Part shown: positions 1-64,000 of the stretch, piece by piece
Layout of the letters: each line of letters begins with the position of its first letter
Numbering within the stretch: position 1 is the first letter of the stretch
Origin: an uncultured Pseudomonadota bacterium
GTDB taxonomy: Bacteria > Myxococcota_A > UBA796 > SXON01
DNA length: 64,000 nt
Reading direction: 5' to 3'
Assembly: GCA_903885375.1 (NCBI GenBank)
Contig: CAISIK010000122.1
Coordinates: forward strand, 1 to 64,000
Made by a program: the position numbers and the translations under genes
The notes under the pieces: generated by a model
What the model was told of the DNA's origin: nothing
Seen by the model: only the letters and a program-made list of their open reading frames with translations
Database searches by the model: none

Positions 1-120
1 CGCCGCCCCGCGCCGCCCGCCGCCTGCGCCCGCCGCCAGCGCCCGCCTCCGCCCCTCGCCGCCCGCCGCCCCATCACGGCCGCAGCTCCGCGCCTCCCGT
101 CAACGCCGACTCCGCACCCG
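1..120. other. Unassigned C-rich stretch (G-rich on minus strand)
   Basis: No gene with recognisable features was found here. The plus strand is strongly C-rich at 1-80; the minus strand therefore carries repeated GGCGGGC-type runs with several GGG and GGGG tracts that could form a G-quadruplex. It could also be the edge of an Arg/Gly/Ala-rich coding region cut by the window boundary, which cannot be decided from this window. Confidence 0.3.
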
Positions 121-166
121 AAAAACCAGAAAGGCCCGCAGAATCTCGCGATTCCAACGGGCCTTC
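121..166 (-). terminator. Rho-independent terminator after tRNA-Pro
   Basis: Read on the minus strand, GGCCCG at 163-158 pairs with CGGGCC at 138-133, and an inner GAATC/GATTC hairpin with a GCGA loop extends the stem. A T-rich tract (TTTCTGGTTTTT) follows. This is the form of an intrinsic terminator and lies 8 nt beyond the 3' end of the tRNA-Pro gene, so it probably ends the infC-to-tRNA-Pro transcription unit. Confidence 0.75.
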
Positions 167-173
167 ACAGTGG

Positions 174-250
174 TGGTCGGGGTAACACGATTCGAACGTG
201 CGGCCTCTTGAACCCCATTCAAGCGCTCTACCAGGCTGAGCTATACCCCG
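174..250 (-). tRNA. tRNA-Pro (GGG anticodon)
   Basis: The minus strand folds into a complete 77-nt cloverleaf. The acceptor stem CGGGGTA pairs with TACCCCG. The anticodon stem CTTGA/TCAAG encloses loop ATGGGGT, giving anticodon GGG for proline CCC and CCU codons. The T arm contains GTTCGAATC and the 3' CCA is encoded. It is the last element of the minus-strand run that begins at lipB and is followed at once by a strong terminator. Confidence 0.95.
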
Positions 251-285
251 GGGCCGCCGCCGTTCTATCTTCTTCCCGGCCGCCG

Positions 286-645
286 TCAAGCGTGCATGTC
301 GGCCGACAGCGCCACGATGGCGGCGCGCAGCTTGCGCACCCGACGCAACGCATCCCGCAACGCCTCCATTTCTACGCCCACGGTGGGCTTGGGCGGCGCC
401 TCGCCGCTGGCCTCGGCCAGCGCCTTCCGCGCGCCCGCGATGGTGTAGCCCTCCTCGTGCAGGAGCTGCCGCACCTTCAAGAAACGCGCCACCTCCTGAC
501 GACGGTACAGGCGCTGCCCCGCGGTGGACCGCTGGGGCCGGAGCTTGAACTCCGTTTCCCAGTAGCGCAGCACGTGCGGCTCCACGCCCACCAACTCGGC
601 GACCTCGCCGATCCGGAAGAACAGCTTGTCGGGCAGCTCGGTCAC
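286..645 (-). CDS. MerR-family DNA-binding regulator
   Basis: A 119-residue protein with an N-terminal MerR winged helix: [12 protein letters not shown], then [10 protein letters not shown] and RLYRRQEV, all within residues 9-50. A helical region ending around [16 protein letters not shown] probably forms the dimerisation coiled coil. No C-terminal ligand domain or metal-binding Cys cluster is present, so the inducer is unknown. Its ATG overlaps the ihfA stop as ATGA, implying translational coupling. A short MerR protein directly after ihfA is a common arrangement in delta-type proteobacteria. The family is certain; the target genes are not. Confidence 0.85.
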
Positions 646-962
646 TTCGGATCCGGCTTCTGCAGGACCTCGCGCAGCAGTCGGGAGGCCTTGAACGTGA
701 GCACCCGACGCCCCGGCAGCGTGATCGCCTCGCCCGAGTGGGGGTTGCGACCGCGCCGCGCGTGCTTGGTGCGCACCACGAAGTTGCCGAAGCCGCTGAC
801 CTTCACGGTCTCTCCGGCCTCCAGCGACTCCTTCAGCGCATCGAGGAGCCCCTCCACCAGCACGGTGGCGTCCTGGCGGGGCAGGCCGATGCGCTCGCGA
901 AGCTGGTCCACCAGCCGCGCCTTGGTGAGCGCAGGCTGACGGGGCCGAGCGCTACTCGGCAC
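642..962 (-). CDS. ihfA: Integration host factor alpha subunit (HU/IHF family)
   Basis: A nucleoid-associated DNA-bending protein of the HU/IHF family. The family core starts at [10 protein letters not shown], and the DNA-binding arm contains [10 protein letters not shown] followed by RRVLTFKAS. The open frame extends further upstream, but the start was set at GTG 962 because GAGGGAG lies 4-5 nt before it and the resulting 106 residues match the family length. This start overlaps the end of the preceding lipoprotein gene by 11 nt, so translation is probably coupled. The alpha assignment rests on position in the infC-rplT region and on the LTKA start; an HU role cannot be excluded by eye. Confidence 0.85.
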
Positions 963-1395
963 TGTCTCCCTCGCTCGTTGCCGTCCACAGACGGAACGTG
1001 AGGGTGTCGGTGCGGGTTTCATCCTTCGCGCCCACTGTGCGGAGCTCGGCCTTGAAGATGCCGGTTCCGGTGGAGTCGGCCTCGAGGTCGAACTCGTCGA
1101 CCTCACGATCGCCCGAGTCGGTGCGGACGCTCACGCGCCCGACATCCGCCGCATAGTCGGCGCTCACGGTGACGAGCACCGTGTGCAGAGACCCGATGGG
1201 GCCGCCGCCCGGATCGACCGAGGCTTCCCCGACCTCCACCTGCCCTGTGGAGCTGTGGAGGATGGTGCTCACGGCCGGCTGGAGTTCGGCGGCGCCGACC
1301 GCGATGGAAACCTCATCGCCGTCGGCGTTGTACTGCTTCCAGCTCGTCTCCGACTCCTCATCGCACGCGACGAGGGTGAGAGCGAGCCAGAGCAT
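952..1395 (-). CDS. Small lipoprotein of unknown function
   Basis: A 147-residue protein with a very short lipoprotein signal: MLWLALTLVAC, with the lipobox cysteine near residue 11 followed by Asp-Glu-Glu. The mature part looks beta-rich with many Asp, Ser and Thr residues, such as VSIAVGAAELQ and VLVTVSADYAAD. No family was recognised. The ATG lies 2 nt after the rplT stop, so it is co-transcribed with and probably coupled to ribosomal protein genes. In many bacteria pheS-pheT lie between rplT and ihfA; here this lipoprotein takes that place. Confidence 0.75.
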   Translation of the reverse strand: MLWLALTLVACDEESETSWKQYNADGDEVSIAVGAAELQPAVSTILHSSTGQVEVGEASVDPGGGPIGSLHTVLVTVSADYAADVGRVSVRTDSGDREVDEFDLEADSTGTGIFKAELRTVGAKDETRTDTLTFRLWTATSEGDSAE

Positions 1396-1397
1396 GA

Positions 1398-1748
1398 TCA
1401 GACCGACGCCTGCACCCGCGCCACGACCGCATCGAAGCCCGCGGGATCGTTCAGCGCGAGGTCGGCCAGGATCTTGCGATCGAGCTTCACGTTCGCCTTG
1501 GAGAGGCTGTTGATGAAGCGGCTGTAGGAGATGCCCTTCGGCGCGAGCGCGGCGTTGATGCGCGCGATCCAGAGACCGCGGAAATGACGCTTCTTCTGCT
1601 TGCGGCCGGCGAACGCGAACCGCTTCGCGCGGTCGCTGTGCTCCATGGCCTGACGCAGGCGCTGGCGGCCGAGGAAGAAGCCCTTGACGCGCTTGTAGAG
1701 ACGGTTCTTCCGAACGCGAGAAATTGCAGCCCGCTTGATGCGTGCCAT
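1398..1748 (-). CDS. rplT: 50S ribosomal protein L20
   Basis: Ribosomal protein L20, needed for early 50S assembly. The 116 residues match the family throughout, including the basic N-terminus MARIKRAA, the GFFLGRQRLRQA segment, and the conserved WIARINAA region. AGAGGT lies upstream of the ATG. It follows rpmI by 67 nt in the classic infC-rpmI-rplT order. In other bacteria L20 represses this operon by binding its mRNA; no leader structure for that was identified here. Confidence 0.98.
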   Translation of the reverse strand: MARIKRAAISRVRKNRLYKRVKGFFLGRQRLRQAMEHSDRAKRFAFAGRKQKKRHFRGLWIARINAALAPKGISYSRFINSLSKANVKLDRKILADLALNDPAGFDAVVARVQASV

Positions 1749-1815
1749 GTTTTACCTCTTGGAGTGAACCGGTTCCCAGCAGGAGTGCGGTAGCGGCGGG
1801 TGGGAAAGGGGAACC

Positions 1816-2013
1816 CTACAGGTACGGGATGAGGGCCGCGACCTGCTTGTGGTTGGTGTCGTCGATGTAGCCGGCCTTGCGAAGGCCACGCTTGGCGTCC
1901 TTCGACTTGTGCTCGAGGCAGTGGCGCAGGCCGCGCTTCTTGTACTTGATCTTGCCGGAGCCGGTCTTGCTGAAGCGCTTGGCGGCGGCGCGATTGGTCT
2001 TCATCTTGGGCAT
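1816..2013 (-). CDS. rpmI: 50S ribosomal protein L35
   Basis: Ribosomal protein L35, 65 residues. It begins MPKMKTNRAAAKRF and contains the family segments TGSGKIKYKK and LEHKSKDAKR. A longer in-frame reading upstream exists, but ATG 2013 is chosen because AGGAG lies 5 nt before it and the length is typical. The start is 8 nt after the infC stop, consistent with one mRNA. Confidence 0.97.
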   Translation of the reverse strand: MPKMKTNRAAAKRFSKTGSGKIKYKKRGLRHCLEHKSKDAKRGLRKAGYIDDTNHKQVAALIPYL

Positions 2014-2021
2014 GGAATCTC

Positions 2022-2579
2022 CTACTTTTTCTTGCCGGGGGCCAGCAGCATGAACATCTGCTTGCCATCCATCCGGGGGTTCTGTTCTACGATGGCCTGG
2101 GCGCCGAGACGATCTGCGAACTGCCGGCACTGATCCTCACCGATGTCTCGGTGAGCGATCTCGCGGCCGCGGAACCGCACCGTGATCTTGACCTTGTCGC
2201 CCTCCGCCAGGAACCGCTCAGCGGCCCGCAGCTTCACGTCGAAGTCGTGGTCATCGGTCTTGGGGCGGAGCTTGATCTCCTTGATCTCGACAATCACTTG
2301 ATTCTTGCGGGCTTCGGCCTCGCGCTTCTTCCGCTCATACTTGAGCTTTCCGAAGTCGGCGATCCGACAGACGGGAGGCCGCGCCATCGGCGCCACCTCC
2401 ACGAGGTCCATGCCCCGTTCCCGCGCGAGCGCCAGCGCATCGATCGTGCTCATCTCGCCGAGCTTTTCGCCGGCGTCGTCGATCAGCAGGATGACAGGTA
2501 CACGAATTCGCTCGTTTACACGAGGCTCGTTGCGTTCGGGGGGGGACTGCATGGCATCACGCCGATGTGGGCCGCGCAA
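2022..2579 (-). CDS. infC: Translation initiation factor IF-3
   Basis: IF-3, which binds the 30S subunit and controls start-codon choice. The N-domain motif RVNERIR leads into LIDDAGEKLGEM, then the linker GKLKYERKKREAEARKNQ and the C-domain ending DGKQMFMLLAPGK. The start is taken as TTG at 2579 because AAGGAG lies 5 nt upstream; an ATG at 2552 has no such site. Rare start codons are a known feature of infC, where they allow the protein to control its own synthesis; here the rare codon is TTG rather than ATT. tRNA-Val lies just upstream. Confidence 0.95.
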   Translation of the reverse strand: MRGPHRRDAMQSPPERNEPRVNERIRVPVILLIDDAGEKLGEMSTIDALALARERGMDLVEVAPMARPPVCRIADFGKLKYERKKREAEARKNQVIVEIKEIKLRPKTDDHDFDVKLRAAERFLAEGDKVKITVRFRGREIAHRDIGEDQCRQFADRLGAQAIVEQNPRMDGKQMFMLLAPGKKK

Positions 2580-2619
2580 AAATTCTCCTTGTTACGGGTG
2601 GAAGATGGAAGCTGGGAAG

Positions 2620-2694
2620 TGGTTGGCACGGAGGGATTTGAACCCACGACCCCCGCCGTGTCAGGGCGGTGCTCTGCCGCTGAGCTACGTGCCA
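2620..2694 (-). tRNA. tRNA-Val (GAC anticodon)
   Basis: The minus strand folds as a 75-nt tRNA. The acceptor TGGCACG pairs with CGTGCCA. The anticodon stem CCGCC/GGCGG encloses CTGACAC, giving anticodon GAC for valine. The T loop is TTCAAAT and the 3' CCA is encoded. One T-T mismatch in the T stem (GTGGG against CCCTC) is the only oddity. It sits 14 nt after lipB and about 40 nt before infC, on the same strand. Confidence 0.92.
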
Positions 2695-2708
2695 GAGAGC
2701 CCGGCGTT

Positions 2709-3341
2709 CTACCCCTTGCACCGGGGGCTGTCAAGGGAGGAGAATGCGCGGACCACGCACTCCGCCACACCGCGCCAGGCCTCGGCGGGAGTGCTGCTTG
2801 AACCGGCACAGCGCTCCACGCTCGTTACCCCACCGTCGGTGATCCCGCAGGGCGTGATCAGCGAAAATCCGCGCAGGTCGTTGCAGAGGTTCACGGCGAA
2901 CCCATGCATCGTCACGCCGCGCCGGACATGCAGGCCGAGCGCCGCCACCTTGTCCCCCCCCACCCACACGCCCGGCGCATCGGACCGGCGTGTGGCCGCC
3001 ATGCCCGCGCCCGCCAGCCAGTCGATCAGGCCGCCTTCAATCGCGTGTACGGTGCAGCGCACGCCCTCGGCGGAGACATCGCGGATCAGGTAGCCGACGA
3101 GCTGCCCCGGCTCGTGGCAGGTGGCCAGGCCACCGCGCTCGGTGGCCACGAGCTCGAAGCCGGCCTGCGCGATGCGGGCCTCGTCGACCACCGCCCCCCG
3201 CCGCCCGACGGTGATCACCGGCGGGTGCTCGAGCAACCACAACACCGGACCGGCGCGGCCGGCGATGACCTCCTCCCGCTCCCGACGCTGGGCCTCCAGC
3301 GCCTCCCGGTAGCTCCACAGCCCTCGCCATTCCACGCGCAC
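2709..3341 (-). CDS. lipB: Octanoyl-[ACP]:protein N-octanoyltransferase (LipB)
   Basis: LipB moves octanoate from acyl carrier protein to lipoyl-domain lysines, the first step of lipoate synthesis. Family segments are EHPPVITVGRRG, RGGLATCHEPGQLVGY, GDKVAALGLH and LITPCGI. With the GTG at 3341 as start, the catalytic pair is Lys131 and Cys165, 34 residues apart as in the E. coli enzyme (Lys135/Cys169). The usual Thr-Tyr-His-Gly part of the substrate loop is Thr-Cys-His-Glu here, a small departure. The frame extends to 3467, but that would run into the start of the divergent gene. A GATAGC element lies 7 nt before the GTG. Confidence 0.93.
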   Translation of the reverse strand: MRVEWRGLWSYREALEAQRREREEVIAGRAGPVLWLLEHPPVITVGRRGAVVDEARIAQAGFELVATERGGLATCHEPGQLVGYLIRDVSAEGVRCTVHAIEGGLIDWLAGAGMAATRRSDAPGVWVGGDKVAALGLHVRRGVTMHGFAVNLCNDLRGFSLITPCGITDGGVTSVERCAGSSSTPAEAWRGVAECVVRAFSSLDSPRCKG

Positions 3342-3348
3342 ACCCCTT

Positions 3349-3354
3349 GCTATC
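3349..3354 (-). promoter_or_regulatory. Candidate -10 element close to lipB start
   Basis: GATAGC on the minus strand ends 7 nt before the lipB GTG. It is one of several NTAGN hexamers found at this distance from start codons in the window. AAGGGG in the same gap could instead act as a ribosome site, so the leaderless reading is weaker here than elsewhere. Confidence 0.3.
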
Positions 3355-3414
3355 CCACCGAGGGCGGAGGGTACGGTTGCGAAGGCCACAGCGGTTTCTT
3401 GATACGCTCGCCGA

Positions 3415-4305
3415 GTGAAAACCCCCGCCACCGACTCCCTCGCCGCCCTCTCGGCCTCGCTCCGCATCGTGTGGACCAGCGCGCCGGCGTGGATCCTCCC
3501 CGTCGCGCTCCTCTCGGTGATCGGCGAGCTCCCGGAGGCCTGGTTGCGGTACTCCGCGCGGGGGTACTACGCGGAGCTCACGGCCGGCGGAGGCATGGAG
3601 CCGCTCGGCGTGCAGGCGCTCGCCATGGCCGGGCTCATCGGCCTGATGTTCTCGCTCACCATGCAGCTCGTGGCGGTGGCGTGGGGTTTCCTGGTGATCT
3701 CGGAGGTGGCCGCGGGGCGCCCCGCGGGCATTGCCGAGGGTCTCCGCCGCACACTTGCCTGGCGCCTCCAGTTGAGCTGGCTGGTGTCCGCGTTCCTGGT
3801 CAGCACCGCCCACCGGCTCTGGTTCATCGGCGGGTGTTTCCTGCTGCTTCCATTCGGGTTCGCCCCTTCCGACGCCTACGAGCGCGCCACGGGCATGTCG
3901 GCGATATCCCGAGCGGGAAAGCTGGGCTTCTCCGTGGGTCCGCACGGCGGAAAGCTCGGCGTGCCCATGGCCATCGTGAGCACCGGCCTTCTCCTCGCCA
4001 CGGCCGTGATCGATACCGTGCTCAGCACCGTCAACGCGATGCTGAGCCCGGCGGTGAACCTCGGCGGGCTCACGGACCTCGTCGCCAGGCTGACCAGCTC
4101 GCCCGGCTCGGCCGTCGATCTTCTCGGCGCCGTGGTGATGGCGATCCTCCCGGAGCCCTCGGTGGCCGGCGTTGCGCTCACGCTGCTCGAGGCACCGTGG
4201 CCGGTGCTCGCGCAGATCGTGGTTTTTGCCGTCCCCGTCGTCGTGTACCACGACGCCATGCGGATCGACGCGGCGCGGGAGCGCCCTGTGCTCGATCCGA
4301 CCTAG
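3415..4305 (+). CDS. Polytopic inner-membrane protein, unknown function
   Basis: A 296-residue protein starting at GTG. Hydrophobic stretches suitable for membrane helices lie near residues 23-42, 66-95, 120-147, 183-205 and 262-285, the last reading VLAQIVVFAVPVVVYHD. No catalytic motif or named family was recognised; the shape resembles integral membrane proteins of unknown function in GC-rich Myxococcota. It is divergent from lipB, and its stop interlocks with that of the converging cytochrome lipoprotein gene in one CTAG at 4302-4305, so there is no room for a conventional terminator between them. Confidence 0.75.
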   Translation: MKTPATDSLAALSASLRIVWTSAPAWILPVALLSVIGELPEAWLRYSARGYYAELTAGGGMEPLGVQALAMAGLIGLMFSLTMQLVAVAWGFLVISEVAAGRPAGIAEGLRRTLAWRLQLSWLVSAFLVSTAHRLWFIGGCFLLLPFGFAPSDAYERATGMSAISRAGKLGFSVGPHGGKLGVPMAIVSTGLLLATAVIDTVLSTVNAMLSPAVNLGGLTDLVARLTSSPGSAVDLLGAVVMAILPEPSVAGVALTLLEAPWPVLAQIVVFAVPVVVYHDAMRIDAARERPVLDPT

Positions 4306-6227
4306 AGGCTCTGGACGAAGGTCTCGAGGTCATCCAGCTCGGCTTCGCTCAGGAAGCCGGTGGTGCCCATGGCGCCTTCGGACGCCGACAAGAGCACATC
4401 GCGAAGCGTGCCGGCCGAACCGTTGTGCAGGTAGGGCGCGCTGGCCGCGATGCCCACGAGCGAGGGCGTGTTCACGCCGCCGAGCCCGTAGATGTCGTGG
4501 TTCTGGTTGTCGGTGTACAGCGGCGCCGGGTGGCAGCCCGCGCAACCCACGCTGTCGCTCTCGAACAGCGCCCGGCCGCGCTCCACGGAGGCCGCATCCA
4601 GCGAAGCCCGGGCCACGCGCACCTCCGGAATCCCCGTGATGAAGGCCTCGATCGAGCGGGCATCGGCGGTGGAGAGCGAATCGCCGCCCATGCGGCCCTG
4701 GCTGGTGACGAGCGCCTCGGCGGCCACCGTGTCCACCCCGTTGGTCCAGGTGTAGGGCGCGGTTTCGGCGACGGCGGCGGCGAGCGAGGGGGTCTGCCGC
4801 ACGGAGTCGGAGAAGGTCCACGTCAGGCCGTCGTTGCGACCATCGAAGTGGCAAGTGGAGCAGGACACGCCCGACCCATCCGCGGCCATCCGGGAGCTCA
4901 CGGCCGAGTAGAACAGCTTGCGACCAGCCTCGAACTCCTCGTCCATCGGCTCGCTGATGCCCTCGTGCACGGTGCCGCCTTCCATCGAGGCCGTGAAGTC
5001 GCCCGAGGGGCTGGCGAGGCGCGTGTTGACGCTCTCGCGGGCGGCGCCCACATCGAGCTCGCGCAGGCTGCGATCGAGGAAGTTGTCGACGTAGGCGGTG
5101 TCGTCGTTGAGGAAGACGGCGCCATGCGGGCCGGCCGACATCGACGTGAACACCGCCGCGGCGAGGCTGAAGCCATCGTCGAGCGGGCTGACGGTGCTGA
5201 ACCCGGTATCGCCCGCGGTGGACTCGCCATCATCGAGCGGCTGCAGCGACACGACGACCGCCGTGGACGAGGATTCCATGGTGACCACCGCCACATCGCC
5301 GCGCGGCGCCATGGTGACGCTGGTGGGGTAGCTGCGAACGATCTCGCCACCCTTCTTGATCGGCGAGGTGCCGACGAGGAACATCGCCTTCGCATCGCCC
5401 GCCACGCCGCCGGTGGAATCGAGCTCCACAACCACCATGGCCGGGTTGAAGCGGCTGGTGACGATGGCGTTGGAGGAGGCGTATCCGGAGGAGACGACGA
5501 CGCTGCCCTCGTCGGGGTCCTCGGCGGGCGTGGTGTTGTCAACGAACAGGCCCGGCACGCCGAGCGTTTCGCCATCGCTGGAAATCCATGGGTCGCCCGT
5601 GAGGCGGGGCGTGAGGCGATCGGTGCCATCGGTGCCGGCGCCGGTCATGCGAGGGAGCTCAACCGTGCTGGTGGTGGAGGCGGCCACATCGATCCGCGTA
5701 AGGGTGCCGCCCATCGCGCTGGCGACGAACACGGCCCCGCCCGAGGGGTGCAACGCGAGCCAGCTCGGCTGGCCCGGCACCGACCAGCGCTGGAGCTCGG
5801 CAAGGCTCTCGCCATCGAGCTCCACGACCGCGTTCTCCTGGCTCAGCGCCACGTACACGCGGGAGCCATCTTCGCGGGCCACGATGCCCACGGGCTCGGC
5901 CCCGACCTCGATGCGCTCCTCGAAGCTCAGCTTGCCGCCCTCATCCCGGAGCACCGCCACCGCGCCCTCCGCCCGCAGCGTGACGAAGACCCGGTTGCCC
6001 GAACGCGCGATCCGCTCCGGCTGCCCGCCCACCTCGACGGAGGTCACCGAGCCATCGGCCACCACGAAGCGGGAAACGGCGCCATGATCCTCGTCGACCA
6101 CCAAGACGGCGCCGAGATCGCGGCTGCTGATCGCCGTTTGAGAGCCGGTCGGGAAGGTGGACTCGGTGAGCCCGCTGGAGCAGGCGGCAAGGAGCAGGAA
6201 GGAAAACGGAATGATGACGTGGCGCAT
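4302..6227 (-). CDS. Lipoprotein with beta-propeller and di-haem cytochrome c domain
   Basis: A 641-residue exported protein. The signal MRHVIIPFSFLLLAACSS ends in a lipobox. Residues of about 30-400 contain repeated blade-like strands of the YncE or lactonase type, for example VLVVDEDHGAVS and VYVALSQENAVVEL. The C-terminal third has two haem-attachment motifs, CSTCH at 456-460 and CAGCH at 562-566, in a context like the MauG/di-haem cytochrome c peroxidase group (RQTPSL, NTPSLVGIA, PYLHNGS). A periplasmic or outer-membrane-tethered redox role is likely; peroxidase activity is inferred only. It stands alone on the minus strand, divergent from the next gene. Confidence 0.85.
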   Translation of the reverse strand: MRHVIIPFSFLLLAACSSGLTESTFPTGSQTAISSRDLGAVLVVDEDHGAVSRFVVADGSVTSVEVGGQPERIARSGNRVFVTLRAEGAVAVLRDEGGKLSFEERIEVGAEPVGIVAREDGSRVYVALSQENAVVELDGESLAELQRWSVPGQPSWLALHPSGGAVFVASAMGGTLTRIDVAASTTSTVELPRMTGAGTDGTDRLTPRLTGDPWISSDGETLGVPGLFVDNTTPAEDPDEGSVVVSSGYASSNAIVTSRFNPAMVVVELDSTGGVAGDAKAMFLVGTSPIKKGGEIVRSYPTSVTMAPRGDVAVVTMESSSTAVVVSLQPLDDGESTAGDTGFSTVSPLDDGFSLAAAVFTSMSAGPHGAVFLNDDTAYVDNFLDRSLRELDVGAARESVNTRLASPSGDFTASMEGGTVHEGISEPMDEEFEAGRKLFYSAVSSRMAADGSGVSCSTCHFDGRNDGLTWTFSDSVRQTPSLAAAVAETAPYTWTNGVDTVAAEALVTSQGRMGGDSLSTADARSIEAFITGIPEVRVARASLDAASVERGRALFESDSVGCAGCHPAPLYTDNQNHDIYGLGGVNTPSLVGIAASAPYLHNGSAGTLRDVLLSASEGAMGTTGFLSEAELDDLETFVQSL

Positions 6228-6297
6228 AGCGCTCCTTCAGTGCCCGACCACAGCTTGACACACGCTGGGCGAGTCCGCCCGGGGTTAATGTCATTTT

Positions 6298-7191
6298 GTG
6301 ATGTTGCCGGCTGCCCTCTACCTATCGATGCCCGCCGGAGCCCAGGAAGGCGGCGCCGCGGTCGAAGCGCCGCCCGCAGCCGAAGCGGCAGCCCCCGAAT
6401 CGTCGAAACCCCCACCCGAGCCGCCGCGGCCCCTCGAAGACGCGGTGCCGCTGTACCTGGAGGCCTTGGAGGCCTGGAACCGCGGCCAGGCCTGGAACGC
6501 GCTCCGGCAGACCCGGGCAGCGTTGGCGATCGACCCCGCGCTCGGTCCGGCGCGCCTCCTCGAGGGGCACGCCCTCGCGCGGCTCGGCGAACGGGAACAG
6601 GCCGACGCAGTGTACACCCACCTTCTCGATGACGACGACGACACCCTCACGGCCCCCGTGCGGGCGGAAGCCGAAAAGGCGCGACGCCTCCTCCGCGAGC
6701 GCGGCTCGCGCGACCAGATCTCGCTCTTCGGGGCAACCGAGCTCGCCCTGCGGCCCACCGGGAATGGTGTCTCTCCGGCCCTAGGGTACGCCGCGGGCAT
6801 CGACGTTCCCGTCGTGAGCCTGTTCGGGGTGGGCGCCGAGGTCGGCGCGTGGGATCCATCCGACAGCGCCACGGCGGTGGTGGGCGGCCCCATCCTCGAT
6901 GTCGTCGCCACCATGCACGCGCCGCTCGCCGGATCGCCCTGGGCGGTGCGGCTGAAGGTCGGGCCCTCCCTGTGGTTCAGCCAGGGCCTGATCACCGGCG
7001 GCGAGGTCGTGCCCGAGTTCGGCGTGCGGTCGGTCCTCGGGTTCGACAACCGCACGTGGACCATCGGCGGCTGGTTCGTCGAAACCGGCGGGTGGTTCTG
7101 GCCCGGCTACATGGACCGCCTCCCGGTCCTCGCCTACACCTGGGATGTCCGGGCGGGCGTCGTCATCTGGATCGGCCCCCACCGCCCGTAG
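6298..7191 (+). CDS. Exported TPR protein with beta-barrel-like C-terminus
   Basis: A 297-residue protein. GTG at 6298 and ATG at 6301 are both possible starts. The N-terminus (LPAALYLSMPAGAQ) looks like a signal peptide, followed by an Ala/Pro/Glu-rich linker. Residues of about 45-130 fit two tetratricopeptide repeats (YLEALEAWNRGQAWNALRQ and ARLLEGHALARLGE). From about residue 140 the pattern alternates aromatic and glycine residues, such as VVSLFGVGAEVGAW and GWFVETGGWFWPGY, typical of outer-membrane beta strands. Function unknown. A GTTAAT hexamer at 6284-6289 lies 8 nt before the GTG. Confidence 0.7.
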   Translation: MMLPAALYLSMPAGAQEGGAAVEAPPAAEAAAPESSKPPPEPPRPLEDAVPLYLEALEAWNRGQAWNALRQTRAALAIDPALGPARLLEGHALARLGEREQADAVYTHLLDDDDDTLTAPVRAEAEKARRLLRERGSRDQISLFGATELALRPTGNGVSPALGYAAGIDVPVVSLFGVGAEVGAWDPSDSATAVVGGPILDVVATMHAPLAGSPWAVRLKVGPSLWFSQGLITGGEVVPEFGVRSVLGFDNRTWTIGGWFVETGGWFWPGYMDRLPVLAYTWDVRAGVVIWIGPHRP

Positions 7192-7271
7192 CGGCAGCAA
7201 GCGTGCGCCCAATGTGGCCTGGCCCTCTTGCGGACCCGCCCGAACTGGGGCATCCTCCCTCTGGGGTACGC

Positions 7272-7715
7272 ATGATCCACCTCCGGAAGTCCGGCCGGTC
7301 CAGCCGTCGTGGCAGTCAGGCCGTGGAATTTGCGCTTACGCTGCCCATCCTCTCGATGCTCCTGCTCGGCCTCGTCGACTATGGGTGGTACTTCCTCCGG
7401 CAGTCGATGGTGGTCAACGCGGTGCGCGAGTCGATGCGGCTCGGGGCGATGCAAACGCCGGACTCCACCGACCTCGCGGGCGACTGCAGCTCCTGCAAGT
7501 CGCTCGCCGCCAGTCAGATCGTCTCGTCGCTGGCCGATGTGGGCATCACGGTCACGGCCGCCGAGGTCACTCCTTCCATCGAAAACGTGTCCGGGGCCTG
7601 TGCCCTCACGCTTTCGCCCACGATCGAGTTCGATCCACTCGCGGGGCTCGTGGCCACGCCCGATCTCTACGACGTGAACGCGATCGCCTTCCTTACCAAC
7701 GTGACCGGATGCTGA
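7272..7715 (+). CDS. TadE-like pseudopilin/assembly protein
   Basis: A 147-residue protein with the TadE signature: a basic N-terminus, then GSQAVEFALTLPILSMLLLGLVD, where the Gln-Ala-Val-Glu-Phe-Ala stretch and its Glu match the prepilin-like N-terminus of TadE proteins. One N-terminal membrane helix is present, followed by a soluble part with a Cys-x-x-Cys (CSSC) and two more Cys residues. It overlaps the next gene by 7 nt (ATGCTGA), so the two are translationally coupled. No other tad genes (tadA, tadB, tadC, rcpA) are in the window, so this looks like a stand-alone minor-pilin pair. Confidence 0.8.
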   Translation: MIHLRKSGRSSRRGSQAVEFALTLPILSMLLLGLVDYGWYFLRQSMVVNAVRESMRLGAMQTPDSTDLAGDCSSCKSLAASQIVSSLADVGITVTAAEVTPSIENVSGACALTLSPTIEFDPLAGLVATPDLYDVNAIAFLTNVTGC

Positions 7716-8884
7716 ACCACCCGCCCGCCGCCGCCCGCCGTTCCCTCCGCCGCTCGCGCCGGGGCTCCACCTTCGTCATCGTCGTGATCTGCTTCATGGC
7801 CATGCTGGCGTTCGTGGCGCTGGGCGTGGACTATGGCGCCGTCTCCTCCGCGCGTGCCGAGCTCCAGATTGCGGCCGATGCGGCGGCGATGGCCGGCGCC
7901 AGTGCCCTCCCCGACGAAACCGAGGTCCGTGACCGGGCCACCGCCTTCGCCTCGCGGGTGAGCATCCGCGGCGATTCGATCAACCTCTCCTCGAGCGAGG
8001 TCATCGTCGGCAAGTGGGACAACGACAGCGGGTCGTTCACGCCCGGCGTGGTGGCCGATTCAGACGCGGTGAAGGTCACCGCCCGGTACACGCTCGAAAC
8101 GCCCATCAGCTCCATCTTCGGCTTCCCCAGCGTAGACCTTGTGGCGCAGGCCGGCGGCGGCGCCCCCGCGCAGGGGCGCGTGCCCGATCTGGTCATCGTC
8201 CAGGACGTCACCACGAGCTTCCGGGCCGAGATCGCCCTCGCCCGCCGCGCGGATCAGGCGCTGGTGGATTGCATCCACGGCAAGGCTGATCCGGAGTCGA
8301 AGGTGGGTCTGGTGGCCTTCTCCGGCCTCGAGAAGAACCTCCTCGCGCCCGCCCAGCTCGTCACCTACGCCTCCTCCTACGCCACGGTCACCAGCAAGAT
8401 CAGCTCGATCAACATCTGCGACAACCCGGGTATGCCGTCCTGCCTGAACACCAACATCGCCTCCGGTCTGTTCGCGGCCGACGAAATCCTCACCGCCTCC
8501 ACCTCCGAGCCCGAGGTCGGCCGGGCCGCCCTGCTGGTGAGCGATGGTGCGCCGACGTACAACTACGCGGTCTGCGCGAAAACCAAGGGCAAGTACCTGT
8601 CGAACTCGGCCTCGCGTTTCTGCCCCATCTGGCGTGATCGTCCCAGCACCGCCAAGCTCAAGACCGCTGCCCTCACGCTCCGCGATGAGATGGATGCGAA
8701 GGGCTACGACGTGTACACGGTGTTCTACAACGAGGACAGTGATCCGACGCAGACCGCGTTCATGGTCGACCTCACGGCGGGCAATGGCCTCTTCCTCGAG
8801 TCGCCCGACCCTTCGGACCTCGGCGCCATGCTCACCCAGGTGTGCCACGCGTACACCAACTCCAAGCCCGGCCTGCTCTGGTAG
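7709..8884 (+). CDS. TadG-like membrane protein with von Willebrand A domain
   Basis: A 391-residue protein. A TadG-type N-terminus (RRGSTFVIVVICFMAMLAF, one helix) is followed by AELQIAADAAAMAGASAL, the usual TadG segment. A von Willebrand A domain starts near residue 160; its metal site reads Asp166-Val-Thr168-Thr-Ser170, so Thr replaces the first Ser of the usual DxSxS. Later elements, LLVSDGAPT and VYTVFYN, fit the fold. It is probably anchored in the inner membrane with the VWA domain in the periplasm or on a pilus-like fibre. It is coupled to the TadE-like gene upstream and converges on a MopE-repeat lipoprotein gene. Confidence 0.8.
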   Translation: MLNHPPAAARRSLRRSRRGSTFVIVVICFMAMLAFVALGVDYGAVSSARAELQIAADAAAMAGASALPDETEVRDRATAFASRVSIRGDSINLSSSEVIVGKWDNDSGSFTPGVVADSDAVKVTARYTLETPISSIFGFPSVDLVAQAGGGAPAQGRVPDLVIVQDVTTSFRAEIALARRADQALVDCIHGKADPESKVGLVAFSGLEKNLLAPAQLVTYASSYATVTSKISSINICDNPGMPSCLNTNIASGLFAADEILTASTSEPEVGRAALLVSDGAPTYNYAVCAKTKGKYLSNSASRFCPIWRDRPSTAKLKTAALTLRDEMDAKGYDVYTVFYNEDSDPTQTAFMVDLTAGNGLFLESPDPSDLGAMLTQVCHAYTNSKPGLLW

Positions 8885-8898
8885 TGGGAGCGGCCGCG

Positions 8899-8921
8899 CC
8901 CCCTGCCCATGCGGGCGGGGG
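8899..8921. terminator. Possible hairpin between convergent genes
   Basis: CCCCTGCCC (8900-8908) and GGGCGGGGG (8913-8921) form a 9-bp stem with one G-U pair and a 4-nt ATGC loop. It lies in the 75-nt gap between convergent genes. No T tract follows on either strand, so an intrinsic terminator is only a weak call. Confidence 0.3.
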
Positions 8922-8959
8922 TGGGGCAGCCAGTCAGGCCGTAGGCCGCCGCTCGGGCC

Positions 8960-11251
8960 TCAGGGGCAGGGGCTGTCGGTGGTGGCCGTGCAGGTGCCGT
9001 ACGTACACACGACGCTGTCGCTGAGGGTGGCCGCGTTGGGGTAGCAGTACGAATCGGTGGTCGACGGGTTCTGCTGGATGTCGTAGGCGCTGTTGTCATC
9101 ACCCGAGCCATCGTCACCCCAGTCGCAACCGACCGACGACACATCGCCGTAGTACTTCGAAGAGAGGTATGCGCCGCCGCCGATCGGCGCAGTGTTGGCG
9201 ACGATGCCGGCCGCGCCGAGGGACGTGGCCTCGCAGCTCAACATCCCGACGTTCTGCACCCAAACGCCACCACCGGTCACCGAAGCCGTGTTGTCTTCGA
9301 TCGTGCTGTCCACGAGCTCGAGCCAGCCGTAGCCGAAGATGGCCGCGCCGCCGCCGTACCGCGTAGAGTTGCCGGTCACGACCGAGTCGATGACGGTCAC
9401 CGTGGGCTCGGAGGGCAGCCCGCCGTAGCTGGTGGCGCGAGAGAGCGCGATGCCACCACCGGCGTTGGAGGAGGTGCCGTTTCCGCCCGTGATGGTGAGG
9501 CCATCGAGCGTGAGCGTGCTGTCGGTCACCGAAACGACCGAGGCGTTCGGGCCGCCGAGGTCGTGCGCCGTGGTGAGGGTGGTGGAGCCGGCGCCATTGC
9601 GGCCGCGAACCGTGATGTTCGAAGCGGGATTGGTCAGCGTGATCCGGGCGTACCAGGTGCCATCGCAGAGGGTGAGCGTGCCGTCGCTCACCACCAGCGC
9701 CGACGATGCAGCATCCCCGATGGAGACGGGAGAGGCAACCGTTCCGGCGGTGAGCACGCCTGATACATCCGTTGAGCCGGATGTATCAGTCCAGAGAGCA
9801 GTGCCGACGTCGTCGCTCGCGGAGCCGTCGCAGTCCTGGTCGACCCCGTCGCAGAGCTCGGTGGCGCCGGGTGACACGGTGGCATCGGCATCGTCGCAGT
9901 CCCCGCCCGTGCCGACGCCGCCGCTCGGCGCATCACACGCGGAGGTGAGCGAAGCGTCATCGCCGTAGCCATCGCTGTCCGCGTCGGTGTACCAGTCCGC
10001 CTCACCGGTGGCGCCGGCTTCATCGACCGCGCCATCACAGTCGTCATCCCCGCCGTTGCACGCCTCGGTGCCGGCCGGGTTGACCGCGGAGCTGCCGTCG
10101 TCGCAGTCGGTGTTGTCGGCCACGGTGCCGGCGGGCGCCGCACAGGCCAGCGAGGAGGAGGCGGCATCCCCGTATCCATCGAGATCGACGTCGGCGTACC
10201 AGGCGATCTCGCCGTCGGCGCCGGCTTCGTCGACCGCGCCATCGCAGTCGTCATCGGCGGTGTTGCAGGACTCGAGCGCGTCGGGGTTCACATCCGCCGC
10301 CGCGTCATCGCAGTCGTCGCCCACCACGCAGGGGTCCGCCGGCGCGGTACAGGTGGTCCAGGCGGTGCCGGGATCCCCGTGCCCGTCGGCATCGGCGTCC
10401 GTGTAGTAGGTGGTGGCGTCCACGCTGTCGTCGGGGTCGACCGACCCGTCGCAGTCGTTGTCCTTGCCGTCGCAGACCTCGGCGGCGTCGGGGTTCACGC
10501 CGGGATCGGCATCGTCGCAGTCGCGCCAGCTCTCGGCGTAGCCGGCCGGCTGGTAGCAGCTCTCCAGAAACCCCCCGCTGCTGCCGTGGCCATCGCCATC
10601 ACCATCGAGGTACCAGGCCAGCGTGGGGATGTCCTCATCCACGGCGCCGCTGCAGTTGTTGTCCTTGCCGTCGCAGATCTCTTCGGCGCCGGCGTTCACC
10701 TCCGCCGCCTCGTCGTCGCAGTCGTCCGCGTTGCTGACGTAGCCCGCGGCGCCGGTGCACCCCTCGAGCGCGATGGCAGGATCGCCGTACCCGTCACCAT
10801 CACCATCCTTGAACCAGAAGTCTGCCGCTTCTTCGTCCACCAGACCGTCGCAGTCCTGGTCCACGCCATCGCACACTTCGGCGGCGCCGGGGGAGATGCT
10901 GGCGTCGGCATCGTCGCAGTCGGTGCCCCCGAAGCCGCTGAGCGCGTAGCCGTCCCCATCCTGGTCGGCGTCGTTCTCGTCGCAGTTCTGGTCCACACCG
11001 TCGTACCAGACCTCCTCCGCGCCGGGATTGACGGCGGGATCGGCGTCGTTGCAATCCCCGCCTTCCGCGGCGTACCCGTCGCCATCTTGGTCGGTGAGGC
11101 CCGTTTCGCCCGTTTCCCCCGTTTCACCGCTGTCCGCCGTGTCGTCCACGTTTCCGGTCTCAACCACAAAGCCCGTGTCGTCTTTCCCCGTGTCGGTGGC
11201 TGCGTCACAACCAACCAGGACAAGTGCCGTGAGAAGCGAAATACGGAGCAT
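8960..11251 (-). CDS. Lipoprotein with seven MopE repeats and beta-helix domain
   Basis: A 763-residue surface lipoprotein. Start ATG 11251 is chosen for the GAGGTG site upstream and the signal MLRISLLTALVLVGC that follows it. After an Asp/Thr/Gly/Glu linker, seven MopE-type units follow, each with a DCDD or DCND core, a VNPGA-like step, and a D-DCDG end; these bind calcium or copper in known relatives. The last third (for example STLTLDGLTITGGNG and NITVRGRNG) looks like a right-handed parallel beta-helix as in polymorphic outer-membrane proteins. A structural or adhesive cell-surface role is inferred. The repeat DNA is also repetitive, which could allow copy-number change. Confidence 0.85.
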   Translation of the reverse strand: MLRISLLTALVLVGCDAATDTGKDDTGFVVETGNVDDTADSGETGETGETGLTDQDGDGYAAEGGDCNDADPAVNPGAEEVWYDGVDQNCDENDADQDGDGYALSGFGGTDCDDADASISPGAAEVCDGVDQDCDGLVDEEAADFWFKDGDGDGYGDPAIALEGCTGAAGYVSNADDCDDEAAEVNAGAEEICDGKDNNCSGAVDEDIPTLAWYLDGDGDGHGSSGGFLESCYQPAGYAESWRDCDDADPGVNPDAAEVCDGKDNDCDGSVDPDDSVDATTYYTDADADGHGDPGTAWTTCTAPADPCVVGDDCDDAAADVNPDALESCNTADDDCDGAVDEAGADGEIAWYADVDLDGYGDAASSSLACAAPAGTVADNTDCDDGSSAVNPAGTEACNGGDDDCDGAVDEAGATGEADWYTDADSDGYGDDASLTSACDAPSGGVGTGGDCDDADATVSPGATELCDGVDQDCDGSASDDVGTALWTDTSGSTDVSGVLTAGTVASPVSIGDAASSALVVSDGTLTLCDGTWYARITLTNPASNITVRGRNGAGSTTLTTAHDLGGPNASVVSVTDSTLTLDGLTITGGNGTSSNAGGGIALSRATSYGGLPSEPTVTVIDSVVTGNSTRYGGGAAIFGYGWLELVDSTIEDNTASVTGGGVWVQNVGMLSCEATSLGAAGIVANTAPIGGGAYLSSKYYGDVSSVGCDWGDDGSGDDNSAYDIQQNPSTTDSYCYPNAATLSDSVVCTYGTCTATTDSPCP

Positions 11252-11284
11252 GAGCACCTCGGGTTTCCCGTTATGCCATGAAAA

Positions 11285-12115
11285 ATGGGGACCGACGACT
11301 CCAACCTGCAGGATGTGGGCAGCTGGCTGCGGGCCCGGGGTCTCAGCTCGCGCGAGGCGCACGACCGTCTGGCCGCCGGAAAGGTGTGGGACGCCGCCAC
11401 GCCGGTGACCGATCCCCGACGCCGCGTGAGCCCCGCGCTTCGGCTCGAGGACTCACGCCCACGCTTCAATCCCCGCCTCCAACCGGCCGTGGTGGCCCGC
11501 GATACATCATATTGTATCATATTCAAGCCCTCGGGTGTGCTCTCCGTTCCGGCGCCGGGCCGCCGTGAGTCCAGCGTACTGGGTGAGGTACGCCGCTGGT
11601 TCGGGTCGGCGCTCGCGGTGCACCGCATCGACGAGGGCACGTCGGGGCTCATGTGTGTTGCCCTCCACGAGCGCGCCCAGTTCGACCTGAAGGCGCAGTT
11701 CGAGGAGCACACCATCGACCGCCGATACATCGCGTGGGTTCGCGGGCGCTTCCCGGCCGGCGAGCGCACCGTGGAGACGGGGCTGGTTCGCGATCGGGGC
11801 GACGGGCTACGCGGCGTGGTGCCGCTCTCGCATCCGGAGGCCCGGCGCGCCCAGACGAACTTCCGGCTCCTCGAACATCGCAGCGGGGGGAGCCTCGTGG
11901 AGGCCGTGCTCAGCACCGGGCGCACGCACCAGGTGCGGCTCCACCTCGCCCATCTCGGCCACCCCATCGCCGGTGACCCCCTCTACGGAAGAACGCGGGC
12001 GCCGAGGCTCATGTTGCACGCCACCCACCTCGGCCTGCGCGCCCCCAACGCCCAGGCGCGCCTCTCGTGGGACTCTCCCCTCCCCGATGACTTCTTCCAC
12101 GCCATGACCCGCTGA
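11285..12115 (+). CDS. RluA-family RNA pseudouridine synthase
   Basis: A 276-residue pseudouridine synthase of the RluA type. The catalytic loop reads VHRIDEGTSGL (Asp in HRxDxxTSG is the catalytic residue). Later family segments are TGRTHQVRLHLAHLGHPIAGDPLYG. The N-terminal 60 residues contain an S4-like region (LRARGLSSREAHDRLAAGK). Target RNA cannot be told from sequence; RluC/RluD-like 23S rRNA sites are the usual ones. ATG 11285 is the in-frame start; a GTTATG hexamer at 11270-11275 lies 9 nt before it and there is no clear Shine-Dalgarno site. It converges with the large kinase gene, leaving only 4 nt between stops. Confidence 0.9.
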   Translation: MGTDDSNLQDVGSWLRARGLSSREAHDRLAAGKVWDAATPVTDPRRRVSPALRLEDSRPRFNPRLQPAVVARDTSYCIIFKPSGVLSVPAPGRRESSVLGEVRRWFGSALAVHRIDEGTSGLMCVALHERAQFDLKAQFEEHTIDRRYIAWVRGRFPAGERTVETGLVRDRGDGLRGVVPLSHPEARRAQTNFRLLEHRSGGSLVEAVLSTGRTHQVRLHLAHLGHPIAGDPLYGRTRAPRLMLHATHLGLRAPNAQARLSWDSPLPDDFFHAMTR

Positions 12116-12119
12116 GGCC

Positions 12120-15100
12120 TCACACCAGGGAGCGCGCCATCGGGGAGCGGTGCGCGGGGAGCGCGCCCGTGTCCCGCGCGGCCACCGCCGCCGCCTTCGC
12201 CACGATGTCGGTCCACCCCTTCGCCGCGGCGCGCTCGCACAACCAGTGCAACACGGGCCGGAGGTCCTCGCTGCAGCGCAGCTCAAGCCCGCGCTCGCGG
12301 CTCACCGACCACCAGGCCCGGCACACGCGCTCATCCCCATCCTCCGCCGCCAATGCCGCCCGGAGCACCCCGAAGTGCATCCAGAGCTGGTGGCGGGGGT
12401 TGGTCTGCAACGAAGACTCTGCCACCTCGAGATCACCGCGGACCCGTGATGAGTCCCCGCGGGCAACGCCCAGCATCGATAGGCGGATGGCCGCCTGCGC
12501 CCGGGCCGTGTGGTGACCCCGTTCCTCGGCGAACCGGAGCGCCCATCGCGCGATCTCGTCGGCTGCATCGAGGTTTCCAGCCCGCTGCTCCAGCTCGATG
12601 AGCATGAGCCGGCAACGCATCTGCAAGCGGTCCGCTCCGAGAGTGGCCGCAATCGCGGCCGCCGCTTCGAGATCGTGACGCGCCCGCTCGGGCTCCCCTC
12701 GGGCGAGGTGGAGCATGCCCCAGCTGCACGTGGCTTCCGCGATACGTCGTGTATCACCGCTGGCTCGACTCACCCGCTGCAGCCGTTCAACCTGCTTTTC
12801 AACGTGGTCTACCTGGCCAGAGTCCAGCATGGCCTCCACGAGGCCGTTGAGCGCCTCGGCTTCGAGGACGAGCTCGCCACGGTTGAGCCGGAGCATCTCC
12901 CCCCAATGGGCCAACGCACGGCTGTGTCGCCCCTCCGCGCGCGCTACCCTCGCCCGCTGGCCTGCCACCTCCTGCAGCCCCGCCCGGTCCCGCAGGGACT
13001 CGAAGGTGGTGTAGGCGCCCTCCAGCTCCTTCTTCGCCAACTCCAGATCGCCCAGCTTGCGCGCAGCCCGACTGCGGAGGACGCGGAGCCGCGCACGGGC
13101 CAGGCGATCCCCCTCGATCGTGCCCAGCGCGTGGTCGATGAGCGACAGGGAGCGGTCGAGCTGGCCGCACTCGAGCAGCGACTCCGCGTGCACCCGACGG
13201 GCCTCCAGCCGCGCTGCCGGCGATCCGGCCGCATCGGCCGCTTCGATCGCGATCACGGCCGCGGGGAGGGCATCGCGCGCCCGGCCTCCGCCGTTCATCC
13301 GCGAGACGGCGCGGAGCAGCGGCACCAGCGCGGCGAGGCTGTCGCCCGCACGGTGGCGATGCATGCCGAGGCGCAGGTCTACGTCGAGGCCGGTGCTGGC
13401 CCCGAGCGCCGCCCATGCATCGCCGATGCGTCGGTGCAGGTCGGGCAGCGCCTGCTCGGTTTGGAGCTGCCGCAGGGCAGCGTCGCGCAGGCTGGACGAC
13501 TCGATGACGAGCGAAGCGACCTCTTCCACGACGAGCCCGGTGGCGAGCAGGGCATCCACCCCCGCGTCGTTGACGGCGCGAACGAGCGCCACGGGGGGCT
13601 CGGGGCCGGCGAGGAGGCAGACGGCAAGGGCCTCGCGGGCGGCGGCAGGATCGGCGCAGCTGGCGAGCGCTGCGGTGAGCCGACGCAGCACGAGAGTGCC
13701 GTGGTCGTCGGGGATGGCTTCGGCGAGGGCCACCTCGGGCCGCAACGCGTACTGGCCACGATCGTTGAGCTGGAGCAGCCGGCGGGCGGCCCACTCGCGC
13801 ATGAGCAGCCCGGCGCCGCGCGGGTCGCCTTCGTACTCGATGGACAGGAGGCGCGCGAGCTCCGAGTCGAGCGCCAGGGACTCCTGGACCACCCGCCGGG
13901 TCTCGGTGAGGTTCAGCTTGCGAAGCCCGATCCGGCGGGCTCCCCGCTCCTGCAGCCCCTCCACCTTGCGCCGCACCGACTCGTCGCTGCTGATGGCTTC
14001 CGCCGCCACCGTGCAGATGACCAGGACCGGGCGCTCCCCCACCGTGCGGTCGAGCAAAGCCTCCGCGATCGCGAGGCCATCGCCCGCCGCCTGGGCGAGG
14101 TGCACATCCTCGAGTACGAGGCAGCTCCCACCGCGCCAGGCTCGCGAGTCGAGGTACCGATACAGGAAGGCGAGCGCCACTGCATCACTGACCGGCGCCT
14201 CGCCTTCGCCGAGGTAGCCGCACCATCGGGCGAGCACGCTCGCCTCCTCGTGCACCGACTCGGCGAGCACCTTGCGATCCCGGGCGATCCACCTTGCGAG
14301 TCGGTGTTCGATACCTTGACGTGTATCATTCCACGGCACGAGGATGTCTCGTACGGCGCCGCGGTAACCATCGTCCATCGAAGCCGGTGTACGGTACCGG
14401 AGGCGAACGACCTCCATCCAGCCGCCCTCCTCGAGGGCCAGCGAGATGGAACGGGCGAGGCGCGACTTGCCGCTGCCGGTTTCGCCGACCACGAGGACCA
14501 CGCGCGGCTCGTTGAGCGCGATGACCTCGCGGGCGGCATCCCAGAGGATCTTCCGTTCGCGCTCGCGCCCCACCATGGGAATTTCGCGGAGCGCGAAGAC
14601 CGGCAGCGAATGCCGGGAGATGGAGTCCCAGCCCCGCTCGGGCGGCGGGACGGCGGGGATGGCGTCGGGGGCCACGCGGTTCCAGCGGGGGGTGCCCTCC
14701 GGCCGGGGGCCCCGCGGTTCGGGGGCCGAGAGCGGGTACTCGCCCGTGGAGAGCGCCGGGCCGGTTGAGGCGTTGGTGCGTTGGCCCGGGGCGGTGCCGC
14801 GCACTCGACCGCGGAAGGAGATGCCCTGCACCGCATCGCGCAGCGCCCGCCGCACATCGGCGGCCCGGTCGAAACGTTGGCGGGGCTCCGGGTCCATCAG
14901 GGCGGCCACCAGCTCCACCAGCGCCGGCGGCACATCCTCCGAGGCCACCAGCCTCGGTGGCGGGCGCAGCCGGGCCTCGAGGAGCTCCTGGCGCCCTTCT
15001 CCCCGATGGGGCCGCTCGCCCGAGAAGGTCTCGTAGAGCATCAGGCCGAGCGCGTAGAGGTCGGTCCACGGGCCGAGGTCCTGCGTGCGGCCCAGCAGCT

Positions 15101-15638
15101 GCTCCGGCGCCATGTAGCCAGGGGTGCCGGAGATGACCTTCCGGTCGCGGTTGAGCTCGGCGAGCGCGTCGGCCACGCCGAGGTCCGCGACCCAGGCATG
15201 CACCTGACCATCCGTGCCCGCGTGGAGGAGCACGTTTCCCGGCTTGAGGTCCTGGTGGAGCATCAGGCGGGCGTGGATGGCCGAGAGCGCGTCGAGCACT
15301 TCGTCGAAGAGGCGGAGGGCCTCGGCGATGGGGGGGCGCACCTGGAGCAGGTCGGCGAGCGTGCCGCCCACGGCGTACCCCAGCGCGACCCACGGCTCGC
15401 CGGTGAGCAGGGTGCCCGCATCCACCACCGGCACCACGTGCGGGTGCACGATTCGGGCGCTGATGGCGATCTCGCGGGCGAAGTTCGCGCGGAACCGACG
15501 GTGGATCGCCAGGTTCGGCCTAACGACCTTGATGGCCACCTCGGTATCGAGGAGCCGATCCTCCGCATGGTAGACCATGCCCGTGGCCCCCTCACCCAGC
15601 AGTCGGGTGGCCTGGTAACGATCGGGGAGCGCGGGCAG
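12120..15638 (-). CDS. Ser/Thr protein kinase - AAA ATPase - TPR signalling protein
   Basis: A protein of about 1172 residues of the PknK/STAND type. The kinase has glycine loop GEGATGMVY, VAIKVV lysine, catalytic loop HQDLKPGN (Gln in place of Arg of HRD), DLG in place of DFG, and GYMAPEQ. An ATPase follows with Walker A GETGSGKS and Walker B LVLEDVH. The last 500 residues are helical repeats of TPR type. The first internal ATG (15578) would cut the glycine loop in half. Upstream in frame there is no ATG, GTG or TTG before the TAG at 15662-15660 that ends the preceding gene; CTG 15638 is therefore proposed as start (ATC 15650 is another option). It is probably co-transcribed with the gene upstream. 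Confidence 0.8.
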   Translation of the reverse strand: MPALPDRYQATRLLGEGATGMVYHAEDRLLDTEVAIKVVRPNLAIHRRFRANFAREIAISARIVHPHVVPVVDAGTLLTGEPWVALGYAVGGTLADLLQVRPPIAEALRLFDEVLDALSAIHARLMLHQDLKPGNVLLHAGTDGQVHAWVADLGVADALAELNRDRKVISGTPGYMAPEQLLGRTQDLGPWTDLYALGLMLYETFSGERPHRGEGRQELLEARLRPPPRLVASEDVPPALVELVAALMDPEPRQRFDRAADVRRALRDAVQGISFRGRVRGTAPGQRTNASTGPALSTGEYPLSAPEPRGPRPEGTPRWNRVAPDAIPAVPPPERGWDSISRHSLPVFALREIPMVGRERERKILWDAAREVIALNEPRVVLVVGETGSGKSRLARSISLALEEGGWMEVVRLRYRTPASMDDGYRGAVRDILVPWNDTRQGIEHRLARWIARDRKVLAESVHEEASVLARWCGYLGEGEAPVSDAVALAFLYRYLDSRAWRGGSCLVLEDVHLAQAAGDGLAIAEALLDRTVGERPVLVICTVAAEAISSDESVRRKVEGLQERGARRIGLRKLNLTETRRVVQESLALDSELARLLSIEYEGDPRGAGLLMREWAARRLLQLNDRGQYALRPEVALAEAIPDDHGTLVLRRLTAALASCADPAAAREALAVCLLAGPEPPVALVRAVNDAGVDALLATGLVVEEVASLVIESSSLRDAALRQLQTEQALPDLHRRIGDAWAALGASTGLDVDLRLGMHRHRAGDSLAALVPLLRAVSRMNGGGRARDALPAAVIAIEAADAAGSPAARLEARRVHAESLLECGQLDRSLSLIDHALGTIEGDRLARARLRVLRSRAARKLGDLELAKKELEGAYTTFESLRDRAGLQEVAGQRARVARAEGRHSRALAHWGEMLRLNRGELVLEAEALNGLVEAMLDSGQVDHVEKQVERLQRVSRASGDTRRIAEATCSWGMLHLARGEPERARHDLEAAAAIAATLGADRLQMRCRLMLIELEQRAGNLDAADEIARWALRFAEERGHHTARAQAAIRLSMLGVARGDSSRVRGDLEVAESSLQTNPRHQLWMHFGVLRAALAAEDGDERVCRAWWSVSRERGLELRCSEDLRPVLHWLCERAAAKGWTDIVAKAAAVAARDTGALPAHRSPMARSLV

Positions 15639-15659
15639 GGTGGGCGTGATGCGGGTGCT

Positions 15660-17282
15660 CTATCGCCGGTGCGGCGTGCGGAAGGACGTCAGGAGCGGCT
15701 TCTCCTTCTTCGAGGCCTCGGCGGACTGGCCGGGCTGAAGCTTCATGTCGAGCTTGCCGGTGACCACCACCTTCTCGCCGCCAAGCCGGAGCACCTCGGC
15801 GGTGCCGCGCACATCGAGGCCGAGCCGGACCTCCTGGTCGCCCACCATGACCGACACGTGCCCGAGCTGCGCGCCGCCCGCCTCGGCCGGGCGCGGCACG
15901 TAGATCCCCACCAGGGTGACCTCCTCGCCGTCGTGGACCGCGAGGTCGGCTCCCCGCGTGATCTGCTCGATGGTGACGTCGTTCTCCTTGGCGGTCTGGA
16001 GGGCATCGGCGGCCTCCTCACGCTGCTTGACGCGCTCCTCCGCGGCCTTCTCGGCCTGGGCGGCAGACTCCGCCTCGCGAGCGTGGCCGGCCTTGCGCGC
16101 CGAGTCCGTTTCGACCTCGGCCTTCTGCTCGGCCTCGGCCTTGCGGCCCTTCACGTTGGCCACCTCCTTCTCGGCCGAGGACGTCTCCTCCGCGAGCTTC
16201 TCGCCCTGCCGCGCCCGGGCGGCCTTTCGGGCATCCTGGGCGGGGGCCGCCTGCTCGTCCTTCCCGGCCTTGGCAGCCTCCGCAGGGCCGGCCTTGCCGC
16301 CGGCGCCCCTCGCGGCCTTCGTCTGGGCGGGCGCCTCCGTGGAGTTCCCTTGGACCTCCTTGCCCGCCCCGGCCGCCTCCGGCTTGCTACCGGGCTTCTT
16401 CGCTTCGGCCTCGCCGACCTTCTTCTCGGCCTCCGCCGCCTTGGCCTTGCCCTCCGCCGCGCGCTTCGCGGTTTCGACGAGCTTGCCGCGCGTGGACTTT
16501 CCGCGCTCCCCGAGCTCGGCCTTGCCCTTGCCCACGAGCGCCCGACCGGCCTCCACCTTGGTGGCGGCATGCTGGTGGTCAGTTTCTTTCGCCACGACCT
16601 TCCGCTCCGCGGCGGTCTTGCGGGCTTGGGTCACGGCCTCGGCCCCCTTGGCGGGCGCTTCCCCCTTCCGGGCCTTTCCCCCGGCTGCAGCGGGCGTCCC
16701 GCGCTCCCGGGCCGCCGCCGTACCGGGCTTGCCCGCGGCCGCACCCCTCGCACCCGGCGCCGCTTCCTTGCCGCCCTTCACGGACTTCTCCGCCGTTTCG
16801 CCCTTCGCGCCGGCCTTGCCGGTGGGCCTGGCCGCCGCCTTCTTCCGGGCGCTGGCGGCATCCTCGGACTCCTTGTGCTTGCGCGCCGTCTCCACTTCCT
16901 TCTTCTTGCGGGCGGCTTCGGCTTCGAGCACCGACTTCTGCTTCTCGTCGAGCTCGGCGCTGCCCGCCTTGCCCGCCTTCTCCTTCGCGGCCGCCTTGGG
17001 ATCGGCCTTCTTCGCGAGCGCCTGCGCGTCGGCCTTGGCCTGGGCGCGCAGCTCGTCGGGACCCATGCGCGACGGGTCCTTGGCGGCCGACTTCGGCTCC
17101 TGCTCGGCGAGCAGATCCTTCAGGCCCGAGTTGCCCACGTTGGACTGCATGTCCACCGTGCTGCCCTGCTGCAGCTTGACCCCCGCTTCCGGCACGGGCG
17201 CTTTGCCCTCCGCGGCCGGACCGCCGCGCGTGCCCGTGGGTGCCTTCTTCTTCTGGAGGAGATCGTGATCCTTCGCGGCCAT
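15660..17282 (-). CDS. Lys/Ala/Glu-rich coiled-coil protein with C-terminal beta domain
   Basis: A 540-residue protein from ATG 17282. After a short polar head (MAAKDHDLLQKKK, then STVDMQSNVGNSGLKDLL) residues of about 60-420 are extremely rich in Lys, Ala, Glu and Gly, in the manner of a charged coiled coil or histone-H1-like tail. The last 130 residues form a different, ordered region (DVTIEQITRGADL, EEVTLVGIYVPRP, GHVSVMVGDQEVRLGL, GEKVVVTGKLDM) that reads like a small beta-barrel or OB-type fold. No signal peptide is seen. Its stop TAG lies directly in frame with the kinase downstream. Function unknown; a substrate or partner of that kinase is a reasonable guess. Confidence 0.65.
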   Translation of the reverse strand: MAAKDHDLLQKKKAPTGTRGGPAAEGKAPVPEAGVKLQQGSTVDMQSNVGNSGLKDLLAEQEPKSAAKDPSRMGPDELRAQAKADAQALAKKADPKAAAKEKAGKAGSAELDEKQKSVLEAEAARKKKEVETARKHKESEDAASARKKAAARPTGKAGAKGETAEKSVKGGKEAAPGARGAAAGKPGTAAARERGTPAAAGGKARKGEAPAKGAEAVTQARKTAAERKVVAKETDHQHAATKVEAGRALVGKGKAELGERGKSTRGKLVETAKRAAEGKAKAAEAEKKVGEAEAKKPGSKPEAAGAGKEVQGNSTEAPAQTKAARGAGGKAGPAEAAKAGKDEQAAPAQDARKAARARQGEKLAEETSSAEKEVANVKGRKAEAEQKAEVETDSARKAGHAREAESAAQAEKAAEERVKQREEAADALQTAKENDVTIEQITRGADLAVHDGEEVTLVGIYVPRPAEAGGAQLGHVSVMVGDQEVRLGLDVRGTAEVLRLGGEKVVVTGKLDMKLQPGQSAEASKKEKPLLTSFRTPHRR

Positions 17283-17352
17283 GTCGACACCGGGAGCGAA
17301 CGCCGATGGTAGCACGAGGACGGGGCCCCTGCGGGCGCACCTCGCCTCGCAC

Positions 17353-17358
17353 GTTAAG
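17353..17358 (+). promoter_or_regulatory. Candidate -10 element close to mtnA start
   Basis: GTTAAG ends 9 nt before the mtnA ATG at 17368, and no Shine-Dalgarno sequence lies between. It belongs to the recurrent GTTA-type elements placed 7-10 nt before start codons in this window. No matching -35 was seen. Confidence 0.3.
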
Positions 17359-17367
17359 CCCGCCGCC

Positions 17368-18431
<1,064 letters not shown>

Positions 18432-18435
<4 letters not shown>

Positions 18436-19208
18436 TCGGCGGGCGGGAAGAGCTCGCCGAGCAGCCGCAGGAGCAGCCGCTGCGCCGCCGCATCGGCCGT
18501 GATCCGAAGCGCGCTGTCGGCGGCCTCCGGGGCGGTGGGGGACTCGGAGGTGGAGGACACCGTGAAGCCCTTGAGCGTGCGCGCCCGCGCCGGCAGCCGC
18601 ACCCGCTCCACGGCCAGCGTGCGCACTACGCGGCGGAGGGTGCCTTGCGCCGACCCCTCCCCATCGGTTTCCGCCCGCTCGAGCCGCGCCGTCACGATGA
18701 CGTCGGCCGTGGGATCGCCCGGGGCGACCCACCGGAGGCCGGCGTCCTCCACGTAGCGCCGAACCACCTGCTCGTCGGCCTCGGCCACCGGGAGGCGCCA
18801 GTTCACGCTGACGTTGCGGATCGGCTCGGCGTAGGCCCGCCCCTCGTCGACCTCCATCCACCGTCGGAAAACCTGGCGGACCCGGTCGGTCGGAAAGGTC
18901 ACGTTCGTCCACTGGGCGGCCTCGCCAAGGACCGCCACTGCCCACCGATGGGGCTCCGACAGCCGCTGGGGCTCCGCCTCCACCTCCGCCGCGCTCACGG
19001 CCACGGCCGCCCGCAAGCCCTCGGTGATGTCGCCGTACCCGAGGCGCTCCGCCTCCCCGAGGCAGGCCTTCCAGACGCCGTGGACCTGCGCGACCCGCGA
19101 TCCTTCGGCAGCCTCCTCCACCGCGATGCGACAGGTCTCGAGGTGGCGCTCCGACGGATCCAGACCATCCAGCAGGCCGGCGTGGGAGAGCGCAACGAAC
19201 AGGATCAT
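18432..19208 (-). CDS. Exported protein of unknown function
   Basis: A 258-residue protein. The ATG overlaps the stop of the metallophosphoesterase gene as ATGA, so it is coupled to it. The N-terminus MILFVALSHAGLLDG is a plausible short signal peptide without a lipobox. The rest is mixed alpha/beta with a segment VNWRLPVAEADEQVV and a strand ADVIVTARLERAE reminiscent of LPP20-like or DUF4384-type envelope proteins, but no firm family assignment was made. The C-terminus (AAQRLLLRLLGELFPPAD) is helical. Its stop TAA overlaps the mtnA stop TAG at 18432-18435. Confidence 0.65.
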
Positions 19209-20224
19209 TGGGCCGCCTGCCGACGCAGCTCGGCGCTGCGAAACCGGAACCAGCCGAGGTACTGGTTCTTCCACCAGCGGTCCATGGTGATGTCGACGAG
19301 CTCGCCCGACAGCGCGGTGGCGTAGAGCTCCTCGCCGAACTCCCGACCGGTGATCCAGTCCCTCACGACGAACTCCTCCCCGTCGAATCTTGCGTATTGT
19401 GCGTAGCCGTAGGTCCAGCTGCCGGTGTTGACGTAGCGGACCCCGCGGGAGTGCACGACCCCCGGCATGTGCGCGTGCCCGCACACGAGCGTGGTGGCGC
19501 CCATCTGCTGCGCGCCGGTCAACGCGGGAAAGAGCATGGACATGGGATCGCCGGCCTCGGACCGCACCCAGTAGCTCACCCAGTCCTCGGAGCGCCGCGC
19601 GAGCTCACCGAGGCCGACCCGGCGGAACAGGGCGCCGCGAACCTTGAGCAGCTGCCACCACTTGTGGAAGGCCCAGTACACGAAACGGTTGGCCGGCGTG
19701 TAGAACTCGTGCAGCGGCATGCGCACCCAGCCGACCACCCGCTCGATGGCGTGGTGGAGCTGCGTCATCAGCGCGCTGCTCTGCAGCTCGGGGCCGATGA
19801 AGGGATCGAACTGGTGGCCGTGCTGCACCACGATGTCCGACCCGATGCGCAGGGTGCTGCACACATCCCACCGGAACAACTCGTGGAACAGCGCGATGTC
19901 GTGGTCGTGGTTGCCGTAGATGTAGGTGACGCCGTTGTGGTCGGCGAGCTCGGAGAGCGCCCGCAGGAGCGGACCGTGCGCGCGGAGGACGGCGGTGAGG
20001 TTCCACGCCTGGTAGAAGTCGATGGCATCGCCCACGATGACCAGCCGGGCGCCCTCGTCGCGCACCCGCGCGAGCAGCTCGAGCAGCGCGTGGTCCTTGC
20101 GCATGAAGATGTCGCTGCGCGATCCATCGCCGAGGTGCAGGTCGGAGATGAAGTACACCGGTCGGTCGGCCGCGATGCGCTTCTCGCGGATCGACTCCTT
20201 CGGCTGCGACCACGACCAGGACAT
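19205..20224 (-). CDS. Calcineurin-like metallophosphoesterase (LpxH-like)
   Basis: A 339-residue two-metal phosphoesterase. All five family motifs are present: DLHLGDG near the N-terminus, GDAIDF, GNHDHD, HGHQFD, and GHAHMP followed by NTGSW. The order and the GNHD/HGH spacing resemble UDP-2,3-diacylglucosamine hydrolases (LpxH), although the protein is about 100 residues longer, with an inserted helical segment (FYTPANRFVYWAFHKWWQ) that may dock on membrane. A lipid A role is possible but not proven. The start ATG 20224 follows TATGTT by 6 nt, suggesting a leaderless mRNA. It heads a two-gene unit with the unknown exported protein. Confidence 0.85.
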   Translation of the reverse strand: MSWSWSQPKESIREKRIAADRPVYFISDLHLGDGSRSDIFMRKDHALLELLARVRDEGARLVIVGDAIDFYQAWNLTAVLRAHGPLLRALSELADHNGVTYIYGNHDHDIALFHELFRWDVCSTLRIGSDIVVQHGHQFDPFIGPELQSSALMTQLHHAIERVVGWVRMPLHEFYTPANRFVYWAFHKWWQLLKVRGALFRRVGLGELARRSEDWVSYWVRSEAGDPMSMLFPALTGAQQMGATTLVCGHAHMPGVVHSRGVRYVNTGSWTYGYAQYARFDGEEFVVRDWITGREFGEELYATALSGELVDITMDRWWKNQYLGWFRFRSAELRRQAAQ

Positions 20225-20230
20225 GCCGGC

Positions 20231-20236
20231 AACATA
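20231..20236 (-). promoter_or_regulatory. Candidate -10 box for leaderless phosphoesterase mRNA
   Basis: TATGTT on the minus strand ends 6 nt before the ATG at 20224. With the usual 6-7 nt from -10 to transcription start, transcription would begin at or next to the A of the start codon. There is no Shine-Dalgarno sequence in the gap. Confidence 0.4.
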
Positions 20237-20261
20237 GCCCCCATCCCTCCCTTCCCACAGG

Positions 20262-20267
20262 GTTAGC
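20262..20267 (+). promoter_or_regulatory. Candidate -10 element close to engB start
   Basis: GTTAGC ends 8 nt before the engB ATG at 20276, with the gap ACGCGCCC lacking any Shine-Dalgarno sequence. The same hexamer precedes lepA. No -35 match was seen at the expected distance. Confidence 0.35.
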
Positions 20268-20275
20268 ACGCGCCC

Positions 20276-20860
20276 ATGAAACGACTCTTTCCCGCACGTG
20301 CGACCTTCGTGGGCTCGTTCGTCGACCAGGTCCCCTTCTCCGGCTTGCCCGACGTGGTGTTCGCAGGCAGGAGCAACGTGGGGAAGTCGAGCGCGATCAA
20401 CGTGATCGTGGGCCAGGCCATCGCCCGCACGAGCAGCACGCCGGGGCGCACGCAAGCCGTGAACGTGTTCGACCTCGAGGGTCGGATCCGCCTCGTGGAC
20501 CTGCCCGGCTACGGCTACGCGAAGGTGTCGAAGTCGATGCGCGATGACTGGCGGAAGCTCATCGGCGGCTACCTGAGCGAGCGTCCGCAGATCAAGCTGG
20601 TGGTGGCGCTGATCGACGCCCGCCACCCCGCGCAGGAGCTCGATGCCACGCTGCTCCGGCAGCTTGGCGAGCTGGACCTGCCCGTGCTGGGCCTCGCCAC
20701 CAAGGTGGACGACATCCCCCGCCCCAAGCGTGCGGGCGTGGTGGCGGCGCTGGCCGCCGCCCACGGGCTGCCGGCCGACGCCGTGATTCCTTTTTCCAGC
20801 ACCGAGAAAATCGGCCTCGACGAAGCCCGCGAGGCCATCGCCTGGTCGGTGAGCGGCTAG
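20276..20860 (+). CDS. engB: Ribosome biogenesis GTP-binding protein EngB/YihA
   Basis: A 194-residue EngB GTPase needed for 50S subunit assembly. G1 is GRSNVGKSS (residues 31-39), G3 DLPGYGYA (75-82), G4 TKVD (142-145), and G5 the SSTEKIGLDE region near the C-terminus. Length and motif spacing are typical. It is divergent from the metallophosphoesterase gene, and its stop TAG is interlocked with that of the converging VWA lipoprotein in a single CTAG at 20857-20860. Confidence 0.97.
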   Translation: MKRLFPARATFVGSFVDQVPFSGLPDVVFAGRSNVGKSSAINVIVGQAIARTSSTPGRTQAVNVFDLEGRIRLVDLPGYGYAKVSKSMRDDWRKLIGGYLSERPQIKLVVALIDARHPAQELDATLLRQLGELDLPVLGLATKVDDIPRPKRAGVVAALAAAHGLPADAVIPFSSTEKIGLDEAREAIAWSVSG

Positions 20861-22863
20861 AACTCGGTGCCGGGAACGACCACGATGATGTCGAGGGTGT
20901 CGAGCAGGATGCTCTGATCGCCGAGCACGTTCAGCGTGAGGCGGAAGAGCTGATCCTCGGTGAGCGCCGCGACGCCACCCCGGAAGGTGAGCGTGAAGGT
21001 GAGGAGCTCGCCTTCATCCTCGGCGCCGAGGCCCTCGTAGTACTCGGGGTCGATGCTCTGCACGAACCCGTACACATCGCCGGACACGCTCAGGTCCACG
21101 CGCTCGAAGCGCACGCCGGAAACGAGCTGGGTGATCGCATCCACGATGGTCTCGCGGAACTCGGTGCTGCTGCCGGTCCACGTCTGCACGACGGGCTCAT
21201 CGGCCACCCCATCGCCATCGAGGTCGGCGAGGGAGCCGATGTCGATCGCCAGCTGCTCCATCTGCGGGTAGCCGGTGGTGCCGTTCACGCTCACGCCCAC
21301 GAAGTAGGCGCCGAGGTCGGTGAAGGCCGTGCGGACATCGGACATGCCGGCATCGATCGGGCAGCCGCCGGGGGTGCCGTTGTAGGCCGGGTTGGCCGAC
21401 TCGGGATCGCGCAGGTAGTTGTCGCCGGCCAGCACGATGACTGGGAGCGCGTACTCCCGGAAGCCGAGGCCGCCGAGCGTGCCGCCATCCGGCGTGGTGC
21501 TGTCGTACTCGGAGCCGCCCGAGCCACCGAACGGATCGCCGGCGTCGGCCACGAAGGGCACCACGTCGGTGCTGGCGTCGTAGCTGCCATCGCAGTCCTG
21601 ATCGTAGCCCGCGCCGGAAGCCGCCTGGTAGAGCGCCTCGGTGCCCGACTCGGGACCGTCGTTGCCGCTGTGGGTGGTGAGGCTGCTGAAGCCGGTCTGC
21701 ACCAGCGAGGTGTCGGTGGTGACCTGCTGGCGGAGGTAGAAGGGCTTGTCGGTACCGGGGGAGCCGAAGCCGCCGTAGGCGTAGTCGTCGTGGCCCGACA
21801 CGCCGTAGCCGGCGTCGGGCAGGAGCGCCGCGAGATCGCCGACCATCGTGTTGAACTCGGTGGCCACCGCCGTGATGGTGCCGCCCATGGAACAGGTGGT
21901 GTCGATGATGAAGCCGACGTCGCCACGATCGATCGAGAGCTCGAACTCGAAGTCGTGCTCCAGCGTGGTGCGCTCGCCCACCTCCACGTAGATGCCATCG
22001 ATGATGCTGAGCACATCGAGGGGATCGGTGCCGGCGGTGATCTCGCCACCATCGGAGAAGCCATCGCCGTCGGTGTCGCTGTCGTAGGGGTCGGTGCCGA
22101 GGATCACCTCGGCCGCATCGGTGAGGGCATCCCCATCGCTGTCGAGGTCCTGGTAGTCGTACTTGCCATCGTTGTCGGTATCGCGCGGCTCAACGGACAC
22201 GTTGCCGCCGGTGCCACCCTCGTCGGCATCGCTGACGCCGTCGTTGTCGGAGTCGTCGTCGAGGTAGTCGGGGGTGCCATCCTCATCGCTGTCGCGCGGA
22301 TCGCTGTTGAAGGCGGTGGTGCCGCCCTCGTAGACATCGCCAATGCCGTCGTTGTCGGAGTCGGTGTCCATGTAGTCGGCGGTGCCATCCCCATCGCTGT
22401 CTGGCACGATGCAGGCACCGATCTCCTCGAGGTCGGAGATGCCGTCGGCGTCGTTGTCGGGATCGGCGTAGTCGTCGAGGCCATCGCCGTCGGAGTCGAC
22501 ACCGGCGTTGCCCCCGGACTCATCGCCATCGGTGACACAGTTGTTGTCGCTGTCCACATCGAGGAAGTCGGCCACGCCATCGCCGTCGGAGTCGACCGGC
22601 ATGGTTTCGAGGGCCGAATCACCCGCCTCGGGCTTGTCCTTCAGTCCATCGCCGTCGGAGTCGAGGTCATCCATGTTGGCATCGCCATCACCATCGGCAT
22701 CCTCGGAGCCTTCGTGCACATCGAGGATCGTGTCGCCATCGGCATCGTTCTGCTCCACGATGAAGTCGACCGGCGCAGTATCGGCCGTATCGGCTGCCTT
22801 GTCGGAGGCCACGGGGCAGCCGGCAATGAGGAGAAGGAGCGGGAGCGGGAGGCGAAGGAGCAT
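20857..22863 (-). CDS. Lipoprotein with thrombospondin type 3 repeats and VWA domain
   Basis: A 668-residue lipoprotein. The signal MLLRLPLPLLLLIAGC ends in a lipobox. Residues of about 38-280 form a run of calcium-binding TSP3 units with DxDxDG cores (DSDGDGVADFLDVDSDN and similar). A von Willebrand A domain follows; its metal site is Asp321-Thr-Thr323-Cys-Ser325, again with Thr in the first Ser position. Later segments (PVIVLAGDNYL, YFVGVSVNG) fit the fold, and inserted acidic loops (DLDGDGVADEP) add more calcium sites. A cell-surface, calcium-stabilised adhesion or sensing role is inferred. It converges on engB. Confidence 0.85.
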   Translation of the reverse strand: MLLRLPLPLLLLIAGCPVASDKAADTADTAPVDFIVEQNDADGDTILDVHEGSEDADGDGDANMDDLDSDGDGLKDKPEAGDSALETMPVDSDGDGVADFLDVDSDNNCVTDGDESGGNAGVDSDGDGLDDYADPDNDADGISDLEEIGACIVPDSDGDGTADYMDTDSDNDGIGDVYEGGTTAFNSDPRDSDEDGTPDYLDDDSDNDGVSDADEGGTGGNVSVEPRDTDNDGKYDYQDLDSDGDALTDAAEVILGTDPYDSDTDGDGFSDGGEITAGTDPLDVLSIIDGIYVEVGERTTLEHDFEFELSIDRGDVGFIIDTTCSMGGTITAVATEFNTMVGDLAALLPDAGYGVSGHDDYAYGGFGSPGTDKPFYLRQQVTTDTSLVQTGFSSLTTHSGNDGPESGTEALYQAASGAGYDQDCDGSYDASTDVVPFVADAGDPFGGSGGSEYDSTTPDGGTLGGLGFREYALPVIVLAGDNYLRDPESANPAYNGTPGGCPIDAGMSDVRTAFTDLGAYFVGVSVNGTTGYPQMEQLAIDIGSLADLDGDGVADEPVVQTWTGSSTEFRETIVDAITQLVSGVRFERVDLSVSGDVYGFVQSIDPEYYEGLGAEDEGELLTFTLTFRGGVAALTEDQLFRLTLNVLGDQSILLDTLDIIVVVPGTEF

Positions 22864-22957
22864 GGGTGTCTCGGGACCGCCGGGAGGATACCCCGGAACA
22901 GGGGGGGTTCACAAGCAGTGATTGCCAGTACGACGACCTTCCCTCCGGTGTGACGAG

Positions 22958-23563
22958 ATGTCCTACGATCGTCCCGATCATCACACACGAAAAGCCAAGG
23001 CGCAGGGCTTCGCCGCGCGGAGCGTTTTCAAGCTGGAGGAGCTCGACCAGCGGTTCCGCCTGGCGCGCCCGGGTGCATCCGCGGTCGACCTCGGGTGCTT
23101 CCCCGGCAGCTGGAGCCGCTACCTCATCCAGAAGCAGATGAAGGTCGTGGGGGTGGACCTGAAGGCGCCCGCGTTCGGCGGGGCCACGTGGATCACCCGC
23201 TCCGTGATGGAGGTGGAGGCCGAGGAGCTGCTCGCCATCGTCGGCCCCGTGGCGCTCTTCGTGAGCGACATGGCGCCCAACACCTCCGGCAACCGCTTCA
23301 CCGACCACATGCGCCAGATCGCCCTCGCCGAGCGGGCGCTGGCGCTCGCCGAAACCTGCCTGCAGCCGGGCGGCGCGTTCGTGGCCAAGGTGTTCGACGG
23401 GGAGGAGGCCAACACGTTCGTGAAGTCGATCGAGGCGCGCTTTCGCACCTGCAAGCGGGTGAAGCCCGACGCCACGCGGGATCGCAGCGTGGAGTTCTTC
23501 GTGGTGGGTACCGGGTTCACGGGCGGCCCCGCGAAGGGTGCGGAATCCACGGGGCCAGCATAG
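22958..23563 (+). CDS. rlmE: 23S rRNA 2'-O-methyltransferase RlmE (FtsJ family)
   Basis: RlmE (RrmJ/FtsJ) uses S-adenosylmethionine to 2'-O-methylate a uridine in the 23S rRNA A-loop. With ATG 22958 as start the 201 residues show motif I as DLGCFPGSWS (44-53) and a complete K-D-K-E catalytic tetrad: Lys25, Asp104, Lys144 and Glu179. The motif I glycine pair before Trp is Gly-Ser instead of Gly-Gly. An earlier in-frame ATG at 22922 would add 12 unrelated residues. It is divergent from the VWA lipoprotein and 24 nt upstream of argG, so the two may share a transcript. Confidence 0.92.
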   Translation: MSYDRPDHHTRKAKAQGFAARSVFKLEELDQRFRLARPGASAVDLGCFPGSWSRYLIQKQMKVVGVDLKAPAFGGATWITRSVMEVEAEELLAIVGPVALFVSDMAPNTSGNRFTDHMRQIALAERALALAETCLQPGGAFVAKVFDGEEANTFVKSIEARFRTCKRVKPDATRDRSVEFFVVGTGFTGGPAKGAESTGPA

Positions 23564-23587
23564 ACGCGCCCCCCTCACGGAAGCCCC

Positions 23588-24754
23588 ATGCGCGTGCTGC
23601 TTGCCTACTCCGGCGGTCTCGACACCTCCTACCTGCTCTGCCGCCTCCTGCGTGAGGGTCACGAAGTCCACGCCGTCAGCGTGGACACCGGCGGGTTCAG
23701 CACCGAGGAGCGAAACGCGATCGCCGAGCGGGCCCGCAGCATGGGCGCCTCGATGTATCGATGTGTCGACGCGCGCGAGCGGGTGTATCAGCAACACATC
23801 GCGTGGCTCATCAAGGCGAATGTGCGCCGCGGTGGCGTGTATCCCCTGTGTGTCGGCGCCGAGCGTGTGGTGCAGGCCCAGGTGGTGGCCGAGCTGGCGC
23901 GCGAGGTCGGGGCCGACGCCGTGTGTCACGGCAGCACCGGCGCCGGCAACGACCAGATCCGCTTCGACGTGGCGATCCGCACCCTCCTCCCCGGCGCCCG
24001 CCTGCTCACGCCCATCCGCGATGAGGGCATCCAGCGCGAAACGAGCGCCGCCTACCTCGCGGCAGCCGGCTTCCCGATCTCGGCGGAGCGCAAGGACTAT
24101 TCCGTGAACCAGGGCCTATGGGGCGTGACCATCGGCGGGCGGGAAACGCACGACGCCTGGTCCTGGCTCCCCGAGCACGCCTGGCCCACCACCCGGAATC
24201 CGGCGCAGGCCCCCGCCGGGGGCGAGTCCGTGGAGCTCCACTTCGAAGCCGGTGAGGTGGAGGGCGGCCTCGCCACGGTCGAGCGGCTCAACGAGCTCGG
24301 CGCGTGCCACGGCGTGGGCCGCGGCATGCACCTCGGCGACACCATCCTCGGCATCAAGGGGCGCATCGCCTTCGAAGCCCCCGCGGCGGCCATCCTCATC
24401 GACGCCCACCGGGAGCTGGAGAAGCTCGTCCTCACGCGCCTGCAGCTCACCCAGAAGGAGGGTCTCGGCTCGACCTACGGTGCCCTGCTTCACGAAGGCC
24501 TCTACTTCGACCCGGCGATGCGCGACCTCGAGGCCTACTTGCACTCCACCCAGACGCGCGTCACCGGCGATGTGCGCGTGCACGTGGAACAGGGGCGGGT
24601 GGAGGTCCGCGGCGTGCGGTCGCCGTGGTCACTCATGAACGCCAGCGCAGGCACCTACGGCGAAACGAACCGCCTCTGGTCCAACGAGGATGCGCGCGGA
24701 TTCTCCAACGTGTACGGCCTCCAGGGCGTGCTGGCCGCCCGCGCGGGCACGTAG
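23588..24754 (+). CDS. argG: Argininosuccinate synthase (acyl-citrulline type)
   Basis: A 388-residue ATP-dependent ligase of the argininosuccinate synthase family. The PP-loop AYSGGLDTS is at residues 6-14; CHGSTGAGNDQIRFD carries the citrulline and aspartate contacts; VGRGMHLGDTILGIKGR and APAAAILIDAHRELEKL follow. By eye the overall sequence is closer to the Xanthomonas/Bacteroidetes branch that works with the N-acyl-citrulline route than to the E. coli type, which agrees with the N-acylornithine transcarbamylase 5 kb downstream. It is separated from the other arg genes by a desaturase and a lipoprotein gene on the same strand. A GGAAG site lies before the ATG. Confidence 0.92.
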   Translation: MRVLLAYSGGLDTSYLLCRLLREGHEVHAVSVDTGGFSTEERNAIAERARSMGASMYRCVDARERVYQQHIAWLIKANVRRGGVYPLCVGAERVVQAQVVAELAREVGADAVCHGSTGAGNDQIRFDVAIRTLLPGARLLTPIRDEGIQRETSAAYLAAAGFPISAERKDYSVNQGLWGVTIGGRETHDAWSWLPEHAWPTTRNPAQAPAGGESVELHFEAGEVEGGLATVERLNELGACHGVGRGMHLGDTILGIKGRIAFEAPAAAILIDAHRELEKLVLTRLQLTQKEGLGSTYGALLHEGLYFDPAMRDLEAYLHSTQTRVTGDVRVHVEQGRVEVRGVRSPWSLMNASAGTYGETNRLWSNEDARGFSNVYGLQGVLAARAGT

Positions 24755-24780
24755 CGCCGGGGCGACCCGCCACGGATCCT

Positions 24781-24822
24781 TGACATCGTCACCGACATTT
24801 GTCAGTGAACCCATGGTATGAT
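24781..24822 (+). promoter_or_regulatory. Promoter/operator region of the desaturase gene
   Basis: The 76-nt gap after argG holds two adjacent inverted repeats, TGACATCGTCA (24781-24791) and GACATTTGTC (24794-24803), followed by TATGAT at 24817-24822, 8 nt before the GTG start. The TATGAT is a good -10 box; CCGACA at 24792-24797 is a weak -35 at 19 bp. The palindromes overlap the presumed -35 region, a position expected for a repressor site. Transcription would start at or next to the start codon. Confidence 0.4.
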
Positions 24823-24830
24823 TCCCGGCC

Positions 24831-25868
24831 GTGAATACCGACGTCCGGGGCCCCACCGCCCCCCTGAGCAGCTTCGACCGCCGTCTCGCCTCGTTCCTCC
24901 ATGACGAGCGCGACGTGCCCTTCGTTCACCTGATCGGGCAGTGCCTGCTGTTCCAGCTGCTCTCGCTCGGCATGTTCGCGCTGGGCAGCTCGGTGTGGAT
25001 GGTGGCGCCCATCTACTGGGCGGCCTGGGGTTTCGGGCTGGTGGACCGGTTCATCCTGATGCTCCACTGCACGAGCCATCGGAACCTCTTCCGCAGCCGG
25101 CGCCTGAACCTCGTCATCCCTTGGATGGTGGGCCCCTTCTTCGGGCAGACCCCCGAGAGCTACTACGCCCACCACATGGGGATGCACCACCCGGAGAACA
25201 ACCTCCGAGAGGACCTCTCCACCACCCTGTGCTACCAGCGGGACAGCCTGGCCGGCTGGCTGCACTACCTCGGCAGCTTCCTCACCGCCGGCCTCCCGCT
25301 CCTCGCCCGCTACCACGCGGTCAAGGGGAACCGGAAGCTGTTCAAGCGGCTGCTCGTGGGTGAGAGCGCGTTCTGGCTCACCATGGCGGCCCTGCTCGCC
25401 TTGAACTGGCAGGCCACCCTCATCGTGTTCGTCATCCCCGTGCTCACCATCCGCACGTTGATGATGGCCGGCAACTGGGGCCAGCACGCCTTCGTGGACG
25501 GCGCGGATGCGGGCAATCCCTACCGCAACTCCATCACCTGCATCAACACGCGGTACAACCGTCGTTGTTTCAACGACGGCTACCACATCCTGCACCACCT
25601 GAAGCCCCGCACCCACTTCACCGAGTACCCGGCGGAGTTCGAGGCCAACAAGGCCGAGTACGGGCGGCAGGACGCCATCGTGTTCGACGGCATCGACTTC
25701 TTCCAGGTGTGGCTCTTCCTGATGCTCGGGCGGCACGACTGGCTGGCGAAGCGCCTCGTGGCCCTTCCTGGCGCCCCCACGCGCGACCAGGCCGGCGCGA
25801 TCGCCTTCCTGAAGTCCCGGCTCTCCCCGATCCTCGAGGAGAGCGAGCAGGGAATCGCCGCGAAGTAG
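24831..25868 (+). CDS. Membrane fatty acid desaturase
   Basis: A 345-residue integral membrane di-iron desaturase. Histidine boxes are HCTSH (79-83), HHMGMHH (114-120) and YHILHH (251-256), with an extra His at GNWGQH. Hydrophobic segments near residues 35-75, 95-104, 145-160 and 183-212 fit four membrane helices. It would introduce double bonds into membrane acyl chains with an external electron donor; regioselectivity cannot be read from sequence. No ferredoxin or reductase gene is adjacent. It starts at GTG with no Shine-Dalgarno site and a -10-like TATGAT 8 nt upstream. It is followed after 2 nt by a lipoprotein gene. Confidence 0.88.
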   Translation: MNTDVRGPTAPLSSFDRRLASFLHDERDVPFVHLIGQCLLFQLLSLGMFALGSSVWMVAPIYWAAWGFGLVDRFILMLHCTSHRNLFRSRRLNLVIPWMVGPFFGQTPESYYAHHMGMHHPENNLREDLSTTLCYQRDSLAGWLHYLGSFLTAGLPLLARYHAVKGNRKLFKRLLVGESAFWLTMAALLALNWQATLIVFVIPVLTIRTLMMAGNWGQHAFVDGADAGNPYRNSITCINTRYNRRCFNDGYHILHHLKPRTHFTEYPAEFEANKAEYGRQDAIVFDGIDFFQVWLFLMLGRHDWLAKRLVALPGAPTRDQAGAIAFLKSRLSPILEESEQGIAAK

Positions 25869-25870
25869 CG

Positions 25871-26527
25871 GTGAGAGGCCTGGGCCCGCGCTACACTGGC
25901 CCCGTGCTGGCCCTGCTCCTCATCTCCTGCACCGGCACCCAGACGATCAAGCCGGGCGGCGAAGAGACCGCCGCCGACACCGGCACCGCGGCCGACACCG
26001 CCGCCGATTCCGGTGAACCGGCGCGCGACCTCGACGAGGATGGCTACGCCGCCGGAGAGGACTGCATGGACCTCAACGCCGCGGTGCACCCCGGCGCGGA
26101 GGAGGTGTGGAACCAGCTCGACGACGACTGCGACGGTCGCTTCGACGCCGACGGCACCTGGGCGGGCACAGCCACCGTCAATGCCCAGGCCGTGTACGAG
26201 GGCAACCGGTACACGTTCCGGCTCGGCTGCCCCTTTGCGGGCGAGCGCAAGAGTGGCACCTTCGAGTGGCTGGTTTCCTGCACGACCGACGCCGACGACG
26301 AGAAGGCCCAGCTGCTCCTCGGGCCCTCCTTCACCATCCGGCCCGAGGATGGGGGCGTGGAGCTCGAACGGTGGGAGGGCGACGCGATCGTGGAGAGCGC
26401 GGGCGGATGGGACACCCCGGCCGACGCCACGATCGTCTGGAGCACCTTCGACCGCGCCGGACTCGCCGCCGACGTGTCCGCCGCCTCGCTCTCGATGGCG
26501 GTCGGCGCCACGATCTCCCGCCAGTAG
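25871..26527 (+). CDS. Lipoprotein with a single MopE-type repeat
   Basis: A 218-residue lipoprotein. GTG 25871 gives a textbook signal (basic residues, then PVLALLLISC); a second GTG at 25904, preceded 6 nt upstream by TACACT, is an alternative that would leave an unusually short signal. The mature start is Asp/Thr/Ala/Gly-rich, then one MopE-type unit (EDGYAAGEDCMD, VHPGAEEVW, DDDCDG). The C-terminal part, with paired Cys residues and strands such as YTFRLGCPF and GTFEWLVSC, is of unknown family. It lies between the desaturase and the arg operon on the same strand. Confidence 0.72.
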   Translation: MRGLGPRYTGPVLALLLISCTGTQTIKPGGEETAADTGTAADTAADSGEPARDLDEDGYAAGEDCMDLNAAVHPGAEEVWNQLDDDCDGRFDADGTWAGTATVNAQAVYEGNRYTFRLGCPFAGERKSGTFEWLVSCTTDADDEKAQLLLGPSFTIRPEDGGVELERWEGDAIVESAGGWDTPADATIVWSTFDRAGLAADVSAASLSMAVGATISRQ

Positions 26528-26588
26528 CGGCTTTCGCTTGCGCCCCGGGCGCAGTCGTATAGACCCGCGCCCTCCCCGGGGCTCGGCC

Positions 26589-27653
26589 GTGAAGGTACTG
26601 CTCAACAAAATCGCGTCCTCCACCCGCAACTGCCGCCTCTCGCGCGAGGTCACGCTCGGCGCCCAGATCACGGCCGAAGAAGGCAGCGTCCTCGCGGTTC
26701 GCGCGCTCGACCGCAAGAGCACCTACAACGAGATCGAGGACATCCACGGCCGGATGGCCACCGTGAACGAGGGCGACATCGTGGCCGGCGTGCTCGGCGA
26801 GCGGCGGGCGCTGCACGGCTACACCGGCATCGTGCCCTCCGAGGTCAAGGTGGGGGACATCCTCCACATCCTCAACCTCGGCGGCGTGATCGGCCTGTGC
26901 ACGAGCTACAACCCCGACGTGGGCCCGGCCTGCCGCGCCGAGGTGCTGGGGCAGGTGCTCACGTTCCCCCACCTCGGGGAGCGCAAGGGCGTGCCGGCCA
27001 CCATCAAGGCCAACGCGCTCCCGAGCGCAAGCTTCATCGACTCGAGCGTGCCGATCGTGGCCGTGAGCGGCACGTGCATGAACGCCGGCAAGACCTTCGC
27101 CGCCTGCGAGGTGATCCGCGGCCTCACCCGCCGGGGCTACCGCGTGGGTGCCGCCAAGCTCACGGGCGTGTCGCTCCGCCGCGACACCTTGAAAATGGAG
27201 GATGTGGGCGCGGTCCGCGCGCTGTCGTTCAACGACGCTGGCATCGTGTCCACCCGTCGCGCCACGTCGCTCGCCGTGGCCCGGGGGCTCGTCCAGGCGC
27301 TCAACGAACCCGTGCACGGCGTCGGAATCGACGTGATCGTGGTCGAGCTCGGCGATGGCGTGATGGGCGAGTACGGCGTGGAAGAGATCCTCCGCGCCTC
27401 CGACCTCATGAAGCACACCGCCGTGCACGTGCTCTGCGCGAACGACCCCGTCGGCGCGTGGGGTGCCGCCCGCTACTTCACCGAAGACCTCGGGCTGCAG
27501 ATCTCGGTGATCTCCGGTCCGCAGACCGACAACGCGGTCGGCCGGAGCTTCGTGGAGGAGCGCCTCGGTCTCGTGGCGCTCAACGCTCGCACGGCCGGCG
27601 ATGCCCTCGCCGCCAAGGTGGCGGAGCTGGTCGAGGCGGCCCGTGGTGCGTGA
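26589..27653 (+). CDS. P-loop NTPase in arginine operon (DUF1611/BioD-like fold)
   Basis: A 354-residue protein starting at GTG 26589. Residues 1-125 are a beta-rich N-domain (EGDIVAGVLGERRALHGY, VKVGDILHILNLGGV). The C-domain has a SIMIBI-type P-loop, GTCMNAGKT at 161-169, then AAKLTG, and VIVVELGDGVMGEYG in a position like Walker B of BioD, MobB or DUF1611 proteins. Its stop overlaps the argC start, so it is the first gene of the argC-argD-transcarbamylase operon. It is not a known arginine enzyme. One characterised DUF1611 protein, DgcN, is recalled to N-acetylate D-glutamate; an N-acylglutamate synthase role is therefore a tempting but unproven guess. Confidence 0.7.
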   Translation: MKVLLNKIASSTRNCRLSREVTLGAQITAEEGSVLAVRALDRKSTYNEIEDIHGRMATVNEGDIVAGVLGERRALHGYTGIVPSEVKVGDILHILNLGGVIGLCTSYNPDVGPACRAEVLGQVLTFPHLGERKGVPATIKANALPSASFIDSSVPIVAVSGTCMNAGKTFAACEVIRGLTRRGYRVGAAKLTGVSLRRDTLKMEDVGAVRALSFNDAGIVSTRRATSLAVARGLVQALNEPVHGVGIDVIVVELGDGVMGEYGVEEILRASDLMKHTAVHVLCANDPVGAWGAARYFTEDLGLQISVISGPQTDNAVGRSFVEERLGLVALNARTAGDALAAKVAELVEAARGA

Positions 27654-28599
27654 TCGGCTGCGGGCCGTCGTGGTGGGTGCGTCGGGGTACACCGGCGCCG
27701 AAACCCTGCGTTGGCTCCTCGGCCACCCGGCGGTGGAGGTGGTCGGGGCCACCGCCCGCAAGCACGCCGGCGCCCCGCTGGCCGAGCTTTGGCCGCAGTT
27801 CCACGGCAGCGGCCTCGTGCTGACGGCCGAGCCCCCGCCCGCCGACGTGTACTTCCTCTGCCTCCCGCACGGCGAGGCCGCCCGGCTCGCGCCCACGCTC
27901 ACGGCGGAGTGCATCATCGACCTCTCGGGCGATCACCGCCTGCCGGAGCCGCTCCACTCCGAGCACTACGGCTTTGCCCGCGAGGGGGAGCCCTGGCAGT
28001 ACGGCCTCCCCGAGCTCGGCCCGGAGCTGCTCCTCGGCGCGCGCCGCATCGCCAACCCCGGCTGTTTCGCCACCGCCCTCGCCCTCGCCCTCCTGCCGCT
28101 CGCGGGCAAGATGTCGGGGCGTGTCGGCGCCGTGGGCATCACCGGGAGCACCGGCAGCGGCGCCACGCCCACCGACACCACGCACCACCCGCTGCGTGCG
28201 GAGAACCTCCGCGCCTACAAGGTGCTGCGCCACCAGCACGTGCCCGAGGTGGAGCGCGCGATCGGCAACATCCGGCTCGACTTCGTGCCGATGTCGGGCC
28301 CGTTCCGTCGCGGCATCCTCGTGACGTACACCCTGCCCGCCTGTCCGGCGCGGCTCTGGGAGGCGCACTTCCAGCACAACCCGCTGGTGCGGGTGATCAC
28401 GCGCCCGCCGGAGATCCTGCACGTCCTGGGCTCTCCCCGCGCCGACATCGGCGTGATCGAAGGGGGCGACGTCACGGTGGTGCAGTGCGCCGTCGACAAC
28501 CTCTGCCGCGGCGCGGCCACGCAGGCCATCGCCAACCTCAACCTCCGGATGGGGTGGCCCATGCACCTCGGCCTCGACCGCGTGAGCGCAGTGCCATGA
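27643..28599 (+). CDS. argC: N-acyl-gamma-glutamyl-phosphate reductase
   Basis: ArgC reduces N-acylglutamyl phosphate to the semialdehyde with NADPH. The N-terminal Rossmann motif reads GASGYTGAETLR, and the catalytic Cys lies in ANPGCFATAL (Cys141 counting from GTG 27643). Other family segments are LCLPHGEAA, IIDLSGDHR, GSTGSGA and the C-terminal AIANLNLRMG. Either of two adjacent GTG codons (27643, 27646) could start it; both overlap the upstream P-loop gene by a few bases and a GAGG lies just before. The end overlaps argD as ATGA. Confidence 0.95.
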   Translation: MVRDRLRAVVVGASGYTGAETLRWLLGHPAVEVVGATARKHAGAPLAELWPQFHGSGLVLTAEPPPADVYFLCLPHGEAARLAPTLTAECIIDLSGDHRLPEPLHSEHYGFAREGEPWQYGLPELGPELLLGARRIANPGCFATALALALLPLAGKMSGRVGAVGITGSTGSGATPTDTTHHPLRAENLRAYKVLRHQHVPEVERAIGNIRLDFVPMSGPFRRGILVTYTLPACPARLWEAHFQHNPLVRVITRPPEILHVLGSPRADIGVIEGGDVTVVQCAVDNLCRGAATQAIANLNLRMGWPMHLGLDRVSAVP

Positions 28600-29744
28600 C
28601 CATCACGCTCGACGAACTCATCGGCCAGCCCGGCAACGAAGCCGACTGGCAGCTCGCCACCTACGCCAAGCTCCCGCTCGACATCGTGCGCGGCGAGGGC
28701 AGTCGCGTGCAGACGGCTGACGGGCGCTGGTTCTGGGACTGGTACGGCGGCCACGCGGTGGCGCTCATCGGGCACTCCCACCCCACCTGGCGCCGGATCG
28801 TGGCCGAGCAGGCCGAGCGCCTCGTGTTCTACAGCAACGTGGTGTACTGCCCGGTGCGCACGGCGGCCTGCCGCGCGATCGTGGAGTTCGCCCCTGCCAA
28901 CCTCAGCCGCGTCTTCCTGTCGAACTCGGGCGCCGAAGCCAACGAGGCGGCCCTGAAGCTCGCGCGGCACCACACGGGGAAGCCGGAGATCGTGGCCTTC
29001 GAGGGCTCGTTCCACGGCCGCACCCTCGGCGCGCTCGCCGTCACGCACAGCGAGAAGTACCGGCGCTACGCCCTGCCGGAGTACGGCCACACCCGCTTCG
29101 CGCCCTGGGGCGAGGTCCCCAGCCTCGACGAGAACGTGGCGGCCGTGATCCTCGAGCCCGTGCAGTCGATGGCGGGCATGCGCACCGCCACGAGCGCGTT
29201 CCTGCACGGACTCCGGGCGGAGTGCGATCGCGTGGGCGCCCTGCTCATCCTCGACGAGGTGCAGACCGCCTGGGGCCGCCTCGGCAAGAACTTCGCGGCC
29301 GACTTCTGGAACGTCCGCGCCGACATCGTGACGAGCGCGAAGAGCGCGGCGGGCGGCTTTCCCGTGGGCGTCACGTTGGTGGACGACGGCGTGGCCCGTG
29401 GGGTGAAGTCGGGCGACCAGGGCACCACCTTCGGCGCCGGTCCCCTCGCGAGCGCCGCGCTCCTCGCCACGCAGTACGTGATCCGCGAGGAGGGCCTCGT
29501 GGCCCGCGCCGCCGAGATCGAGCGCCGCGTGCGGGCGGCCTTCCCCGGCGAGGTGCGCGGCCACGGCGCCCTCCTCGGGCTCGTCTTCCCCGATGCGGTC
29601 GCCCCGCGTGTGGCGGCGCTACGGGATCGCGGAATCCTGACCGGCGGGAGCGACGACCCCCGCGTGATGCGCCTGATGCCCCCACTGAACCTTCCTTTCG
29701 AAGCGATCGACGAGCTCGCCTCCACCCTCCGGAGCCTTGGATGA
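28596..29744 (+). CDS. argD: N-acylornithine aminotransferase (class III, PLP)
   Basis: A 382-residue class III aminotransferase. PLP-site features are SNSGAEANEAALK (110-121), FHGRTLGAL (139-147), the Asp of LILDEVQT (Asp220), and the Schiff-base lysine in TSAKSAAGGFPVG (Lys249). In this operon it would convert N-acylglutamate semialdehyde to N-acylornithine. The family also includes other omega-aminotransferases, but the position between argC and the transcarbamylase, with ATGA overlaps on both sides, makes the arginine role firm. Acyl group preference (acetyl or succinyl) is not settled by the sequence. Confidence 0.93.
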   Translation: MTITLDELIGQPGNEADWQLATYAKLPLDIVRGEGSRVQTADGRWFWDWYGGHAVALIGHSHPTWRRIVAEQAERLVFYSNVVYCPVRTAACRAIVEFAPANLSRVFLSNSGAEANEAALKLARHHTGKPEIVAFEGSFHGRTLGALAVTHSEKYRRYALPEYGHTRFAPWGEVPSLDENVAAVILEPVQSMAGMRTATSAFLHGLRAECDRVGALLILDEVQTAWGRLGKNFAADFWNVRADIVTSAKSAAGGFPVGVTLVDDGVARGVKSGDQGTTFGAGPLASAALLATQYVIREEGLVARAAEIERRVRAAFPGEVRGHGALLGLVFPDAVAPRVAALRDRGILTGGSDDPRVMRLMPPLNLPFEAIDELASTLRSLG

Positions 29745-30784
29745 ACCCGACCCTCGACACCCGCCTTCACGACGCCGTTTCCCGGGTTCGCCAGCACTGG
29801 CGCGGCACCCGGCTCATGGATGGGCTCGAGCCAGGCGTGGAGGGCACCCGCGCCCTGCTCGACGTGGCGCGCATCTACCGGGCCAACCGCCTCGAGATCG
29901 GGCGCATGCGCCCGCTGCTCGGACGCGCGGTGGCGGGCCTCTTCTTCGATCCCTCGCTCCGCACGCACACCTCGATGGAGGTGGCCACGGGCCGCTGCGG
30001 CGCCCACTTCGTGTACCTCCAGGGCGGTGAAGGCACCTGGAAGATGGAGTTCGATGAGGGCGTGGTGATGAACGGCCAGACCGCGGAGCACGTGAAGGAA
30101 GCGGCCCCGGTGCTGTCGTCCTACGCCGATGTGCTCGCTGTCCGGGCCTTCCCCCGCTCCGGCAACCGCGACGAGACCGTGATCCGCGCCTTCGCCCGCT
30201 ACGCCGGCGCGCCGCTCATCAACCTCGAGTCCGCGCTCGCCCACCCCTGCCAGGGCCTCGCCGACATGCTCACGCTCGATGACCTCGGCGGCGGCGGCTT
30301 CAAGGGGCGCAAGGTGTGCCTCACCTGGGCCCCGCACCCGAAGCCCCTCCCCCAGGCCGTACCCCTCTCCGTGGTGCGGGCCGCCATCCTCGGCGGCGCC
30401 GACCTCCACGTGGCCTGCCCCGAAGGCTTCGACCTCGACGCCGAGGAGATGGAGCGGGTGGCTGGCTTCGCCGCCGACACCGGCGCCCGCGTCACCCACA
30501 CCCGCGATCAGGCCGCCGCCACCGACGGCGCGCTCGCGGTGTACGCGAAGGGCTGGGCCGCGAACGATCGCGACCACCACTCCGAGCTGGCCGCCCAGAA
30601 CCAGGACTGGACCGTGGGAGAGCGTCAGATGGCCAACGCCACCGCCTTCCTCCACTGCCTGCCGGTGCGTCGTAACGTGATCGTGACGGACTCCGTGTTG
30701 GACGGGCCGAAGTCGCGCGTCATCCCCCAGGCGGCCAACCGAGAGCCGGTGCAGGCGGCGGTGCTCCTGAGCTGGATGCTCTGA
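29741..30784 (+). CDS. argF': N-acylornithine transcarbamylase (AOTCase/SOTCase family)
   Basis: A 347-residue transcarbamylase that carbamoylates N-acylornithine. The carbamoyl-phosphate loop is SLRTHTS (72-78), with HPCQ (168-171) and HCLP (305-308). The loop EFDEGVVMNGQTAEH matches the acylornithine group rather than ordinary OTCase. By hand alignment to recalled Xanthomonas AOTCase, the residue that decides acetyl or succinyl use (Glu92 there, Pro90 in Bacteroides SOTCase) is Ala115 here, and the carboxylated Lys302 position is Ile314. From published swaps at that site a succinyl preference is more likely. It is the last gene of the operon. Confidence 0.88.
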   Translation: MNPTLDTRLHDAVSRVRQHWRGTRLMDGLEPGVEGTRALLDVARIYRANRLEIGRMRPLLGRAVAGLFFDPSLRTHTSMEVATGRCGAHFVYLQGGEGTWKMEFDEGVVMNGQTAEHVKEAAPVLSSYADVLAVRAFPRSGNRDETVIRAFARYAGAPLINLESALAHPCQGLADMLTLDDLGGGGFKGRKVCLTWAPHPKPLPQAVPLSVVRAAILGGADLHVACPEGFDLDAEEMERVAGFAADTGARVTHTRDQAAATDGALAVYAKGWAANDRDHHSELAAQNQDWTVGERQMANATAFLHCLPVRRNVIVTDSVLDGPKSRVIPQAANREPVQAAVLLSWML

Positions 30785-30803
30785 CGCCGATCTGACGACC
30801 CGT

Positions 30804-30816
30804 AGCCGTCACGGCT
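30804..30816. repeat. Short inverted repeat after the arg operon
   Basis: AGCCGT and ACGGCT flank a single C at 30810, in the 99-nt gap between the transcarbamylase gene and the next gene. It is too short and lacks a T tract for an intrinsic terminator; an operator for the downstream gene is possible. Nothing else was identified in the gap except the AGGAG at 30873-30877. Confidence 0.25.
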
Positions 30817-30883
30817 GGAAGGGGCGACCTTGGGAACATCCTCAGCACAACTCGCTGCGGTGTCCCCCAACCAGGAGCCTCGC

Positions 30884-31642
30884 ATGACCCTCATCGCCCT
30901 CATCGCCAGCAACGCCTTCGCCGCCAACCCCGACGTGGCGGCGACCATCACCCCGCCGGCCACCAACACCGTGTACTCCGCCACCCGGTGGTACGTCACG
31001 GTGTCGAACACGGGCAACCAGGACGCGGCCGGCAGCAAGGTGGTGATCCAGCTCCCCACCACGAACACCAGCCCCCAGGTGTACGTGATGGGCACGGTGA
31101 GCGCGAAGAGCAGCTCCTGCACCGCCTCCGGCACGAAGCTCACCTGCTCCCTGGGCACCATCAAGCGCAACAAGACCAGCACCGTGTACTTCGACATCGC
31201 GCTCCCCGAGAGCTCGGGCACGCTCGACTTCAGCGCCACCGCCAGCACCACCACCGCCGGCAACCCCACGGGCAACGACACCGATACGGAAGTGGCCGTG
31301 ATGTCCTACTACAGCCCCACCACCGCGGGCGGCGTGACCGTGACCAACCGCCACTGCACGGGCACGAGCCTCGAGGCCTTCTTCGAGTGCGAGCTCTTCC
31401 CGAGCTCCATCTCGAGCCACAGCGCCGTGTTCAATACCGACGGCAGCGTGTCGATCCCCGCCGACGGCAGCTACAGCGGCTCCTGGAGCATCTCGGGCGA
31501 CGAGCTGACCTTCGACTACACGCAGGGCAGCGTGGTGGAGGCCGAGTTCGTGGGCCACGGCGTGGATGGCACGAGCTGCTGGGAAGGCCTGACCACCTTC
31601 CCCGGGAGCACCTACGTGGCCCCCTACGAGGTGTGCTTCTAG
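30884..31642 (+). CDS. Secreted protein with DUF11/CARDB-like domain
   Basis: A 252-residue protein. ATG 30884 has AGGAG 6 nt upstream and gives the short signal peptide MTLIALIASNAFAA. Residues of about 15-130 resemble a DUF11 or CARDB adhesive beta-sandwich: ATRWYVTVSNTGNQDAAG, then KVVIQLPTT and a Cys pair around CTASGTKLTCSLG. The rest has further Cys residues (HCTG, FFECELF, SCWEG, YEVCF) likely to form disulphides outside the cytoplasm. Function unknown. It lies between the arg operon and the FHA/kinase genes on the same strand. Confidence 0.7.
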   Translation: MTLIALIASNAFAANPDVAATITPPATNTVYSATRWYVTVSNTGNQDAAGSKVVIQLPTTNTSPQVYVMGTVSAKSSSCTASGTKLTCSLGTIKRNKTSTVYFDIALPESSGTLDFSATASTTTAGNPTGNDTDTEVAVMSYYSPTTAGGVTVTNRHCTGTSLEAFFECELFPSSISSHSAVFNTDGSVSIPADGSYSGSWSISGDELTFDYTQGSVVEAEFVGHGVDGTSCWEGLTTFPGSTYVAPYEVCF

Positions 31643-31665
31643 TCGGCCGGTCGAGGGCCCACGTG

Positions 31666-32601
31666 ATGACGCAAGAGCCTCCCGCTGGCATAGCTTTCGC
31701 TTCCGTGCAGACATGGGCCCTCATCCGTACGCCCGAAGGCCGGCTCGTTGAGCTGGTCCCCGGCGACATCATCGGTCGGTCCACCAGCGCCGCGCTGCCG
31801 CTCGACGATGGTCGGGTGAGCGAGGCCCACGCGATGGTCAGCCTCCGCGAGGGACAACTCCAGTTGTTGCCCCTCCGCGGAGGTCTCGCGTTGGGGGGCG
31901 AGCCCGATTCGCACGTGGTGCTCACTCCGGGAACGGTGGTCCAGCTTGCCGACGGCGTGGAGCTCACCGTGGCCGAGGCCCACCTGCCGCTCGAGGTGCT
32001 GGGCATCGAAGGGCGCACGCTGCCGCGCCAGATGGTGCCGGCCGTGGCCTCGGTGGTGGCCGGCGCCCGCCCGCGGCTCGTGTCGGGCTGGCGGGAGGAT
32101 GCGCTCGCCCAGCTTTGGAGCACCGGCGAGGGCTTCCGCCTGAAGACAGGGGAGTCCACCCGGGAGGTGGCCGCGGGGGATGTGTGCACGCTCGGGGGCC
32201 ACGAGCTCCGCTTCGTGGCGATCCCGCTCGGCGAGGCCGGTCCCCGCACCACCCGCCGGGTCGGCGATTTCGCGGACCCCTTGCACCTCCTCGCCCGCTT
32301 CGACACCGTGCAGCTCCACCGCGAAGGGCGCGCGCCAGTCATCTTCTCCGGCATGCAGGCGCGCCTCATCACCGAGCTGGTGAGCGTGGACGGTCCGGTG
32401 GGCTGGCTCGCGCTGACCGCGGAGCTCTGGCCCGACGAGGACGACGCTGCGCTTCGCCGGGGTCGGCTCGACGCCCTGCTGATGCGCGTTCGCCGACGCC
32501 TCCGCGCCACCGGTATCCGGACCGACCTCGTCCGCAGCGACGGTTCGGGTACCGTGGAGCTGGTGCGCTACCCGAGCGACCGTATCGAAGACCTCGCCTG
32601 A
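31666..32601 (+). CDS. FHA-domain protein with winged-helix-like C-terminus
   Basis: A 311-residue cytoplasmic protein. Residues of about 20-110 form a forkhead-associated domain: GDIIGRSTSAALPL, then the SEAHAMVSL stretch that replaces the usual S-x-x-H. A second beta-rich region follows. The last 90 residues (ITELVSVDGPVGWLALTAELWP, then LDALLMRVRRRLRATGI and DLVRSDGSGTVELV) match the OmpR/SARP-type winged helix seen in transcriptional regulators. It ends 3 nt before the kinase gene, which could phosphorylate a partner recognised by the FHA domain. The start is ATG 31666; a GTG directly before it is also possible. Confidence 0.75.
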   Translation: MTQEPPAGIAFASVQTWALIRTPEGRLVELVPGDIIGRSTSAALPLDDGRVSEAHAMVSLREGQLQLLPLRGGLALGGEPDSHVVLTPGTVVQLADGVELTVAEAHLPLEVLGIEGRTLPRQMVPAVASVVAGARPRLVSGWREDALAQLWSTGEGFRLKTGESTREVAAGDVCTLGGHELRFVAIPLGEAGPRTTRRVGDFADPLHLLARFDTVQLHREGRAPVIFSGMQARLITELVSVDGPVGWLALTAELWPDEDDAALRRGRLDALLMRVRRRLRATGIRTDLVRSDGSGTVELVRYPSDRIEDLA

Positions 32602-32604
32602 CGC

Positions 32605-35508
32605 ATGCCGGCTCCCCCGCTCGGTCCGCCCGCGTCGTTGCCCTTCGAGCTGGGGGGCGTGATCGGCCGTGGGGGGATGGGTGAGGTCCGGTCCGCGTTC
32701 GACCCGCACCTCGACCGCGACGTGGCCGTCAAGCTGGTCTCACCAGGGGACAGCCAGGCGGCGCAGCGCCTCGCCCGCGAAGCCACCCTCACCGCGCGGC
32801 TGGAGCACCCGGGGATCGTGCCCGTGTACGCAGCGGGCACCGCGCCGGACGGCCGTGCCTGGTACGCCATGCGGCTCCTGCCGGGCCGTTCGCTGGAGGC
32901 GGCCATCCGCGCCGCCCCGACGAGCACGGAACGCATCACGCTCGTTCGGCACGTCCTCTACGCGGCGGAGGCGGTGGCGTACGCCCACGGCCAGGGCATC
33001 CTCCACCGCGACCTGAAGCCCGCGAACATCCTCACCGGTCCGTTCGGTGAGACCGTCGTCGGCGATTGGGGCTCGGCCTGTACGTTCGAGGAGGCCGCGG
33101 CCGCACCGGGGCCGGCGGGCACCGCCGGGTACATGAGTCCCGAGCACCTGTCCGGCGGACCGCTGAATGCGACCGCCGACGTGTACGCTCTCGGCGCCAC
33201 CCTCGCCGAGGTGGTGACCGGCCAGGCCCCCGACCTCGACACTCCCCTCTTGCTGAGTCGTGCGGCACGCGCCGCCCCCGAGCTGGTGGCGATTGCAGAG
33301 CGCGCCCTGCGCCCGGAGGCGACCGAGCGCTACCCGACCGCACAGGCCTTCGTGGACGACCTCCTCGCGTGGTTCGAGGGCCGCCGGGTTTCGGCGCACG
33401 AGTACAGCCCAGGCGAGGTGATGGCTCGGTTCATCGCCCGTTGGCGAGTGCCGCTCGCGGTGGGGGCAGTGGGACTGGTGGGGGTGCTCGGCGCCGTCAG
33501 CTATGGGTGGTGGCAGACCGACATCGCCCGCCGCGCCGCCCAGACCTCCGAGCAGGCCTCGCTCCGGGCCCGGGCAGACGAGGTGCACGCTTATGCCGCG
33601 GCGCTCCGGACGCAAGCCGCCAACGCGGCCGTGACCGGCTTCGACTCCGAAGCCGAACTGCTCGCAGCGCACGCCCTGAAGCGTCTGGAAAACGCCGATA
33701 CCCGCGGCGTGCTGGCCGCCGTTTCCGGTCGACCGCGGTGGGCGCTCGTCGCCGACCATGCCGTTCCTCGGTGCACCCGGCGCAGCCTCTCGACCGACGG
33801 TACCGCGCTCCTCTGCTTCAACGAAAAGGGCGCGAACCGCGTGGATGTGGCCACGGGCGCGGTGGAGATCGCCGCGGGAACATGGAACCGGGGTTCCTTC
33901 GCCGGTTCCCCGACCGAGACGGTGCTCGTAGACGAGTCCCTCGGGGTCTTCGGGTGGACCAGCGGTGGTGCCCCGGTGGCCCTCGCGTCCGGCAGCGCTC
34001 GGTGGAGTGTATTTCCGCCCAGCCTCCTGCCAGGCGTGACCATGGTGCAGACCAACAACGCCGCGCTACGCGTGGATGTCCGGCGGGGCACGGTCGAGGA
34101 GAGCCGAATCTGTGGCGTCTCCTCCTCGACGCAGCGCGCCACGCTCGACGCCGAAGGGCGCGAGCTCACCGTTTGCATCGACCTCCGGGTGATCCGCAAG
34201 GAGCTCGATGGGAGCATCACCTTGCTGCACCGCTTCACCACCGAGGAAGGCGTCCCCTCCTACGTGGCGGCTTCGCCGGACGGTCGCGTGGTGGCCGGAA
34301 CCCTCCAGGGGTTCACCGTGGTGCTCGATGCCGAAGGCCACCTCCTGAACCATCGCCGCCTCGGCCAGGATGCCGTGTTCGGCGTGAGCCTGCTCGCCGA
34401 TCGGGCCGCGGTGGGACTCAGCGGGGGCGACGTGGCGATCTGGGACCTCGCGGCTGACACCGTCGTGACCCGATTCCGAGGCCATGACCCCCTCTCCGCG
34501 TGGCTGCCGGACGGCTCGCTCCGCCTCTCGGGCGAGCGCGTAGAGGATCGGCGGGTGCCGATGAACACCCACCCCCACCGGAGCTCCACAGACTCGGGCG
34601 TGACGGCGCTGGCGTGGTCGCCCGACAGCGCCCTGCTCGCCAGCGGGACCGGCAGCGGGGCGGTGGTGGTGATGGAGGCCGCCACCGGCAACGTGCGGCA
34701 CACCTTCCGAAACGAGCCCGCCGTGGCCAAGGACATCGCCTTCTCTCCGAAGGGCGATCAGGTGGCCGTGGCCTCGGCCAAGGCGGTCCAGATGATCTAC
34801 GCGCTCAGCGACGGCGCCGGTCAGCGTCTGGGGGAGGACGAGGCCTGGCGTCGCGTGGCCTGGATGGCGAAGGCGGGGGTTCTGGGCGTGCCGTACCGCG
34901 CCGTGACTCGGCTCTTCGGCAGCCGCTTCGACGTGCCACCCACGACCATCTCCTCGCCCGCGGGCTTCGGGGACATCGAGACGGACGCGCTCGGCCAGCA
35001 CGCGGTCGGCCTCGACGGCGCGAACGCGATCTACTTCGCGGACGACGGCCCCACCCCCCTGTGGAAGCGCATCCCCGGGCCAGCGGGTGCCGCGGCCGTC
35101 GCCTGCAGCGCCGACACCATCGCGCTGATCACCCGGGACGAGCTGTTCGTCGTGGATCGGGAAGGGGCGCCGCGGTGGCAGGTGGCGGTGCCGGGCACCG
35201 CGGTCGACGTGGCGATCTCCCCCGACAGCCGCTGGGCGGCCGTGGGCACGCTCGAAGGCAGCGTGCACGTATGGGAGGTCGGGCACGACAACCCAAGGGC
35301 CCGACTCCTGGGCCACCGTGCCCGCGCCGCGGCCGTGGCCTTCTCGCCCGACGGCAAGTGGCTCGCCACGGGCGGCTGGGACGACGAGGTGCGGCAGTGG
35401 TCCGTGTCGGCCTTCGACGCGGACGGCGCCACCGTCGCCGAAGATTCCGAACGGGCGCTGGGAAGCAGCCTCGACGAGGTGATGCGGGCGATGTTCGACC
35501 AGCCCTGA
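32605..35508 (+). CDS. Receptor-like Ser/Thr kinase with WD40-type propeller
   Basis: A 967-residue membrane kinase. The Hanks kinase has GRGGMGEV (21-28), the lysine of VAVK (Lys43), HRDLKPAN (134-141), DWG in place of DFG (154-156) and GYMSPE. A membrane helix lies at about 281-301, followed by a short coiled segment and then about 600 residues of WD40-like repeats with SPDG-type turns (VAASPDGRVVAG, LAWSPDSALLASG, VAFSPDGKWLATGG). The propeller is predicted outside the cytoplasm. Trp in DFG is seen in some active family members, so activity is likely. It forms an operon with the FHA gene upstream. Confidence 0.88.
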   Translation: MPAPPLGPPASLPFELGGVIGRGGMGEVRSAFDPHLDRDVAVKLVSPGDSQAAQRLAREATLTARLEHPGIVPVYAAGTAPDGRAWYAMRLLPGRSLEAAIRAAPTSTERITLVRHVLYAAEAVAYAHGQGILHRDLKPANILTGPFGETVVGDWGSACTFEEAAAAPGPAGTAGYMSPEHLSGGPLNATADVYALGATLAEVVTGQAPDLDTPLLLSRAARAAPELVAIAERALRPEATERYPTAQAFVDDLLAWFEGRRVSAHEYSPGEVMARFIARWRVPLAVGAVGLVGVLGAVSYGWWQTDIARRAAQTSEQASLRARADEVHAYAAALRTQAANAAVTGFDSEAELLAAHALKRLENADTRGVLAAVSGRPRWALVADHAVPRCTRRSLSTDGTALLCFNEKGANRVDVATGAVEIAAGTWNRGSFAGSPTETVLVDESLGVFGWTSGGAPVALASGSARWSVFPPSLLPGVTMVQTNNAALRVDVRRGTVEESRICGVSSSTQRATLDAEGRELTVCIDLRVIRKELDGSITLLHRFTTEEGVPSYVAASPDGRVVAGTLQGFTVVLDAEGHLLNHRRLGQDAVFGVSLLADRAAVGLSGGDVAIWDLAADTVVTRFRGHDPLSAWLPDGSLRLSGERVEDRRVPMNTHPHRSSTDSGVTALAWSPDSALLASGTGSGAVVVMEAATGNVRHTFRNEPAVAKDIAFSPKGDQVAVASAKAVQMIYALSDGAGQRLGEDEAWRRVAWMAKAGVLGVPYRAVTRLFGSRFDVPPTTISSPAGFGDIETDALGQHAVGLDGANAIYFADDGPTPLWKRIPGPAGAAAVACSADTIALITRDELFVVDREGAPRWQVAVPGTAVDVAISPDSRWAAVGTLEGSVHVWEVGHDNPRARLLGHRARAAAVAFSPDGKWLATGGWDDEVRQWSVSAFDADGATVAEDSERALGSSLDEVMRAMFDQP

Positions 35509-35514
35509 GCGCGC

Positions 35515-35531
35515 TGCGTCAAGCTGACGCA
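35515..35531. repeat. Perfect 7-bp inverted repeat after the kinase gene
   Basis: TGCGTCA at 35515-35521 and TGACGCA at 35525-35531 are exact reverse complements around AGC. It lies 7 nt after the kinase stop and about 55 nt before the next gene. With no T tract it could be an operator for the next gene or a stem at the 3' end of the kinase mRNA. Confidence 0.35.
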
Positions 35532-35585
35532 ACGAAGTCGAGCCGATGCCTCATCGTCGGCGCGCCGAATGCCGATCCGCTGTCC

Positions 35586-36536
35586 ATGTTCACCGAGGCC
35601 ATCGCCTGCTGCCTGGTGAGCGCGGTCGGAACGTGGTGGTTCCGGGAGCGCTCCATTCGCGGCGCGCGGAACGCGGAGGACAATCGGACGCGGGAGCTCT
35701 CGGTGGAGCTGGCCCTCCACCTCGCGGAGAACAGCCCCATGGAGGGCGACCTGCGGGTGCCCCGGCGAATGGCGGAGCGCATCCTGCTGCTGGCCAGCCG
35801 CCTCGACCTCGACCCCTCCGAGGCGCGGGCCGCCGCGCTCGCGGCCGCCCTCCCGCCCGGCGCCCGGGCCGACGCGCGGCTCCCCCTCCCCGATGGCACA
35901 CGCGCCGCCCTCGCGGCGCGGCACGCCCGCTGGGACGGCGCCGGCGTGGTGAGCGACCTCGCCGGCAACGCCATCCCCGCCGCCGCCCAGCTCCTCACCG
36001 CGGCCGACTGGTTGGAGACCCGCGACGGCGCGAGCGCTGACGCCCTCCGCGAAGCCCTGCGCCACGAGTCGGGGCGCACCTTCTCCCCTCGCCTCGCGCG
36101 GGTGCTCACCGAGAGCCTCACCGACCTGCTCTCCGTGGCCTCGGCCGGCGCCCACCTCGGCCTGCGCGTGACCAGCGGCGCGATGCTCTGCATCACCCCC
36201 CGCGACCCGGATGCCCTCCCGGCCGCGCTCCGCCCGGCCTTCCTCGCCGCCCTCGAAACGCGCGTGCGCGAGCGCGTGCGCCCCACCGACCGGGTCTACT
36301 GCACCGAGTCGGAGGTGGTGGTCTGGCTCAGCCGCACCGACGCCGACGGGGCGATGCGGGTGACCCAACGGCTTGAGCCGGTCGTATCGCGGGTGGTGGT
36401 CCCCTCGGTGCAGCGCCTCGAGGTGGCTTGCCGCATCGGCGCGGCCATCGCGGACACCGACGCCACCAGCTTCTCCGACCTCCTGGCGAGGGCGAGGGCG
36501 CGGTCGCAACGCGGGCCCGCCTCCGTGGCGGCCTGA
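35586..36536 (+). CDS. Degenerate HD-GYP/GGDEF protein
   Basis: A 316-residue protein with an N-terminal hydrophobic segment (IACCLVSAVGTWWF). Residues of about 110-190 match the second half of an HD-GYP phosphodiesterase (ARHARWDGAGVVSDLAGNAIPAAAQLLTAADW), but the HHE metal motif is RHA and GYP is GVV. The C-terminal part resembles a GGDEF domain (RPTDRVYC followed by TESEVVVWLS), with the GGDEF residues absent. Cyclic-di-GMP turnover is therefore unlikely; ligand binding or protein contact is a better guess. It may belong to the FHA-kinase unit, 77 nt upstream. Confidence 0.6.
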   Translation: MFTEAIACCLVSAVGTWWFRERSIRGARNAEDNRTRELSVELALHLAENSPMEGDLRVPRRMAERILLLASRLDLDPSEARAAALAAALPPGARADARLPLPDGTRAALAARHARWDGAGVVSDLAGNAIPAAAQLLTAADWLETRDGASADALREALRHESGRTFSPRLARVLTESLTDLLSVASAGAHLGLRVTSGAMLCITPRDPDALPAALRPAFLAALETRVRERVRPTDRVYCTESEVVVWLSRTDADGAMRVTQRLEPVVSRVVVPSVQRLEVACRIGAAIADTDATSFSDLLARARARSQRGPASVAA

Positions 36537-36591
36537 AGGGAGCGGGAGCGGTCACGAGCCGGCCACGCGAGGGCGAGCCGATCCCCCCCTT

Positions 36592-37590
36592 TCAGCGCTC
36601 CGAGCGGCGAGCCACGAACGAACAGCTGCCACCGATGCCCAGCCCGGCCCCCAACGAATCCACTCCGGCGAGGGCCTGGGCCAGCGGCAGGGCGGCGCGG
36701 GAGTAGAGCTTCTGGAACCGGCTGGCGCCCTCCCCCGGGAGGGCGGCCGTGCTCGTGGGGGTGCCCGCGGCATCTCGCGGGTCCTTCCGGTGTCGCAGCC
36801 GGCCGAGCCAGGGCATGAGGCGATGGTCGTGGAGGGGCTGCATCCACACGTTGAAGCTGCGGAGATCGAGCACGTCGAAGCCGCTCGACTCGAGCCGCGT
36901 GCGAAACTGGCGGCGGGTGGGGAGGCGCTCGTGGAAGTGGCCCACGCTCGCCTGGCGGGAGGCGAAGTCGGCCGGATCGCGCCAGCGTTGCCAGCCATCG
37001 AAGGAGCCGCGGAGATCGCCCACCGGGAGGTGGCACACGAGGGTGCCGCCGGGACGCAGCACCCGCGCCGCCTCCAGCAAGGTGGCCCCGAGGTCGGTGA
37101 CGTGCTCGAAGACATCGAAGGCCACGAGGCCCGCGAAGGTGGCGTCGGCGAAGGGCAGGGCCTCGGCCACCCCGAGCACCCAGCGGATGCGGCTGCCACG
37201 ACGCCGCGCCAGCGCGTTCTGCGCGTTGACCCAGACCGGCGATACATCGAGCCCATGGCCCTCGACCGCGTGGTGCCGCTCCAACCAGGGCAGCACCCCG
37301 GAGCGGTGCCCGCCGATCTCGAGCACCCTGTCGCCGGGGCTGAGCGAGAGCGAACGGAGCAGGTCGCGCTGGTGAACGAGCGTGAGGTTGTGGGGGTGGT
37401 CGAAGTCGGTGAGCTCGCCGAGCTTGGTGTCGTAGATGCCCGCCTGGAGCTCGGCGTTGGCATCGGCCGCGCCGGGCCGGAAGTCCCACCCGCCGCCGAA
37501 GGCCGGAAAGCGGCGACCGGAGGGGGAGCGCAGGTCGGGGCCATCCTCCGCGAGGAGGGAGGCATCGGTGGGGTCGCGGTAGATCGACAT
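36592..37590 (-). CDS. Class I SAM-dependent methyltransferase
   Basis: A 332-residue methyltransferase. Motif I reads VLEIGGHRSGVLPWL, with the acidic residue of motif II in HGLDVSPVWV, then GVAEALPFADATFAGLVAFDVFEHV and the ARVLRPGGTLVC segment typical of type 11 enzymes. The N-terminal 60 residues (FPAFGGGWDFRPG and AELQAGIYDTKL) include a sugar-pathway-like leader. Start ATG 37590 lies 2 nt after the stop of the phosphodiesterase gene, so the two are one unit. Placement by exopolysaccharide genes suggests a glycan or lipid-linked substrate, which is inference. Confidence 0.8.
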   Translation of the reverse strand: MSIYRDPTDASLLAEDGPDLRSPSGRRFPAFGGGWDFRPGAADANAELQAGIYDTKLGELTDFDHPHNLTLVHQRDLLRSLSLSPGDRVLEIGGHRSGVLPWLERHHAVEGHGLDVSPVWVNAQNALARRRGSRIRWVLGVAEALPFADATFAGLVAFDVFEHVTDLGATLLEAARVLRPGGTLVCHLPVGDLRGSFDGWQRWRDPADFASRQASVGHFHERLPTRRQFRTRLESSGFDVLDLRSFNVWMQPLHDHRLMPWLGRLRHRKDPRDAAGTPTSTAALPGEGASRFQKLYSRAALPLAQALAGVDSLGAGLGIGGSCSFVARRSER

Positions 37591-37592
37591 GT

Positions 37593-39245
37593 CTATTGCA
37601 GGTACCCCAGACCGCGGAGGCGCTCCTCGATGGCGCGGTTGGTGGCCGCGTCCAGCGTACGGGCCTCGCCCGCCCAGGCCACCGCCTCCGTCCACACCGG
37701 TCGGAGGGTGCGACCGGGCCGGAGGATGCCGCGGAGCACGGTGCCATCCACATCGTCGGGGATCGGCACGCCGAGCAGCGCGAGCAGGGTGGGGGCGATG
37801 TCGTTGATGGAGGTGTGCTCGTGCGTGCCGGGCGCCACATCCGGCCCCCAAGCGAGGAAGATGCCATCGGGCTCGTGGTTGCCGCTGGCCCAGCCGCTCG
37901 GCTCGAAAACGGCCGCCGGCACTTCACCCTCCGAGTAGTAGAACCAGACGCTGTCGTCGTGCTCGGCAATGAGCAAGTCGGCGGCGAGGTTCACGTTGGG
38001 GCCCACGTAGAGCTCCTCGCGGCGCTTGACCCCCCGGATGACGGCGTTGCCTTCGGGATCACGAATGTCGAGGAGGCGCGTGCGGAGGCGCTCCACGACC
38101 GCTTCGTAGTCCTCGGGGCGCACGCTCCCCTGCTTCTCGCGGCCCTGCAGGTTGATGCGCACGGCGTTGGTGCCGTGGCAGAAGGCCGTGGTCTGCTCCC
38201 AATCGATCTCGGCCGCGAAGCGCGAGAGCGAGTCCCCCGCCCCCATGATGCCCTCGCCGCCGTAGCGCCGCGCGAGGTCGAGGATGCGCCGGGTGTCGAC
38301 GCCGGCCCGACCCAGCAGGTTCCGGACGGCGTGGAGCCGCTGGCGCTGCGCGCGGCCCCCTTCCTTGAACTTGAGGAAGCCCTCCTGCGCGAGCCAGGTG
38401 TTGAGGAAGACCTTGTAGCGACAGGGCCCGAACCCGTGATCGCTGATGAAGAAGATGTTGGCGCCGGGCGGGCGGCGATCGACCATCTCGCCGATCCGCA
38501 CATCGAGCAGGCGGTAGATGTCGAGGATGCGCTCGCGCCAGAGCCCCGCGAGCCGCGCATCGAAACGGGGGTGCTGCGGGTCGACGATGTGCCAGAGGCA
38601 GTGCTGCATCCGGTCCATCTCGACCCAGACGCAGCAGAAGAGGTCCCACGGCTCGGACTCCATGAGGTGGCGCACCACCTTGCCGCGCTCCTCGATGAGG
38701 TGGCGGAGCCGGTCGAGGAAGGGGCCGAGGTCCTCCTCGGTTTCACACAGGTGCGTGTCGATCGCGTAGTCGGGCGAGATGCGGTCGAGCGTGGCGCGGA
38801 ACTCGGGCGGGTGGAGGAAACCCGGCGTGTCCTTGTTGGGGGTGAGCATGTCGCCCACCGCCACGCCGTTGATGGGGCGGGCGGGGAAGGTGAGCGGCAG
38901 GTTCACGGTCGCCACACGCTTTTGACGAGCGCTGAGGAGCTCGAAGATGGTGCGGCTCTGCAGGTGGGTGGAGTCGATGGGGCGGTAGAGGTAGCTGCCC
39001 GCCACCGGCTCGGTCCAGTCGAAGATGCCGTGCCTTCCGGGGCCCTTTCCCGTTTGGTAGCTGGTCCACGCCGTTGCGGTCATCGGAGGCACCACGCTCC
39101 ACAGGGGGCCGGAGGCACCTTCCGCCTGCAACCTGCCGAGATTGGGCATGACGCCCTCCAGCAGGAGACGATCGAGGAGCTTCCATGTGGCGCCATCGAG
39201 GCCAATGACGACGGCGCGGGAGGCAGGGGGCGGGGTATGGGGCAG
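37593..39245 (-). CDS. Alkaline-phosphatase-superfamily phosphodiesterase
   Basis: A 550-residue metalloenzyme of the type I phosphodiesterase/nucleotide pyrophosphatase group. The N-terminus AVVIGLDGATW supplies the first metal Asp, VPPMTATAWTS holds the Thr nucleophile, FFISDHGFG the next metal ligands and NHEPDGIFLAWGP the C-terminal His. The first ATG in frame (39149) would remove the GLDGATW motif. Upstream in frame the only usable codon is CTG at 39245, with GGAGG 5 nt before it, and an in-frame TAG lies further upstream. A CTG start is therefore proposed. Substrate unknown; it is divergent from the tyrosine autokinase gene. Confidence 0.8.
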   Translation of the reverse strand: MPHTPPPASRAVVIGLDGATWKLLDRLLLEGVMPNLGRLQAEGASGPLWSVVPPMTATAWTSYQTGKGPGRHGIFDWTEPVAGSYLYRPIDSTHLQSRTIFELLSARQKRVATVNLPLTFPARPINGVAVGDMLTPNKDTPGFLHPPEFRATLDRISPDYAIDTHLCETEEDLGPFLDRLRHLIEERGKVVRHLMESEPWDLFCCVWVEMDRMQHCLWHIVDPQHPRFDARLAGLWRERILDIYRLLDVRIGEMVDRRPPGANIFFISDHGFGPCRYKVFLNTWLAQEGFLKFKEGGRAQRQRLHAVRNLLGRAGVDTRRILDLARRYGGEGIMGAGDSLSRFAAEIDWEQTTAFCHGTNAVRINLQGREKQGSVRPEDYEAVVERLRTRLLDIRDPEGNAVIRGVKRREELYVGPNVNLAADLLIAEHDDSVWFYYSEGEVPAAVFEPSGWASGNHEPDGIFLAWGPDVAPGTHEHTSINDIAPTLLALLGVPIPDDVDGTVLRGILRPGRTLRPVWTEAVAWAGEARTLDAATNRAIEERLRGLGYLQ

Positions 39246-39298
39246 GTAGACCTCCGAGCGCCTTCGGGGCTACGCTGACTAACCCCGCCGGAGACTCC

Positions 39299-41473
39299 TT
39301 GTCCGCACCTCCCAGCCGCCCGCACCGACCGCGCCGTTCGATGCGGGACGACACCGGCGAGGCCAGCCTCACCGAGATGCTGCACCTCCGGGACTACTGG
39401 CGCACCGTGCGGAAGCGCTTGTGGACCCTCGTGACGGCGTTCTGCCTCATCGTCGGCAGCGTCACTGTCGTCACCCTGCTCACGCCTCCGGTCTACAAGG
39501 CCGCCTCCTCGCTCCAGATCGATGCCCAGCCCCGCGTGTACGGCGACATCGATGCCATCGGGCAGAGCGGCTCCGGGCAGTACCTCTCCGATCAGGAGTA
39601 CTACACCACCCAGGACAAGAAGCTCCGTTCGCGCGTGCAGGCCCGCGCCGTGTTCGACCGCCTCGGGCTCGCCCAGCACGAGTCCTACCGCGACCTCGAG
39701 AGCCCCATCGACGTGCTGCTCGAGCAGATCACGGTGGAGCGTGTGCCCAAGTCGCGCCTCGTGTGGATCTACTGCCGCGGCCGCACCGCCGAGCTGGCCC
39801 AGCAGATCTGCGCCGCCTGGGCCGAGGTCTTCGTGGAGCGGAACCTCCGCGAGATCAACCAGGGCGTGCAGGATGGCCTGGCCTGGCTGGACAAGGAGGT
39901 GAGCAAGTCGGAGGTGGAATGGCGTGACGCGGAAGCCGCGCTCCTCGAGTTCCGCCGCAAGAACAACCAGATCGTGCTGAGCACCGAAGAGAAGGGCCAC
40001 GTTGCCAGCCAGCAGATCGAGCAGCTGTCGCTCGACAAGGGCAAGGCCGAGAGCGAGCTCGCCGGGCGCGAGGCCGACTTCGTGACGCTCGAACGCACCC
40101 TCGGGTCGGTGCGCGACCCGATCGGCGTGGCCACCCTCATCGGCGCCACCTCGCTCGCGGAGTCCTACGAGGAAGCCGCACGCGAGCTCGAAGCGCTCAG
40201 CAACACGCTCGGCGAGCGGCACCCGAAGGTGCAGGATGCGCTCTCCAAGCGCACCAGCATCGAGAGCCAGATCACCGCCAAGGCCGAAGGCGAGCTCGGC
40301 CGCCGGCGCAGCCAGCGCGACCAGGCCCAGCGCGCCAAGGACGAGATCGAAGCCCGCATCGAGTCCATCACCGCCACGGCGCTCTCCGCCGACGGGCCCC
40401 AGGCCGACTACAGCCTCCTCCGCCGCAAGGTGCAGAAGGCCCAGGAAATCTACGACGCGCTGCTCTCCCGCAAGCTCGAGATGGCCGTGACCGCCTCGCT
40501 GAAGGAGAACAACATCCGGGTGATCGACACCTCGGAGGCCCTCGAGGACCCGGTCGAGCCCAACTACGCGCGCAACATCGCCATCGCCATCGCGATGGGC
40601 CTCCTCGTGGGCGTGTCCCTCGCGCTCTTCTTCGACTACATGGACACCACGATCAAGACACGCGAGGAGGTCGAAGCGCTCGGCGTGGACTTCCTCGGCA
40701 TCATCCCGAGCGTTCCGGGTCTGGCAGGCGAAGGGTGGGAGATGGCGCGCGAGCGTTACCTCTACAGCTTCAACTACCCCAAGTCGGCGTTCGCGGAGTT
40801 CGTGCGCAACATCCGCACCTCGGTGAACTTCAGCGCCCGCGAGGATGGCCGCCCGCCCCGGCGTTTGCTCATCACCTCGGCGGGGCCACGCGAGGGCAAG
40901 ACCACCTCCTCGATCAACCTCGGCATCAGCTTCGCCGCCACCGGCCGCCGCGTCTGTCTCGTGGACGCCGACCTTCGCCGCCCCTCCCTGCACCACGCCT
41001 TCGGTCTCGACAACGAGCGTGGTTTCTCCTCGCTCATCACCGATGGCGACGACGTGGAGTCCCTCGTGCAGCCCACCCCCCAGGAGGGGCTCTTCATCCT
41101 GCCCTCGGGCCCGCGCCCGCCGAATCCGGCGGAGATGCTCGGCTCCGACGCCTGCACCCGCGCGCTCGATGCCCTCAACGAACGATTTGACCTCGTCATC
41201 ATCGACTCGCCGCCCGTGGTGGCCGTGACCGACGCCGTGGTGCTCTCCAACCGCGTGGATGGCGTCATCATGGTCATCAAGAGCTTCAAGGTGGCCAAGG
41301 ACCTGGTGCTCCAGGCCAAGCGGCAGCTCACCGATGTGGAGGCCCGCCTGATCGGCGTGGTGCTCAACGACTTCGACATCCAGCGGAAGTCGTACGGCTA
41401 CTACTACTACTACACCTACTACGGCGCCGAACGTGACGACGTGGCCAAGGTCAAGCGCCCCGGCCAGTCATGA
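39299..41473 (+). CDS. Polysaccharide co-polymerase / tyrosine autokinase (BY-kinase)
   Basis: A 724-residue inner-membrane protein of the Wzc type, starting at TTG. A Wzz-like part has membrane helices near residues 42-62 and 420-442, with a long coiled coil between. The cytoplasmic kinase has Walker A SAGPREGKTTSS, Walker A' VCLVDADLRRP and Walker B FDLVIIDSPP. It ends in a tyrosine cluster (YGYYYYYTYYG), the usual autophosphorylation tail. It should control chain length and export of an exopolysaccharide or O-antigen. It overlaps the next gene as ATGA and is divergent from the phosphodiesterase. Confidence 0.92.
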   Translation: MSAPPSRPHRPRRSMRDDTGEASLTEMLHLRDYWRTVRKRLWTLVTAFCLIVGSVTVVTLLTPPVYKAASSLQIDAQPRVYGDIDAIGQSGSGQYLSDQEYYTTQDKKLRSRVQARAVFDRLGLAQHESYRDLESPIDVLLEQITVERVPKSRLVWIYCRGRTAELAQQICAAWAEVFVERNLREINQGVQDGLAWLDKEVSKSEVEWRDAEAALLEFRRKNNQIVLSTEEKGHVASQQIEQLSLDKGKAESELAGREADFVTLERTLGSVRDPIGVATLIGATSLAESYEEAARELEALSNTLGERHPKVQDALSKRTSIESQITAKAEGELGRRRSQRDQAQRAKDEIEARIESITATALSADGPQADYSLLRRKVQKAQEIYDALLSRKLEMAVTASLKENNIRVIDTSEALEDPVEPNYARNIAIAIAMGLLVGVSLALFFDYMDTTIKTREEVEALGVDFLGIIPSVPGLAGEGWEMARERYLYSFNYPKSAFAEFVRNIRTSVNFSAREDGRPPRRLLITSAGPREGKTTSSINLGISFAATGRRVCLVDADLRRPSLHHAFGLDNERGFSSLITDGDDVESLVQPTPQEGLFILPSGPRPPNPAEMLGSDACTRALDALNERFDLVIIDSPPVVAVTDAVVLSNRVDGVIMVIKSFKVAKDLVLQAKRQLTDVEARLIGVVLNDFDIQRKSYGYYYYYTYYGAERDDVAKVKRPGQS

Positions 41474-43959
41474 AGCATCCCGCCGCAGCGTGGGGGGTGA
41501 CCGCCCTGGCCCTGCTCGCGGTGGTGCTGGCGGCGGGCCTCGAAGGCGGCACGGAGACACGCTTCGGAGCCGTGGCGCTGCTGGTCGGCGGCCTCGCCGG
41601 CACGCTCGCGATCGCCGCGGGTGAGCTCCCGGCGCCCGGCCGTACCGCCCGGCTGGCCCTCGGCGTCCTCGTGGGGGTGCTGCTCCTGCAGGCCATCCCG
41701 CTCCCGGCCGGGCTCCGCGCCGTGTTCGCGCCCGGCGCCACCGCCCGCCTCCACGAGATGGCCGGCACCCTCGCGGTCGACGCCAACACCTGGCTCACAG
41801 CGCTCTCGCGCTTCGACGTTTCCTTGCTCATCGGCGAGCCGGGCGCCTACGACTTCGACCTGCTGCAGGGGGCCCGGGCCACCGACCTGCGTCCGCTCGC
41901 GCTGAGCCCGAGCCGCGAGGCCTGGCAGGTCGGCACGTGGGCGGTCTACACGCTCCTCGTGGTGGCTGGATGGCGCATCGGCCGCGACACGCCCACCCTC
42001 CGCATCTTCCTGCTCGGAATCGTGACGTTCGCGGTCTTCGAGGCGCTGTTCGGGCTCGCCAACCGCAACGGCCCCTCCACCGGCATCGGCACCAAGGTGG
42101 CCTACCTCGGGTCGGCCACCGGCACCTTCATCAACCGCGGCCACTTCGGCGCCTTCCTCGTGCTCGCCATCGGCGCGCTGTGGGGGTTGGCCGCCTCGCT
42201 GTTCCCGCTCCTGCCGGAGGAGGTCCGCCGCCACCGGGCCCGAAAACGTCGGTCGAGCCAGCCGCCCGGGCTGCTCGAGGCCAGCGGCGACAAGGTGCCG
42301 CGGCTCGTGCTCATCGCCTTCGTGTCGGCGCTGTGCGTGGTGGGCATCGTGGCGAGCAACTCGCGCGGGGCGCTCGTGGCCTTCGTGGTGGCGGGCCTCG
42401 CGGTGGGCGCCTGGGCGCGCTGGCGCCGGGAGGAGTCGGTGCATCTCGGCCTCGGCCTGGGGGCCCCCGCGGCGGGCATCGTCCTGGCCACCCTGGCGCT
42501 CGGGCCCCGCGGCGCGCTCGGTCGTTTTGCCGCCATCGGCACCGGCGACGTGAGCCTGACCTCCCGCATCGACCTGTGGAGGGCCTCGATTTCGGCGTGG
42601 CTCGACTCCCCGCTCCTCGGCGCCGGACCCGGCGCGTGGTCGCTCGCCTTCGCCCCCCACGAGATTGGCCCGCACCTCTACGACGTGGCCCACGCGCACA
42701 GCGAACCCGTCGAGCTGCTCGTCGAGCTTGGCGCGGTGGGGTTCGTGGCGCTCGTGGTGCTCGTGTGGTGCTTCTTCCGCTCGGTGGCCCGGCGCATCGA
42801 CGTGGTGGAGCCCGATTTCCACTCCAACGTGGGCTTCGGCGGACTGGTTGCGCTCCTTTCGGTGGGGCTCCAGGCGGGGCTCGACTTCCCCTCGCGCACC
42901 CCCGGCGTGGGCGTGCCCTTCGCGCTGTTCGTCGGCGTGGTGCTGGCCTGCTTCGATGTGCCCACCCTCACCCGGCGCCGCTGGCCGGTCCTCGCCCTCG
43001 CCGCGTTCGCCACCCTCACGCTCCTCCCGGCCGGGCTCGCGGACCACGATCGCGGCGGCACCCGGAAGCTGCGCCGCTCGGAGACCGCCCCGGCCGCGAT
43101 GCTTCCGCACCCGGCCGCGCTCGACGACGCCCGTGCCCTCCTCGCGGAGACCTGCCGGCTCGCCGATCGGGAGCCTTTCGATGCCTGGCAGCACGCGGCC
43201 TGCGGCATCGCCGCCTCGCGGGTGGCGGCCACCACCGGGGAGGCCGAGGTGGCCATGCAGGCGGAGGCGGCAACGCTTCGCGCCCTGCGCCTCCACCCCA
43301 ACGACCCCCGTCTCCAGATCCAGGTGGCGCAGGTGTGGATCCGGCTGGGGGCGCCGACGCTGCTCGAGTCCGCCTATGCGGAGCGGGCCGTTCGCCTGCT
43401 CGAGGCGGCGGTGGCGCTCGACGGCTGGCGCGCCGAGGATGCCTTCAAGCTGGCGCGCAGCCTCGATCCGGGCGCGGCGGATCGCCTCGGCGCCGCCGCC
43501 AGCACCGAGCCCGTTTCGCGGTCCCGGGCGCTGTACCAGTACGGCACGGTGCTCGACGAGCGCGGCCGCACCGAGGAGGCCCTCGCGGTGCTCGGCGAAG
43601 CGGCCACGAACGACCGGAAGTACGGCCCGCCCGCCTTCCGGGCCGGGCTCGTGGCGCGGAAGCGCGGCGAAAACGCCGTGGCCGCCGAGTGGTTCCGAGC
43701 GTTCCTCGCCGCGCGCGACCGCCCCACGGGCATGGAGGGCTGGTCGCTGCTCTACCTCGAGGAACCCGATGCCGCCGAGGTGCGGTTCCGCCGGGCGCTC
43801 GCCGACAACCCGGCGAACCGCTGGGCGTGGGAGGGCCTCGCCGCTGTGGCGGATACGCGCGAGGACCGCATCGGCGAATGCGAGGCCTGGCAGCACGTGC
43901 TCGCCCTCACTCCCACACACCCCCAGGCCCTCGCGCGCATGGCCGCGCTCGGATGCTGA
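41470..43959 (+). CDS. O-antigen ligase/polymerase-like protein with TPR C-terminus
   Basis: An 829-residue protein. The first 530 residues are hydrophobic with 10-12 likely membrane helices and a Wzy_C/O-antigen-ligase block: TFINRGHFGAFLV, NSRGALVAF, SRIDLWRASISAWLDSPLLGAGPG and HAHSEPVELLVELG. The last 290 residues are soluble and TPR-like (ALYQYGTVLDERGRTEEAL, RRALADNPANRWAWEGL). Polymerase and ligase members share this fold, so the exact step is open. It overlaps the autokinase gene by 4 nt and is followed by a metallopeptidase gene. Confidence 0.85.
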   Translation: MKHPAAAWGVTALALLAVVLAAGLEGGTETRFGAVALLVGGLAGTLAIAAGELPAPGRTARLALGVLVGVLLLQAIPLPAGLRAVFAPGATARLHEMAGTLAVDANTWLTALSRFDVSLLIGEPGAYDFDLLQGARATDLRPLALSPSREAWQVGTWAVYTLLVVAGWRIGRDTPTLRIFLLGIVTFAVFEALFGLANRNGPSTGIGTKVAYLGSATGTFINRGHFGAFLVLAIGALWGLAASLFPLLPEEVRRHRARKRRSSQPPGLLEASGDKVPRLVLIAFVSALCVVGIVASNSRGALVAFVVAGLAVGAWARWRREESVHLGLGLGAPAAGIVLATLALGPRGALGRFAAIGTGDVSLTSRIDLWRASISAWLDSPLLGAGPGAWSLAFAPHEIGPHLYDVAHAHSEPVELLVELGAVGFVALVVLVWCFFRSVARRIDVVEPDFHSNVGFGGLVALLSVGLQAGLDFPSRTPGVGVPFALFVGVVLACFDVPTLTRRRWPVLALAAFATLTLLPAGLADHDRGGTRKLRRSETAPAAMLPHPAALDDARALLAETCRLADREPFDAWQHAACGIAASRVAATTGEAEVAMQAEAATLRALRLHPNDPRLQIQVAQVWIRLGAPTLLESAYAERAVRLLEAAVALDGWRAEDAFKLARSLDPGAADRLGAAASTEPVSRSRALYQYGTVLDERGRTEEALAVLGEAATNDRKYGPPAFRAGLVARKRGENAVAAEWFRAFLAARDRPTGMEGWSLLYLEEPDAAEVRFRRALADNPANRWAWEGLAAVADTREDRIGECEAWQHVLALTPTHPQALARMAALGC

Positions 43960-43960
43960 C

Positions 43961-45328
43961 ATGCTGTTGAACTGCCTCACCCCGCTCGCGCTGCTCTCCC
44001 TCGGGAGCCCGACGTTTCCGCCCGCGGACCCCCGGCTCGTCGAGGCCCCGGCCGGCATTGGCGTACGCCCCGCCGTGCCCGGTCCGCCCGACACGAAGGG
44101 GTGGTACGGCACGCCCTACGCCAACAGCCTCACCACCACGAACTTCGGGCTGAGCTGGCAGGACGGGGACGCCACCGAGGAGCAGGCTGCCCGCGCCGCC
44201 GCGGCGTTGGAGGCGGCGTGGACGGAGCTGGTGGAGCGCGAGGGGTGGGCGCCGCCGGTGTCGTCGGACACCTACCTGCTCTGGATCCTGCTCGTCGATG
44301 ACATCAGCGCCACCGGGTACACCACCGAGTACACCACCGACGAGTACCCCGACGGCTACCCGGTCATCTACCTGAACACCACGATGGCCGGCGACGAGGG
44401 TTTCTGGACCACCCTCGCCTCGCACGAGTTCCACCACGCCATCCAGTACGCCATGCGCGACTACGGCTCGGGCGGCGCGGAGGAGTCCTGGTACTGGGAG
44501 GCCTCGGCCACCTGGGCCGCCAACCTCGTCGAGCCCGACACCGCCTCGTTGGACTACATCTCCGCCTGGTACGCCACCGAGAGCACCGACCCCTACACCA
44601 GCACCGAAGGCTCCCACCAGTACGGCATGTTCGTGTTCAACGCCTGGTTGGACACGGGCGGAATGCTGGGTGAAGGCACGATGCAGCGGGTGTGGGAGGC
44701 CGGTGCGGCCGCGCCGGAGTCGTCCTGGCGGACGGTCCTCGAGGAGTCCACCGGGCTCTGGGCCGATGCCCTCTGGAGCACGTTCGCCGCCGCCTACGGC
44801 AACGACACCTACTGGCGCTCCGACACCTGGTTCGATCCGGACAAGCCGCGCCTCATTCCGGGGCGGACGCTCGAAGGCGAGACCGGCGAGCTCGGTAGCG
44901 CCTACTACTTCGCGCCCGACACGGTGGACGTGGATGTCGTTTCCGCCGATGGCTTCTCGGTGTCGGGACCGGGCATCACCGCCCTGGGGGACAGTCGCTG
45001 GACGGTGCCCGCCGGCACCACGCTGGCGCTCACCGGCATCGCCACCCACGGCGCCGCCTGGTCGATCACCGCGACCGCCCACACCGGGTCCGACACCGGC
45101 GACGTCGAGGACACCGGTGACGTGGAGGACACCGGCGCGACCGACGACACCGGCGCGACCGACGAAACCGGGAAGGACCCGGGCAGCGGGCGCCGGCAGG
45201 ACGCCCCGGAGGACGGGGCTGGGTGCGGCTGCGCCACGACCGGACCGACCGGACCCACGCTCGCGCTCGGCGCCACGCTGCTCGTGATCGCCCGCCGCCG
45301 ACGGCGAATCGTGGATCTCCGGGCGTAG
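43961..45328 (+). CDS. Surface metallopeptidase with MYXO-CTERM-like tail
   Basis: A 455-residue secreted protein. After a short signal ([14 protein letters not shown]) the catalytic region contains HEFHH at 155-159, an HExxH zinc site, and ESWYWEASA with Glu180 as a candidate third ligand, as in gluzincins. Residues of about 370-405 are near-identical Asp-Thr-Gly repeats ([18 protein letters not shown]). The end, GCGCATTG then [16 protein letters not shown], has the Cys, hydrophobic helix and Arg tail of MYXO-CTERM sorting signals. A cell-surface protease is predicted; the substrate is unknown. It follows the ligase gene by 1 nt. Confidence 0.78.
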
Positions 45329-45341
45329 CGGCCCCGCTCGC

Positions 45342-45347
45342 GTTAGC
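45342..45347 (+). promoter_or_regulatory. Candidate -10 element close to lepA start
   Basis: GTTAGC ends 10 nt before the lepA ATG at 45358. The gap is CGCGCGCCCC with no Shine-Dalgarno site. The same GTTAGC-N(8-10)-ATG layout is seen at engB. Confidence 0.35.
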
Positions 45348-45357
45348 CGCGCGCCCC

Positions 45358-47151
45358 ATGGCCGCCCCGCTGGACAAGATCCGAAACTTCGCGATCATCG
45401 CGCACATCGACCACGGCAAGTCCACGCTGGCCGACCGCCTGCTGCAAAACACCGGCACGGTCGCCGCGCGCGACATGCGCAAGCAGTACCTCGACAACAT
45501 GGACATCGAACGCGAGCGGGGCATTACCATCAAGGCCCAGACCGCGGCCATGCAGTGGAAGGGTCACACGCTCGACCTGATCGACACCCCCGGGCACGTG
45601 GACTTCGGGTACGAGGTGAGCCGCGCGCTGGCCGCGTGCGAAGGCGTGCTCCTCGTGGTGGATGCCGTGCAGGGCGTGGAAGCGCAGACGCTCGCGAACG
45701 TGTACCTCGCGCTCGAGAACAACCTCGAGATCCTCCCCGTCATCAACAAGATCGACCTCCCCGGCGCCGACCCGCTGCGCGTGATGCAGCAGTTGGAAGA
45801 GAACGTGGGCCTCGACACCACGCACGTGCAGATGGTGTCGGCCAAGAGCGGCGAAGGCATCGATGCGCTGCTCGACATGATCGTGGCCCGCATCCCGCCC
45901 CCGGGCGGCAGCCGCGACACCTACCTCCAGGCGCTCATCTTCGATGCCTGGTTCGACTCCTACGTGGGCGTCGTCGTGCTGGTGCGCGTGAAGAACGGGG
46001 TCCTGCGCAAGGGCGAGAAGATCCGGTTCATGGCCACCGGCGGCACCTACGAGGTGCTCAAGCTCGGCGTCTTCGCGCCCGGTGCCACGGAGCGGCAGGA
46101 GCTCGCCGCCGGCGAGGTCGGCTACGTCGTGGCGAGCATCAAGACGCTCGCGGATGCCAAGGTGGGCGACACCATCACCCACGAGAAGAACCTTGCGCCG
46201 GCGCCGCTCGCTGGCTTCAAGGAAGTCAAGCCGATGGTCTTCTCGGGCATCTTCCCGACCGACAGCGACGACTACTCCGACCTGCGCGATGCGCTGGAGA
46301 AGCTCCAGCTCAACGACTCCAGCATCACCTGGGAGCCGGAAACGTCCGACGCGCTCGGCTTCGGGTTCCGCTGTGGCTTCCTCGGCCTGCTGCACATGGA
46401 GGTCATCCACGACCGCCTCGAGCGCGAGTACAACCTCGACCTCATCACCACCGCGCCGTCCGTCGTGTACGAGGTCCGCAAGACGGATGGTACGCGCATC
46501 AGCATCCAGTCCCCCTCGCGCCTGCCGCCGCTCGGCGTCATCGAGGCCATCGAGGAGCCGATCGCCAAGGTCACCTTGCACACGCCCGAGAACTTCCTCG
46601 GCAACCTGTTCAAGCTCTGCGAGGATCGCCGCGGCAAGCAGGTGGGTTTCGCCTACGCCGGTCCGGGCCGCGTGATCCTCACCTACGAAATCCCCTACGC
46701 CGAAGTGGTGTTCGACTTCTTCGACAAGCTCAAGAGCGTGAGCCAGGGCTACGCCTCGATGGACTACGAGATCGTCCGCTGGGAAGCCGCCGACCTCGTG
46801 AAGCTCGACATCCTCGTGAACGCCGAGCCGGTGGATGCGCTCTCCAACATCTGCCACCGCGAGGCGAGCTACCACAAGGGTCAGGCGCTCGCCTCGAAGC
46901 TGAAGGACCTCATCCCGCGCCAGATGTTCGATGTCGCCATCCAGGCCGCCGTCGGCAGCAAGGTGATCGCCCGGACCACGGTCAAGGCGATGCGCAAGGA
47001 CGTCACGGCGAAGTGCTACGGCGGCGACATCAGCCGGAAGCGCAAGCTGCTCGAGAAACAGAAGGAAGGGAAGAAGCGGATGAAGTCGGTGGGCAGCGTG
47101 GAGGTGCCGCAGGAGGCCTTCCTCGCCGTGCTGCGCCTCGACGATTCCTGA
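45358..47151 (+). CDS. lepA: Elongation factor 4 (LepA)
   Basis: LepA/EF4, a ribosome-associated GTPase that back-translocates or helps mature ribosomes. The G domain has AHIDHGKST (15-23), [16 protein letters not shown] and NKIDLPGAD. The C-terminal LepA-specific part ([30 protein letters not shown]) is complete. The 597 residues match the family. ATG 45358 was chosen over an upstream in-frame start because homology begins there. No Shine-Dalgarno site is present; a GTTAGC hexamer lies 10 nt upstream. It is followed by a DUF4845-like gene. Confidence 0.98.
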
Positions 47152-47167
47152 ACCCGGGCAGGGGTGG

Positions 47168-47173
47168 TATGAT
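47168..47173 (+). promoter_or_regulatory. Candidate -10 box within a palindrome
   Basis: TATGAT at 47168-47173 lies inside the palindrome GGTAT-G-ATACC (47166-47176) and ends 6 nt before the ATG at 47180. It mirrors the GGTATGAT element before the desaturase gene. It could give a leaderless mRNA separate from lepA, and the symmetry could serve a regulator. Confidence 0.35.
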
Positions 47174-47179
47174 ACCCCG

Positions 47180-47539
47180 ATGAAACATCTGCTCTCGCTG
47201 CTGCTCGCGGTCGGTGTCATCGTCGGCGGGGGCTGGCTCGTCTATTTCGGGCCCTACTACATGGATTCGTACACGATGCAGGAGGTCACCGAGACCACCG
47301 CATTGACCATGGCCTCCTTCGGCGTGAAGCGCGGCTCGCAGGAGCTCGCGCACCAGCTCGAGAAGCGCGAGATCGACTACATCACCGCCGAGCACTGCGA
47401 GCTCGTCGAGAAGTCCGGCACCTTCAGCTGCGACTGCGAGTGGCAGGTGGATGTGTACCCGCCGCTCATCGGGGGGCGTCGGCTGTCGTTCTCGGCCGGG
47501 GCCGCGGCGGGCAAGGACCAGCGGTTGGTGAAGGACTGA
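47180..47539 (+). CDS. Single-helix envelope protein, DUF4845-like
   Basis: A 119-residue protein with one N-terminal membrane helix (LLSLLLAVGVIVGGGWLVYF) and a periplasmic domain (YMDSYTMQEVTETTALT, LEKREIDYITAEHCELV, FSCDCEWQVDVYPPLI). The pattern resembles DUF4845 proteins, which in gammaproteobacteria are often encoded close to lepA-lepB; the position here after lepA supports that. Two or three Cys residues (HCELV, FSCDCEW) could form disulphides. Function unknown. Its stop overlaps the pyrR start (TGATG). Confidence 0.65.
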   Translation: MKHLLSLLLAVGVIVGGGWLVYFGPYYMDSYTMQEVTETTALTMASFGVKRGSQELAHQLEKREIDYITAEHCELVEKSGTFSCDCEWQVDVYPPLIGGRRLSFSAGAAAGKDQRLVKD

Positions 47540-48069
47540 TGCTGGAGTTGGCGAACGCCGAAGCCGTGGCGGAGGCGATCGATCGGCTGGCCGACCGGAT
47601 CGCCGCCGCCGTGGGTTCAGCCGAGCGCTGGGCGCTGGTGGGCATCCGCGATGGCGGCAGCCCCCTCGCCGATGCGCTGGCCTCGCGCCTCGTGGGCCGC
47701 ACCCGTGCGGCGCCCCGCCGCGGCGATGTCGACATCACCCTCTACCGCGACGACCTCTACACCGGCCTCGAGAAGCCTGTCCTCGGCGAGACCGACCTCC
47801 CCTTCGAGGTGTCGGGCTGCGGGATCGTGCTGGTGGACGATGTGCTCTTCACCGGCCGCACGGTGCGCGCCGCCATGGATGAGCTCTGCGACTACGGCCG
47901 GCCGTCCTTCATCCGCCTCGCCGTGCTCGTGGACCGCGGGCACCGCGAGCTGCCCATCGCCCCCGACTTCTGCGGCATGACCGTGGCCACGGAGCTGGGA
48001 GATCGGGTGCGCGTGGACTGGGCGCGGGGCGACGTTCGCATCGAAGCCGCAGCGAAAGCCGCGAGCTAG
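47539..48069 (+). CDS. pyrR: PyrR: pyrimidine regulator / uracil phosphoribosyltransferase
   Basis: A 176-residue PRTase-fold protein. The PRPP loop is VLVDDVLFTGRTVR (97-110), with the PyrR-type VGIRDGGSPLADAL and ITLYRDDLYT segments before it and LVDRGHRELPI after it. Typical members bind UMP and the pyr mRNA leader to cause attenuation and have weak uracil phosphoribosyltransferase activity. ATG 47539 overlaps the upstream stop, so it is coupled. It lies directly before pyrB, with a 176-nt leader that contains several hairpins. Confidence 0.93.
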   Translation: MLELANAEAVAEAIDRLADRIAAAVGSAERWALVGIRDGGSPLADALASRLVGRTRAAPRRGDVDITLYRDDLYTGLEKPVLGETDLPFEVSGCGIVLVDDVLFTGRTVRAAMDELCDYGRPSFIRLAVLVDRGHRELPIAPDFCGMTVATELGDRVRVDWARGDVRIEAAAKAAS

Positions 48070-48089
48070 GCGAGCGCTGGGCGGCCTGC

Positions 48090-48167
48090 GGGGATTTCGT
48101 CGTCCCCGATGCCGAAGCCATCGGGCTCCTCCGTGAGGACAGGGCGCTCGGAGCCGTGTCCGCCCTG
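48090..48167 (+). promoter_or_regulatory. Hairpin array in the pyrR-pyrB leader
   Basis: Four stems can be drawn: GGGGA/TCCCC (48090-48107), CCGATG/CATCGG (48106-48124), TCCTC-CGT-GAGGA (48127-48139), and CAGGGCG/CGCCCTG (48140-48167). The first two overlap, so they are mutually exclusive. TCCGTGAGG in the third stem differs by one missing base from the PyrR-bound RNA consensus UCC-N-G-N-GAGG recalled from Bacillus. This fits a PyrR-controlled attenuator or a translational control site, but no T-rich terminator end was seen. Confidence 0.4.
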
Positions 48168-48231
48168 CAAAGCCGCGCCCGGCCTTCATCGAACTGTAGC
48201 CTCCGTCGGTCGCGCCAAGCCGGCGGACCGG

Positions 48232-48237
48232 GTTAGA
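48232..48237 (+). promoter_or_regulatory. Candidate -10 element close to pyrB start
   Basis: GTTAGA ends 8 nt before the pyrB GTG at 48246; the gap CAGCAACC has no Shine-Dalgarno site. If it is a promoter, pyrB could be transcribed leaderless in addition to read-through from pyrR. Confidence 0.35.
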
Positions 48238-48245
48238 CAGCAACC

Positions 48246-49181
48246 GTGAACCGGAAGGACCTCCTCGGCCTCCGCGGGATGCCCCGCCAGGAAATCGAGC
48301 TGATACTTTCCACCGCGGCCGCGATGCGCGAAGTGGGCCGGCGCCGCATCAAGAAGGTGCCCACGCTGCGCGGGCGCCTCGTCGTCACCCTGTTCTTCGA
48401 GAACAGCACGCGCACCCGCACGAGCTTCGAGCTCGCCGCCAAGCGGCTCAGCGCCGACACGCTGAGCTTCTCGGTGAACACGTCCAGCACCGCGAAGGGC
48501 GAGTCGCTCATGGACACGGCGCGGAACATCCACGCGATGTCGCCCGACGCCATCGTGATCCGGCACCCCGCCACCGGAGCGCCCCACCTGCTCGCCCGAA
48601 GCTTCCCCTTCAGCGTGATCAACGCGGGCGATGGCATCAACGAGCACCCCTCCCAGGCGCTCCTCGACATGCTCACCATGCGCGACCACTGGGGCAGCCT
48701 CGAAGGCCGCACGGTGGCGATCGTGGGCGACGTGCAGCACAGCCGCGTGGCGAGATCGAACATCCACGGGCTCGCCACGATGGGGGCGCGCGTGCTCGTG
48801 GCGGGGCCAGGCACGATGTGCCGCCGCGAGCTCTCGGGCCTGCCGGTGGAGCGTCGGCACTGCCTCGACGACGTGGTGGCCGAGGCCGATGCGGTCATGA
48901 TGCTCCGCATCCAGCGCGAGCGGCTCGGCGCGGCGGTGCTGCCCTCGGCCCGGGAGTACGCGGCCTTCTACGGGCTCGACCTCGAGCGCATGCGGCGGGC
49001 CCGCCCCGATGTGCTCGTGATGCACCCCGGGCCCATCAACCGTGGCGTGGAGATCGGGGCGGAGGTGGCCGACGGCGACCGCAGCGTGATCCTCGATCAG
49101 GTGACCAACGGCATCGCCGTGCGCATGGCGCTCCTCTTCCTCGTGCTCGGTGGCCAGGAGGGTGGCGACGATGCATCGTGA
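48246..49181 (+). CDS. pyrB: Aspartate carbamoyltransferase catalytic subunit
   Basis: PyrB condenses carbamoyl phosphate and aspartate in pyrimidine synthesis. The 311 residues have the carbamoyl-phosphate motif STRTRTSFE (54-62), NAGDGINEHPSQALLD, GDVQHSRVARSN and MHPGPINRGVEI. The start is GTG. Its end overlaps the pseudo-dihydroorotase gene by 11 nt. No pyrI is present, which is expected for the class that forms a complex with a DHOase-like chain. Confidence 0.97.
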   Translation: MNRKDLLGLRGMPRQEIELILSTAAAMREVGRRRIKKVPTLRGRLVVTLFFENSTRTRTSFELAAKRLSADTLSFSVNTSSTAKGESLMDTARNIHAMSPDAIVIRHPATGAPHLLARSFPFSVINAGDGINEHPSQALLDMLTMRDHWGSLEGRTVAIVGDVQHSRVARSNIHGLATMGARVLVAGPGTMCRRELSGLPVERRHCLDDVVAEADAVMMLRIQRERLGAAVLPSAREYAAFYGLDLERMRRARPDVLVMHPGPINRGVEIGAEVADGDRSVILDQVTNGIAVRMALLFLVLGGQEGGDDAS

Positions 49182-50319
49182 CTTCCCCGTGCACGGCAGC
49201 TCGCGTCGCCTCCCCGCGCCCGAGGACATGCCAGAGCTGCCTCCGGAGTCGGCGGGGCGGGCGGTGTGGATTCCGTCGCTCGTCGATGTGCAGTGCGAGC
49301 CGGGGTTCCCCGGCTTCCCGGTTCGCGAGAACGCCACGAGCCTGGCGGCCGCCGCGCGCGCCGGCGGCTTCGGCGACCTGCTCCTGAGCCCCCGGGTGGA
49401 CCCGGTGATGGACACACCCGAGCAGCTGTCACGCCCCGCCGCCCTCACGGGGGGGCCGCGCCTCCACTTCGCGGCGGCGCTCACGACCGGCCTGCTCGGC
49501 GCCGAGCTCACCGAGGTGGGCCTGCTCAAGCGGGCGGGCGCGGTTGCGCTCAGCGATGGCGGGCTCCCTGTGGCCGACAGCGTCGTGCTGCGCAACGCCA
49601 TGGAGTACGCCGCGGAGTTCGACCTCCTCGTGGTCATCCGCCCGGCCGACCCCGCGCTCGACCGCATCGGCGTGGCCAACGACTCGCCGGTGGCGTGCCG
49701 CCTCGGGCTCCGCGGCAACCCGGCCTCCACCGAGGAGATCGGCACCGCCCGCGCCATCGCGCTGTGCCGGGCCACCGGCGCCCGGGTGCACCTCACCCAC
49801 CTCGGCACCCGCCGCGCCGTCGAGGCGCTCGCCGCCGCCGTGGCCGAGGGCCTCCCCATCACCGGGAGCGCCGCCGCTCGGAGCCTGCTCCTCGACGAGG
49901 AGGCGCTCGACGATGGCCGGTACGACACGCGCCTCCGCCTCCACCCCCCGCTGCGGACGGCCGTCGACCGCGCGGCGCTCGTGGCCGCGGTGCGCGCCGG
50001 CACGCTCCTGCTCGCCGCCGACCACCAGCCGCGGGCGCCGGAGGAGAAGGAGCACGAATTCGAGCGCGCCGTTCCGGGTTCGGCGGGGCTCCGCTCGGCC
50101 TTCGGCGCGGCGATGCGCGCGCTGGGCGACCTCGACGTGGTCATCCGCGCCCTCTCCACCGCGCCGGCGTCGCTCTTGCGGTTGGAGCCGCTCGGCTGGG
50201 CGCTGGTTGATCCCGCCGCCGATGCGGTCCTCGCCCACGAACGCGGCGTCGCTGCCGACGCGCTCGAGGGCCACCTCCTGCGGGGGAGGGTGCTCGCAAC
50301 GCTCCCGCCGGATAGGTAA
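49171..50319 (+). CDS. Dihydroorotase-like protein lacking zinc ligands (PyrC')
   Basis: A 382-residue protein of the dihydroorotase fold. ATG 49171 is preferred because AGGAGG lies 9 nt upstream. Family landmarks are recognisable: SLVDVQCEPGFPG, RLGLRGNPASTEEI, VHLTHLGTRRAVEAL, LHPPLRT and AADHQPRAPEEK. The HxH of the usual DxHxHxREPG is gone (DVQCEPG, 39-45), the HxED histidine is missing, and TDHAPH reads ADHQPR; His210 and Asp284 remain. It is very likely inactive as a hydrolase. In Pseudomonas a similar pyrC' chain is needed for ATCase assembly; the pyrB overlap here fits that role. Confidence 0.85.
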   Translation: MHRDFPVHGSSRRLPAPEDMPELPPESAGRAVWIPSLVDVQCEPGFPGFPVRENATSLAAAARAGGFGDLLLSPRVDPVMDTPEQLSRPAALTGGPRLHFAAALTTGLLGAELTEVGLLKRAGAVALSDGGLPVADSVVLRNAMEYAAEFDLLVVIRPADPALDRIGVANDSPVACRLGLRGNPASTEEIGTARAIALCRATGARVHLTHLGTRRAVEALAAAVAEGLPITGSAAARSLLLDEEALDDGRYDTRLRLHPPLRTAVDRAALVAAVRAGTLLLAADHQPRAPEEKEHEFERAVPGSAGLRSAFGAAMRALGDLDVVIRALSTAPASLLRLEPLGWALVDPAADAVLAHERGVAADALEGHLLRGRVLATLPPDR

Positions 50320-50324
50320 GAGGG

Positions 50325-50804
50325 ATGTCCGAACGATTTCTCATGACGCCGGCGGGGTACCAGAAGGTGCTCGCCGACCTCAACCTCCACCGCAAGGTCT
50401 TGCGCCCCCAGAACATCGTGGCCCTCGAAGAGGCTCGCGCCCACGGTGATTTGAGCGAAAACGCCGAATACGACGCTGCGAAGGACCGCCAGTCCCACAT
50501 CGAGGGCCGCATCAAGGACCTCGAAGCGAAGGTGTCGCTCGCCCAGGTGATCGACATCACCACGCTCCCCGTGTCGAGTCGCGTCATCTTCGGCACCACC
50601 GTCGAGCTCGAGGACGAGGACACCGGCGAGGCCCTGACCTACCGCATCGTCGGCATGGAAGAGGCCGACGTGAAGCAGGGCTGCATCAGCTACACCTCCC
50701 CCATCGGCAAGGCCGTTCTCGGGCGTTCCGTGGGGGATTCGGTGCGATTCGAAACCCCAAAGGGCACCAGAAGCCTTACGATCAACGCCGTACATTACCG
50801 ATAG
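50325..50804 (+). CDS. greA: Transcription elongation factor GreA
   Basis: A 159-residue Gre factor that stimulates RNA cleavage by backtracked RNA polymerase. The N-terminal coiled coil has EARAHGDLSENAEYDAAKDRQ, carrying the acidic tip (Asp and Glu of GDLSENAEY). The C-terminal FKBP-like domain ends SPIGKAVLGRSVGDSVRF. It sits 5 nt after the pseudo-dihydroorotase stop and 8 nt before the RecG-like gene, so it is part of the run. A GreB paralogue cannot be fully excluded, but the sequence is closer to GreA. Confidence 0.93.
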   Translation: MSERFLMTPAGYQKVLADLNLHRKVLRPQNIVALEEARAHGDLSENAEYDAAKDRQSHIEGRIKDLEAKVSLAQVIDITTLPVSSRVIFGTTVELEDEDTGEALTYRIVGMEEADVKQGCISYTSPIGKAVLGRSVGDSVRFETPKGTRSLTINAVHYR

Positions 50805-50812
50805 GCGCCCAA

Positions 50813-53524
50813 GTGAACCCCACCGCTGTGGATGCGCTCGACGTACTCGGTCGCACCCTGAACTTCCTCCTCCGCGATCCCTCCACCAGCCTGGTGCGGA
50901 CCCGCTTCGTGGAGAGTACCCTCACCCCGTGGGCGGCTCGCCTCGGCGGGGCCGTGCCCGAGGAGCTGAGCGACGATGTGGTGGCGGTTCGTGTGGCCCT
51001 CGCCGGGTTCGACGACTCCGAGCTGCAGGACCGCCTCGAGCGCACGCGTGCCATGGCGGCGCTCGTGGAGCGGGTGCGCTCCCGGATCGGCGAGGCCGTG
51101 CCCCGCGGGCACGAAGTGCTCGCCGTCCTTCTCCCGGCCGGCATCGCGACCGACCTTCCGCCCGTCACGCCCCGCGTAGAGCTGCCGCCGGCCCCCGTCA
51201 TCGATCTCACCGGCACCGCCCCCTGGCCCGAAGAGGTCGCGGCCGAGGCTGCCAGCGCAGAGGCCGCTGCGCCCACCGGCGCGCCCGCGCCCGGCGGGCG
51301 AGGGCGTCACGGCCGGGATCGTTCCCGCCGGAGCCCCGAGGTGGAGGCTCCCCCCGCGGCACCGATTGAGCCGCCGCCCCCGCCCGTGGTGGTGGCCCCG
51401 CCGCCGCCCCCGCCGCCCCCGCCGCCGCTCCATGCGCTCGGCGCACCGGAAGGCAGCGGCGCCACGCTCGCCACCCTCGGCGCCACCGCCGAGGAGGTGG
51501 AGAAGTTCGCGGCGCACGAAGTCAACAGCATCGCCGAGCTCCTGCTGCTCGCGCCCGCGGCCCTGGATCGCGCCGGGGAGCGCCTGGTCGACGGCGTGCC
51601 GCCCGAGGGTCCCGTTCTGCTCCGCGGCCGGGTGTCCCGCCGCTTCACCCGCCTCACCCCCACCGCGCATCGTTTCGAGCTCACGCTCCACACCGACCGC
51701 GGCGAGGTCGTCTGCCGTTGGTTCGGCCAGGTCCCCCCGGAGGTGCTCGGCACTCGCTCGGGCAGCACGCTCGGGCTCGTCGGCCGGTACGAGGCCGATG
51801 AGGGCGTTTCGGTGCTCTACGAGGCCGAGCCCCTCGGGGTGGATGGCCGCGGGGGCGACTGGCTGCCGCGCTACGAAATCCCCGGCGTGGCCGATACCCG
51901 CACCCGCGAGCTGATGCGTGCCGCGCTCCGCACCGTGGAAGGCGTGCTCGCCGAACACCTCCCGCCCGAGGTGATCGAGCGCCACAAGCTCACGCCCCTC
52001 CCCCTCGCCTTGCGTGACGTGCACTTCCCCAGCAACGTCCAGCGCAAGGGCCGGTTGCGGCTCGCGTTCGATGAGCTGTTCCAGGTCCAGCTCGGCCTCG
52101 CGCTGCTCCGTGCCCCCGAGCGTCGCGAGCGCGGCACCGCCCACAGCGTCCAGCATGGCCTCACCAGCCGCGCGCTGGCGCTCAGCGGCTGGCAGTTCAA
52201 CGATGGCCAGGAGGCCGTTTTCGACACCATCCGTCGTGACCTTCGCCGCGGCGTTCCCATGGAGCGCCTCATCCAGGGTGATGTGGGCAGCGGCAAGGGC
52301 GCCGTGGTGCGCGCGGCCATGACGGTGATCGCCGAGGAGAAGCAGCAGGTCTTCTTCTGCGCGGCCGACTCGCTGGCCGCCGAGCATCACCACCTCTTCG
52401 CCGCCGAATGGTGGCGCTCCATCGGCATCGAGCCCCTGCTCCTGCTCGGGCCGCCCACGCGTGCGCAGGCGGAGGCCATCCACAAGGGCGAAACGCTCGT
52501 CATCTACGGCACCGCTGCGCTCCTCGAGAGCCCCCCCCAGGTGCGGAAGTTGGGGCTCGTGGTGGTGGAGCAGTCCGGCACCTTCGGCCCGCCGGACCTC
52601 TCCCGGCTCGACACCGGCGGCATCCGTCCCGATCTGCTCGTGGTCACGCCCACGCCCGTGCCCGCGCTCGTGGCGATGACGGTGTACAGCCAGCTCACGA
52701 TGAGCGTGGTCAGCAAGCCCGCCATGCACCGGGTGGACACTCGGGTGCTCGCCCCCGCCCAGCGTGATGAGGCCTACGCCGCCGCTCGCGAGGCCCTCGC
52801 GGCCGGCCGTCAGGTCATTCTCGTGTTCCCCTTCCGCTCCGGCCGCACCGACCTGCTGAGCCCCTCCGAGGCGCGGCGCATGGCGGAGGTGCTCACCCAG
52901 CAGCAGCTCCCGGGCGCCCGCATCTCGCTCTTCTCGGGCGGGCTCACCCCCACCGAGCGGTTCCGCGCCTACGACGACTTCCAGCACCGCCGCTGCGATG
53001 TGCTCCTCGCCACCACGGCCTTCGAAGAAGGCCCGATCGTGCCGAACGCCTCCGTCATCATCGCGGAATACGCCGAGGGCTACGATCTGGTGCGCCTCCA
53101 CCGCCTTCGCAACCACATCGCGAACGGCTGGGTGCCCGGCAAGTGTTTCTTCGTGCAGAGCGACGATGCGCCGGCCGAAGCCGCCGCGCGCCTCGAGCTC
53201 GTGGCCACCGAAGACGATGGCTTCCGCGTGGCCGACCTCGACCTCGGCCAGCGCGGCGTGGCCGCCGCCCTCGGCGAAAACGCCGACGTCCCCCGGTTCA
53301 CGTGGGCCGACCCCGCGCAGGACCGTGAAATGCTCACCAAGGCGCGGCAGGAGGCGTTCAAGCTCCTCTCGCTCGACCCCGGCCTGCGTCGCCGCCAGAA
53401 CCGACCCTTGCTGAACCTCGTCCGCATGCGTTTCGGCGAGGAGCCGCAAACCCAGGACGGCCCTCCGCCCCCGCCGGTCGGGGGGGACGGGGGCTCCCGT
53501 CGTCGCCGCCGTCGCCGGAGGTAG
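50813..53524 (+). CDS. RecG-like helicase homologue with degenerate motor motifs
   Basis: A 903-residue protein clearly related to RecG (wedge/OB domain around residues 270-340, two RecA-like lobes, and the RecG segments LPLALRDVHFP, LAFDELFQVQLGLAL and SGGLTPTERF). The motor residues are altered: Walker A is GDVGSGKG (489-496), DEQHRFG has become VEQSGTFG, the TATPIPR step is VTPTPVPA, and the QLRGRVGRG arginine-finger motif reads RLRNHIANG. A proline-rich insert (residues 170-215) and a C-terminal run of Arg residues are extra. It is probably unable to hydrolyse ATP in the usual way. It follows greA and precedes an SRPBCC gene. Confidence 0.8.
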   Translation: MNPTAVDALDVLGRTLNFLLRDPSTSLVRTRFVESTLTPWAARLGGAVPEELSDDVVAVRVALAGFDDSELQDRLERTRAMAALVERVRSRIGEAVPRGHEVLAVLLPAGIATDLPPVTPRVELPPAPVIDLTGTAPWPEEVAAEAASAEAAAPTGAPAPGGRGRHGRDRSRRSPEVEAPPAAPIEPPPPPVVVAPPPPPPPPPPLHALGAPEGSGATLATLGATAEEVEKFAAHEVNSIAELLLLAPAALDRAGERLVDGVPPEGPVLLRGRVSRRFTRLTPTAHRFELTLHTDRGEVVCRWFGQVPPEVLGTRSGSTLGLVGRYEADEGVSVLYEAEPLGVDGRGGDWLPRYEIPGVADTRTRELMRAALRTVEGVLAEHLPPEVIERHKLTPLPLALRDVHFPSNVQRKGRLRLAFDELFQVQLGLALLRAPERRERGTAHSVQHGLTSRALALSGWQFNDGQEAVFDTIRRDLRRGVPMERLIQGDVGSGKGAVVRAAMTVIAEEKQQVFFCAADSLAAEHHHLFAAEWWRSIGIEPLLLLGPPTRAQAEAIHKGETLVIYGTAALLESPPQVRKLGLVVVEQSGTFGPPDLSRLDTGGIRPDLLVVTPTPVPALVAMTVYSQLTMSVVSKPAMHRVDTRVLAPAQRDEAYAAAREALAAGRQVILVFPFRSGRTDLLSPSEARRMAEVLTQQQLPGARISLFSGGLTPTERFRAYDDFQHRRCDVLLATTAFEEGPIVPNASVIIAEYAEGYDLVRLHRLRNHIANGWVPGKCFFVQSDDAPAEAAARLELVATEDDGFRVADLDLGQRGVAAALGENADVPRFTWADPAQDREMLTKARQEAFKLLSLDPGLRRRQNRPLLNLVRMRFGEEPQTQDGPPPPPVGGDGGSRRRRRRRR

Positions 53525-53525
53525 C

Positions 53526-53954
53526 ATGCCCGCCGCCCATCGCAGCATCCTGGTCAAGGTCCCGCCCGATCGGCTCATGGCGGTGATCACCGACTTTGCC
53601 GCCTACCCGCGGTTCCTCCCCGAGATGGAGGAGGCCACGGTCGTGCGTCAGGATGGGGATGTCTGGGTGGTGAAGTTCGCGGTGCGGGTGGTGCGTCGCC
53701 TCGAGTACACCCTCCGCCTCGAGCGGCTCACCCCCACGCGCCTGCGCTGGTCGCTGGTGGAGGGCATGTTCAAGGCCAACAACGGCGGGTGGGATCTCAC
53801 CCCCGTCGCCGACGGCGCCCAAACGCAGGCAGAGTACGACATCGCGCTGGAGATCGGCATGTTCGTGCCGGGCAGCGTCTTGAAGACCCTGGTGGAGTCG
53901 AGCCTGCCCGCCACGCTGGAGGCGTTTCGTCGCGAGGCCGAGGCGCGCGGCTGA
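53526..53954 (+). CDS. SRPBCC/COQ10-like lipid-binding protein
   Basis: A 142-residue START-like protein. The family pattern is clear: VPPDRLMAVITDFAAYPRFLPEMEEATVV near the N-terminus, then a beta sheet and a long C-terminal helix (LVESSLPATLEAFRREAE). Relatives include RatA and COQ10-like ubiquinone-binding proteins and polyketide cyclase-type proteins; the ligand is not known. Its ATG lies 1 nt after the RecG-like stop. Confidence 0.8.
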   Translation: MPAAHRSILVKVPPDRLMAVITDFAAYPRFLPEMEEATVVRQDGDVWVVKFAVRVVRRLEYTLRLERLTPTRLRWSLVEGMFKANNGGWDLTPVADGAQTQAEYDIALEIGMFVPGSVLKTLVESSLPATLEAFRREAEARG

Positions 53955-53957
53955 GGG

Positions 53958-54935
53958 GTGCGCGCAAGCTGGCTCATCCCGGTCCGCAACGGCGCCCAGT
54001 GGCTCGGGGAGGCCGTGGTTTCGGCCCTCGCCGACTCCGAACCCACCGACGAGCTCCTCGTCATTGACGACGGCAGCACCGACAGCCCGGCGCGGGTGCT
54101 CCCCGATGATCCGCGCGTCCGGCTCCTGACCCAGCCCCCCCGCGGCATCGTCGCCGCGTTGGAGAACGGGCGGGCCCACGCGCGCAACCCGTTGCTCGCG
54201 CGGCTCGACTGCGATGACCTCGTGCTGCCTGGCCGCCTGCGCGCCCAGCGCGTGATGTTCGACGATCCGCAGATCGTGGCGGTGGGCGGGCAGGCGCGCG
54301 CCATCGCCGACTCGGGCCATGTTCCCGAAGGCATGGCCCGCTACGTCCAGTGGGTGAACAGCGTGGAGCACCCCGTTCGGGAGCTCCTCGTGGAGAGCCC
54401 GATGTTCCACCCGGCCACCACGCTTCGGGCCAGCGCGGTGGCGGCCATCGGCGGATACCGGGAGGGCCCCTTCCCCGAGGACTACGACCTGTTCCTGCGC
54501 CTGCAGGGCGCAGGCGGGCGCCTCTACAACCTCCGCCGCGAGGTGCTCGCCTGGCGGGATCGGCCCGGCCGCCTCACCCGCACCGACCCCCGCTACGCGC
54601 GCACCGCCTTCCTGCCGCTCAAGCAGGACTGGCTCGCCGCGGGCCCCCTGTCCCGCCCTCGGCGGGTGGTCCTCTGGGGCGCGAACCGGGCCGGCCGCCC
54701 CTGGACGCCCTGGCTCATCGCGCAGGGCCACGATGTGCCCTTCGTGGTGGACATCGGCCCCTTCACGAGTCGCCACGGCAGGCCCGTCCTGCCGCCCGAG
54801 GCCATCGTCGACGCCCGGTTCGATCTGCTGCTGGTCGCGGTGGGCAAGCGTGGCGCGCGCCACTCGATCCGCGAGGACATCGCCCGGCTGCGACCCGACC
54901 TCGAGGAGGGGCGGGACTGGTTCGCGCTCGCCTGA
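53958..54935 (+). CDS. Family 2 glycosyltransferase with extra C-terminal domain
   Basis: A 325-residue GT-A glycosyltransferase starting at GTG. The N-terminus WLIPVRNGAQWL leads to VIDDGSTDSP and the metal-binding RLDCDDLVLPGRL; FPEDYDLFLRL and the acidic base region follow. From about residue 235 a short nucleotide-binding-like unit (RVVLWGANRAGRPW, then VPFVVDIGPFTSRHG) appears, which is not usual for GT2 proteins. The acceptor is not known; cell-surface glycans are likely. It converges on a lipoprotein gene. Confidence 0.85.
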   Translation: MRASWLIPVRNGAQWLGEAVVSALADSEPTDELLVIDDGSTDSPARVLPDDPRVRLLTQPPRGIVAALENGRAHARNPLLARLDCDDLVLPGRLRAQRVMFDDPQIVAVGGQARAIADSGHVPEGMARYVQWVNSVEHPVRELLVESPMFHPATTLRASAVAAIGGYREGPFPEDYDLFLRLQGAGGRLYNLRREVLAWRDRPGRLTRTDPRYARTAFLPLKQDWLAAGPLSRPRRVVLWGANRAGRPWTPWLIAQGHDVPFVVDIGPFTSRHGRPVLPPEAIVDARFDLLLVAVGKRGARHSIREDIARLRPDLEEGRDWFALA

Positions 54936-54937
54936 GC

Positions 54938-55393
54938 TCAGCGCGCGGCGAGCGCCACGAAGAGGTGATCTCCGCAGTCGAGGACCACCCCGGCGCCGTA
55001 GTCGCGAAGCCCCAGCCCCACCCCGCCGTAGCGGATGCAGGCGAGCTTCCAGCTCGCACGCGCGGAGTTGTGCTGGAGGACGGCGAGCTCCGCCGGCGTG
55101 AACAGCACGTCGGCGATGTCGTCGGCCACCCAGTGCGCCCGCGGGCCGAGCGGCGCGCCGAGCGTTTCCTCGAGCCAGGGCGCCGCGCCGCCGGGCACGG
55201 AAACCCACGCGACAACGCGCGCGTCGCCCCGACCGCCGCCCACCCGATCGGCATCCCCGGCCTGCGTGAGCCAGCGCGCCGCCTCGGCGTTCGGCGGCAA
55301 CCGGGTGCGTTCCGCCAGGCCCGGCAGGTCCTCGCGAAGGGTCCCGGCCGGCGGCTCTCCCATGGAACAGGCGAGGGCGAGCCAGGGGGTCAA
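54938..55393 (-). CDS. Small lipoprotein coupled to murG
   Basis: A 151-residue protein. TTG 55393 is proposed as start; it overlaps the murG stop as TTGA and gives MTPWLALACSMG, a very short lipobox signal. ATG 55363 is the alternative and would lack the lipid anchor. The mature part (EEALGAP-like turn, DDIADVLFTPAELAVLQHNSARASWKLACIRYGG and a beta end VVLDCGDHLFVAL) has two or three Cys residues. No family was recognised. The murG link suggests an envelope role. Confidence 0.6.
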   Translation of the reverse strand: MTPWLALACSMGEPPAGTLREDLPGLAERTRLPPNAEAARWLTQAGDADRVGGGRGDARVVAWVSVPGGAAPWLEETLGAPLGPRAHWVADDIADVLFTPAELAVLQHNSARASWKLACIRYGGVGLGLRDYGAGVVLDCGDHLFVALAAR

Positions 55394-56478
55394 GCGGGCG
55401 CGCGCTCCAGGATCAGGCCGGCGATGGCCTCGGCCACGTCGGCGCGGGCGAGCGAGCGCGCGGCCTTCGACATCGCCGACAGCGCCGCGCGGTCGCCCAG
55501 CAGGCGGCGGAGCTCCCCGGCCACCGCCGTGGGATCGAGTCCCTTCTCCACGACCACGCGCGCCGCCCCCGCCGCTTCCAGCCCGCGGGCGTTGGCCTCC
55601 TGATGGTTGTCGGTCACGTTGGGCGAGGGCACCAGCACGGAAGGTTTGCCCACCGCGCAGAGCTCGGCGAGCGTGCTGCTGCCGGCGCGGGCGAGCACGA
55701 GGTCGGCCACGGCGAATGCATCGCCCATCTGGTCCTCGTAGCCGCGCACCTCCACGTGCCGGCGCGCCTCGGGGGCCAGGGCATCGTAGGCCGCCCGGAC
55801 CTCGTCGAAGTAGCGCGGACCGGTGAGGTGGAGGATGGCGTACTCGCGCTCCGGGTCGGCCGCTGCGGCGAGCGCGACCGCGTTGATGGTGGCGGCGCCG
55901 AGGGAGCCGCCCACCACGAGGAGCACCGGGCGACCGGCGGGGAGGCCGTACTTCTCGCTGCTCCCGGACAGGATCCGGGCATTGACGGGACAGCCCACGG
56001 TGACCATTTCCGCGCCGCCGGGAAGGTGCTTGCGGGTGGCCTCGTAGGTGAGGAGCACGAGGCGGCTCACCCGCGCGCAGAGGCGGTTGGCGAGCCCGGG
56101 CGACACATTGCTCTCGTGGATGACCGCCGGCAAGCCCAGCGACCACGCCGCGAGCACGGTGGGCGCCATCACGTAGCCCCCCACTCCGAGCACGAGCGTG
56201 GCGCCGTCGGCCTTGAGCAGGCGCCGCGCGGACCACGTGGCCGCGAGCAACGCGAACGCGAACTTCACCTTCGCGAGGAGCCCGCTGCGGGGGAAGGGCA
56301 CGCCCTCGACCGCGCGAAACCGGTAGCCCCGCTGGGGCGCGACCCGGCCTTCGAGCCGAGCGCCATCGCCGTAGTAGGCCACCTCGTGGCCACGGGCGCG
56401 AAGCGCATCGCCCATGGCCAGGGCAGGGTAGACGTGGCCGCCGGTGCCGCCGCCCGCGAGGATGACCGTATGGGGCAT
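55390..56478 (-). CDS. murG: UDP-GlcNAc:lipid I N-acetylglucosaminyltransferase (MurG)
   Basis: MurG makes lipid II for peptidoglycan on the inner face of the cytoplasmic membrane. The 362 residues include GGGTGGHVYPALA at the N-terminus, IHESNVSPGLANR, VVGGSLGA and ARAGSSTLAELCAVGKPSVLVPSPNVTDNHQ in the UDP-GlcNAc site. The ATG at 56478 is preceded 5 nt upstream by TACATT and no Shine-Dalgarno site. It is separated from other mur/fts genes here and coupled to a small lipoprotein gene. Confidence 0.97.
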   Translation of the reverse strand: MPHTVILAGGGTGGHVYPALAMGDALRARGHEVAYYGDGARLEGRVAPQRGYRFRAVEGVPFPRSGLLAKVKFAFALLAATWSARRLLKADGATLVLGVGGYVMAPTVLAAWSLGLPAVIHESNVSPGLANRLCARVSRLVLLTYEATRKHLPGGAEMVTVGCPVNARILSGSSEKYGLPAGRPVLLVVGGSLGAATINAVALAAAADPEREYAILHLTGPRYFDEVRAAYDALAPEARRHVEVRGYEDQMGDAFAVADLVLARAGSSTLAELCAVGKPSVLVPSPNVTDNHQEANARGLEAAGAARVVVEKGLDPTAVAGELRRLLGDRAALSAMSKAARSLARADVAEAIAGLILERAPA

Positions 56479-56483
56479 CCGCG

Positions 56484-56489
56484 AATGTA
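56484..56489 (-). promoter_or_regulatory. Candidate -10 box for leaderless murG mRNA
   Basis: TACATT on the minus strand fits TANNNT and ends 5 nt before the murG ATG (gap CGCGG). The divergent JAMM-DinG gene has CATAGG 9 nt before its GTG in the same 44-nt gap. Confidence 0.35.
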
Positions 56490-56522
56490 GCCCGACGGGG
56501 CCGCGGGCCATAGGGCGCCACG

Positions 56523-58874
56523 GTGACCGCCGAACGATTCACCGGCACCGCTGCGGCGGCGCTTCGTCGCCAGATCCAGCTGGCCGGTGGCATCGAGATC
56601 TTCGCGGTCGGCACCCTCGACGAGGCCGGCCACGTCGCCGAGATCGAGGTGCACGCGCGCGGCAACGCGCAGTCGGTGAACGCCCCCCACGGCCGCGCCC
56701 GCTCCGGCCAGGTGGTGATCCACAACCACCCCAGCGGGAACATCCGGCCGAGCGAGCCCGACATGGTCCTCGCCGCGCAGTTCGGCGAGGATGGCGTGGG
56801 CTTTGTGATCGTGAACAGCGGGGTCACGGAGGCGCAGTGGGTGGTGGAGCCACACGCCCGCACCCTCCGCCCGATCGACCGCGCCGCCCTCCTCGCCATC
56901 TTCGACACCCAGCTCCCGGCGGCGCTCGCCGGCTGGGAGCCCCGGCCCGGCCAGCGCGAGATGGCGCTGGCGGTGGCCCGCACCTTCGATGAGGGCGGTG
57001 TGGCCGCGCTCGAAGCCGGCACCGGCACGGGCAAGTCGCTCGCCTACCTCGCCCCGGCCGTGCTCTGGGCGGTGCAGAACGACCGGCGCGTGGTCGTGTC
57101 CACCTACACGCGCACCCTGCAGGCGCAGCTCGCCACCGACGACCTCCCTGCGCTCGCGCGCGTGCTGCCCCACCGGTCGGCGGTCCTGAAGGGGCGGAAC
57201 AACTACCTGTGCCGGCGGAAGCTGCAGCTCGCGGTGGAGGAGGGCGTGGAGGGCGCGGCGCGGGTGGCCGAGTGGGTGCAGACGAGCCTCACCGGCGACT
57301 TCGCGGAGGCCGGGTTCGCGATCGACGACGACCTGCAGGACCGCGTGGAGAGCGACACCGACCAGACCCTGCGGGCCGCCTGCCCCCACTTCAACACCTG
57401 CTTCTACTACCAGGCCCGACGGGCCGCGGCGGCTGCGCACCTCGTGGTCGTGAACCACGCCCTCCTCTTCCGCGACCTCGCCCTGAAGGCGGAGTCCGGC
57501 GGGCGCGGCATCCTCCCCGACTTCGACCGGCTGGTGATGGACGAGGGGCACCACCTCGAGGACGCCGCCACCCGCGCCGGCGACAGCCGCCTCTCCGCCG
57601 CCGCCGTCCGCCGCGCCGTGGCACCGCTCCTGCCGGGCCGGAAGCGGCCGGGCGCCCTCGACCGCCTCGCCGAGCGGGTGAAGGGGCTCGCCGGTCCGGC
57701 CGGCGCGGCCGCAGACCTCGCCGTGCACGCCCGCGACACCGCCGAGATCGGCTTCGCCGGACTCCAGCCGGCCGGGAACGTGCCGATCCGCGTGGTGGGC
57801 GCCGCGCCCGACCTCCCTTTCTTTGCGGGGCTCATCGAGGAGCTCGAGCTGGCGGCCGCGGCGCTCGGCGGTGTTGAAGCGGCAGTAGACGTGGCCGAGC
57901 TGCCCGCCGCCCAGCGCCAGCCGCTCCTCGACCTCCAGCGCAGCCGCCGGCGGCTCCAGGAGCAGGCGCAGACGGCCGCCGCCTTCCTCGACGACGACGC
58001 GGCGCGCGTGCGCTTCCTCGACCCCGGAAAGCGCGGCGTGGCCGCCGCCAACGCGCCGTTGGACATCGCCCCCTTCGTGCGTGGCCTGCTGCAAGAAAAG
58101 CTCGCCGCCACCGTGCTCACCAGCGCCACCCTGGCGGTGAACGGCAACGCCGAGCCGTGGCTGGCGCGGGTCGGCCTCACCGGCGCCACCTTCGAGGCCT
58201 TCCCCTCCCCCTTCGACTACGGCCGGCAGGCCCTGCTCGGCCTCCCCCGCGACCTGCCCCTCCCCGACGCGCCCGACGCGCCCGAGCGCATCGCCGCGCT
58301 GCTCGTGGCGGCCATCGAAGCCAGCCGCGGCGGCGCCTTCGTGCTGTGCACGAGCTACGCCGCCGTCGAGGACCTCGGCGGCCGGGTGAACGCGGCCCTC
58401 GGAGGGCGGTACGCAGTGCTCCGACAGGGCAAGGGGAGCCGCGAGGCGCTCCTCGCGCGCTTCCGCGACGACCGCGGGAGCGTGCTCTTCGGCACCGACA
58501 GCTTCTGGGAGGGCGTGAGCGTGAAGGGCGATGCCCTGCGCCTCGTGGCCATCCCCCGCCTCCCGTTCCGCGTGCCGACGGAGCCGGTTTCGCAGGCGCG
58601 GCACGAGCGCCTCGTGAAGCAGGGGGTGGATCCCTTCCGGGCGTGGTCCTTGCCGGAGGCCGTGCTCCGGCTGCGGCAGGGCTTCGGGCGGCTCATCCGC
58701 ACCGGTACCGACCGTGGCGCCGTCCTCATCTGCGACCGACGCATCCACGAGATGTGGTACGGCCGCATCTTCCTGGCGAGCCTGCCCCCCGCCCGGCGGG
58801 TGGTGGGGCCCGGGCGGGCGGTCGTGGAGGCGATGCGCGAGTTCTACGCCGCGGGCAGCCCGCACCAGGCCTGA
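56523..58874 (+). CDS. JAMM (RadC-like) domain fused to a DinG/XPD-type helicase
   Basis: A 783-residue protein starting at GTG. Residues of about 20-120 hold a JAB/JAMM unit with a full HxH-x7-SxxD site: His67, His69, Ser77, Asp80 (HNHPSGNIRPSEPD). From about residue 140 it is a superfamily 2 helicase of the DinG/XPD group: Walker A EAGTGTGKS (164-172), DEGH, TSATL, the GTDSFWEGVSVKGD segment and QGFGRLIRTGTDRG. In the iron-sulphur region only three Cys are seen (LCRRK, ACPHFNTC); the fourth ligand is missing. The pairing of an isopeptidase-like domain and helicase is unusual. Confidence 0.85.
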   Translation: MTAERFTGTAAAALRRQIQLAGGIEIFAVGTLDEAGHVAEIEVHARGNAQSVNAPHGRARSGQVVIHNHPSGNIRPSEPDMVLAAQFGEDGVGFVIVNSGVTEAQWVVEPHARTLRPIDRAALLAIFDTQLPAALAGWEPRPGQREMALAVARTFDEGGVAALEAGTGTGKSLAYLAPAVLWAVQNDRRVVVSTYTRTLQAQLATDDLPALARVLPHRSAVLKGRNNYLCRRKLQLAVEEGVEGAARVAEWVQTSLTGDFAEAGFAIDDDLQDRVESDTDQTLRAACPHFNTCFYYQARRAAAAAHLVVVNHALLFRDLALKAESGGRGILPDFDRLVMDEGHHLEDAATRAGDSRLSAAAVRRAVAPLLPGRKRPGALDRLAERVKGLAGPAGAAADLAVHARDTAEIGFAGLQPAGNVPIRVVGAAPDLPFFAGLIEELELAAAALGGVEAAVDVAELPAAQRQPLLDLQRSRRRLQEQAQTAAAFLDDDAARVRFLDPGKRGVAAANAPLDIAPFVRGLLQEKLAATVLTSATLAVNGNAEPWLARVGLTGATFEAFPSPFDYGRQALLGLPRDLPLPDAPDAPERIAALLVAAIEASRGGAFVLCTSYAAVEDLGGRVNAALGGRYAVLRQGKGSREALLARFRDDRGSVLFGTDSFWEGVSVKGDALRLVAIPRLPFRVPTEPVSQARHERLVKQGVDPFRAWSLPEAVLRLRQGFGRLIRTGTDRGAVLICDRRIHEMWYGRIFLASLPPARRVVGPGRAVVEAMREFYAAGSPHQA

Positions 58875-58892
58875 CGTGCGCCCTCGCCGGCG

Positions 58893-59150
58893 CTACTCCT
58901 CGGGCTCCTCGGGCTCCTCGAGCTCCTCGTCCTCGCCGTCGTCCTCGGCGTCTTCGAAGTCGTCCTCCTCCTCCTCGGCGTCTTCTTCGTCGAGCGCGTC
59001 CCACTCGTCCTCGTCGACCCACTCGTCGCCTTCTTCGTCGGCCTCGTCGTCGTCTTCCTCTTCGTCGTCGGCGTCGTCGTCGTCGCTCCAATCCTCGTCG
59101 TCGAAGTCATCCTCGTCGAACTCGTCGGGGCCCGCGTACAGGGTCGGCAT
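58893..59150 (-). CDS. Small, extremely acidic protein
   Basis: An 85-residue protein from ATG 59150, preceded by AGGAG at 5 nt, which decides this start over an earlier ATG. After MPTLYAGPDEF, 58 of 85 residues are Asp or Glu, with a few Trp and Phe (DEDW, DEWVDED). Such chains are disordered and can act as DNA mimics, metal binders or chaperone tails; there is no homology to decide. It converges on the JAMM-DinG gene with 18 nt between stops, and lies 37 nt downstream of the dienelactone hydrolase gene. Confidence 0.7.
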   Translation of the reverse strand: MPTLYAGPDEFDEDDFDDEDWSDDDDADDEEEDDDEADEEGDEWVDEDEWDALDEEDAEEEEDDFEDAEDDGEDEELEEPEEPEE

Positions 59151-59186
59151 GTCCACTCCTGACGAAAACATATCCGAGCCGCCCGC

Positions 59187-59882
59187 TCAGGCGGGCAACG
59201 CTTCGTCGAGGAATCGCTGCGTGCGCTGCCAGGCGAGCTCGGAGGCCGCGGCGTCCCACCCGGGGCGGGTGGCGTTCATGAAGCCGTGCCCCACGCCGGG
59301 GTAGCGGAACACCCGCCCCGGAAGGGCCTGCCCGGCCAGCCGGCGCTCCAGCTCGTCCACGTGGTGCGGCGGGGCGATCGGGTCGAGCTCGCCGAAGTGG
59401 CAGAGGAGCGGACAGGCGCGGCCCGGCAGGAGGTCGAGCGGCTGAGCGGGCTTCTCGGCGCTGAGCGTGGGGTACACGATGCGCCCGTAGAACTCCACCG
59501 CGGCCGCGAGCCCCGGCAACGCCGCGCTCGCCAGCCTCGCGTAGAGCCCGCCCACACAGAAGCCCATCGCCACCCGCGGCCGGTCGCGCGGTAGGAGCGC
59601 GAGCGCCGCCGCCACATCGCGGAGCGTCGTGCCATCATCGAGGCGGCCCACGGCCGCGCTCACCTCCGCGCTGCTGCCGAGCGCGGGTACGCCACCATGG
59701 CGCCACCACAAGTCGGGCACGGCCACGGTGAAGTCATCCTCCACAAGGCGGCGCGCCCAGCCGAGGAGGGCCTCGTCGACCCCCCACACTTCGCTGATGA
59801 GCACAACTCCGCCGCGCTCTCCGCCTTCGCCCAGCCGGTGGACCGGCATCCCGCTCGGTGCGGACTCGACCCATGCACGCAT
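59187..59882 (-). CDS. Dienelactone hydrolase-family protein
   Basis: A 231-residue alpha/beta hydrolase. The catalytic triad is typical of dienelactone hydrolases: Cys in MGFCVGG, Asp in FGELDPIAP and His in GVGHGFMN. Length and motif spacing agree with the family. The physiological substrate is uncertain; nearby genes give no aromatic-degradation context. ATG 59882 is preceded 7 nt upstream by GATAGA with no Shine-Dalgarno site. Confidence 0.88.
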   Translation of the reverse strand: MRAWVESAPSGMPVHRLGEGGERGGVVLISEVWGVDEALLGWARRLVEDDFTVAVPDLWWRHGGVPALGSSAEVSAAVGRLDDGTTLRDVAAALALLPRDRPRVAMGFCVGGLYARLASAALPGLAAAVEFYGRIVYPTLSAEKPAQPLDLLPGRACPLLCHFGELDPIAPPHHVDELERRLAGQALPGRVFRYPGVGHGFMNATRPGWDAAASELAWQRTQRFLDEALPA

Positions 59883-59889
59883 GCGCCGT

Positions 59890-59895
59890 TCTATC
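59890..59895 (-). promoter_or_regulatory. Candidate -10 element close to hydrolase start
   Basis: GATAGA on the minus strand ends 7 nt before the ATG at 59882 (gap ACGGCGC). It is another case of the NTAGN element next to a start codon without a ribosome site. Confidence 0.35.
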
Positions 59896-59918
59896 CGACC
59901 CGAGCGGGCTCCGAGCGA

Positions 59919-62039
59919 CTACGCGCGACGACGACGGGCGCCGAGAGCGGCGAGTCCGAGCAGGGCGCCGGCGAGCGCCGGGGCGGTCCCGCTGCTCTCG
60001 CAGCCGCGGCCCGCGTACACCATGTCGGCTTCCTCCTCGACTGTGCCGGTGTCTACCACCGGCACGTCATCGCTGGGATCGAGCGGGTCGGAGTCGCGCG
60101 CGACCTCCTCGCCGTCGTTCACGCTGCCGCCGTCGGTGTCGGCCAGACGCGGATCGGTCTCGCCGGGGCTGACCTCGCCGTTGTGGTCGGCATCCTCGAT
60201 GCCATCGCGGAGGCCGTCACCATCGCTGTCATCGTTCGCCGGGTCGGTGCCGGTGAAGTACTCGATGCCATCGTCGATGCCGTCGTCGTCGGAGTCGGCG
60301 TCGAGCGGATCGGTGCCGAGGCCGGCTTCGGTGGCGGCGGAGAGGCCGTCCCGATCGTCGTCGGAGCAGTTCAGGTCGTCGGCCGGGTCGTTGGGGTCGC
60401 ACTCGTCGGCGTCCACCATGCCGTTCACGTTCGCATCCTCGGTGCCATCCGCCACCGAGCCGCCGTCACTGTCCGCCTGGAGCGGGTCGGTGGTGCTGGT
60501 CGGGTCGGCGTCGGCCACGAAGATCGCCACGTCGGTGTCCGCCGACTGCGCGGAGGTCAGGCCGAGCTCGGTTCCATCGAGAACCCAGTCGCTGTCGCTG
60601 TCGCGGTGGACGGGGTCGGTCTCGATGCCGGCCATCGCGCCGTTGCCATTTGCATCCTCGTTGCCGTCGGTGATCCCATCGTCGTCGGTGTCGGCGTCGT
60701 TGGGGTCGGTCGTCGTGGTCGGATCGGAGTCCGGCACGAAGTACCCGGGGATGGTGTGCGTGGTGGCGTAGTCACGACCGACCTCGAGGGCATCGCCAAG
60801 GTCGTCGGAGTCAGTGTCCTGCACGCGGGGGTCGCAGAAGTACACGTTGTACTCGGCGCCGTCGGAGAGGCCGTCATCATCGGTGTCGCGGTCCCAGGGG
60901 CTGGTGCCCCAGTCCACCTCGTCGCCGTCCTCCATGCCGTCGCCGTCAGTGTCGGCGTCGAAGGGGTTGGTGCCGAGCGTGAGCTCGTCGACGTCGCTCA
61001 GGCCATCGCCGTCGGAGTCGTCGCCCACTTCGTCGACCGAACCATCACAGTCGTTGTCCTGGCCATCGGTCAGTTCGACCGCGCCGGTGTTCACGGCCGC
61101 GTCGAGGTCGTTGCAGTCCAGACCGCCGTAGAGGTCGCTGTCCTCGCCGTCGCCATCCTGATCGTAGTCCGAAGACCCGTCGCAGTCGTTGTCGGTGCCT
61201 TCGTACCAGATCTCGGCCCGGCCGGGGTTGGCGAAGAAGTTGCCGTCGTCACAATCGGTGCCGCCGTAGGCGGAAGAGTCGTAGCTGTCGGAGTCGGCGT
61301 CGTAGTCCGAGAGGCCGTTGCAGTCCTGATCCACGCCGTCGTAGTAGGTCTCGACCGCGCCGGGGTTTACGGAGGCATCGCCATCGTCACAGTCGGTGCT
61401 GACATCGTAGCCATCGCCGTCGCTGTCGCTCGCCAGGAAGAGGCCGATCTGGTTGGAGTAGAGCTGCTCGAGGTCGGCCTCGGAGCCCACGTCGGGCGTG
61501 TCGGTGAGGAAGCCGTTGAACACCACGTTGCCGGACTGCGCGATGGCCGCGTTGCCATCCTCGAAGCTCGCCAGGGTGGTGTACGCCGAGCGCACGCTCC
61601 AGGAGTAGGTGGCCCACCCGGGGTTCGCGAGGCCGATGGTGGCCGCCACGCCCGAGTTGATCGACGCATCGATCGACGACACGGTCGTGGGGTTGCTGGC
61701 GGTGACCACGAACCCGTAGGCCGTGGCCACGGTGGCGTCACCCCCGATGCGCCAGTCCTGGACGATCGTGGGCTCGCCGAGCGCGACGCGCGCCACGTAG
61801 TTCGGCATGGTGTAGGTCGAGGACTGGATGGCCACGACCACGAGATCGTAGAAGCCCGTGGCGATCTCGGACTCGCAGGTGCCTTCCATGTCGGTGGTCG
61901 TGGTGACCGTGTGACCGGAAGCCGCGAGCGCGTTGGCCATGTGGTCGGTGCCCGTGACCGCGTCCACGCAGTACAGGACGTCGGCGGCGTGCGCGTGCTC
62001 GGTGAGGAGGCCAGCGAGAAGCAGAAGAGTTGAGGTCAT
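59919..62039 (-). CDS. Surface protein with MopE and TSP3 repeats, MYXO-CTERM-like tail
   Basis: A 706-residue secreted protein. MTSTLLLLAGLLTEHAHA is the signal peptide. Residues of about 20-190 form an alpha/beta domain of unknown family (VLYCVDAVTGTDHM, YDLVVVAIQS). Then come three MopE units (DCDD/DCND with D-DCDG ends) and a long series of TSP3 calcium repeats (DADTDGDGMEDGDEV and similar). The C-terminus, GCESSG followed by LAGALLGLAALGARRRRA, has the Cys-helix-Arg layout of MYXO-CTERM, implying outer-surface anchoring. AAGGGAG lies before the ATG. Confidence 0.85.
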   Translation of the reverse strand: MTSTLLLLAGLLTEHAHAADVLYCVDAVTGTDHMANALAASGHTVTTTTDMEGTCESEIATGFYDLVVVAIQSSTYTMPNYVARVALGEPTIVQDWRIGGDATVATAYGFVVTASNPTTVSSIDASINSGVAATIGLANPGWATYSWSVRSAYTTLASFEDGNAAIAQSGNVVFNGFLTDTPDVGSEADLEQLYSNQIGLFLASDSDGDGYDVSTDCDDGDASVNPGAVETYYDGVDQDCNGLSDYDADSDSYDSSAYGGTDCDDGNFFANPGRAEIWYEGTDNDCDGSSDYDQDGDGEDSDLYGGLDCNDLDAAVNTGAVELTDGQDNDCDGSVDEVGDDSDGDGLSDVDELTLGTNPFDADTDGDGMEDGDEVDWGTSPWDRDTDDDGLSDGAEYNVYFCDPRVQDTDSDDLGDALEVGRDYATTHTIPGYFVPDSDPTTTTDPNDADTDDDGITDGNEDANGNGAMAGIETDPVHRDSDSDWVLDGTELGLTSAQSADTDVAIFVADADPTSTTDPLQADSDGGSVADGTEDANVNGMVDADECDPNDPADDLNCSDDDRDGLSAATEAGLGTDPLDADSDDDGIDDGIEYFTGTDPANDDSDGDGLRDGIEDADHNGEVSPGETDPRLADTDGGSVNDGEEVARDSDPLDPSDDVPVVDTGTVEEEADMVYAGRGCESSGTAPALAGALLGLAALGARRRRA

Positions 62040-62060
62040 GATGTCTCCCTTGGGTTCCGG

Positions 62061-63980
62061 CTACTGGCCAACAGGCTTGTTCGTCTCGATCGGGCCATCG
62101 GGCTTGGCCTGGTCGATCAGGTTGAACTCGACACGACGGTTGTTCGCCTTGCCCTTCGACGAGCTGTTCTTGTCGATCGGCTTGCCTTCGCCGTAGCCCA
62201 CGGCCACGAGGCGATCGGCCTTCACGCCCTTCCCTTCCAAGTAGCGCTTCACCGAGTCGGCACGGCGCTGGCTCAGATCGAGGTTGGAGGCATCATCGCC
62301 ATCACTGTCGGTGTGACCCGACACCTCTACGCGGCCCACCTGCGGGTTGGCCATGATGACCGAGCCCACTTCATCGAGGAGCTTGAAGCTCTCCGGCTTG
62401 ATGATGTCCTTGTTGGTTTCGAAGAACACCTTGTCCAGGATGACGATCTGCTTGGCTTCGAGCTTGATCTTGGTGGTATCGAGCTGAACGCGGATGTCGG
62501 TGGCCTGACCGGCCACGAACTGGAACTCGCCCGAGTAGTTGGTCATCTCGGGGGCAGTCACGAACACGCGGTGCGTGCCGACGCCGACGGGGATGACACC
62601 CTTGCCGCCGGCGAGCTTGGTCGGGGTGCCGGAGGGCACGCAGCCGAGAGAGCTGTCGGTGTCCCACTTGACGGTGGCGCCATCGAGCGGCTTGCCCTTC
62701 TTGTCGACCACCTCGACCGAGGCCTTGGAGTCGAGCACGGGGAGCATCGCCACATCGAGCGTGGTGTCGCCTTCCTTGGCGGTGACCTTGGCCTCGCCGG
62801 CGTAGCAGAGGAGCTGGGCCTTCGCGGACCACTCCGAACCGGGCTCGGCGCGATCCACCTTGAGGCTGGAGGTGCCGGTGAGGACACCCGCGCCGCCGTT
62901 GAGGGTGATGGCGCCAGCGACGGGCTTGCCATCGATGCTGCTCGTGACGGTGAGGCCGCCGATGCCATCGGGGCAACCATCGGAGTCCTTGAAGCCGTTC
63001 ATGGTTTCGGGCTGGTCGACACAGGCATCCACATCGTCGTTGATGCCATCGTCGTCCTTGTCGAGGTCCGGCGGCGGGGGGGGCGGGCCCTTCTTGAAGA
63101 CGGGGCCGTAGCCCACACCGAGGAAGATGCGGTAGGCCGGGGTGCCCGCGCCCACGCTGAGGCCGCCGGCGCCGCCGGCGAGGAAGTTGAGGCCCGAGGT
63201 GAGCTGGTACTTGCCGTGAAGCAGGATTTCCGCGGGGGTGTCGGTGCCGGCCACGACTTCGCCGCTCATCGGGAGCGCCGCGCGGCCTTCGAGGTTGAGG
63301 CCGAGGTGATCGACCACCTCGTAGCCGACGATCGCGCCCACGTTCACGTGGTCGGCGCCGGTGAGATTGTCGAGCTGGATGTCGGGCGAGTAGGCGTAGC
63401 CCGCGCTGGCGGCCACGAGCAGCTTGTCGCCGTGGTAGCCGAGGCCCACATCGGCGCCGCCGGCAACCGCCGTCTGGCCGAGGTACACGCTCGAGGCGCC
63501 GAGCGGGATGGTGACGTAGGGGGAGAGGCCCACGCCGAATCCGCGCTGCTCCTCCTTGCTCCAGCCCACGGTACCGCCGATCTTCAGATCGCCGGCGGCG
63601 AAGCCGTTGGCGCCCTCATGGCCCGTGGAGGACAGGAAGAGGGGCAGGCCCACATCGATGCGGGCGAAGCGCACGGGAGCCCAACCGAGGTTGAGGTTCG
63701 CGGCGAGCACATCATCGAGGATGGGCTCGGCGTTGGCGAAGTCGAGCGTGCCATCGCTCGACGCAGGCACCTGGACCAGGGGCGACTTGGCGTACTCGAA
63801 GACCGCGGCGCCGAAGAAACCCTTGGTGACGAAGGGGCTGGCTACCACGAGCGGGGAGACCGGCTGGCCATCCGCCGCGTAGAGCTGGAAGTTGTGCGCG
63901 TCAAAACCGCCCTCGTGCGCCATGGCCACCCCGGGGGTGGCGGCGGCCGCGAGCAAGAGCATCAGGTGGGGGTGCTTCAC
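62061..63980 (-). CDS. OmpA-family outer-membrane protein
   Basis: A 639-residue protein with signal MKHPHLMLLLAAAATPGVAMA, starting at GTG with GAGGAG upstream. Residues of about 25-300 are a beta-barrel porin-like region (alternating Gly and aromatic residues, ending GVGYGPVF). A short proline run and one TSP3-type unit (DKDDDGINDDVD) follow, then two Ig/PEGA-like beta domains. Residues of about 500-620 form the peptidoglycan-binding OmpA domain: FFETNKDIIKPES, VSGHTDSDGDDASN, LSQRRADSVKRYL and NNRRVEF. It links the outer membrane to the wall. Confidence 0.92.
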   Translation of the reverse strand: MKHPHLMLLLAAAATPGVAMAHEGGFDAHNFQLYAADGQPVSPLVVASPFVTKGFFGAAVFEYAKSPLVQVPASSDGTLDFANAEPILDDVLAANLNLGWAPVRFARIDVGLPLFLSSTGHEGANGFAAGDLKIGGTVGWSKEEQRGFGVGLSPYVTIPLGASSVYLGQTAVAGGADVGLGYHGDKLLVAASAGYAYSPDIQLDNLTGADHVNVGAIVGYEVVDHLGLNLEGRAALPMSGEVVAGTDTPAEILLHGKYQLTSGLNFLAGGAGGLSVGAGTPAYRIFLGVGYGPVFKKGPPPPPPDLDKDDDGINDDVDACVDQPETMNGFKDSDGCPDGIGGLTVTSSIDGKPVAGAITLNGGAGVLTGTSSLKVDRAEPGSEWSAKAQLLCYAGEAKVTAKEGDTTLDVAMLPVLDSKASVEVVDKKGKPLDGATVKWDTDSSLGCVPSGTPTKLAGGKGVIPVGVGTHRVFVTAPEMTNYSGEFQFVAGQATDIRVQLDTTKIKLEAKQIVILDKVFFETNKDIIKPESFKLLDEVGSVIMANPQVGRVEVSGHTDSDGDDASNLDLSQRRADSVKRYLEGKGVKADRLVAVGYGEGKPIDKNSSSKGKANNRRVEFNLIDQAKPDGPIETNKPVGQ

Positions 63981-64000
63981 GGGGACTCCTCGTTGCAGGC

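Follow-up and report, generated by a model that had tools for sequence, protein, structure and literature searches.

What does a gene of unassigned role contribute when it stands directly before argC in an operon for arginine synthesis? The gene, here called U, occupies 26589..27653 on the plus strand of the 64,000-nucleotide stretch of DNA that was analysed (the window), starts with GTG and encodes 354 residues. It is followed on the same strand by argC for N-acyl-gamma-glutamyl-phosphate reductase (27643 or 27646..28599; TIGR01850, 256.5 bits, cut-off 233.6), argD for acylornithine aminotransferase (28596..29744; PF00202) and a gene for an N-succinylornithine-type carbamoyltransferase (29741..30784; PRK04523, 334.8 bits, cut-off 288). 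The best NCBIfam model for ArgD is TIGR00707, yet its 312 bits lie below the cut-off of 410. An earlier note had described these four genes as a chain of overlaps, and the coordinates bear this out: U ends inside argC, argD starts at 28596 before argC ends at 28599, and the transcarbamylase gene starts at 29741 before argD ends at 29744. Upstream, also on the plus strand, lies argG for argininosuccinate synthase (23588..24754; TIGR00032, 278 bits, cut-off 268.2). Between argG and U the window holds a fatty-acid desaturase gene (24831–25865) and a MopE-like gene (25904–26524); elsewhere argG mostly adjoins U. U is a real gene, since 27 relatives with 36–90% identity can be aligned with it almost from end to end, and these 28 members share 48 invariant columns.

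The same note had listed argB among the genes that the operon lacks. The genome does have it: argB, argE and argH (Pfam AA_kinase, Peptidase_M20 and Lyase_1) are found on the minus strand of the same contig at about 70.9–74.0 kb, outside the window and 40–43 kb downstream of U. An absence of argB from the genome is thereby ruled out, and the suggested supply of N-acylglutamate phosphate by U becomes unnecessary. U itself is present as a single copy in this genome (G000; 6.0 Mb, 90.5% complete) at E <= 1.

In relatives the surroundings of U are largely preserved. A full-length U was defined by E <= 1e-50, and in the first 34 loci that carry one (L031–L064, some truncated by contig ends) tblastn searches that used the window's proteins as queries detected argC in 32, the transcarbamylase in 28, argG in 26 and argD in 24. 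Pfam searches of L034 identified an amino-acid kinase (ArgB), an M20 peptidase (ArgE) and Lyase_1 (ArgH) downstream of the transcarbamylase and an ArgR gene preceding argG; a kinase or ArgR was also seen in L041, L043, L046, L051 and L061. A wider scan with one genome per species yielded at least 566 relatives of U, the best 80 of which are the named loci considered below. Among these best 80 of at least 566, some of them short, ArgG was matched in 75, ArgC in 73, ArgB in 62, the transcarbamylase in 61, ArgH in 54, ArgE in 53, ArgD in 51 and ArgR in 47. Where the same 80 loci offered room, ArgG was the immediate upstream neighbour of U in 62 of 73 and ArgC the immediate downstream neighbour in 68 of 74. 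The survey that the earlier note had proposed, of U beside argC where argA and argJ are missing, thus places U mostly between argG and argC.

The complete set of argG, U, argC, transcarbamylase, argB, argE and argH occurs together in 42 of these best 80 loci, with argD unmatched in some of the 42; the window genome has the same gene set, with argB, argE and argH at the distant position given above. No gap between neighbouring matches exceeds 350 bp in 40 of the 42 loci (the exceptions are L077 and L090), which leaves hardly any space for a further enzyme. Since the operon covers the path from N-acylglutamate to arginine, U is its sole gene without a role, and all steps of arginine synthesis are assigned in U operons except the formation of N-acylglutamate. 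In U genomes the ArgB kinase genes resemble classical ArgA in its kinase half, most of them scoring 108–173 bits on that model, and lack any acetyltransferase half.

No model in Pfam or NCBIfam reaches its cut-off on U, the sub-threshold P-loop matches being MobB (16.5 bits), DUF1611 (13.8 bits), CbiA (12.2 bits) and others. U belongs to a nameless, uncharacterised protein family, and searches of an open-licence library of papers turned up no account linking it to arginine synthesis. Within the phylum, 84 of 377 genomes have a match at E <= 1e-3 and 66 a full-length U. The record titles of the best 80 of at least 566 relatives name Deltaproteobacteria/Myxococcota, Acidobacteria (Geothrix), Gemmatimonadetes, Planctomycetes, Elusimicrobia, Bdellovibrionales and others, and isolates among the relatives include four Geothrix (L122, L126, L130 and L134) and four Corallococcus. 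Three records titled Klebsiella pneumoniae, Micrarchaeota and Diapherotrites (L074, L121, L136) carry U with arginine genes and are probably mislabelled or mis-binned MAG contigs. A complete Elusimicrobiota genome (L104) has two adjoining U matches between argG and argC, one at 8001–9037 and a second copy.

Median pairwise identities in 55 of the 80 loci (best 80 of at least 566) are 0.52 for U, 0.53 for ArgG, 0.42 for ArgC and 0.47 for the transcarbamylase. In these 55 loci U is conserved like a pathway enzyme and, judged by conservation and by distance correlations, evolves with the pathway, which speaks to co-evolution and not to function. Six further loci (L065–L070) carry distant full-length paralogs with about 30% identity, for which profile-profile comparison with U gives 100% over nearly the full length. 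Apart from U, no match to any of the five arginine proteins of the window lies near these six. M20 peptidase genes adjoin three of the six (L066, L068 and L069); hence members of the wider U family may produce or process other N-acyl amino acids.

The AlphaFold2 model of U, computed from 51 sequences, has a pLDDT of 94.5 and a pTM of 0.91. It agrees with the earlier description of a beta-rich N-terminal domain separate from the P-loop domain. The former spans residues 1–151 (26589..27041), has the invariant residues Y46, E50 and R72, and reaches a pLDDT of 93.7 when modelled alone; a fold search of this domain against the PDB gave nothing below E 0.9. The latter spans residues 153–354 (27045..27650). 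Its P-loop GTCMNAGKT is present as claimed at residues 161–169 (27069..27095), as seen from sequence and conservation. In a Foldseek search of the PDB with U, the top hit was dethiobiotin synthetase (BioD; 1dae, E 1.9e-6), and the hits that followed included SRP/FtsY GTPases and HypB; 132 matches had E <= 0.001, and the best 50 of these 132 were mostly BioD, SRP/FtsY and HypB. A structure search of a viral structure library returned little besides one CTP synthase. Judged by the model and its P-loop, the C-terminal domain is of the SIMIBI class of P-loop NTPases, with BioD as its nearest relative.

This kinship extends to individual residues. K168, K190, D199 and E253 align with the P-loop Lys of BioD and then with its Lys, Asp and Glu, and all four are invariant in 28 of 28 and in 51 of 51 sequences. 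Their BioD counterparts bind phosphate and magnesium. Together with D256, D286 and D314 they count among the invariant residues of the domain. Profile-profile comparison gave 94.4% for BioD and a probability of 91.4 for DUF1611 (hhalign, six DUF1611 proteins, 164 columns, P-loop domain only), with the controls ArgC, transcarbamylase (AOTC) and ArgG at 0.2 at most. The earlier characterization of U as BioD/DUF1611-like therefore stands for kinship within the P-loop superfamily (91.4% for DUF1611, 94.4% for BioD) and falls for membership of DUF1611 (13.8 against 25 bits), and the proposed profile check with PF07755, PF17396 and BioD reached no cut-off. In particular, PF07755 scores 13.8 bits on U against a gathering cut-off of 25 and matches nine of the 28 aligned members at E <= 0.01 (best 1.1e-4), PF17396 (DUF1611_N) has no match on U at E <= 1, leaving the N-domain without similarity to DUF1611, and TIGR00347 (BioD) scores 14.7 bits against a cut-off of 83.3. 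Like U, DUF1611/DgcN proteins (PF07755, PF17396) have two domains with the P-loop domain at the C-terminus, but their N-domains do not align with that of U, and their operon and predicted substrate are unlike those of U. BioD (TIGR00347) shares the SIMIBI P-loop fold and the aligned P-loop Lys, second Lys, Asp and Glu, whereas U has an extra N-domain of 150 residues and stands in an arginine operon, and the window genome keeps a separate BioD (G000 C80). The family cut-offs rule out U as a member of DUF1611 or BioD. DUF1611 was found in six of 188 genomes of the phylum at E <= 1e-20, one of which (G073) also has U, and it gave no match in the window genome at this threshold. No GNAT or ArgJ domain of Pfam or NCBIfam matches U at E <= 1.

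If U forms N-acylglutamate, known enzymes for this step should be rare where it occurs. ArgJ (PF01960, E <= 1e-10; 209 of 377 genomes) is present in four of the 66 U genomes (G246, G296, G308 and G334) and in 205 of the 311 others, with a Fisher p of 1e-20 that is overstated because the genomes are related. One of the four, G308, has ArgJ as well as argG, U, argC, argD and the transcarbamylase together. The transcarbamylases over the PRK04523 cut-off separate into an acetyl type (24 genomes, more than 500 bits) and a succinyl class (70 genomes, 288–450 bits). The succinyl class is found in 61 of 66 U genomes versus nine of 311 others, so that U occurs in 61 of the 70 genomes with this class, and in none of the 24 with the acetyl type. 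By this distribution U is a core gene of arginine synthesis. For NAGS-K, short NAGS and ArgA, the 39 of 66 U genomes with completeness of 90% or more and contamination of 5% or less were considered. The NAGS-K domain PF04768 is present in 22 of the 24 acetyl-type genomes and in none of the 39 U genomes; 14 named control genomes also lack it, so that those 22 are the sole positives. Short NAGS (PRK07757) was over the cut-off in 0 of 67 genomes and in three of 14 controls, with weak sub-cut-off matches in G263, G350 and G334. Classical ArgA (TIGR01890) was over the cut-off in 0 of 43 genomes and in one of 14 controls. Sub-threshold TIGR01890 matches cover the kinase half only in 41 of 42 cases, the one in the window genome being its ArgB; that of G350 is to the acetyltransferase half. 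Neither ArgJ nor ArgA over the cut-off was found in any of the 13 genomes that stand behind 13 of the 80 named loci (four Corallococcus, four Geothrix and five MAGs). A sub-cut-off ArgA match in G386 is to the acetyltransferase half. These tests covered ArgJ, NAGS-K, short NAGS and ArgA.

Thus, apart from three genomes (G126, G132 and G216) and the four of 66 with ArgJ, U is present where acylated intermediates are made without another tested NAGS. Genomes with U almost never have ArgJ or one of the tested ArgA classes, and the role in N-acylglutamate formation suggested in the earlier note is strongly favoured.

The exceptions are instructive. Nine genomes have a transcarbamylase of 288–450 bits without a full U. 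In G218, G269 and G122 the contig ends at the expected site of U, G151 and G256 contain U fragments, and G330 is acetyl-type at the two transcarbamylase positions that can be read. G126 (L157), G132 (L158) and G216 (L159) remain, with a succinyl-class transcarbamylase and no U. No ArgJ, NAGS-K acetyltransferase domain, short NAGS or ArgA over the cut-off was found in these three. No GNAT was present among six proteins near the operons of G126 and G216 that were checked as replacements of U, and a small ORF after argH in G132 had no Pfam match. These three genomes must use another first enzyme or be auxotrophs; consequently, a missing known NAGS alone is no proof of the role of U. Conversely, five U genomes have no succinyl-class transcarbamylase over the cut-off. 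In G054 a transcarbamylase fragment lies at the contig start, and G008, G069, G326 and G334 keep U-argC-argD with a nearby kinase gene and have only lower-scoring carbamoyltransferases. Since U is kept with argC, argD and the kinase gene in these four, it is tied to the acyl-glutamate half of the pathway and not to the carbamoyltransferase.

The nature of the acyl group can be read from the transcarbamylase. In the portions of PMC4581275 cited here, Glu92, Asn185 and Lys302 mark the acetylornithine enzyme, and A/S/P/V/Q, P and V/I/E mark the succinylornithine enzyme at the same positions. The window transcarbamylase has A115, P204 and I314 at AOTC positions 92, 185 and 302 and is of the succinyl kind. 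All three positions are succinyl-like in 71 of 84 distinct loci, and one or more deviate in the other 13; position 92 is A in 45, V in 20, P in nine, S in four, T in four, Q in two and E in none. The acetyl-type loci L163, L164 and L165 have E, N and K. The same portions of PMC4581275 describe R178 as anchoring the succinyl group in the Bacteroides fragilis transcarbamylase. Its counterpart is Lys in 72 of the 84 loci and in the window, which somewhat weakens the succinyl assignment. On balance, the intermediates of the U operon are more probably succinylated than acetylated.

By elimination, gene neighbourhood and co-occurrence, U is likely the missing N-acylglutamate synthase, and probably represents a class for the first step that is neither GNAT nor ArgJ and unlike the known enzymes. 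Gene, operon, pathway gap, co-occurrence, fold class and the conservation of BioD-like catalytic positions were computed here; the reaction outlined below is a proposal. U would produce an N-acylated glutamate, most likely N-succinyl-L-glutamate, as step one of arginine synthesis; if U is the synthase, we hold succinyl to be the acyl group with good confidence. The product would then be converted to arginine by ArgB, ArgC, ArgD, succinylornithine carbamoyltransferase, an M20 deacylase (ArgE), ArgG and ArgH. According to the mechanism that we propose, Mg-ATP would be bound by the SIMIBI P-loop domain, which would phosphorylate the free carboxylate of succinate, the acyl donor, and so form an acyl phosphate. 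Glutamate would sit between this domain and the N-domain, where its alpha-amine could attack the acyl phosphate to give N-succinylglutamate, ADP and phosphate. Such chemistry would amount to carboxylate activation, as in BioD-like and CobB/CTP-synthase-like ligases. The fold suggests ATP and a carboxylate rather than acyl-CoA as the donor, a choice that, for a synthase, we regard as evenly poised.

The strongest competitor is an acyl-CoA:glutamate N-acyltransferase in which the P-loop holds the ADP part of CoA and ATP is not cleaved. The known NAGS classes use acyl-CoA or acylornithine, U has distant P-loop kinship with DUF1611 (probability 91.4), and DgcN, a DUF1611 protein, reportedly N-acetylates D-glutamate with acetyl-CoA. 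U, however, fails DUF1611 membership and has a dissimilar N-domain, and its invariant BioD-like Lys, Asp and Glu suggest phosphoryl transfer from a Mg-nucleotide. We consider this reading unlikely, if a serious one.

That U is an NTP-dependent regulator or scaffold, which might for example sense arginine or energy and act on ArgB or ArgG while an unrecognised GNAT elsewhere performs the acylation, appears distinctly improbable. Many regulators and GTPase switches belong to the SIMIBI class (SRP, FtsY and MipZ are among the Foldseek matches), and the three genomes with the transcarbamylase and without U indicate that another first enzyme may exist in the phylum. But an ArgR match is already present in 47 of the 80 loci (best 80 of at least 566), U is as conserved as ArgG, and the near-exclusion with ArgJ and NAGS-K would be left unexplained. 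A role as metallochaperone of the HypB/UreG kind, loading ArgE (the M20 metallo-deacylase), could be imagined from HypB among the PDB fold matches and from the M20 peptidase genes beside three of six distant paralogs (L066, L068, L069). It would leave the first step of the pathway without explanation, and U has no conserved metal-binding motif, since no His reaches 80% conservation and the best-conserved Cys residues vary among 28 divergent members (C163 is Ser in six, C104 is changed in five); we deem such a role very improbable. That U is an ordinary DUF1611/DgcN or BioD member in the usual job of that family, as the sub-threshold Pfam matches might suggest, can practically be dismissed given scores under the cut-offs, a BioD (C80) of the genome's own and DUF1611 as a separate family in the phylum (six of 188 genomes at E <= 1e-20; G073 has both).

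Returning to U as an N-acylglutamate synthase, the first step ascribed to it is the one carried out by ArgA, ArgJ, NAGS-K, short NAGS and Cg3035, all of which have GNAT or ArgJ folds. The N-succinylornithine carbamoyltransferase pathway of Bacteroides fragilis has transcarbamylase specificity residues like those of U operons and differs in first enzyme and phylum. For Bacteroidetes, excerpts of PMC9026213 and PMC7311316 propose ArgA2 (BT3761) as N-succinylglutamate synthase in genomes with N-succinylornithine carbamoyltransferase, and the former annotates it as a GNAT. The proposed reaction is the same as for U, but ArgA2, as presented in these excerpts, is a GNAT and U a P-loop NTPase; U would therefore be an independent solution.

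We tentatively put forward U as the founder of a new family, an ATP-dependent N-succinyl-L-glutamate ligase (succinate + ATP + L-glutamate) with a glutamate-binding N-domain of new fold. It would provide a CoA-free start of arginine synthesis in Myxococcota, Acidobacteriota, Gemmatimonadota, Planctomycetota, Elusimicrobiota and others, and paralogs beside M20 hydrolases would make other N-acyl amino acids. This full combination is less likely than not. According to excerpts of a 2024 paper (PMC11561045), Holophagaceae other than Acidiparvus lack N-acetylglutamate synthase; where, as in these excerpts, the first arginine step is scored as missing, bacteria can be miscalled arginine auxotrophs. 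If U makes N-acylglutamate, its presence in Geothrix (Holophagaceae) would close the gap described in those excerpts of PMC11561045. If U is the enzyme, the SIMIBI class would gain an N-acylation activity, the succinyl-type arginine pathway would become complete in several phyla, and a family of at least 566 loci, so far uncharacterised, would receive a function that can be tested in the culturable relatives Geothrix and Corallococcus.
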